Source: a virus
DNA: 24,813 bases
IMG/VR virus record: IMGVR_UViG_3300050175_000044
Location: 1 to 24,813 of that record
Reading direction: 5' to 3' (one strand)
Shown one piece after another: positions 1 through 24,813 of the stretch (positions are counted from its first letter, which is position 1; each line of letters opens with the position of its first letter). The position numbers and the translations under genes are program-made. The notes beneath the pieces were generated by a model. It had not been told where the DNA came from, did no database searches, and saw only the letters and a program-made list of their open reading frames with translations.

Positions 1-70
1 GCTGTTGAGCAAGGTGCCGTACAATGTTTTCAAACGTCTGGATATAGACGTTACTAATTGAAATTGCCAT
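1..70 (-). CDS. Major capsid protein, N-terminus (partial)
   Basis: Only the first 23 codons lie in the window. They read MAISISNVYIQTFENIVRHL and continue past the left edge. A strong ribosome site, AAGGAG, sits 8 nt upstream of the ATG. The protein would be the head shell subunit. The call rests mainly on order, since it directly follows the scaffold gene in a terminase-portal-scaffold cassette, and on the N-terminus, which resembles podovirus coat proteins whose early residues describe a strand followed by a Q-rich helix. The rest of the gene is needed to confirm it. Confidence 0.7.
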   Translation of the reverse strand, partial: MAISISNVYIQTFENIVRHLAQQ

Positions 71-235
71 CGGGGCATCTCCTTGAAAGTTAATCCGTTA
101 ACCTTCGTCGTAGCTACCCCGTGGCATCACAGGACTTACTGACTTGTACTGTTTGCCGCCAGTACCCAGCGGTTTTGCGCAGACCAATATCCTTATTGGC
201 TGACTGCTATAGGTGAACTATAGGATATAAACTCC
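71..235. other. Scaffold-capsid spacer with small hairpin
   Basis: This 165-nt gap is longer than the other gaps of the operon. It contains a perfect 6-bp inverted repeat, CCAATA-TCCT-TATTGG (184-199), and a duplicated CTATAGG word (207-225). No T-tract follows the stem on the minus strand, so it is not a standard terminator. It may set the mRNA stability or processing that gives capsid its own expression level; that is inference. Confidence 0.35.
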
Positions 236-1192
236 CTACATATCAAGTGCGCCACCAGCTCGCAGATCATCAATTGACTGTTTGCTATCCGGATTGGCCT
301 GTTTCATCAGTGTAACGACCTTTTTCACCGCGTCAGCATGGCCAGGATCGCTGGCATTCCAATAAGCATGTTCACGGTTGCCCATGATTTCATTTACTTG
401 CGCTTTGGCTTCATCAGGAGCAATCACGCCTGTTTTGGCAATGCTGCCAATTAAATCATTACTGCCTTCACTGCCAAACTGATCCGCAATCTTGGCCAGA
501 CCACGGATTACACCAGGGGGTAAACCATCAATGCTAGCAATGTCATCACCTAAAAAGGCTTGCCGCACCCGGTCTGCTTTCTGCATATTCTCATCAAAGG
601 TTAGCCCCCACTCACCTTTTAATGATTGCATTTGTTCCTGATAGCCAGATTTTTGTTTTAAGATATCTTGTAGCTGACCTTCATTATAATCTTTCAATAC
701 GCCTTCAAATTGTTTTTGACTCAAGCCATATTTATGCGCAATCGGCGCAAAGGCCTTCAATGCATCTTCATCCACGGGTATGCCTTCCGGCACGTCGATT
801 TCCGGTAAACGATAATCATCTGCTTTTTCCGGCTGACCCAGTTGCCGATATAACGTCTGCATCGCATCCGCATCGTCATCCTTTGGCCGGATCATCAGGT
901 CTGGCACTTTGGTAATCAGTTTGTCATAGAATTCCTGTTGCTGTTCCGCACCCGCATCCTCGCCAGGAATGCGAATGCTTTGCCCCAAGAATGACCGCAT
1001 GTTTTCCACTTGGCCCCAAAACTTCTCCGGCGTGTCGCTGTTCTTAACTTCATCCCAGCCGCGAATATTTTCCGGGATGGCCGCTTGCCATTCCGGGACA
1101 TCCGTATTCTGTGTTTGCGTCCCTTCATCCGAACCGGAACCACCTTCACCCTCACCTGCTTCATCCATGAATTTATATTTCAACCTAAACAT
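236..1192 (-). CDS. Putative capsid scaffolding protein
   Basis: This 318-aa protein has an acidic, low-complexity N-terminus (Glu/Gly/Ser/Asp-rich, residues 10-30), a charged helical body rich in Gln, Lys and Asp, and a region around 115-165 with the LPEIDVPEGIPVDEDALKAF pattern seen in podovirus scaffold proteins. Scaffold proteins fill the prohead interior, guide shell assembly and leave before packaging. Position supports this: it lies between the portal/Bbp19-like genes and capsid. The start at 1192 is preferred over an internal Met because AAGGAG, overlapping the stop of the upstream gene, lies 8 nt before it. The gap to the previous stop is only 5 nt, so translation is probably coupled. 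Confidence 0.75.
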   Translation of the reverse strand: MFRLKYKFMDEAGEGEGGSGSDEGTQTQNTDVPEWQAAIPENIRGWDEVKNSDTPEKFWGQVENMRSFLGQSIRIPGEDAGAEQQQEFYDKLITKVPDLMIRPKDDDADAMQTLYRQLGQPEKADDYRLPEIDVPEGIPVDEDALKAFAPIAHKYGLSQKQFEGVLKDYNEGQLQDILKQKSGYQEQMQSLKGEWGLTFDENMQKADRVRQAFLGDDIASIDGLPPGVIRGLAKIADQFGSEGSNDLIGSIAKTGVIAPDEAKAQVNEIMGNREHAYWNASDPGHADAVKKVVTLMKQANPDSKQSIDDLRAGGALDM

Positions 1193-1197
1193 TTAAG

Positions 1198-1395
1198 TTA
1201 CTCCTTGGTTGCTAAATCTAGTATTGTTTGCGCTAACATGCGCTGCCCATCCTGAAAAGCTGTTGCATACGGGTCGCCAGGAACATGGCTTTGCCGTGTT
1301 GCATAATATTCCAAATCCTTACGGATAAATTGACCGGCTGGCATGGCCATCACGGTTTGCCAGGAATGACTTAATTTATCAATCGCCTCACTCAT
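1198..1395 (-). CDS. Bbp19-like small phage structural-cassette protein
   Basis: This 65-aa protein has a C-terminal half reading FIRKDLEYYA...VPGDPYATAFQDGQR. That matches the pattern of Bbp19-like phage domains (named from Bordetella phage BPP-1), which sit beside portal genes in podoviruses: a helix, a PGDPY turn, then AFxxGQR. Its molecular role is not known. It overlaps the portal stop by 4 nt (ATGA), implying coupled translation with portal, and its own stop codon lies inside the scaffold ribosome site. Confidence 0.65.
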   Translation of the reverse strand: MSEAIDKLSHSWQTVMAMPAGQFIRKDLEYYATRQSHVPGDPYATAFQDGQRMLAQTILDLATKE

Positions 1396-3044
1396 TGTGT
1401 CATCGGGATAACTTCCGCCTCCGTCTGCATTTTGTCAGCGGCTGCGCCTTGCTGCATTGACTTGGTAATACTCTCAGCGGCGGCCAATTGTTGAGCTTGT
1501 TCTTGTTGTGCCTGTCTATCTGCGCGGATTTTTTTAACATCATCCTCGCTACGCAGCATATCCATGGGAACACCAAGCCGATCCGCTTTGATTTGTACAG
1601 CTTTATCCCAATTAATCAAATCCAATACTTCGGGATTGATAGCCGCAATCTGTCCTAATGAGGCTTCAAGCCTATCCATGGCCATTACATCATGCAGTTT
1701 CTGACTCCTGGCTAATGGGCCAAGATATTCCACCTCCATTTCAGCATTTGAGTCGGCTACTTGTTGTGGTGGTTGTGGGAGCTTGCCCGCGCGAAATAAC
1801 AAAAAGAAAGATCGGTTAATCAATGGATCAAGGAAATCAGATTGAATACGGCCTAGCGCTGGCCCAAGTAACCGTTGCATCAATTCCATCCTGGCATTAA
1901 CTTCCGTGGCTGTCATAGCTGGGCTGTCTTTCAATTCCAGTTGATCAACATAGAATGACTGGCGGATAGTGCGAATAAGTTGATCGCGTTGTAACTGACT
2001 TACATCAAATTGCGCGCCACTTATAAACGGTCGAATACCATCAATGTTCCTGACAACAGTCATACCTGCGGGCTGCAAATCCAGATCGCCAACCAAGCCG
2101 CGTTGTTGTACCAAAGTCGGCGGATCAACAACTTTCTCAGCGGATTTAATAATTAATTCGACTAGCTGATTCAGCGTCAAAATATCTGACAGTACATTAA
2201 TAGCTGGGGAATAACCAAACTTGGAACCGGCAGCACGACCCCAACGAATAACATACGCGGGCATTTCATAATAACCGCTAGGGGCTGATGTAAGTTCCGT
2301 AGCATCCTTGATTAATACATAACGTTCTTCAAACGGTCTAGCTTCCGGCTTTAAGGGTTTGCTGGTATCTGCCCTGCGATTTTCCATTCTGAGGCGGATA
2401 GCATGAATTACATTATGCGGCGTTTGTGCGGTCTGTGATCCTTGCGCTTGCTTTTTAATATAATCAGGGCAAGTGTCAGGCCATTTGTCAGCAACCTGTA
2501 AAGCCGTGTATTTCTTTTCTCGATAAATACCAATCGGCATTCCATCGAAATCTTCTTCAAAATAAATTTCACGGGTCATTGCTGCACGGAATTGAAAATC
2601 ATCATCTGCTGTTTCATGCAATAAAACAGCCGTGCCGTAACTAACTAAATCAAGATAGGATTCGCTGACTTCCAGGTTAAAATTACTTTGCTGCAAAGCA
2701 TACCAAATACGCATTTCACACTCTTGTAACCATGCTGCTGCTGCCTGATCTTCATTCAAATCATCTTCCTGAAATCGCAAGGAAAACCATTTGCTAGACG
2801 GCATAGTTAAATTTGCATGAATGCTACTGGCCAGGGAGGTAGCAGCATTAACTGCCGTGGAATCAAAAATCTCACGTCTGCGCCAGTTAATCGCATTTTC
2901 GTCATCGTAATCAGTTTGGAAAAATCTGCCGCGTCCAGGCACGACAAAGCGGCTGATGATTTCCATCATATTATCCAGATTGCGCCGTTCACTCTCTAGA
3001 GAACGAAAACGACCTACAATCCATTCCGGGCTTTTCTGTGCCAT
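1392..3044 (-). CDS. Portal protein (T7-type head-to-tail connector)
   Basis: This 550-aa protein is in the usual size range for T7 gp8-like connectors (Head-tail_con family). Residues 12-40 hold an ERRNLDNMMEIISRFVVPGR segment, and residues 55-91 the family signature with REIFDSTAVNAATSLASSIH and a PSSKWF turn. The last 50 residues are Gln/Ala-rich and probably coil. Twelve copies would form the ring at one capsid vertex through which DNA enters and to which the short tail attaches. The ribosome site AAGGAG is 8 nt before the ATG. Terminase upstream and scaffold/capsid downstream fix the call and place the phage among podoviruses. Confidence 0.93.
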   Translation of the reverse strand: MAQKSPEWIVGRFRSLESERRNLDNMMEIISRFVVPGRGRFFQTDYDDENAINWRRREIFDSTAVNAATSLASSIHANLTMPSSKWFSLRFQEDDLNEDQAAAAWLQECEMRIWYALQQSNFNLEVSESYLDLVSYGTAVLLHETADDDFQFRAAMTREIYFEEDFDGMPIGIYREKKYTALQVADKWPDTCPDYIKKQAQGSQTAQTPHNVIHAIRLRMENRRADTSKPLKPEARPFEERYVLIKDATELTSAPSGYYEMPAYVIRWGRAAGSKFGYSPAINVLSDILTLNQLVELIIKSAEKVVDPPTLVQQRGLVGDLDLQPAGMTVVRNIDGIRPFISGAQFDVSQLQRDQLIRTIRQSFYVDQLELKDSPAMTATEVNARMELMQRLLGPALGRIQSDFLDPLINRSFFLLFRAGKLPQPPQQVADSNAEMEVEYLGPLARSQKLHDVMAMDRLEASLGQIAAINPEVLDLINWDKAVQIKADRLGVPMDMLRSEDDVKKIRADRQAQQEQAQQLAAAESITKSMQQGAAADKMQTEAEVIPMTQ

Positions 3045-3069
3045 AGCGCACGCTCCTTGTGCGGTAAAT

Positions 3070-3297
3070 TTAAGTATTCAGCATATAATGCTTAATTTCT
3101 TGTATAGCAGATTCCATAATCATATCGAATTGCGACTTCAAAACATCACGCGGCAATACCTCACGTTTATGATATTCATTAATCTCTGTTTTAATTTCGA
3201 TATTTAATTCAATTAAATCATTATTGAATGGCTCAACAAATTGTTCTGGTTTAATACTGACGATAATATGATTTATTTGTTTATGTTGATTTTCCAT
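3070..3297 (-). CDS. Hypothetical small acidic protein between TerL and portal
   Basis: This 75-aa protein begins MENQHKQINHIIVSIKPEQF. It is mostly charged and predicted helical, with no membrane segment and no cysteines. I do not recognise a family. It is likely real: TAAGGAC lies about 8 nt before the ATG, it sits snugly between terL (17 nt) and portal (25 nt), and it is co-oriented. Its A+T content is visibly higher than that of its neighbours, which hints at a later insertion into the packaging operon. Confidence 0.7.
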   Translation of the reverse strand: MENQHKQINHIIVSIKPEQFVEPFNNDLIELNIEIKTEINEYHKREVLPRDVLKSQFDMIMESAIQEIKHYMLNT

Positions 3298-3314
3298 TAT
3301 TCACGTCCTTATGT

Positions 3315-4703
3315 TTAATGTTTTATACTGCTTTTCACTCGCGGCTTTCTAAAATGTTCAATCTCACTTACACCTGTCCAACCAACCGCCAGGACACGAA
3401 ACGCATCCGCGCCATGGCTGGCCCAGTTATGTGTAGGCGCATCACGGAACCGCTTAAATTTATCGTCCCATTGTCTTTCATAGCCCATTAATACCTCAAT
3501 CCCGTATTCCGCCTGACTACTATCAAAAGTGCAAGTTGGTATTAAAGCGCGCACGGCTTCAATACCATCATCACGGGATAACTTCGGAACTACAATAAAA
3601 TCTATACCGTGCTCCATGGCCAGCTCAAGCCGGGTTACGCCAGTGCCGTAATCCCTCACGGTAATATCATGCGGAGCTAAATGTTCAATGTAATTATAGG
3701 GCTTACTCAGCACATAGCGAACATGCTCAGTTAGTGGGATATTCCTTTCCTCATAATACTCAATAATGCGGGGGCTACCACCAATGTTCTGCACAAACCA
3801 AATGCTTGTTGCATCACTGATGCCTAAGTCCCATGCGGTAATTACTGGATACCGTGGATCATAGGGATAGTGACCGATACTGGAAGGATGGCGCGCGCGT
3901 AAGGCCTCAATTAAATCACCGTAGTAACTGCCCATCACGCCAGCGTCAAAGGAATTATAAAATTCCTGTCTTACCATTTCCGGCGGCATACCGGCATCAA
4001 TCTCGGCTTGAATATCCTTTTGCGTGATAACCGGGCTGCCATCTTCCCGCTTGCTTTCTTCCACATTAATGTTGGAATAGAACCAATCGTTATTGCCTTT
4101 CTCGACTTCTTTTTTTGCGATTTTATAAAGCTCATAGCCATGGTTATGGCCGCGCGGTGTATAGATGAATATGGCCCAGCCCTGATTTTCCACAAGAATT
4201 GGTCTGAAGTAATGCCATGCTTGCGGGTCTTGCAAGGAAAATTCCGAGAATACAATTCCCCGTGGATTTGTCCCCATCCATGAATCATACGCATCACTGC
4301 CCCCTAACTGAATTGTAGAACCGTTGATCAGCTCCACCAGCATTTCAGAGTTGTATTTCTTGCGGATAATTTCTTGCGGGATATGGTCAATAAAGCGCAT
4401 TCCATCCGCGCCAATACCGTGCCAGATAATTTTGCGGGCCTGCGTTTGTTCCGGCAACATATAGAGATAGTTGCCAACTTCTTCCATGCCCTTAGCCGTG
4501 ACTAGATTGATACTGGTTTTATCTTTACCAGCGCGGCGATGCCAAACCAACAAAAAACGTTTTGAGGGATTTTGTTCTATTCCAAACTGATGCGGAAACG
4601 CTGCTTGCCATAGCGGCAATTGATATTCGCGCGGCGAATACATATAAGGCAGAACAACACTATCCGCCTCATCTTGCCAATCATCAAGTAGGGTCTGATC
4701 CAT
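3315..4703 (-). CDS. terL: Terminase large subunit
   Basis: This 462-aa protein is the motor that pumps DNA into the prohead and cuts it. The ATPase half holds Walker A (WHRRAGKDKTS, about residues 54-63), Walker B (GIVFSEFSLQ, about 149-158) and a YTPRG coupling motif near 181. The RNase H-like nuclease half starts with AWDLGISDATS (about 290-300), giving two acidic metal ligands, and continues with an APHD motif. I chose the ATG at 4703 because GGAAGG lies just upstream. A TTG at 4727 would add eight residues but has no ribosome site. It overlaps the small-subunit gene by 20 nt. Confidence 0.95.
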   Translation of the reverse strand: MDQTLLDDWQDEADSVVLPYMYSPREYQLPLWQAAFPHQFGIEQNPSKRFLLVWHRRAGKDKTSINLVTAKGMEEVGNYLYMLPEQTQARKIIWHGIGADGMRFIDHIPQEIIRKKYNSEMLVELINGSTIQLGGSDAYDSWMGTNPRGIVFSEFSLQDPQAWHYFRPILVENQGWAIFIYTPRGHNHGYELYKIAKKEVEKGNNDWFYSNINVEESKREDGSPVITQKDIQAEIDAGMPPEMVRQEFYNSFDAGVMGSYYGDLIEALRARHPSSIGHYPYDPRYPVITAWDLGISDATSIWFVQNIGGSPRIIEYYEERNIPLTEHVRYVLSKPYNYIEHLAPHDITVRDYGTGVTRLELAMEHGIDFIVVPKLSRDDGIEAVRALIPTCTFDSSQAEYGIEVLMGYERQWDDKFKRFRDAPTHNWASHGADAFRVLAVGWTGVSEIEHFRKPRVKSSIKH

Positions 4704-5262
4704 TATTACCTTCCGTGGTAACTTCAATAACGGGCTTCACTGCCACTGGTGGAGTATCGAATTCAAGAATCACTTTCGGCGCACGCTCGCGCTTGTTGTC
4801 CCTGTCCATGTTCTTGATATTCACAAGCATCTGCAAGGCCTTGAGTTTGTCATGTCCTTTTAAGGTGTAGTTAATCCCATCCATGCCTTCCGTGATCTGA
4901 TATTCCTTAATCGCTGCCCTGGCATGGGCTGGGATTTCAGTCAGATTCTTCGGCACACCGTCAGGATGAAAAGCATCCAGGGGGTCAAAAAAAGCAGTTG
5001 CGGCAATCTCAGCCAGGATACGTTCCTCACGAATATCCAGTTTTTTTCGTAGTTGCATCCGGTAGAATTCAACGCGCTCGACAATTCTCTCCTGGCCGGA
5101 CAATTTTAAGGCTTCCCGGCGCATATTCGGATCGGTGCCTAATTCTCGGTAGCTCGCGCCCTTCCAGGCCTTGAGCAAATCGTTTTCCAGGGCCAGGAGG
5201 CGGCAAAATGTTTCCTCCTGGTCAGTAACGGTATATTCAAATTCGATTAATTCAGAATCCAT
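4684..5262 (-). CDS. terS: Terminase small subunit (DNA recognition)
   Basis: This 192-aa protein is predicted to bind the pac/cos site and hand DNA to the large subunit. Residues 10-60 look like the degenerate helix-turn-helix of this class (TDQEETFCRLLAL...RREALKLSG), followed by helices with AEIAATAFFDPLDAF (about 84-98). A C-terminal KLKALQMLVNIKNM segment resembles the DKLKALELLGKHLGM block of Terminase_2-type small subunits. It directly precedes terL and overlaps it. Its start lies inside the end of the upstream wHTH gene (16-nt overlap). Confidence 0.85.
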   Translation of the reverse strand: MDSELIEFEYTVTDQEETFCRLLALENDLLKAWKGASYRELGTDPNMRREALKLSGQERIVERVEFYRMQLRKKLDIREERILAEIAATAFFDPLDAFHPDGVPKNLTEIPAHARAAIKEYQITEGMDGINYTLKGHDKLKALQMLVNIKNMDRDNKRERAPKVILEFDTPPVAVKPVIEVTTEGNNGSDPT

Positions 5263-5525
5263 TCCTGGCCTGCTTGGGTAGTGGCAATCGTCATGACCTT
5301 GAGCCGGTTGTTTGCTGTCATCTGGTTGACATCCAACAAGCCCATATCTTTAAGCTCTCGTACAATTTTGAGCGTAATTTCTTTATTCAGACGTAAGCGG
5401 CGATAGATATCGCGCACCGTAACAGGCCTGTCCTGGCCATGCTCATAACGTGCAACGGCTTCCAGGATAGCAACCTGCAAAGGATTTAATGATAGGGGAA
5501 TTGTAAGCGCTGACGCTTCCTGCAT
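5247..5525 (-). CDS. Winged-helix DNA-binding protein heading the head operon
   Basis: This 92-aa protein has a winged-helix/MarR-like pattern across most of its length: LNPLQVAILEAVARYE (helix 1), VTVRDIYRRLRLNKEITLKIVRELKDMGLL (turn and recognition helix), then a wing ending TTQAGQEWI. It is the first gene of the terminase operon and overlaps terS. It may regulate the late operon through the direct repeats just upstream, or act as a terminase accessory; both are inference. The ribosome site before this ATG is weak (CCGGAACCG), so an internal start is possible. Confidence 0.65.
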   Translation of the reverse strand: MQEASALTIPLSLNPLQVAILEAVARYEHGQDRPVTVRDIYRRLRLNKEITLKIVRELKDMGLLDVNQMTANNRLKVMTIATTQAGQEWILN

Positions 5526-5585
5526 CGGTTCCGGTATCCATACCGTTAAGAATTAAACTTAGTCTAGCACAAATGCTGACGTGGT

Positions 5586-5623
5586 GATTGTCAACCTTAT
5601 CTGCTAAGATTGTCAACCTTATC
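5586..5623. promoter_or_regulatory. Two 16-bp direct repeats, 22 bp apart (late operon control)
   Basis: GATTGTCAACCTTATC occurs exactly at 5586-5601 and again at 5608-5623. On the minus strand each copy contains a perfect -35 word, TTGACA, facing the terminase operon. No good -10 lies 16-18 bp downstream of either copy, so an activator-dependent promoter, or a repressor covering it, is plausible. The 22-bp phase places both copies on the same face of the helix. Confidence 0.6.
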
Positions 5624-5634
5624 GAATTTTAACC

Positions 5635-5683
5635 AGGAGGTGTGCCATGACGATGTAAATTACATAGGAGTAAATCGTCATGG
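5635..5683 (+). promoter_or_regulatory. Leader peptide MTM* and start-codon-sequestering hairpin
   Basis: A perfect AGGAGG (5635-5640) precedes ATG-ACG-ATG-TAA (5647-5658), a three-codon reading frame. CCATGACGAT (5645-5654) is exactly complementary to ATCGTCATGG (5674-5683), which contains the start codon (5680-5682) of the next gene. The loop holds that gene's own ribosome site, TAGGAG, and an inner near-palindrome, ATGTAAATTACAT. In the mRNA the true start would be paired unless ribosomes on the leader open the stem. This looks like translational coupling or attenuation. Confidence 0.6.
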
Positions 5684-5862
5684 CCCGTGGAAAAGATGGC
5701 GGCGCGCCGAAAGGTGGCAAGAAAAACCGCAAACACGGACGCAACAAAAAATGGTGTACATTGTATGAAAAGCTGGGAACACGGCAAAAGAATAAAGCCA
5801 AACGCCTAGCTCGCCATTTACTGCGTCATCCCTTCGATAAACAAGCGCGTAAAGCGCAATAA
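5680..5862 (+). CDS. Small, very basic phage protein
   Basis: This 60-aa protein has about one third Lys/Arg: MARGKDGGAPKGGKKNRKHG at the start, then GRNKKWC, GTRQKNKAKRLARHL and HPFDKQA. Small proteins of this pattern (KNRKxGRN...C...NKxxRLxRHL) recur in tailed phages; their function is not established, and nucleic-acid binding is likely from the charge. It is alone on the plus strand between two leftward operons. It has a leader peptide and hairpin in front (5635-5683) and a strong terminator 3 nt behind, so it is an independent transcription unit. Confidence 0.8.
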   Translation: MARGKDGGAPKGGKKNRKHGRNKKWCTLYEKLGTRQKNKAKRLARHLLRHPFDKQARKAQ

Positions 5863-5865
5863 ACC

Positions 5866-5892
5866 AAGGCCCGCTATTTGCGGGCCTTTTTC
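5866..5892. terminator. Intrinsic terminator between convergent genes
   Basis: AAGGCCCGC (5866-5874) pairs perfectly with GCGGGCCTT (5880-5888) across TATTT. The stem is followed by a T-run on the plus strand, so it ends the 5680 transcript. The last codons of the leftward gene ending at 5874 lie inside the same stem. On that strand the downstream tract is weaker (GGTTTATT). Confidence 0.85.
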
Positions 5893-6086
5893 TTACTTTT
5901 CTCCAAAAATTTAATATCCGGTTCCTCACCATTCAAGGCGGCATATTCCAACTCTACCCGTAGTGAGCCAATAATTTTACCAGCGACATTGGTTAGCATC
6001 TTGGCTTGATCAGCATCTACTTTATTGGCTTTCACATTGTCATACATGGTTGCCAGTTCATCACGTAGGGCTTCAATATCTTTCAT
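5874..6086 (-). CDS. Hypothetical phage protein, helical
   Basis: This 70-aa protein has the pattern KDIEALRDELATMYDNVKAN, then AKMLTNVAGKIIGSLRVELEYA, and ends in a Lys-rich tail. This resembles small helical proteins often found beside zinc-ribbon or HNH proteins in phages. No function is assigned. It overlaps the stop of the upstream gene by 4 nt (ATGA), so it depends on coupled translation; no separate ribosome site is evident. Its end runs into the terminator stem. Confidence 0.75.
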   Translation of the reverse strand: MKDIEALRDELATMYDNVKANKVDADQAKMLTNVAGKIIGSLRVELEYAALNGEEPDIKFLEKSKKKARK

Positions 6087-6523
6087 TCTTCATTCCCAAA
6101 TAAATAGCGTTGTAATTTAATATGTAAGCGGGTCGCTTCAATCAGTTCATCTGGCACGACTGTTTCCTTATCCAGTCCCAGCCGGTTACGCACATAGCCA
6201 TCTGACAAATCTTCCCGGTAACGATCTGTGCAAGCCTTTTGATTCTCGCGCTGACGTTCCCGGTATTCCAGCACTCTATCCGGATTCTTTTCGCGCCACT
6301 GGTTGTTATATACTCGCTTGCGCTCGGCCTGTTCCGGATCACCATGGACACGCGCATTATTTTCAGCATAGAAACACGCCTTGCATTTCTTGCGGCGTAA
6401 TATGCGGCCTGTCTTGCCTTTATACTTCGGGAATTGTGTATAGTGTTTTTCAGCATGGCACTTGCTGCATTCCCTGACAACTGGGCCGCGCTCGGCATTA
6501 CTGAAATCATATTCATCTTTCAT
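6083..6523 (-). CDS. Zinc-ribbon protein related to phage HNH recognition modules
   Basis: This 146-aa protein has a four-cysteine ribbon, CSKCHAEKHYTQF...KCKACFYAEN (about residues 19-52). The long basic helix that follows (Arg/Lys/Glu with WREKNPDRVLEYRERQRENQ) is the arrangement seen at the DNA-recognition end of many phage HNH endonucleases. No H-N-H catalytic core is visible, so it may bind DNA or RNA without cutting. I chose the Met at 6523. A longer frame (to 6637) would run back through the terminator of the upstream gene and has no ribosome site. The chosen start also lacks a clear one. Confidence 0.6.
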   Translation of the reverse strand: MKDEYDFSNAERGPVVRECSKCHAEKHYTQFPKYKGKTGRILRRKKCKACFYAENNARVHGDPEQAERKRVYNNQWREKNPDRVLEYRERQRENQKACTDRYREDLSDGYVRNRLGLDKETVVPDELIEATRLHIKLQRYLFGNEE

Positions 6524-6524
6524 A

Positions 6525-6550
6525 ATAAAAAAGGCCAGCTTGCGCTGGCC
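6525..6550 (-). terminator. Terminator of the outer-membrane protein gene
   Basis: On the minus strand GGCCAGC-GCAA-GCTGGCC is followed by TTTTTT. This is a 7-bp GC-rich stem with a GNRA tetraloop and a U-tract, 7 nt past the stop at 6558. It isolates the beta-barrel gene from the next leftward genes. Confidence 0.9.
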
Positions 6551-6557
6551 ATAATGG

Positions 6558-7190
6558 TTAGAAGTGGAACCGTGCGCCAAGTGCAAAAGCGCTCGGCTCA
6601 AAATCTTCATCCGTTCCCTCAAAATCCAAGCCAACATTATACAGCTTGTAATCCAAGAAAAACTCTAAATCGCCTGAGCTATCCACGGCATAGGCCAGAC
6701 CTAAACCCAGGCCAAAGCCGATACCGGAATCACTGCTGCTGCCAGAAATAGAGAAGCCGGTTTCATCAGCCAATGTAGCGCTGATTTCACGATCCGCATA
6801 CGCCAGACCACCACGGATAGAACCGCTAAACCGATCAGTAAAGTTCTTTTTGCCTACTGCCCAAACCGTAAAGGTAGATGCCTCATACTCATAGGACTCA
6901 GAAATAAATGCGCCACCACCCAAGTCAGTGTAGTGACTGCCATTTACATTGCTCATAAGCAAGTATTCCAGCTCAACATCAAGATGCTGATTCGGCGTAT
7001 GGAACCCGAAAATAAAACTGGTACCGCCAGTATCTTCATCCTGAATTGCCTTGTCACCAAACAGTGACACATTGATATTTGAATCAAGATTCATATCAAT
7101 GGCATTGTATGCAATACCGGCATAGTAGTTACTTGCTTGTACGGATGTAGCAAACATAAGTGCTGCGATAATTGTTACTATTTTATGCAT
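6558..7190 (-). CDS. Outer-membrane beta-barrel protein (phage moron)
   Basis: This 210-aa protein starts with a clear Sec signal peptide, MHKIVTIIAALMFATSVQA, cut before SNYYAG. Alternating polar/hydrophobic strands follow, with Gly- and aromatic-rich turns, and the chain ends in Phe (ARFHF), the C-terminal signature for BAM-mediated insertion. The size suits an eight-stranded barrel of the OMP_b-brl/Ail-Lom type. Phages carry such proteins to change the lysogen surface (adhesion, serum resistance, or receptor masking); which applies here is unknown. The ribosome site GAGGTAAAGAGACC resembles the shared word used elsewhere in the window. It has its own terminator. Confidence 0.85.
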   Translation of the reverse strand: MHKIVTIIAALMFATSVQASNYYAGIAYNAIDMNLDSNINVSLFGDKAIQDEDTGGTSFIFGFHTPNQHLDVELEYLLMSNVNGSHYTDLGGGAFISESYEYEASTFTVWAVGKKNFTDRFSGSIRGGLAYADREISATLADETGFSISGSSSDSGIGFGLGLGLAYAVDSSGDLEFFLDYKLYNVGLDFEGTDEDFEPSAFALGARFHF

Positions 7191-7221
7191 TGGTCTCTTT
7201 ACCTCGTCGTTGAAAAACTGT

Positions 7222-7569
7222 TTATCTTACGCCATAAGCCGATTTAGTCATTTCAAATATATGCTTCCATGACCATTGATCCATTACCAATTGTCTAAAA
7301 TCGCGGTCTTCCAGAACAAAAGTTTCGCCAACTTCCATTTCAACCATCTTGATAACGCTATCGTAATCATCAGTATGGCTTTCCGGCACTGATGGCATAG
7401 TCAAATCCGGAATCTTCCCCTTACTTAGAAGGTCATAGCCTTCTTCAAACTTGACCGTTAATGTTTCCAGATAATTATCCATAATCTTTTTATATTCATC
7501 TTCATGCTGCTTACGATTATTTTTCAATGCTGCAAGCAATTCATTTTTATCCACTGTTACGTCTTTCAT
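7222..7569 (-). CDS. Hypothetical phage cytosolic protein
   Basis: This 115-aa protein has an N-terminal helix (VDKNELLAALKNNRKQHEDE YKKIMDNY), then acidic segments and a Trp-rich end, VMDQWSWKHIFEMTKSAYG. The combination DYDSVIKMVEMEVGETFVLE followed by QLVMDQWSWK is a pattern I associate with phage proteins of unknown function. GGAGAGGG lies about 6 nt before the ATG. Its start overlaps the end of the upstream membrane protein gene by 23 nt. Confidence 0.75.
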   Translation of the reverse strand: MKDVTVDKNELLAALKNNRKQHEDEYKKIMDNYLETLTVKFEEGYDLLSKGKIPDLTMPSVPESHTDDYDSVIKMVEMEVGETFVLEDRDFRQLVMDQWSWKHIFEMTKSAYGVR

Positions 7570-7828
7570 ATTCCCTCTCCAATGTTCTTTTTAATTTTCT
7601 TAAAACAGACAAACCGGCACTACCAAAACCCATACTGATTGCGCCGGTTATCGTAAAACCTAAAAACCCAAGTTTATATATGATTGCAGAATCCAATACC
7701 CATAAGCCAAAGAAACACATGAACGCAAATACCAAAAATCCATGATAAAAAAAGTTATCCCATTCCTTAAAGAAACTGGCTTTTTTATTCATGTGCTGCA
7801 TGTAACTTTGTAGTTCTTCATCAGTCAC
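7547..7828 (-). CDS. Small inner-membrane protein, two helices
   Basis: This 93-aa protein has two hydrophobic stretches, FFYHGFLVFAFMCFFGLWVL (about 26-45) and IIYKLGFLGFTITGAISMGF (about 49-68), between a polar N-terminus and a basic C-terminus, LRKLKRTLEREYERR. Topology is probably N-in/C-in. No holin context is present, because the neighbours are small early genes, so a lysis role is not supported. It overlaps both neighbours (8 nt upstream, 23 nt downstream). Confidence 0.7.
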   Translation of the reverse strand: MTDEELQSYMQHMNKKASFFKEWDNFFYHGFLVFAFMCFFGLWVLDSAIIYKLGFLGFTITGAISMGFGSAGLSVLRKLKRTLEREYERRNSG

Positions 7829-8012
7829 GTTTAGGGCGCTCCTTCTTTTCAGCTTCCATCAATTCAATATAAACTTTTATCTGTGCACTTCTGGCGCATG
7901 TTCTGCAATATGGATGTGACGGAATATCCGGATCAATTACTGGCCAGAATACTTCGGCCTGCTCGCCACAAACAACGCACTTGCAATCCTTTGCATAAAT
8001 TTTGTCAGTCAC
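7821..8012 (-). CDS. Small zinc-finger-like protein (GTG start)
   Basis: This 63-aa protein has CVVCGEQAEVFWPVIDPDIP followed by HPYCRTC, a C-x2-C...C-x2-C arrangement (residues 9-36) typical of a structural zinc site in small phage proteins. I place the start at GTG 8012: AAGGAT lies 7 nt upstream and the codon overlaps the upstream stop (GTGACTGA). An upstream GTG at 8165 would overlap the neighbouring gene by more than 150 nt and is unlikely. The C-terminus is charged (MEAEKKERPKRD). Confidence 0.65.
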   Translation of the reverse strand: MTDKIYAKDCKCVVCGEQAEVFWPVIDPDIPSHPYCRTCARSAQIKVYIELMEAEKKERPKRD

Positions 8013-8280
8013 GCTGCAAATCCTTAAAACTTCTCGCTTGTCTTCTTGGTTTATGTTGGTTAAGAATTTCATCACAGTTATCTGCGGCTTGTCGGTAAAT
8101 TTCCGCCCATTCTCTGCCGCGTGCCACCTTAAGACTGCCAAGGTTTTCTTGTGGCCATAGCGCACGTTCTGCTGATAGCCGGTAAATTATGGCAGTATCG
8201 CGTAACCACTTTAATGCTATTACTAGGTCATCACGTTCAACTAAAAAATCAAACCTTGTTTGTTCCGCGTTTTCAGTCAA
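8005..8280 (-). CDS. Hypothetical phage protein (TTG start)
   Basis: This 91-aa, mostly helical, charged protein has no cysteine cluster or membrane segment apparent; residues 4-40 form FDFLVERDDLVIALKWLRDTA-type amphipathic helices. The start is TTG at 8280, with GAGGAAG about 7 nt upstream, overlapping the preceding gene's end by 8 nt. No family is recognised. It is part of a chain of overlapping genes from 8763 to 7222 that must be translated from one mRNA. Confidence 0.65.
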   Translation of the reverse strand: MTENAEQTRFDFLVERDDLVIALKWLRDTAIIYRLSAERALWPQENLGSLKVARGREWAEIYRQAADNCDEILNQHKPRRQARSFKDLQRD

Positions 8281-8539
8281 TGCACTTCCTCAAGGTCGCT
8301 ATTTCATCATTCAGCTTTTTAACTTCTATCGCGTAATCATCAATTACCGTTTTGTTATGGTCATTGACTTCATACATCTGCGCCCATGCAATGTTAATTG
8401 TGCGATAAGAGTTAATCAGGGCCTGAATGTCACAGGCAACGGATAGATTAGCATCCGGGTCATCACACTCAACTTGTAGTGCCAGTTTGTCTTCCAGTCG
8501 GCGGATTACCGCATTGATATCGGCTGCATTTTCATCCAT
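8273..8539 (-). CDS. Hypothetical protein with C-terminal coiled coil
   Basis: This 88-aa protein starts with a heptad-like segment, INAVIRRLEDKLALQVECDD, and ends with YAIEVKKLNDEIATLRKCID, which looks like a short coiled coil. It carries three cysteines without a zinc pattern. It overlaps the upstream gene by 34 nt. The role is unknown; dimerisation is likely from the heptads. Confidence 0.65.
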   Translation of the reverse strand: MDENAADINAVIRRLEDKLALQVECDDPDANLSVACDIQALINSYRTINIAWAQMYEVNDHNKTVIDDYAIEVKKLNDEIATLRKCID

Positions 8540-8763
8540 GAATCCAGCTCCTTTTTTGCATCGTTAACTGATGTAGCGACCATGCGCGCTGTTTCTTTAA
8601 CAGACTTCGATTCGCCATAACAAAGCCAGATCGTGTTATGTATGATTTCAGCCGTGTTCCTGCGTCTGTCTTCCGGTAACGGTTCATCTATCAATGTGTC
8701 TGCAAGGCGCGTGACTCTGTGTTGATAAATCTTGAATCTAATTCCGTTTAGCCAATTAATCAT
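8506..8763 (-). CDS. Hypothetical protein, first gene of a leftward operon
   Basis: This 85-aa basic, helical protein begins MINWLNGIRFKIYQHRVTRL. A segment resembling a turn (SVKETARMVATSVNDAKKEL) sits near the C-terminus, but it is not a confident helix-turn-helix. The ribosome site is excellent (AAGGAAGG, 6-8 nt before the ATG). It heads the overlapping chain down to 7222; a promoter must lie just right of 8763, but I see no strong -35/-10 pair. Confidence 0.65.
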   Translation of the reverse strand: MINWLNGIRFKIYQHRVTRLADTLIDEPLPEDRRRNTAEIIHNTIWLCYGESKSVKETARMVATSVNDAKKELDSWMKMQPISMR

Positions 8764-8782
8764 TAATTCCTTCCTTAATTAG

Positions 8783-8974
8783 ATGACTGACAGGCACAGC
8801 TTGATTAAAAATAGCACTTACCCCCATAACTTTGAAGGCTATCATGGTCAAGCCGCAGTCATGCCCATCAGTCAAAACAAAGAAGCCAGCAAACCAAGCT
8901 ATCACTCAACATCGGGTTGGGATGTAAATGCTAAAGCGCTTGATTCGCTGGCTAAACAAAATGGCCGATACTGA
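8783..8974 (+). CDS. Doubtful small ORF
   Basis: This is a 63-codon frame with polar composition (HSLIKNSTYPHNFEGYHGQA region) and no recognisable family. It has an ATG but no ribosome site upstream (TTAATTAG), and its last codons form one arm of the long inverted repeat at 8962-9037. It is the only plus-strand frame of any length here. It is listed so the reader knows it exists; it may equally be chance. Confidence 0.25.
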   Translation: MTDRHSLIKNSTYPHNFEGYHGQAAVMPISQNKEASKPSYHSTSGWDVNAKALDSLAKQNGRY

Positions 8975-9037
8975 CTGCTTATGCATAGGATGTGGGATAT
9001 GGAATTTATGCATAATCAGTAATACCAATATCGGCCA
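8962..9037. repeat. Long imperfect inverted repeat (22 bp of stem)
   Basis: TGGCCGATA (8962-8970) pairs with TATCGGCCA (9029-9037). Inside it, ACTGCTTATGCATA (8974-8987) pairs with TATGCATAATCAGT (9007-9020) with one mismatch. The whole can fold into one arm with a 19-nt loop. It could be an RNA hairpin, a protein-binding cruciform or part of a replication origin; the sequence alone does not decide. Confidence 0.7.
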
Positions 9038-9039
9038 AA

Positions 9040-9302
9040 ACTAAAAAGAGCCAGCCCGTCAGAGGGAACCAACGAACCAGCCAAACAGGGGCCAGTAAGA
9101 ACGGGACTAGAAATCAGCCTAGACCGTACTGCTACCTTACTGGCCTGCCAGGGAAGCCCACCGGGTCAGGATAAGCCTCACTAACAATGTCACTATAGCA
9201 CAGCTTGCTGACATGGTGAACTAGAGGGAGTTAAATTCTGTGCCTGGGATGCCTCCCGCCTCCCGCAATCGCGTTTTCCGGGGGTACCCCCTCCGTTTTT
9301 TT
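9040..9302 (+). ncRNA. Candidate structured non-coding RNA
   Basis: This stretch has no convincing gene but nested complementarity. GGCCAGTAAG (9090-9099) pairs with CTTACTGGCC (9136-9145). Inside it, ACGG (9101-9104) pairs with CCGT (9124-9127), and CTAG (9107-9110) with CTAG (9119-9122). CAGC/GCTG forms a further small hairpin near 9201-9210. The region ends in a terminator-like element at 9280-9302. The layout fits a plus-strand small RNA of roughly 260 nt; no promoter is assigned and no known RNA family is recognised. Confidence 0.4.
9280..9302 (+). terminator. Probable intrinsic terminator
   Basis: The palindrome GGGGGTACCCCC (9280-9291) is followed by TCCG and seven T residues. The stem is short (4 bp around GTAC) but GC-only. 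It would end a plus-strand transcript coming from the structured region at 9040-9280; no gene lies directly upstream to need it. Confidence 0.5.
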
Positions 9303-9584
9303 GTTCTGCAAGTGATTGATTTTTCACTGAATCAGCCCGTCTTAAATCTTACAGGTTTAATGATTACCATTGTTTACAGTGACTTACAGCTAGTAGGCAG
9401 TGCTACAGCACTCAAGGGACATCTAGACCAGGGAGACCAGGACAAAATGATCCAGGTCGGCGGCTGAATAGCCAATAAATGCGCGCCCACTAAATGCATC
9501 CAGCCCATAATAGCTTTTAACTATCACTGGCCACTATTGATAGAAAATAGCTATCAGTTCACGCATACCTTTATATAGTCCAAA
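9303..9584. other. Non-coding stretch before the accessory operon
   Basis: I see no supported gene here; a 75-codon GTG-started frame crossing it has an unlike-protein composition. It contains TGGCCACTATT (9528-9538), the reverse complement of part of the spacer hairpins at 10171 and 11302, and CTATC/GATAG inverted repeats around 9521-9555. The latter may be operators for the promoter at 9633. Confidence 0.4.
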
Positions 9585-9600
9585 CGTGACCAAGATCACA
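9585..9600. promoter_or_regulatory. CRP/FNR-like binding site
   Basis: CGTGA-CCAAGA-TCACA matches the TGTGA-N6-TCACA consensus at 9 of 10 positions. Its centre lies about 74 bp upstream of the expected transcription start of the accessory operon, a spacing compatible with class I activation. Host CRP control is inferred from the match only. Confidence 0.45.
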
Positions 9601-9632
9601 CAATTAAACCTGTATTTATGCACTTTTATTGC

Positions 9633-9660
9633 TTGTTTTGGGTGTTTAACTCCCTATAAT
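9633..9660 (+). promoter_or_regulatory. Promoter of the accessory operon
   Basis: There is a perfect -10, TATAAT (9655-9660), with TTGTTT (9633-9638) 16 bp upstream as a weak -35. Transcription would start near 9667, just at a decayed copy of the shared leader word (GAGTTGAGACCATAA). The weak -35 fits activator dependence (see the CRP-like site). Confidence 0.65.
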
Positions 9661-9696
9661 TATAAGAGTTGAGACCATAACCAAGAGGCAAAGACA

Positions 9697-9789
9697 ATGG
9701 ACGGAATGATGATAGTTATACTTGTATGGTGCATCGCTGGCGGCATAGCTGGCCATGCAATTATTTTTTCACGCTACATTTGGGAATAA
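9697..9789 (+). CDS. 30-aa membrane peptide
   Basis: The frame reads MDGMMIVILVWCIAGGIAGH then AIIFSRYIWE. It is one transmembrane helix with small-residue packing motifs (GGIAG) and a short basic/aromatic tail. AAGAGG lies 9 nt before the ATG. It is the first frame after the operon promoter and is followed 27 nt later by the next gene. The size is like phage membrane toxins or regulators, but no family is recognised. Confidence 0.6.
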   Translation: MDGMMIVILVWCIAGGIAGHAIIFSRYIWE

Positions 9790-9816
9790 TCCCGCTAATT
9801 AAAAGAGGTTGAGACC

Positions 9817-10161
9817 ATGAGCAAACCAGAAACAGGTTTAATAGTTGACGTTTACCGCGATCAATATGATGGGACTAATGGCGGCATATCATCTAAATAT
9901 GAGCGCTTTGTTTTATTAGGTGTTGACGCGCCTTTTACACCGGACGATATGACACCGGCACTTAAGATTGTTAAGCGCTTTTTATTTGGTCGTGATTACT
10001 ATCATTTAGAGCCGATTGATCCATGCCCATCTAATCAAGTGGGCTATATGTTCGGCGGTAATTTTGCGTATTCATCGGACAGCCGTTTTCCTAATGATTA
10101 CCCGCTACCAATACATGATCGCTCTGAAACTCAAGAGCAATACGATACCTTAAGCCGTTAA
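9817..10161 (+). CDS. Conserved-looking phage/plasmid protein of unknown function
   Basis: This 114-aa protein is soluble, with the pattern VYRDQYDGTNGGISSKYERF near the start and GGNFAYSSDSRFPNDYPLPI HDR near the end. Proteins with this NGGISS...GGNF.YSSDSRF signature occur on proteobacterial plasmids and phages, as far as I can recall; none has a known job. The start is preceded by the exact word GAGGTTGAGACCATG (9805-9819). It has no hairpin in its leader, unlike later genes of the operon. Confidence 0.75.
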   Translation: MSKPETGLIVDVYRDQYDGTNGGISSKYERFVLLGVDAPFTPDDMTPALKIVKRFLFGRDYYHLEPIDPCPSNQVGYMFGGNFAYSSDSRFPNDYPLPIHDRSETQEQYDTLSR

Positions 10162-10170
10162 TGTTCCACT

Positions 10171-10235
10171 TATGGCCATTAGAAATAGTGGCCATAGTTG
10201 GCAATATTGCCAGATTAAAAGAGGTTGAGACCATG
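10171..10235 (+). promoter_or_regulatory. Leader module: two hairpins plus shared start word
   Basis: Arms TATGGCCA (10171-10178) and TGGCCATA (10189-10196) enclose TTAGAAATAG. A perfect palindrome, TGGCAATATTGCCA, follows at 10199-10212. The shared word GAGGTTGAGACCATG closes the module at 10221-10235. The central 24 nt of the first hairpin recurs exactly at 11303-11326. Confidence 0.7.
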
Positions 10236-10706
10236 ACTAAACAAGTATTTTATGATTCGAGTGTTACCCGTACTAACAAGGTATTTTTTGATCCTTGTGG
10301 CGATGCTATCGGCTTATGCATCCAGGATAATATGCTATCCAATGGTGTAGGCCATTATTCCGGTAAAACTTTGGAAGATTTCCAGCACGATCACCCGCTA
10401 ATGATGATCGTTGACGTGGATCAAGCTATTGCATGGATTGAAGATTATTACAGGACGGAACCGGAAGAAATCACGGAAAGTTATTTTGATTTTTCGCTTG
10501 AAGTATTGCCGCCGATACAATGGATCACGCGCACGCGCTGCGAGTCCTTCAAAATGTCCGAACGTTTAACCGGTAATATTACCGGCATTTATGCCAGAGT
10601 TGGCAACCGTTTTTTTTCTTTTAATGATTCTATCAAGCTAGACCATGATGCAATTATTCATAAGGTAAAACATAGCGCAGCATTCAAAAACAAGCGCAAA
10701 CAGTAA
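10233..10706 (+). CDS. Hypothetical accessory protein
   Basis: This 157-aa protein has FYDSSVTRTNKVFFDPCGDA, an acidic middle (IAWIEDYYRTEPEEITESYF) and a C-terminal block, MSERLTGNITGIYARVGNRF FSFND. The pattern PPIQW...ESFKMSERL...IYARVGNRFF resembles plasmid-borne proteins of unknown function. The start is fixed by the shared word ending at 10235; the frame open upstream to 10161 lies in the hairpin leader. It is second of the accessory genes with the leader module. Confidence 0.7.
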   Translation: MTKQVFYDSSVTRTNKVFFDPCGDAIGLCIQDNMLSNGVGHYSGKTLEDFQHDHPLMMIVDVDQAIAWIEDYYRTEPEEITESYFDFSLEVLPPIQWITRTRCESFKMSERLTGNITGIYARVGNRFFSFNDSIKLDHDAIIHKVKHSAAFKNKRKQ

Positions 10707-10712
10707 ACCATT

Positions 10713-10779
10713 AAAGCCCGTTTATGATAGCGGGCTTTTGTGGCAATACTGCCAGACTAGAAAAAAGGTTGAGACCATG
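10713..10779 (+). promoter_or_regulatory. Leader module: terminator-like stem, small stem, start word
   Basis: AAAGCCCG (10713-10720) pairs with CGGGCTTT (10731-10738) and is followed by a short T-tract, like a leaky terminator. TGGCA-ATAC-TGCCA follows (10741-10754). The shared word, as AAGGTTGAGACCATG, ends at 10779. The first stem may lower read-through to distal genes. Confidence 0.65.
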
Positions 10780-11292
10780 ATCTATGATATCAAGACAAAA
10801 CACCACGGAGAGCAAGCGCTAGCACTTGTATGCTTGCAAGTATTATCACTGATTGAAAAGCATTATAAACCGTTTGACGGCCAGCGCGGCCAGATTCAGG
10901 ACGGCTCAAGCGCTAAATTCATCAAAGTTACAAAGGCATTCCAGCAAGATTGTGAAAAACTCACGGATGCGCGCATATGGGTTAAAAATGATGCCTATTC
11001 AGTCAGCATTAACATTGATATACATACACCGAACCCGGACAACGTGAGTTGTAGCTATTACAAGGAATACATCTACATAGGCGAGTATAAATCCTTAGAG
11101 AATTTCCAGCGCTCGCAAGATTTTAGTTATAGCTTTGACAAGTCAGCCACGACAAAACGCCTTAATCGTATATTAAAAACAACGGTAAAAGACATTGAAA
11201 CCGCTAAAGATAAAATAAAAAAACTAGATGATGAAATAGACAAGGCGCGCAGTTCAATCCCGCATACTTTTAGAGATTGCTTGCCAAATTAA
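10777..11292 (+). CDS. Hypothetical accessory protein, coiled-coil C-terminus
   Basis: This 171-aa soluble protein has residues 1-60 rich in helix-formers (HHGEQALALVCLQVLSLIEK), a Tyr-rich centre (SCSYYKEYIYIGEYKSLENF) and, at about residues 125-160, a Lys/Asp-rich heptad region (TVKDIETAKDKIKKLDDEID). No family is recognised. The start is set by AAGGTTGAGACCATG; the frame upstream is leader. Confidence 0.7.
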   Translation: MIYDIKTKHHGEQALALVCLQVLSLIEKHYKPFDGQRGQIQDGSSAKFIKVTKAFQQDCEKLTDARIWVKNDAYSVSINIDIHTPNPDNVSCSYYKEYIYIGEYKSLENFQRSQDFSYSFDKSATTKRLNRILKTTVKDIETAKDKIKKLDDEIDKARSSIPHTFRDCLPN

Positions 11293-11301
11293 AATCCCCT
11301 T

Positions 11302-11368
11302 AATGGCCATTAGAAATAGTGGCCATTGTGGGTTATTTTACCCGGCACTATTCAAGGTTGAGACCATG
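11302..11368 (+). promoter_or_regulatory. Leader module: repeated hairpin plus start word
   Basis: AATGGCCA (11302-11309) and TGGCCATT (11320-11327) enclose the same ten-base loop, TTAGAAATAG, as the leader at 10171. A weaker GGGT/ACCC stem follows, then AAGGTTGAGACCATG (11354-11368). Confidence 0.65.
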
Positions 11369-11686
11369 ATCAGTATTCAAGAGCAAGCAAATCACGCAGC
11401 GCAAGCTATACGCGCGCAAGGCACAAAAACCCTGTATTTATTCCCACTTAAAAAACGCATGAACGCGCAGTCTAATGAGTTTAGGCTAGCGTTATTCTGC
11501 AATCTGCTAACCACTGGTCGCCACTATGGCGAGAGCGAGCAAGGCACGTTAGACAGGCTAACCAGGGATATCCAGGGCGCGGGCTATACAATCCAGGAAG
11601 TTGATCCGGATGAATACGTTAAAAAGGATTATATCCAGGAAATAAAACGCCAAACAGCCAAAACGCCTACCAGGATCGCAGCATAG
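11366..11686 (+). CDS. Hypothetical accessory protein
   Basis: This 106-aa basic, helical protein has ISIQEQANHAAQAIRAQGTK, then FPLKKRMNAQSNEFRLALFC and TLDRLTRDIQGAGYTIQEVD. There is no catalytic or binding motif that I can name; the repeated amphipathic helices suggest a small nucleic-acid- or protein-binding module. The start follows from the shared word. Confidence 0.65.
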   Translation: MISIQEQANHAAQAIRAQGTKTLYLFPLKKRMNAQSNEFRLALFCNLLTTGRHYGESEQGTLDRLTRDIQGAGYTIQEVDPDEYVKKDYIQEIKRQTAKTPTRIAA

Positions 11687-11695
11687 AAAGCCCTT

Positions 11696-11782
11696 AAAGC
11701 CCATTATTCCCTAGTGGATTAGTGGGCTTTGTGGGCAATTCTGCCTGAATTTAGCTAAACTAGATAAGAGGTTGAGACCATG
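11696..11782 (+). promoter_or_regulatory. Leader module: two hairpins, 16-nt dispersed repeat, start word
   Basis: AAAGCCCA (11696-11703) pairs with TGGGCTTT (11723-11730). GGCA-ATTC-TGCC follows (11734-11745). GCCTGAATTTAGCTAA (11743-11758) recurs exactly at 23672-23687, with 12 nt of it at 12374-12385. GAGGTTGAGACCATG ends at 11782. Confidence 0.65.
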
Positions 11783-12262
11783 CATAGACAATCAATAGAA
11801 CATCATGATCAGCAAATGCTACGTGGTACGCATATCATCCACAATTTAATGCGACCACTTAGCGCACGCCTTGAAACTCGCAAACATTGCGGGCCTTATT
11901 ATGGCAGTCCTGCATACGCTGGCATTGATAACAGTCGATTTTTTTATCTTGATTCTGATTTTATGCCTTCCCTGCGTTGGCAATGGGCCGATGATGTTGT
12001 CAGTCTTAACCATACAGGCTGGTACAGCGATGATGATGGCATAGCAGAAACTATTCGCGGAATTGTTATGCGTTTACCCCATGAGCGCGGTTTTATTGCG
12101 GGCTGGTCAATGGGTGAAAGCATGGCAAGCGAGATTGAGATCAGTATCTACCCTGACCAGGAAAGCGCAGCTTATGCCGCCGATACCATGGCGGAACATG
12201 CCGCCGAACGTCAGCGCGACTATGAAAGGGAGCAAGCCCTAGAATTAAACTTTGACGATTGA
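11780..12262 (+). CDS. Conserved-looking phage/plasmid protein of unknown function
   Basis: This 160-aa acidic protein has a centre reading NHTGWYSDDDGIAETIRGIV followed by RLPHERGFIAGWSMGESMAS, and a C-terminal DQESAAYAADTMAEHAAERQ helix. The HTGWY(T/S)D...RGIV.RLPH.RGF.AGWSMG.GM signature is one I associate with phage and plasmid accessory proteins without known function. The start is set by the shared word. It is the best-conserved-looking member of the operon and the best one to use in a search. Confidence 0.75.
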   Translation: MHRQSIEHHDQQMLRGTHIIHNLMRPLSARLETRKHCGPYYGSPAYAGIDNSRFFYLDSDFMPSLRWQWADDVVSLNHTGWYSDDDGIAETIRGIVMRLPHERGFIAGWSMGESMASEIEISIYPDQESAAYAADTMAEHAAERQRDYEREQALELNFDD

Positions 12263-12294
12263 TCCAGGCTGTAATAGCTTAAAGTAAGTCCTTT

Positions 12295-12411
12295 ATACGC
12301 ATTCTTTTGAGTGCGTATAGTGGGCTTGACTGCCTACACTGCCACTAGTCTTGCACTGGTGGCGTTTTGCTGTCCTGAATTTAGCGACTTATATTGGAGG
12401 TTGAGACTATG
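12295..12411 (+). promoter_or_regulatory. Leader module before the last accessory gene
   Basis: ATACGCA (12295-12301) pairs with TGCGTAT (12312-12318). GCCAC (12341-12345) pairs with GTGGC (12359-12363), extended inward by AGT/ACT. CCTGAATTTAGC (12374-12385) is the dispersed repeat. The start word is the variant GAGGTTGAGACTATG (12397-12411). Confidence 0.6.
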
Positions 12412-12606
12412 CATATAATATCTGAAATAAAATCCAATGGCGTGACACATATCACTGAAAACTGGCCAAGCTGGGACGCTGTTATAGATGATTTAGCCGT
12501 ATTAACGAAATTAAACTATACAGCCTATGCCACGGTCATGCATCGCAGGTACGTCATTGTAATCATCAAGCGAGCTAAGGTTAAACCCGCTTTATCCTGC
12601 GTTTAG
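12409..12606 (+). CDS. Small hypothetical accessory protein
   Basis: This 65-aa protein, beginning MHIISEIKSNGVTHITENWP, ends in a beta-rich, basic segment (YATVMHRRYVIVIIKRAKVK). It has no recognised family. The start is fixed by the shared word. Its 3' end overlaps, tail to tail, the end of the leftward YkgJ-type gene by 26 nt, and no clear terminator is seen between the two convergent units, so transcriptional interference or antisense pairing is possible. Confidence 0.65.
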   Translation: MHIISEIKSNGVTHITENWPSWDAVIDDLAVLTKLNYTAYATVMHRRYVIVIIKRAKVKPALSCV

Positions 12607-12931
12607 CGGCTTGTATTACAACATCAGGGATTATCTGCTTGGCTTGCGGATAGTCCCTGATTATCTTTAACAAATCCCTACAATCAAACTGTTTACACCG
12701 TACCGGCGCACGATCATGAATAGTGCAGCCTGTTTTTCTATCCAGGTAAACACAATCCCCATTTTCTTTATGTGCCAGGACGCGCTTGCCCCTGTATTCC
12801 TCAGTAATATAATCCGTTTCATCATCACCAAGTTCAGGCTGTAAATAAATCGCATCCCACTTACAACATTCATGGCACGCACCGCAAGGCACCCGCTTGA
12901 ATTTAGCTACTTTTTCCGCTTTGAGTTTCAA
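12581..12931 (-). CDS. YkgJ-type cysteine-cluster protein (putative metal binding)
   Basis: This 116-aa protein has a CxxCxxCC cluster at residues 16-23 (CGACHECC), then C60, C69 (DCVYLDRKTGCTIHDRAPVR), C79 and C84 (CKQFDC). This is the full pattern of the YkgJ/CxxCxxCC family, proposed to bind zinc or an iron-sulfur cluster; the biochemical role is unknown. It is the last gene of the leftward early operon and overlaps the upstream gene by 4 nt (ATGA). Confidence 0.85.
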   Translation of the reverse strand: MKLKAEKVAKFKRVPCGACHECCKWDAIYLQPELGDDETDYITEEYRGKRVLAHKENGDCVYLDRKTGCTIHDRAPVRCKQFDCRDLLKIIRDYPQAKQIIPDVVIQAAKRRIKRV

Positions 12932-13302
12932 ACTTTGCCGTCATGTTTACGAAAAATTTTTTCATCATCGTTTTCTAACACTTTATCCATGAAAACCTGA
13001 AAATTATGGTCAACCCTTTCCAAGTATCGTTTCTGCAATCCAGCCATCCTGCTCAATTCTTCACCATCAGCAGTTACAGAATAGGCTATTGGTAACAATA
13101 TCTCATGCAGTCTGGCAGATAGCGCACCGATTATTGCAGCTCCATCCCGCATTTCATTCTTTGATCCTTCAAACTTAATCCCTGGTTCACCAGTATCTTC
13201 ATCATCATGGATTACATAACCCAACTTGCCTAACACCATAAAAAAAAGCACTCGGCCTGTTTCGTTTAATTCTTCTTCACGTTCAGTTAATTTATTTGTC
13301 AT
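12928..13302 (-). CDS. Hypothetical early protein
   Basis: This 124-aa acidic, helical protein (MTNKLTEREEELNETGRVLF, IIGALSARLHEILLPIAY) has no family I recognise. Its start carries the exact shared word GAGGTTGAGACCATG on the minus strand (13300-13314), linking it to the accessory operon's translational signal although it is leftward. The longer frame to 13320 would start in that word's upstream sequence and is rejected. It is coupled to the downstream YkgJ-type gene. Confidence 0.7.
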   Translation of the reverse strand: MTNKLTEREEELNETGRVLFFMVLGKLGYVIHDDEDTGEPGIKFEGSKNEMRDGAAIIGALSARLHEILLPIAYSVTADGEELSRMAGLQKRYLERVDHNFQVFMDKVLENDDEKIFRKHDGKV

Positions 13303-13314
13303 GGTCTCAACCTC

Positions 13315-13667
13315 ACTCACTCTAGTTATTCATTAATTTCAGACATAGTTGCAGCTATTGTTTATGCCCAGTGTTGACTGTGATTATTACTGATGTTGGC
13401 TAGGAAACGGCTGGCTCGGAGCAAAGCAGGAACAAGCCCTTAGCCATTACTAAAGGTTGCTCCGCTTGCCCGAGCCAGGATGCCAGCTTAGGTATCCGTA
13501 TGGTCGTCACATTGTTCCGCTACTATGCAGACAAGCAACACGCAGTCGCTTGCCCTGTCTCGGCTTCCGGAACTTAGCAGCAGCCTTGCGCTATGAGACA
13601 GCCCATTCCTAACGCATAAGACACTGGCCGGAACGGTTCTCCCAAATATAACCAGTGAATCTAACCA
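13315..13667. ncRNA. Highly structured non-coding gap, candidate RNA
   Basis: There is no convincing gene in 353 nt, but dense complementarity. CTGGCTCGG (13411-13419) pairs with CCGAGCCAG (13470-13478). GGAGCAA (13418-13424) pairs with TTGCTCC (13457-13463), and CCTTAG (13438-13443) with CTAAAGG (13450-13456). CTGTCTC and GAGACAG (about 13555-13600) form another 7-bp stem. CACTGG (13622-13627) pairs with CCAGTG (13652-13657) around an AAC/GTT stem. The strand is unknown; in the leftward operon it would be a long structured spacer. It does not fold as a tRNA and matches no family that I know. Confidence 0.45.
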
Positions 13668-13913
13668 TTAAAGCGTATCTACAGCGTGCTGGCAAGTCTC
13701 AAGAATATGTTCGAAATCATCATTCTTAAAACAGCCAAGATAAATATATCTCCCTAAATTGCTGTAATTAATATTACCCAGGCCTGCATCCCTGCGATAA
13801 GTAAATAAACACAGGGATGGACGGTAATACATATGAATCAGCCCTTTCCTGTTTGCCAAGTAAGCATCTATTGCAAAATCTTTTACAAAATTATTAAGTT
13901 CCTTGGCTTGCAT
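13668..13913 (-). CDS. Hypothetical early protein
   Basis: This 81-aa protein, MQAKELNNFVKDFAIDAYLA at the start, has an aromatic-rich centre (MYYRPSLCLFTYRRD, YSNLGRYIYLGCF) and two or three cysteines. No family is recognised. I prefer the ATG at 13913, because GAGG lies 7 nt upstream, over the ATG two codons earlier (13919). It overlaps the end of the VirE-like gene by 20 nt and is followed by the structured gap. Confidence 0.6.
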   Translation of the reverse strand: MQAKELNNFVKDFAIDAYLANRKGLIHMYYRPSLCLFTYRRDAGLGNINYSNLGRYIYLGCFKNDDFEHILETCQHAVDTL

Positions 13914-15393
13914 ATTCATGCCTCAGTTGCGCCCATAGCTGCGCTTTGTCCAGATGCGGATCACGGTTGTAACGTTTGATCGTAATGGGAATAACCATAT
14001 CCGGATTTGGAAACTTGGTTATATCTTTATCACTGCTCACGCTGGCCATAAAAATGGTGCGCCGGTATCGTCGCTGTTCATTCTTCTGACCATGATGCAA
14101 CACAACACGATCTACATTGCGTGCCAGGAAGTCACGATTGCGTCCCAAGTGTTCCAAATCCAGCCAAGCTAGGTTGTTAAATTCAACCAGCCAATAGCGC
14201 ATTACAAACTTAATCCATTCCATCGTGACGTGATTGCGTTGCATCGGCCATGCTTCACCAGTGGCAATCCAATCCGCTTGACAGGCTTCCGGTACCAAAT
14301 CCAGGAGCCAAAGGGTCTTTCCGCATCCACTTGGGCCAAATAACACCAGGAGAGCTGAGTTCCGCGCGCCTTGTGGCTGATATAAGGCATCCAGTGCCTG
14401 CAATAGCCAGCGGCGGAGATTAGCTCCTGCTTCGTCTGATGGCATATTAGCCAGCTCTAATTGTTTCAGGAAAGCATCAAACCGATCCAGGCCATCCCAG
14501 GCCTGCGCGTCTAGCCAATCCCGTACCGGATGATAATCGTGTCCTGGTTCCTGGCCGTAACGGATCGTATATTCCCTTATCAATGGCGCGGTTATTCGGA
14601 GATCGGTTTGCGCTGCCCTGGAAACAATCTCGCTGACATCCATGCCATCGCCAATAATGGCATTGGATTGTCGCCGCCCTGGCCAGACAATATCCAGACT
14701 GCCGGTCATTAAGTTTGATTGGATTTCAATATGGTACATCTTGAGTAATACACAGAAATTTTCATAAGTAGGATGCAGCCGACATACGCCACCTTTGGTA
14801 ATCGTATAGTGTGGCCAGGGAATGCCCTGAGATTGTTTGGCCTGTACTGCAACATCATACAAATCATGCAGCACATTAACGGTTTGATTTGTTTTCTTGG
14901 CCAGCTTGGATAAAACCGTATTCACTTGATACGGATGCATCCCTTGCAGCTCGGCCAGGGCATCTATAACCCTGTGCGCATCCATCGGTTCGCGCACCTT
15001 AGCAATCATGCTGCGCAATTCTGCGTTTATTGACCTTGGCTGATACGCTGATAACTTGGCTTCAAGTTGAGTATTACCATGTAAGCGCAACTCCCTGGCT
15101 AAATGATGAACGGTTAGCCCATGGTCAGGTCTGATCCGGTTCCATCTATCCCGGATTTGCGGAATGCTTTGACGTAAGTTTTCACAACCACCAGCCCAAA
15201 CTACAAAGGCATCCAAGCCTGTCCCAGCCGTAGCATGATGGCAACTGTCCATCAAATCCAACATAGCTTGTTGCGCACTGGGAGAACGAATAAACTTATC
15301 CACGTCAATGCTGCGCAGATAGTTGGCCAGCTCATTACTACTCAATACACCGTAAAGATTCTGCCCGTAAATCGCTTTCTTCTGATGCTGCAT
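13894..15393 (-). CDS. VirE/VapE-type replication ATPase with PriCT-like N-terminus
   Basis: This 499-aa protein has residues 40-90 resembling a PriCT_2-like primase-associated segment (LMDSCHHATAGTGLDAFVVW ... IRDRWNRI). The C-terminal half is a virulence-associated-E family ATPase: HPVRDWLDAQAWDGLDRFDA (288-307), Walker A GPSGCGKT (353-360), Walker B-like WLVEFNNL (401-408), and an RRYRRTIFMASVS segment likely holding sensor/Arg-finger residues. Phages use this class as a replicative helicase/initiator. No catalytic primase motifs are visible. AAGGAT is 8 nt before the ATG. It overlaps rusA by 56 nt. Confidence 0.85.
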   Translation of the reverse strand: MQHQKKAIYGQNLYGVLSSNELANYLRSIDVDKFIRSPSAQQAMLDLMDSCHHATAGTGLDAFVVWAGGCENLRQSIPQIRDRWNRIRPDHGLTVHHLARELRLHGNTQLEAKLSAYQPRSINAELRSMIAKVREPMDAHRVIDALAELQGMHPYQVNTVLSKLAKKTNQTVNVLHDLYDVAVQAKQSQGIPWPHYTITKGGVCRLHPTYENFCVLLKMYHIEIQSNLMTGSLDIVWPGRRQSNAIIGDGMDVSEIVSRAAQTDLRITAPLIREYTIRYGQEPGHDYHPVRDWLDAQAWDGLDRFDAFLKQLELANMPSDEAGANLRRWLLQALDALYQPQGARNSALLVLFGPSGCGKTLWLLDLVPEACQADWIATGEAWPMQRNHVTMEWIKFVMRYWLVEFNNLAWLDLEHLGRNRDFLARNVDRVVLHHGQKNEQRRYRRTIFMASVSSDKDITKFPNPDMVIPITIKRYNRDPHLDKAQLWAQLRHEYASQGT

Positions 15394-15763
15394 TTTTGGT
15401 TATCCTTAAGACTACCGATCCTGTCCCTCGCTGTATCTCACGCCGCTTAATGTGGAGATCATTCACTAAATAGTCATCATCCCAAATCCGCGCATGAGTT
15501 AACGCATCCAGGACACACTTGCTGTAATTATCAATGTCACGTTTGCGCCGGTCTGGCGGAAATAAATGCATTTCTACTTTGACCGGCTGATTAATAATTT
15601 CATGCACCGGCTTTTGTTTGCGGATTGTCCTGATTGCTTCCGTGCGATAATGGCGGCCTTCCATGGATATCAAGGTTCGTTGCCGCAAGCCGCGCTTAGT
15701 TTTCAAAATGACATGCCGCCAGTAATGATTAACAGATGGCGGCCAGGGCAATAACAGAATCAT
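15338..15763 (-). CDS. rusA: RusA-family Holliday-junction resolvase
   Basis: This 141-aa protein has the RusA start, LPWPPSVNHYW (5-15), and the catalytic block RKRDIDNYSKCVLDALTHAR (73-92) with D76 and D78, then WDDDYLV (94-100) supplying the third Asp. RusA dimers resolve four-way junctions made in phage recombination and replication and can debranch DNA before packaging. The length exceeds E. coli RusA by about 20 residues at the C-terminus, and that tail is the part that overlaps the next gene. The start overlaps the upstream stop (ATGA). Confidence 0.92.
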   Translation of the reverse strand: MILLLPWPPSVNHYWRHVILKTKRGLRQRTLISMEGRHYRTEAIRTIRKQKPVHEIINQPVKVEMHLFPPDRRKRDIDNYSKCVLDALTHARIWDDDYLVNDLHIKRREIQRGTGSVVLRITKNAASEESDLRAESLRCIE

Positions 15764-16308
15764 TGATAGTTCAACTTTTTAAGCATCTTCGGCGTACTTG
15801 CCGGTAATATCTGATGCTCATGCCCGCGCTCAATGACTTTTTCTACACTACTACGCTGATCGGCCACATTCTTGCCGCGACATTTCACATAGAACGTATA
15901 GAGCATGTCCCGGCGATGGCGATTAAGCGGAAAACCATAGATGAAACGCACGCCGACAGTTGGATTATGTTTGTTGCCAAAATGCGGAACAAACGGTTCA
16001 CACTGTTCCAGGGATTCGAGCTGTGCCGGTAATGAGTCGTAATAGAGTTGAGAAACAGGATGCCAGGGACAATGCTTCAAATGAATATTGGCCGCCAGTT
16101 CTGCTGCTTTGGGAAATAACTTTTTAATCTTGCGTATATTCCCCTTGTAAACCCGTGTTCGCGTCCAACCATCGCAATTTGGTAAAACACAAAACGTGTC
16201 AGTATAAAGTTTAGCTATTGTCTTATAGGTCGGCTCAAGGTTCCCGGCTTTGACTTCTTCTGCAATTAACTGTGCAACTTTCTCAACGGAGTTTAGCTGT
16301 TTGGACAT
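15760..16308 (-). CDS. Hypothetical early protein
   Basis: This 182-aa protein begins with a helix that could contact DNA (VEKVAQLIAEEVKAGNLEPT followed by YKTIAKLYTDTF). Three or four cysteines (about 40, 45, 80, 103) and many His/Trp follow (HLKHCPWHPVSQLYY, VPHFGNKH), so a zinc site is possible but the spacing fits no family I know. Position between the ParB-like protein and RusA suggests a replication or recombination accessory. AAGGAA lies about 8 nt before the start. Confidence 0.65.
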   Translation of the reverse strand: MSKQLNSVEKVAQLIAEEVKAGNLEPTYKTIAKLYTDTFCVLPNCDGWTRTRVYKGNIRKIKKLFPKAAELAANIHLKHCPWHPVSQLYYDSLPAQLESLEQCEPFVPHFGNKHNPTVGVRFIYGFPLNRHRRDMLYTFYVKCRGKNVADQRSSVEKVIERGHEHQILPASTPKMLKKLNYQ

Positions 16309-17320
16309 TGTTGGATTCCTTTTGCAAAGCTTGTTTGAAATTGGATGCAGTTGTAATCAAATCATCCAGGGCAACAATCACGGCATGAATAGCAGATTCA
16401 GACATGAAATCTTTATTTGCTATCATTTCATTCAGCTCCTTGCCAAGTCTGACATTAGGGCTAAATATGCTGTGAAGTTGCTTCGCTTTTCTACTTGCAA
16501 AGTGGGAAATATCTGGCGGTACAGGGCTTGTCGCTGTCCCTGCTTGCCGCGCATTCAGTGCGACACTTGAGGCATCTATACTGCCTGCTCCATCTTCATA
16601 GGCTTTCTTAATCGCTTTACCGACACGCTTTACATCTCGTTTAACATCTATATCTTGTTTGTTTTCCTTTTTAGCCAGATTTGCAGTCTGCCGCATTTGT
16701 GAGGCCATTTCCTCGGCTTTGCGAATTGACAGATTTTCAAAATCTTTATGATTAGCAAAGCCCTGTTCAATTGCTTCCAGGGCCATAAAAACCATTTTCA
16801 TCCGGCGCGTATCACGATGGCCCCAACCAAGGAATTGCGCAATTTGCTCACGGCTATAGCTAACCCGTGGCCCGTGGGCCTCAGGTTCCTTGCCGCATAT
16901 CGCGGATGGTGCAAATGCTAATTGACTAGGAGGCGTATTAACTGAAAATGGCGGCAATTCGATTTCGCCATCAGCATAAGCCTGTAATACAGTCAGTACC
17001 GTTTCAATACTGACATCGGCATTGCTGCCCCATTCGCCAATATTTTCATCCGCCATGGCTTGAATCATTTGCGCATTAGTCAGATTGCGCACGATGATAT
17101 TAACTTCTGTGTCTTGCGCGTACAGTTCCTTCAAAGCAATCAACCGATGATGGCCATGCGCAAGTTCAACTTTATCACCGGCTTTACGTCCAACAATATT
17201 CTCCCAAAAGGTTGTCCGATTGAATGACTCTTTCAGTGCGTCAACTTTTTTGCGACTGATCGGGTAATGTTCGAACTTCCGGTAGGGATTTGGCAATATG
17301 TTCTTTATTTTGACTTTCAT
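16283..17320 (-). CDS. ParB-like protein (ParB/Srx domain plus helix-turn-helix)
   Basis: This 345-aa protein has the ParB/sulfiredoxin N-domain at residues 1-100: IKNILPNPYRKFEHYPISRK, the nucleotide-pocket motif AHGHHRLIALKEL (54-66, GHHR) and a DENIGEW segment (91-97). A helix-turn-helix follows (SREQIAQFLGWGHRDTRRMK, 156-175), then a basic helical C-terminus. In plasmid ParBs this fold binds CTP and clamps onto parS; phage relatives may instead be regulators or nucleases. There is no ParA gene in the window, but a parS-like site lies upstream at 17731-17746. AAAGGA is about 9 nt before the ATG. Confidence 0.85.
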   Translation of the reverse strand: MKVKIKNILPNPYRKFEHYPISRKKVDALKESFNRTTFWENIVGRKAGDKVELAHGHHRLIALKELYAQDTEVNIIVRNLTNAQMIQAMADENIGEWGSNADVSIETVLTVLQAYADGEIELPPFSVNTPPSQLAFAPSAICGKEPEAHGPRVSYSREQIAQFLGWGHRDTRRMKMVFMALEAIEQGFANHKDFENLSIRKAEEMASQMRQTANLAKKENKQDIDVKRDVKRVGKAIKKAYEDGAGSIDASSVALNARQAGTATSPVPPDISHFASRKAKQLHSIFSPNVRLGKELNEMIANKDFMSESAIHAVIVALDDLITTASNFKQALQKESNNVQTAKLR

Positions 17321-17565
17321 GTTAATTTTCCTTTCGCCAGTTTATCCAATTCCAACAACATATTTTGCAATGCTTCTGTAATTGATTGGCCACGTCCTGT
17401 AGCAATTAAACTTTGTCCTCCATCCTTGCCGCTAGGTGGTGTAAATGCATCCGCCATGTATGAACGTGAATGCACTTCATGTATCTTGGCCGGATCGGCT
17501 GGCGCACAATTAATGCTTAACCAATAACCGTCACCTAACACTTGCTCAACCATTTCTGTGATCAT
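17317..17565 (-). CDS. Hypothetical early protein
   Basis: This 82-aa protein begins VEQVLGDGYWLSINCAPADP and ends with a helix, ITEALQNMLLELDKLAKGK. It is compact and soluble. The C-terminal ATGRGQSITEALQNMLLELD pattern is common to small phage proteins of unknown role. AAGGAT is 7 nt before the ATG. Its stop overlaps the parB-like start (ATGA), so the two are co-translated, making it a candidate partner. Confidence 0.7.
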   Translation of the reverse strand: MITEMVEQVLGDGYWLSINCAPADPAKIHEVHSRSYMADAFTPPSGKDGGQSLIATGRGQSITEALQNMLLELDKLAKGKLT

Positions 17566-17731
17566 GTTTCATCCTTGAACGCTTTAATGCCTTTCTTGAA
17601 ATACATCGAAAGATAATATCGTTTTTGAAATGACCTTTATCAAACATTTCGCCATAATGCAGACGATTAAAAATCCAACTGCGATAATAGACATACGCCA
17701 TTCGTGAAATATCAAACTGTTTATAAATCAT
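17546..17731 (-). CDS. Small basic hypothetical protein with start inside a parS-like site
   Basis: This 61-aa basic, Tyr/Phe-rich protein (RMAYVYYRSWIFNRLHYGEM) ends SRMKHDHRNG. No family is recognised. The ribosome site is weak (GGAAC). The bases just before its ATG are the parS-like palindrome, so anything bound there would sit on its initiation region at the DNA level. It overlaps the downstream gene by 20 nt. It may be real or chance; co-orientation and fit between neighbours favour real. Confidence 0.45.
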   Translation of the reverse strand: MIYKQFDISRMAYVYYRSWIFNRLHYGEMFDKGHFKNDIIFRCISRKALKRSRMKHDHRNG

Positions 17732-17746
17732 GTTCCATGTGAAACA
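17731..17746. promoter_or_regulatory. parS-like centromere site
   Basis: TGTTCCATGTGAAACA differs from the canonical bacterial parS consensus TGTTNCACGTGAAACA by one central base (C to T). It lies 411 bp upstream of the ParB-like gene's start, in the same operon. A simple equal-base estimate gives about one to two chances in a thousand of such a match in a window this size. Binding by host or phage ParB is inference. Confidence 0.55.
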
Positions 17747-17749
17747 AAA

Positions 17750-18016
17750 TTAGGTGGGCCGTCCCTGGCCCGTTATGTCTTCCCTGACATCCTCAACCAT
17801 GTCCTTAAACCAGTAACACCGTTTATGAAGGGGCCAAACCTTGCCGATAATGCAATGACCATTACCCACTTCATGACTGCCACGGCAGAACATGCATTCC
17901 CAGCACCGTTTACCTGACTCGCTGAAACCGTAGCGACTGTCAAAAGTTTTATGTACTGGCCAAGGGTCAAGGTCTGGCCGCTGTTCGTATTGCCATTTAA
18001 GCCGATCAAATCCCAT
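17750..18016 (-). CDS. Hypothetical protein with cysteine cluster
   Basis: This 88-aa protein has CWECMFC at residues 38-44 and further cysteines at 55 and 67 with nearby His (HCIIGKVWPLHKRC). A C-x2-C-x2-C...C...C arrangement suggests a zinc or iron-sulfur site. No family is named. The start at 18016 is the first possible one, because a stop lies 4 codons upstream, and it has no clear ribosome site, so it probably depends on the upstream SSB-like gene. A competing frame on the same strand (17773-18126) lacks such features. Confidence 0.6.
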   Translation of the reverse strand: MGFDRLKWQYEQRPDLDPWPVHKTFDSRYGFSESGKRCWECMFCRGSHEVGNGHCIIGKVWPLHKRCYWFKDMVEDVREDITGQGRPT

Positions 18017-18049
18017 GCGTGCCGATATCTATGCTGATCAGCACACGCA

Positions 18050-18517
18050 TTAATTAAAAGGGATATCGTCATCGAAAGGCGGATGGTCGCCAGGAGCACT
18101 TTTGAAGGTAGGCGCAGCCCGCCCATCGACTGTTTGCTCCAACGGAGGTTGAGACCTTTGAGGCTGGGCCGATGTTTGGATAGCGGGCTGCTGTCCTAAT
18201 TGTACTGGACGCACACGGATTCCGCCAGTGATCTTCCCACCAAAAAAGATGGTCGGATCATCATAAAGACAGATTTGCTTGCCAATCCATTGATCCGTGT
18301 CATCGGTTCCCATGATCTGAGTAATAATTTCGGCATTGGTTTTGTTGCAAGTCATGCCGCGATCTGATTCATGGAAATAAATAACCGGCTTTTGATCTGC
18401 CGGGTCTTTATTGCCGCCAACATCCTCAACCTTGACATCCTTAATCGTCAGATTGACTCCGTTCCCTACATCTTCCTTTTTTAGATAACTTGACGGAAAG
18501 GCTTGTCCAATTCTCAT
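18050..18517 (-). CDS. Single-strand DNA-binding-like protein with acidic tip
   Basis: This 155-aa protein has a beta-rich N-terminal two thirds consistent with an OB-type fold (NGVNLTIKDVKVEDVGGNKD, WIGKQICLYDDPTIFFGGKI), then a Pro/Gln-rich linker and the tail HPPFDDDIPFN. An acidic C-terminal DDDIPF tip is the hallmark by which SSBs recruit replication and repair partners. It is not a classical Ssb in its core, so I call it SSB-like. Its linker region contains, antisense, the 12-nt word GAGGTTGAGACC (18145-18156). Confidence 0.7.
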   Translation of the reverse strand: MRIGQAFPSSYLKKEDVGNGVNLTIKDVKVEDVGGNKDPADQKPVIYFHESDRGMTCNKTNAEIITQIMGTDDTDQWIGKQICLYDDPTIFFGGKITGGIRVRPVQLGQQPAIQTSAQPQRSQPPLEQTVDGRAAPTFKSAPGDHPPFDDDIPFN

Positions 18518-18681
18518 TAGTGTTTTGCTCCTTTGAGTAATTCACTGGTACTGACCCAGCCCCAGTTCCTGATTTGTAAATACCATTGCCCCGCATCCAG
18601 CCCCATGCCTTCAACGTCACACAAATTCACATCGGCTTTTTCAGCAATAGCCAGTAATAGATCAAATCGCTGCTGATTCAT
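18517..18681 (-). CDS. Small hypothetical protein
   Basis: This 54-aa protein, MNQQRFDLLLAIAEKADVNL onward, ends IRNWGWVSTSELLKGAKH. I place the start at 18681 because GGAG lies 9 nt upstream; the open frame to 18717 has no ribosome site and would overlap its neighbour more. It is one nucleotide from the SSB-like start. No family is recognised. Confidence 0.6.
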   Translation of the reverse strand: MNQQRFDLLLAIAEKADVNLCDVEGMGLDAGQWYLQIRNWGWVSTSELLKGAKH

Positions 18682-18877
18682 TAATAATTTCTCCATGGGG
18701 CAAGTACCCAGTTTCATGCACTTCTACAATATGCTTGGCATCATCCAGACTTTTGAACACGCCTAGCAGTTCACGCCGATGCCATGCAGAGTACGCAACG
18801 ATACCCCGCACCCAGGATCGGCTAATCTTGTAATCACGGTAATAAATGTAATATTTATCGCCTTTCTGCCACTGCAT
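18662..18877 (-). CDS. Small hypothetical protein, Tyr/Trp-rich
   Basis: This 71-aa protein has a likely beta-sheet N-terminus (WQKGDKYYIYYRDYKISRSW) and an acidic helix near the end (FKSLDDAKHIVEVHE). The KSLDDAK pattern is typical of small phage early proteins. GGAAGG is 6-8 nt before the ATG. It is second gene after the Cro-like regulator; its end overlaps the next gene's start by 20 nt. Confidence 0.65.
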   Translation of the reverse strand: MQWQKGDKYYIYYRDYKISRSWVRGIVAYSAWHRRELLGVFKSLDDAKHIVEVHETGYLPHGEIINESAAI

Positions 18878-18901
18878 AACTTACCTTCCATGGTTAATGC
18901 G

Positions 18902-19132
18902 TTATTCATTTACTGCACCGCGCATTAAAAATTCCCAGTTAACATCCGGTCTGAAATCTGAATAGGTCACTTGGTTGTCACAGATTTCCACCAGCTTCCG
19001 CACATACTTTTTTGGCACTCCTTCACGTTTCCAGTAACTGACGGTTTGCGGAGCAACGCCAACACGATCCGCCAATTCCTTTTGGCTACCGCAAATGATG
19101 GATGCGGCCTGTAGTGCGTCCTTTGGTTCCAT
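18902..19132 (-). CDS. Cro/YdaS-like repressor, first gene of the early operon
   Basis: This 76-aa protein is a compact helix-turn-helix: ALQAASIICGSQKELADRVG then VAPQTVSYWKREGVP (residues about 16-40), followed by YVRKLVEICDNQVTYSDFRP DV. The SQ..LA..VGV..Q.VS.W...G.VP..Y pattern and C-terminal D.RPD are characteristic of Cro-like/YdaS proteins. It opens the leftward replication operon and would bind operators in the 19133-19342 control region. No CI-type partner is divergent to it, which is unusual. Confidence 0.85.
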   Translation of the reverse strand: MEPKDALQAASIICGSQKELADRVGVAPQTVSYWKREGVPKKYVRKLVEICDNQVTYSDFRPDVNWEFLMRGAVNE

Positions 19133-19173
19133 ATAAATTGCTCCAAAAATATCTAGATTTATGTTTCAATTGT

Positions 19174-19219
19174 TTTATAGAACGAGATAAAACTAGCGGC
19201 AAGGGGATTCAAGGCGTAT
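19174..19219 (-). promoter_or_regulatory. Early (cro) promoter with bipartite operator
   Basis: On the minus strand TTGCCG (19197-19202) and TATAAA (19174-19179) are separated by exactly 17 bp. The -35 overlaps a motif read on the plus strand as CAAGGGG-N6-GGCGTAT (19200-19219), found again, in the same geometry, upstream of int (21075-21094). TTTCAAT repeats flank it. Confidence 0.7.
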
Positions 19220-19285
19220 CCAAATTATTTCAATGTGTAGTCATGACGATGACAACTTTTTCTTAACTAACCTGGATTAATAGGC

Positions 19286-19312
19286 AAAAAAAATCCTGCA
19301 CTAAGGCAGGAT
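19286..19312 (-). terminator. Terminator after the xis gene
   Basis: On the minus strand ATCCTGC pairs with GCAGGAT (19306-19312 with 19293-19299) and is followed by eight T residues. It closes the int/xis unit and insulates it from the cro promoter region. Confidence 0.9.
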
Positions 19313-19342
19313 AAAGGGACTTGCTAAATTGTAAAAGTGTGA

Positions 19343-19573
19343 TCAAGTTATCATTTTGCTAATAGCCTCTAAAAACTCAGAACGTTTGTAAAAATTGCAG
19401 CGACCTATTCGATATGCCTTCAATCTTAATCGCCCCGTACTGATGTAATGGTAAAATGTGTCAACACGGATATTTAGATATTCCGCACAATCGCCAGATG
19501 ACATCCTTTGGTCTGTATCCCACCATTCCAAAATCCAATGATGGTAATCTGTAGTCGCTGCTGCATTATCCAT
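19343..19573 (-). CDS. Excisionase-like helix-turn-helix protein
   Basis: This 76-aa protein contains a MerR-like/HTH_17 block, DCAEYLNIRVDTFYHYISTG then RLRLKAYRIGRCNFYKRSEF (residues 28-68). This is the layout of AlpA/excisionase proteins that bend attachment-site DNA. It lies just downstream of int in the same direction, but has its own promoter and terminator, which fits separate control of excision. AGGGG is 6 nt before the ATG. It could also act as a transcription regulator. Confidence 0.75.
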   Translation of the reverse strand: MDNAAATTDYHHWILEWWDTDQRMSSGDCAEYLNIRVDTFYHYISTGRLRLKAYRIGRCNFYKRSEFLEAISKMIT

Positions 19574-19614
19574 ATATGCCCCTTTTAGGTGTTTATCTCC
19601 GAGGTTTTTAACTC

Positions 19615-19643
19615 CTTATCGTACAATATTGTACAAATGTCAA
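19615..19643 (-). promoter_or_regulatory. xis promoter with a 14-bp palindromic operator in the spacer
   Basis: On the minus strand a perfect TTGACA (19638-19643) and GATAAG (19615-19620) are 17 bp apart. The perfect palindrome GTACAATATTGTAC (19621-19634) fills the spacer up to the -10, so its binding protein would block polymerase. The 11-mer TATTGTACAAA (19627-19637) is repeated at 21184-21194 near int. Confidence 0.7.
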
Positions 19644-19653
19644 CCAATTTATC

Positions 19654-20952
19654 CTACTTAACTCGTACCAGGGCCGGGGCTGGTGGGCGATCTGCGTATT
19701 TAAGCATGGTATTCACTACCCGTTCACTTGCGATTTTCAGGTTATCCTCGGCAAGTTCACTGACAGCCGCCGCAACCGCATAATTAATATATTTGTCAGT
19801 CACGGATTGACTTGGCACGGTATGATTCATCAGGATTTTAATTGTGCGTTCATCAATACCCAGGCCGCTAGCAAAGCTGGCAAACGTGCGGCGTAAGTCA
19901 TGGAAGATAATGCGATACCCAAATTGTTTTTCCAGGGCATTCATAACGGATCGGCCTTCACTGCTAATGCCAACAAAAACATGGCCCTTTTTGCCACTGT
20001 CATTCCGGCGCAATAATAATGTCCTGGCAATGTATTCCGGCAAAGGCAATTCAACTGTTTTACTATTCTTGGTATTATCCAAACGGAAATAACCACTTTT
20101 GAAATCAATCTTGTCCCAGGTTAGTTTTTTGCGCAGCTCGCCAGACCGGCAACCTGTGAATAACAGGAACAAAGCATATTCCCGATCTATGGGATTCACT
20201 AAACCATCCAGGACATTGAATAATTGCGCTAAGTCTTTTGGCATGAGCGCATTACCGCGCACCTTGTAACCTGTCCATAGACCTTCATCCCGCAATCGCT
20301 TTGCCGGGTTGTCGGTAAACAAGCGTTCACTGCCAAAACGATACCGGCGCGCAAAAGTAAAATATGCCTGCAAATGTCTTAACGCTGTTGTGATTTTTTT
20401 GCCCTGTTCTGTAATGGCATCCAGGATCACTTGCTCTGTGATATCCGCGAAAGGCCGATCCATGTAATCCTTAAAACAGCGCGGGACATGAGAGCGATAA
20501 CAATAAGCGGATGATTCTTTTAATTCGACACTCTGTTCCTTGAAATGAATATAATCCTCAATGACCTTCCGCAAAGTGAGATTGGCAATCCGCTTATCCC
20601 GGTCATTGTACTTTTGAAATTCACCCGTGCGCGGGCCTTTGCTTTTATGCTCGGCAGGGTTTTTCCCTTCTTTCAACTGGGTCTTGATTCGCTTGGCTGC
20701 CTTGCGCCCTTCCGTTACCGTCATTAGCCGGTTGCCATGGGTATTCCGGTAATAGCCACCTTCAACCATGAACCGGCGCGTGCGACCTTCAAAGCGACCT
20801 ACATGCATAAAGGTCACGGTATTCTTTTTGGTTATCTGCACGCCAAAGCCAGTTTGCTCCGTGTCGCGCAAATAAAGTACACCGTCTTCTGGCGGCTCAA
20901 ATTTGTCCAAAAACTCGCTAGTAATGTGAACGTGTAAAGTGCTGCTACTCAT
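19654..20952 (-). CDS. int: Tyrosine-type phage integrase
   Basis: This 432-aa protein has an N-terminal arm-binding/DUF4102-like region (1-100), a core-binding SAM-like domain (about 125-225) and a catalytic domain with R269 (FTGCRSGELR), K298 (NTKNSK), H351 and R354 (HDLRRTFAS), H377 (MNHTV) and Tyr nucleophile Y388 (DKYINY). All six expected residues are present, so it should be active. It joins attP to a host attB. The start at 20952 is chosen because the shared word (GAGGTTGAGGCCATG, 20950-20964) carries its ribosome site. The tail (ADRPPAPALVRVK) is short. Confidence 0.95.
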   Translation of the reverse strand: MSSSTLHVHITSEFLDKFEPPEDGVLYLRDTEQTGFGVQITKKNTVTFMHVGRFEGRTRRFMVEGGYYRNTHGNRLMTVTEGRKAAKRIKTQLKEGKNPAEHKSKGPRTGEFQKYNDRDKRIANLTLRKVIEDYIHFKEQSVELKESSAYCYRSHVPRCFKDYMDRPFADITEQVILDAITEQGKKITTALRHLQAYFTFARRYRFGSERLFTDNPAKRLRDEGLWTGYKVRGNALMPKDLAQLFNVLDGLVNPIDREYALFLLFTGCRSGELRKKLTWDKIDFKSGYFRLDNTKNSKTVELPLPEYIARTLLLRRNDSGKKGHVFVGISSEGRSVMNALEKQFGYRIIFHDLRRTFASFASGLGIDERTIKILMNHTVPSQSVTDKYINYAVAAAVSELAEDNLKIASERVVNTMLKYADRPPAPALVRVK

Positions 20953-20964
20953 GGCCTCAACCTC

Positions 20965-21361
20965 CATAGTCATTCAAATGGGTTTGAACTATTTTGATTT
21001 ACTCATAGTTCCTTGTATAAGATTGTAGAAGGTAGAAAACAGGAAATCAAGATATTTTGCACTAAAGATTTTCGCAAGGGGTGCAATGGCGTATATAGCA
21101 CCTTTTCAGAATCATTCTGAAATCATTCTGTAATCAAGTTGAGGTAATGAGTTCTACAGGAAAATACAGTAATTACTTGTTTTTATTGTACAAAACACTA
21201 CAAGCTAAACTGTAGTGCATTGTTTCTATAAGAGGTGGTTTGTATCTCTACGATTTAATTTTGCTGCTTGAAGGTTGTTGTAAGTCATTGTTAAGACTCC
21301 TGTTTCGAATATTGGAGGGCTTTTCGCCCTCCATAGCATCTATATAGCACTTTCCCTGGAA
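20965..21361. promoter_or_regulatory. int control region, probable attP neighbourhood
   Basis: There is no gene in about 400 nt. Leftward promoter 1 is TTGATT (21045-21050), 17 bp, TACAAT (21022-21027). Leftward promoter 2 is TTGCGA (21072-21077), 17 bp, TATCTT (21049-21054), overlapping the operator CAAGGGG-N6-GGCGTAT (21075-21094). TCAGAAT-C-ATTCTGA (21106-21120) is palindromic, and AATCATTCTG repeats 11 bp apart (21110, 21121). A GGAGGGC/GCCCTCC stem lies near 21316-21334. The attP core cannot be fixed without host junctions. Confidence 0.6.
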
Positions 21362-21535
21362 TTAACCGATCCGGATATGCAACATGATAACGCTAAGGGT
21401 TAAACAAATTAATGCCGCAACCAGGGCCAGGGCAAATCCGGTTAAGGCATAGCCCAGGATAAAAGCCAGGGCAAATCCAATTGAAATAGGTGATAGAATG
21501 CTCAAAATCCAGTTCAAATCAATGTTTTCATCCAT
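21362..21535 (-). CDS. 57-aa membrane protein
   Basis: The frame reads MDENIDLNWILSILSPISIG, then FALAFILGYALTGFALALVA and ALICLTLSVIMLHIRIG. It is hydrophobic from about residue 9 to 52, enough for two tight helices. GFALA occurs twice, encoded by a 13-nt duplication (GGATTTGCCCTGG), suggesting internal repeat growth. AGGGAG is 8 nt before the ATG. It diverges from the AP2-like gene. Superinfection exclusion or lysis are possible roles; neither is supported directly. Confidence 0.7.
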   Translation of the reverse strand: MDENIDLNWILSILSPISIGFALAFILGYALTGFALALVAALICLTLSVIMLHIRIG

Positions 21536-21564
21536 GAAATTAACTCCCTTTTATTGTATGGTTA

Positions 21565-21610
21565 GAATATCCACATAAATCTGTACTGCATAGTATGGAC
21601 TTGGATATTC
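21565..21610. promoter_or_regulatory. Inverted repeat between divergent genes
   Basis: GAATATCC (21565-21572) and GGATATTC (21603-21610) are exact complements 30 bp apart, in the 120-bp gap between two divergently transcribed genes. They could be paired operators or an RNA stem; TACT/AGTA lies between them. Confidence 0.45.
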
Positions 21611-21655
21611 AAATACGTTACTTTTATTAAGCCTTTACAAGGATTGGAGAAAATT

Positions 21656-22126
21656 ATGGCAAAGTCAAATCAGGCTAGAAATGTCACTCGAATTTCAGGG
21701 GAATGGATATGCAGAGATTTGGAAGGCTGGCGCGTTTCTGTGCCTTGCCAGGGAGGACATAAATACTTTCCTTTCGCTGAATATGGCGGCAGCGCAAAGT
21801 CGTTAAACGCGGCCAGGGGCTTTCATAGAGCAATGCTGATCCAGCTCGAAAAAGACCGGGCTTATGAAAAGAAGCATGGTGAAAAACCACATAGGGAGGT
21901 TTTGAATTCACGCAATCGTAGCGGCTATCGGAATATTGCCGTTATGTATATGCCTAACCTGGAAGGTCGGCCAAATGTCGTTTATACCGTGTACTGGAAT
22001 AAAAACCGTATTCAGCATAGTAAGCGATTTTCAAGTCACGAATACAAACATGCTTCTTATGCACTAGAAGCAGCAATTGAATTTAGGGATGAACTATTTG
22101 GTAGAAAAGGAATGAAAAGACGTTGA
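21656..22126 (+). CDS. AP2-like DNA-binding protein without nuclease domain
   Basis: This 156-aa protein holds two copies of an AP2/integrase-arm-like beta-sheet plus helix: WICRDLEGWRVSVPCQGGHK... SAKSLNAARGFHRAMLI (residues 15-65), and GYRNIAVMYMPNLEGRPNVV YTVYWNKNRI... ALEAAIEFRDELFG (about 90-150). In phages such modules usually accompany HNH or GIY-YIG nucleases; none is present here, so a regulator or DNA-bending role is likelier. I chose ATG 21656 (GGAG 6 nt upstream) over TTG 21644. A UUCG-capped hairpin follows. Confidence 0.65.
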   Translation: MAKSNQARNVTRISGEWICRDLEGWRVSVPCQGGHKYFPFAEYGGSAKSLNAARGFHRAMLIQLEKDRAYEKKHGEKPHREVLNSRNRSGYRNIAVMYMPNLEGRPNVVYTVYWNKNRIQHSKRFSSHEYKHASYALEAAIEFRDELFGRKGMKRR

Positions 22127-22138
22127 ACTATCCATATC

Positions 22139-22158
22139 GCTCCTGGTTCGCCAGGAGC
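22139..22158 (+). terminator. UUCG-capped hairpin between genes
   Basis: GCTCCTGG-TTCG-CCAGGAGC is a perfect 8-bp stem with the very stable UUCG loop, 12 nt past the AP2-like gene stop. No T-tract follows (CTAACTTAAG), so it may be an mRNA stabiliser or partial terminator rather than a full one. Confidence 0.6.
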
Positions 22159-22179
22159 CTAACTTAAGAGGTTGAGACC

Positions 22180-22644
22180 ATGAATAAAGGTGGTGGATTA
22201 CAAGAAAGAATCGTTGCCATGATGAAAGAAAAGGGAAGTCAAAATACATTATGGACACGGGAAGAAGTTATGGCGGAATTGAATTTGGAAAAGACCCAGG
22301 CCGAGAACGCACTTTATAATGCTTTTCGCAAACCTAACAATCCTCTATTACATCGCCATAAGGAAAAAGATGCAGACGGCAATGCTCGTTATGCTTTGCA
22401 CATCAAGGAAGAAAATCGAGATATTTATACGCCATCTAAAGGCAAAGGAACTAAGAATCCAGTTATTCGGGGGCTTAAAAAAAGCAGGAAAAAATCACGG
22501 CTACCAACCGCTAAAGAATTGCGTAAAATGTTCTCTGAGGCGCAAAATCATATGGCAATTTTAGAAGATGCTGTCTTAGCTGTAACAGAGCGATACGAAG
22601 AAATCGACAAAGCAGCGACTAAACTAAAAGACCTATACGAATAA
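22180..22644 (+). CDS. Hypothetical HTH/coiled-coil protein
   Basis: This 154-aa protein has residues 1-65 reading like a winged or HTH domain (LQERIVAMMKEKGSQNTLWT, REEVMAELNLEKTQAENALY), a basic linker (GLKKSRKKSRLPTAKELRKM) and a C-terminal helix with heptads (AVLAVTERYEEIDKAATKLK). DNA binding is likely; no family is recognised. The start carries the exact shared word GAGGTTGAGACCATG (22168-22182). Confidence 0.65.
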   Translation: MNKGGGLQERIVAMMKEKGSQNTLWTREEVMAELNLEKTQAENALYNAFRKPNNPLLHRHKEKDADGNARYALHIKEENRDIYTPSKGKGTKNPVIRGLKKSRKKSRLPTAKELRKMFSEAQNHMAILEDAVLAVTERYEEIDKAATKLKDLYE

Positions 22645-22674
22645 TAATAGGCAATAACCAAATGGGACTTAATC

Positions 22675-23052
22675 ATGAACCGCACTTACCAATTAACTTT
22701 GGATACTTTCGGCGTGCATCCTAGATTTAACATCGCTGTTAAACTTTGTGTTCTGATATTAAAGCATCCGCCCTATTTACCTTTGCACAAAGCCGCACCG
22801 ATCTTGGATATTTCTATTTCTTACGTGGAACAAATTACTCGAAATCTACGTGAGAATAAGATCGTGGCTTCTCAGCGCGGCCCTGGTGGTGGTATTTATC
22901 TGTTATATGATCCAAAAAACCTCACCCTGGCCAAAATCCTGGATGCAATGTCTGCAACCCCTAGAAATTCTATGGATAAAATCATTCGAGGCTATCTAGA
23001 TAACTGCTTAGATAATATAAGCCTTTGGGAGGTATGGCAAAAAACTAAATAA
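22675..23052 (+). CDS. Rrf2-type transcription regulator lacking Fe-S cysteines
   Basis: This 125-aa protein has the Rrf2 signature: LPLHKAAPILDISISYVEQI, then TRNLRENKIVASQRGPGGGI Y (residues about 36-75), and LTLAKILDAM. IscR/NsrR-type members hold three cysteines after this block; here only one (C110, DNCLDN) is present, so it should not bind a cluster. A phage-borne Rrf2 regulator next to int suggests a lysogeny repressor or a mimic of a host regulator. No strong ribosome site is visible (GGGACTTAATC). Confidence 0.75.
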   Translation: MNRTYQLTLDTFGVHPRFNIAVKLCVLILKHPPYLPLHKAAPILDISISYVEQITRNLRENKIVASQRGPGGGIYLLYDPKNLTLAKILDAMSATPRNSMDKIIRGYLDNCLDNISLWEVWQKTK

Positions 23053-23055
23053 GTG

Positions 23056-23130
23056 CAACTTGCACAACTTTTACACAACTTGGATTTTTTAATATAGACA
23101 CTTGATTTAGGGAGATTAAAACCCTATAGT
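23056..23130 (+). promoter_or_regulatory. CAACTT repeats and promoter before the XRE gene
   Basis: CAACTT occurs at 23056-23061, 23065-23070 and 23076-23081. TTGATT (23102-23107) and TATAGT (23125-23130) are 17 bp apart, and TAGGG/CCCTA (23108-23112, 23122-23126) make an inverted repeat in the spacer. The layout is a regulated promoter for the genes at 23186 and 23406. Confidence 0.6.
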
Positions 23131-23185
23131 TAAATACCCTAAGCCCATTGTGGTTTAGAGTGTATCTAACTATGGAGGTTGAGGC

Positions 23186-23398
23186 ATGAAAACAATGACT
23201 GCTAGTCAGTTCCGGAAAGTAAGGGAGGATGTTCTAGAAATGACACGCCGAGAATTCGCAAAAAAGTTTGGCTTTACGCCAAGGCATGTACGCGATCTCG
23301 AACAAGGCATAAAGAGAATCACACAAAAGAATACAATGCTCATGACCCTGGCTAGAGTTGCCAAGGAAAATGATCTTGTTGATTTTGAGAGATTGTGA
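23186..23398 (+). CDS. XRE-family helix-turn-helix regulator
   Basis: This 70-aa protein has MTASQFRKVREDVLEMTRRE followed by FAKKFGFTPRHVRDLEQGIK (residues 4-43), a canonical Cro/CI-type HTH in which FGFTPRHVRDLEQG is the turn and recognition helix. It has no dimerisation or protease domain, so it is a small repressor. It may be the missing counterpart of the Cro-like protein at 18902. Its start has a shortened shared word, GAGGTTGAGGCATG (23175-23188). Confidence 0.8.
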   Translation: MKTMTASQFRKVREDVLEMTRREFAKKFGFTPRHVRDLEQGIKRITQKNTMLMTLARVAKENDLVDFERL

Positions 23399-23405
23399 GG
23401 TGGTT

Positions 23406-23669
23406 ATGAAATATTTAATCAGTAGTCTTGTTGTAATCGGCTTGTTAGTAATCGGCATCGTTATAGATGGTCGCATTGATCAGGTTAACAAAGTAGCCAC
23501 TAATGTTCCGTATGGTTATGGCTATTGCCTGTACAAAACTGGCGGCAACATTAGCGATTGTTCTGTTGTTGCATGGCGGCGTTTGACGGATAAGGAATAT
23601 AAGCAGTGCATGAAAGACACAACTTATCCGGCAGCCTGTCTTAACCAGGAGGACGTTATTGAATCGTAG
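23406..23669 (+). CDS. Membrane-anchored Cys-rich protein
   Basis: This 87-aa protein has an N-terminal anchor, MKYLISSLVVIGLLVIGIVI (1-20), then a periplasmic-looking domain with C41, C52, C68 and C78, which could form two disulfides. No signal-peptidase site is obvious, so it probably stays anchored. I chose the ATG at 23406 (GAGGTGG upstream) over an open frame from 23358 overlapping the XRE gene. An immunity or surface-exclusion role is inference. Confidence 0.65.
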   Translation: MKYLISSLVVIGLLVIGIVIDGRIDQVNKVATNVPYGYGYCLYKTGGNISDCSVVAWRRLTDKEYKQCMKDTTYPAACLNQEDVIES

Positions 23670-23691
23670 CGGCCTGAATTTAGCTAACTAC

Positions 23692-23714
23692 AAGGGGGCA
23701 TTTGCCCCCTTTTT
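23692..23714 (+). terminator. Strong intrinsic terminator
   Basis: AAGGGGGCA (23692-23700) pairs with TGCCCCCTT (23703-23711) and T residues follow. It ends the rightward regulator unit. The leftward late genes stop at 23713, so the stem also lies just past their last stop, but the minus strand lacks a T-tract there. Confidence 0.9.
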
Positions 23715-23871
23715 ATTTACACTTCCCGGTAGTTGCATCATATTCGTACCCTTCACCATAACAAGCTGCACGTTTTTGTGAAGCCTGTCGTTTGGTCAAC
23801 TTTTTCTTGGCACCTTCTGCCATGCCACTACCTAGCGGCACATCTTCCGGTTTACGTTTCTTAGCGGCCAT
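23713..23871 (-). CDS. Small basic phage protein (52 aa)
   Basis: The frame starts MAAKKRKPEDVPLGSGMAEG and continues with a Lys/Gln-rich centre and GYEYDATTGKCK at the end; two cysteines are present. The final (G)YxYdaxTGKC motif is common in small phage late proteins of unknown role. AAGAGG is about 9 nt before the ATG. The start overlaps the upstream stop by one base (TAATG). Confidence 0.65.
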   Translation of the reverse strand: MAAKKRKPEDVPLGSGMAEGAKKKLTKRQASQKRAACYGEGYEYDATTGKCK

Positions 23872-24020
23872 TAGTATTTCCTCTTTTTCTTCCGTGGTTT
23901 GTGAGTGCCTTTAACCTTGCCCTTGTTCTGGCTGGCATAAAATACATCCTCACCCTTTTCCTTGCCATATTCCTTTTCCATGGCCTTTTTAATCTTCTTG
24001 CCCTTTGCGGTCAGTGGCAT
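23871..24020 (-). CDS. Small conserved-looking basic phage protein (49 aa)
   Basis: The frame starts MPLTAKGKKIKKAMEKEYGK, followed by EKGEDVFYASQNKGKVKG and a poly-basic tail. The MPLT.KGKKI...M...YG..KGE.VFYAS.NKG pattern is familiar from many tailed phages; function is unknown. I chose the start at 24020 because AGGAGG lies upstream; a longer frame to 24089 begins at a non-initiating position inside another gene. Confidence 0.75.
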   Translation of the reverse strand: MPLTAKGKKIKKAMEKEYGKEKGEDVFYASQNKGKVKGTHKPRKKKRKY

Positions 24021-24150
24021 TTCCTTTACCTCCTGCTTTATCATAAACGTGAATACCGTGCTGGTCATGTTCATCCATATCAGAATCACAATTAATATAG
24101 ATCGTACATCCGGATAACATAATCATGAACGCTAGTATTAATAATTTCAC
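23989..24150 (-). CDS. Candidate small lipoprotein (53 aa, GTG start)
   Basis: The frame reads MKLLILAFMIMLSGCTIYIN at the start. It is a short hydrophobic signal with lipobox LSGC (Cys15), then an acidic, His-rich chain, CDSDMDEHDQHGIHVYD, ending at 23989. The GTG overlaps the previous stop (TAGTG), and the next gene starts inside it. No independent ribosome site is seen. Small lipoproteins here could be spanin-like, but the Pro-rich Rz1 pattern is absent. Confidence 0.5.
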   Translation of the reverse strand: MKLLILAFMIMLSGCTIYINCDSDMDEHDQHGIHVYDKAGGKGNATDRKGQED

Positions 24151-24813
24151 TACAAATTATAGATAACGCAGTTGTCAAATTCATCATTGGAAGTAGACCC
24201 GTATGTAGTCACGCCAAAGCCTGTTCCTGCCGCATGAGCCGTAACAGTGCCTTGCAATACCTGAACGCCATCTATAAAGCAAGTTATTGTGCTACCCTTG
24301 CAGACAGCCTTAAGCCTGTAAGTCTGGCCAGTTGTAAAAGTAAATGAACCGCTTACATCAGTTGCGACTGTACCAGCCGTCCATGTAACAATTTCAATTG
24401 CACTTTCCGGGCCTCGATACCGGAATGATAACGTGTTGCCATCAGATACACTGCGCATCATCAGGCCGCCGCGCCTACCAGTAACATAACGCATGTCTAT
24501 TTCAATGGATGCATCTGCACCGGCTGCATTGGCTATTGCACCTTCTGCCGACAAACTTATGCGCAATGAATTGCTTTGAATTGTTAATGCGCTAGTAGGC
24601 GGGCCAGCGTCTGCGGTTCGCAATATCCATGGGCCGCCCTTATCCGGCGTATGATTTTGCAGCAAAACACCATTGGTATCTGTGAACGTATCGACTAATG
24701 CAATAACGGTATCGCAATAATAACTAAACTGTAAATCATTTAATGTTTCTCCGACTGCCCCCTGCGCTTTTAGCCACGCAACATAACGATCATTGAATTG
24801 GCCAGCGGGTATT
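24150..24813 (-). CDS. Tail/fibre protein, C-terminal part (partial)
   Basis: The gene is open through the right edge, with at least 220 codons and no start in the window. The visible chain includes IPAGQFNDRYVAWLKAQG, then DTFTDTNGVLLQNHTPDKGG PW and a concanavalin/LamG-like beta sandwich (ASIEIDMRYV, GGLMMRSVSDGNTLSFRYRG, GQTYRLKAVCKGSTITCFID GVQVLQG, GTGFGVTTYG). This C-terminal sandwich is typical of phage tail and fibre proteins that touch carbohydrate or receptors. It is translated before the lipoprotein and small basic genes, at the end of the tail operon. Confidence 0.75.
   Translation of the reverse strand, partial: IPAGQFNDRYVAWLKAQGAVGETLNDLQFSYYCDTVIALVDTFTDTNGVLLQNHTPDKGGPWILRTADAGPPTSALTIQSNSLRISLSAEGAIANAAGADASIEIDMRYVTGRRGGLMMRSVSDGNTLSFRYRGPESAIEIVTWTAGTVATDVSGSFTFTTGQTYRLKAVCKGSTITCFIDGVQVLQGTVTAHAAGTGFGVTTYGSTSNDEFDNCVIYNL

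Follow-up and report, generated by a model that had tools for sequence, protein, structure and literature searches.

The window is the whole of IMG/VR virus record IMGVR_UViG_3300050175_000044, 24,813 bases, and its genes include a terminase, a head-tail adaptor, a primase/helicase-like gene and an integrase. Within it, the gene for a strongly basic protein of 60 amino acids stands alone on the plus strand, flanked by blocks of minus-strand genes, and is probably transcribed as a one-gene unit, given the terminator-like hairpin right behind it. The start of this gene is preceded by a compact module comprising a very short open reading frame (mini-ORF), two ribosome sites (SD1 and SD2) and a stem:

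5635 to 5640, plus strand: SD1, AGGAGG, which serves the mini-ORF and lies 6 nt 5' of its ATG, outside the stem; read from the sequence and kept in relatives
5644 to 5654, plus strand: 5' stem arm GCCATGACGAT, with the mini-ORF AUG within it; from the fold and covariation
5647 to 5658, plus strand: mini-ORF ATG ACG ATG TAA (MTM-stop); read from the sequence
5655 to 5673, plus strand: 19-nt loop housing the mini-ORF stop and SD2; from sequence and fold
5666 to 5670, plus strand: SD2, AGGAG, which serves the 60-aa gene from within the loop; its probability of being unpaired, P(unpaired), is 0.79
5674 to 5684, plus strand: 3' stem arm ATCGTCATGGC, with the gene AUG (5680-5682) within it; from the fold
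5680 to 5862, plus strand: gene of the 60-aa strongly basic protein, KGGKKNRKHGRN family, starting ATG GCC
5866 to 5888, plus strand: terminator-like hairpin with a T tract behind it, directly 3' of the 60-aa gene

The arms GCCATGACGAT and ATCGTCATGGC are perfectly complementary over 11 bp, one more than a sequence-only reading of the site had counted, and the stem covers both the mini-ORF AUG (AUG1) and the gene AUG (AUG2). That reading was otherwise right about the layout: AGGAGG serves MTM-stop, the gene's ATG at 5680 is locked in a perfect stem with the mini-ORF, and the gene's own ribosome site sits in the loop. Seven bases separate the mini-ORF stop from SD2, and nine separate SD2 from the gene ATG. 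Upstream of the module, a direct repeat, GATTGTCAACCTTATC, occurs at 5586-5601 and 5608-5623, 22 bp apart, adjoining a divergent gene (5247-5525) that weakly resembles a phage transcriptional regulator; the repeat is absent from L002, the nearest relative of the window, and is a possible operator.

The segment 5636-5690 folds at -19.5 kcal/mol (z -3.1), and one of 200 shuffles did equally well. The 11-bp stem is the only perfect inverted repeat in the window with arms of at least 11 and a loop of at most 30, a class of which Markov controls contain a mean of 0.4 per window, so that the stem by itself is only mildly surprising. What lifts the site above chance is that the stem sits exactly on both AUGs and that it is conserved. 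The gene AUG has a P(unpaired) of 0.005, compared with a median of 0.49 for the 37 other predicted starts in the window. In Rfam the hairpin had no match at E values of 1 or below, and the sub-threshold matches lay only near the terminator.

A separate, near-identical box, GAGGTTGAGACCATG, is found at nine gene starts of the window, where 0.04 matches are expected by chance:

9805, 10221, 10765, 11354, 11768, 12397 and 22168, plus strand: GAGGTTGAGACCATG box
13300-13314 and 20950-20964, minus strand: GAGGTTGAGACCATG box

This box spans the ribosome site and the ATG, could form a tiny GGU-UGAG-ACC hairpin and seems to be a shared site of translational control; it is absent from the 253 loci retrieved.

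The 60-aa protein has weak similarity to DUF7022/phrog_16554, families of no known function, and no relative in the PDB by sequence or by fold. Its model combines a flexible basic N-terminus (KGGKKNRKHGRN), predicted at low confidence, with three predicted helices; RNA binding would be a guess from its composition. Nearly all proteins encoded behind such modules likewise look small and basic, or zinc-finger-like. Phage tRNA genes lie within 1 kb of 13 of 31 modules and of none of 106 chance-hit loci (Fisher p 4e-10), an excess that larger genomes may explain in part, as the two sets were unmatched in phage genome size. All 43 tRNAs near modules are co-oriented. In L037/L211, L134, L093, L209, L210, L149, L159, L189, L198 and others the gene belongs to, or adjoins, a cluster of phage tRNA genes in the same orientation, and some of the small basic genes directly abut a tRNA; the window itself has no tRNA gene.

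Twelve close family members, the window included, were gathered by protein similarity and belong to two unrelated protein families. In all 12, SD1 and ATGAC are followed by a stop in frame, and the leader pairs with the gene start; the outcome that would have refuted the sequence-only reading, related phages lacking the complementarity, is thereby contradicted. The in-frame stop before the gene, present in 12 of 12, compares with a mean of 0.43 in shuffles (joint 2.5e-5). The first-family relatives are divergent from the window protein, and upstream of each close one stand, in order, a ribosome site, ATGAC, an early stop, a second ribosome site, GTC (once CTC) and the gene ATG; their leaders read MTK, MT, MTTR, MTCS, MTLN, MTLS and MTIFM. 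L002 differs from the window within the pairing by a single compensatory swap of G-C to A-U, which is synonymous in the Thr codon of the leader. In the second family (WWDIVFHRRP type), found by protein search only, all four close members carry the module, among them L209 as a new case.

More distant relatives vary the theme. In the WWDIVFHRRP family, the start in L226 and L229 (and similarly in L221, L223 and L225) is buried by the end of an upstream frame: in L221, L223, L225, L226, L228 and L229 it pairs, near 2840-2890, with the upstream stop region (GACATAGG/CCTATGTC type), and the next gene downstream is an ORF of 950-985 aa. In L219 of the same family it is the end of an MRM mini-ORF that pairs with the gene start. 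First-family relatives beginning MPPHKGGKKNRK have a leader of 9-10 codons and two hairpins, one of them over SD2. Leaders of 9-10 codons (MRSERDLPER type) occur in the distant L012, L013, L014, L016 and L017, where one hairpin loop contains the leader stop and another hairpin, for example GGGAGGTgaaACCTCCC, covers SD2, possibly an attenuator-like variant. The mini-ORF is missing from some distant family members, e.g. L213-L217; among cultured phages, the leader is likewise absent from T5, S13 and My1, which encode distant relatives of the C-terminal part of the 60-aa protein, and from Gordonia, Curtobacterium and Microbacterium phages that encode distant relatives of the L039 protein.

A scan of DNA with a pattern for the layout returned 60 loci, about 19 of them with the full module; in most of the others the first frame runs on without an early stop. 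In-frame and alternative-stem scans gave further modules, two of which build the same layout on another stem, ATGTC/GACAT, and an out-of-frame-stop pattern, a rough control, gave 67 matches that were mostly noise. The resulting set comprises 31 modules from about 30 uncultured phages; most of the modules came from a search pattern that itself prescribes part of the stem. The layout is present in 29 of 32 phage records and, overlapping or unrelated matches aside, occurs once per record; in none of the 24 records tested do the two protein families occur together. Genome contigs scanned by protein contained no relatives, and the same contigs scanned by pattern gave two matches. One is a chance match inside an apparent coding sequence (IstB-like by eye); the other, L207 575-605 (minus strand) in a Parvibaculum MAG, combines MTL-stop and 8-bp pairing in front of an acetolactate synthase-like gene; it is the sole cellular case and probably chance as well.

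The leaders themselves are free in sequence beyond Thr. They encode MT followed by zero to four residues and a stop in 29 modules and MS in two more, so their length runs from 2 to 6 codons; the residue after MT can be M, K, T, L, N, R, S, D, C, V, I, W or H. All three relative frames of leader and gene occur, and the AUG1-AUG2 distances, 24 to 44 nt, fall in all three frames, which rules out readthrough or frameshifting from leader to gene. Thr is almost fixed, because ATGAC must pair with GTCAT. The gap between leader stop and AUG2 stays within 12-27 nt in all modules.

This freedom bears on the proposal of the sequence-only reading that expression would respond to methionine/threonine supply or a stalling drug, as in classic translational attenuators. 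The erm/cat attenuators combine a leader ORF with a hairpin over the gene start, as the module does in outline, and they need a stalling peptide and an inducer; shortage of Met or Thr, or a drug, would in such a scheme stall the leader ribosome and expose the start. A leader that stalls or senses codons would conserve the sensed codon, whereas here codon 3, length and frame all vary, two modules have MS, and the stalling peptides that are known are longer than 2-6 residues. Attenuators also use alternative, mutually exclusive hairpins; the folds of ATGAC modules contain one main stem each and no such alternatives. Because the residues, length and frame of the leader are free, a stalling peptide or a Met/Thr sensor is extremely unlikely, and the module resembles a coupling cistron more than an attenuator.

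The pairing itself is conserved beyond what the searches imposed. Inner pairs left free by the search patterns are Watson-Crick in 59 cases against 38.7 when partners are swapped (p = 0.0001, 29 modules), and for the 12 protein-found loci alone, inner plus outer pairs, the figures are 42 and 31.6 (p = 0.009); across the 31 modules, a modest sample, the covariation score is 0.221 against 0.117 in shuffles (0 of 500 reaching it) and at most 0.107 when the arms are slid, although these p-values ignore shared ancestry. A palindrome acting at the level of DNA, as a repressor operator would, or plain chance might seem sufficient, as CATG is its own complement, so that two starts with a C before them automatically share 4 bp of pairing, and as one 11-bp repeat is not rare in a window of this size. 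We regard this as very unlikely, given that the pairing extends and covaries past CATG, that the stems include G-U pairs, that the AUG-to-AUG distance ranges over 24-44 nt and that the unit also carries SD1, a stop and SD2. Similarly, the strong SD1 and the ORF of 2-6 codons recall the two-codon bar minigenes of phage lambda, which act in trans through tRNA sequestration. The bar genes share with the module a very short phage ORF with a ribosome site, and they differ in having no pairing to a gene start; action through peptidyl-tRNA drop-off would explain neither the pairing seen in the module and its covariation nor why one copy alone precedes a small gene, and its probability is close to negligible.

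We therefore consider it probable that the module is a minimal device for translational coupling, in which translation of the mini-ORF opens the stem and admits ribosomes to the gene. In the folded RNA one stem would hide both starts and leave both ribosome sites partly single-stranded. A 30S subunit would load at the strong SD1, perhaps on nascent RNA, and melt the stem to use AUG1; the ribosome would make a peptide of 2-6 residues and terminate 12-27 nt upstream of AUG2. Its presence would block re-pairing of the 5' arm and so free AUG2, whereupon the same ribosome may reinitiate or a new one may bind SD2. The peptide would have no role of its own, the mini-ORF standing in for an upstream gene. 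From the sequences and fold models we infer that the leader is translated and that coupling occurs, by reinitiation or by unfolding. One plausible rationale would be that many such genes stand alone or between tRNA genes: the mini-ORF would be needed there for want of an upstream cistron to open the hairpin. Burial of the start by the end of an upstream frame, as in L226 and L229, would be just what such a substitute for a cistron predicts.

Folding predictions for the 31 modules are consistent with this scheme. AUG1 and AUG2 both have a median P(unpaired) of 0.00, and both ribosome sites of about 0.5. When the leader is forced to be single-stranded, as under a ribosome footprint on AUG1, the median for AUG2 rises from 0.00 to 0.57, which agrees, in the model, with the earlier suggestion that a ribosome on the leader exposes the true start. 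The hairpins span -9 to -28 kcal/mol, and in the model it takes 8-26 kcal/mol to open the leader site; because the hairpins hide AUG1 too, the mini-ORF itself may be poorly used. One could argue that the hairpin merely represses the gene, or allows brief translation on nascent RNA (as for the MS2 maturation gene, which has a short window of translation before its RNA folds), with the mini-ORF as a ribosome decoy. The nearly complete burial of the gene AUG at equilibrium and the stronger ribosome site of the mini-ORF would fit. Neither the burial of AUG1 in the stem nor the stop 12-27 nt ahead of AUG2 would be needed for a decoy, however, and L226 and L229, where the end of a frame upstream buries the start, favour coupling, which makes this reading quite improbable.

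The nature of the proteins suggests another form of control. The coat protein of phage MS2 binds the hairpin at the replicase start and shuts off translation, and that hairpin, like the one in the module, includes the start codon; MS2 has no leader ORF. By analogy, the basic protein might bind its own start hairpin and repress its own translation, the mini-ORF setting a basal level. Mostly small basic or zinc-finger-like products, one module per phage record and a helical protein model with a flexible KGGKKNRKHGRN tail would all suit such an operator. The same stem core, however, precedes unrelated protein families, all of which would need to bind it, loops vary within a family, and SD1 and the in-frame stop are left unexplained. 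Operator action thus seems unlikely as an explanation of the module; autoregulation of this kind can be compatible with coupling.

The coupling principle, including its bicistronic form, is already known. Synthetic bicistronic designs place a short leader ORF with a strong ribosome site before a gene, and translation of the leader unfolds the gene start. The module has the same architecture of SD1, short ORF, SD2 and structured gene start, in a natural, phage setting. The synthetic leader is usually longer, contains SD2 and overlaps the gene start, whereas in the window the stop precedes SD2. Coupling between neighbouring genes is established for trpE-trpD, galT-galK and the coat and lysis genes of RNA phages (reviewed in PMC12548453), where translation upstream likewise opens or feeds a structure-blocked downstream start. 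In the module, such blocking of the start while the upstream frame is untranslated comes from prediction, and the upstream frame ends 12-27 nt from the downstream start, inside the range where constructs of phage fr coupled (seen at stop-to-start spacings of +23 and +35; PMC12548453). It differs from neighbour coupling in that the upstream frame has 2-6 codons and no conserved product, and in that the blocking stem pairs two start codons directly. Promotion by a short ORF is real in bacteria, as this review and the Salmonella mgtQ-mgtB system show: mgtQ, a short ORF with AGGAGG, promotes when translated a gene with a sequestered ribosome-binding site (PMC8092293). With its 8 codons, mgtQ relies on alternative stem-loop switching and requires acidic residues in its peptide (PMC8092293), whereas the module has one simple stem and no conserved peptide.

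In the open-licence literature we came across no account of so short an AUG-to-AUG form conserved in phages; an earlier one elsewhere is possible. The module offers a natural, covariation-supported case of an upstream ORF of two to six codons whose chief conserved trait is the pairing of its AUG with that of the gene. It would make a clean system for separating unfolding from reinitiation in translational coupling, as well as a small portable expression part, and it provides an entry point to small basic phage proteins of unassigned function, often encoded beside phage tRNA genes. More tentatively, the module might serve as a phage switch that senses translation, limiting production of the protein to times of ready ribosome loading, and the protein might in addition feed back on itself. 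If so, unrelated families of small proteins (KGGKKNRKHGRN, WWDIVFHRRP and zinc-finger types) would fill the same regulated slot, and each phage would carry one dedicated small basic protein, perhaps RNA- or ribosome-binding, often within its tRNA arrays.
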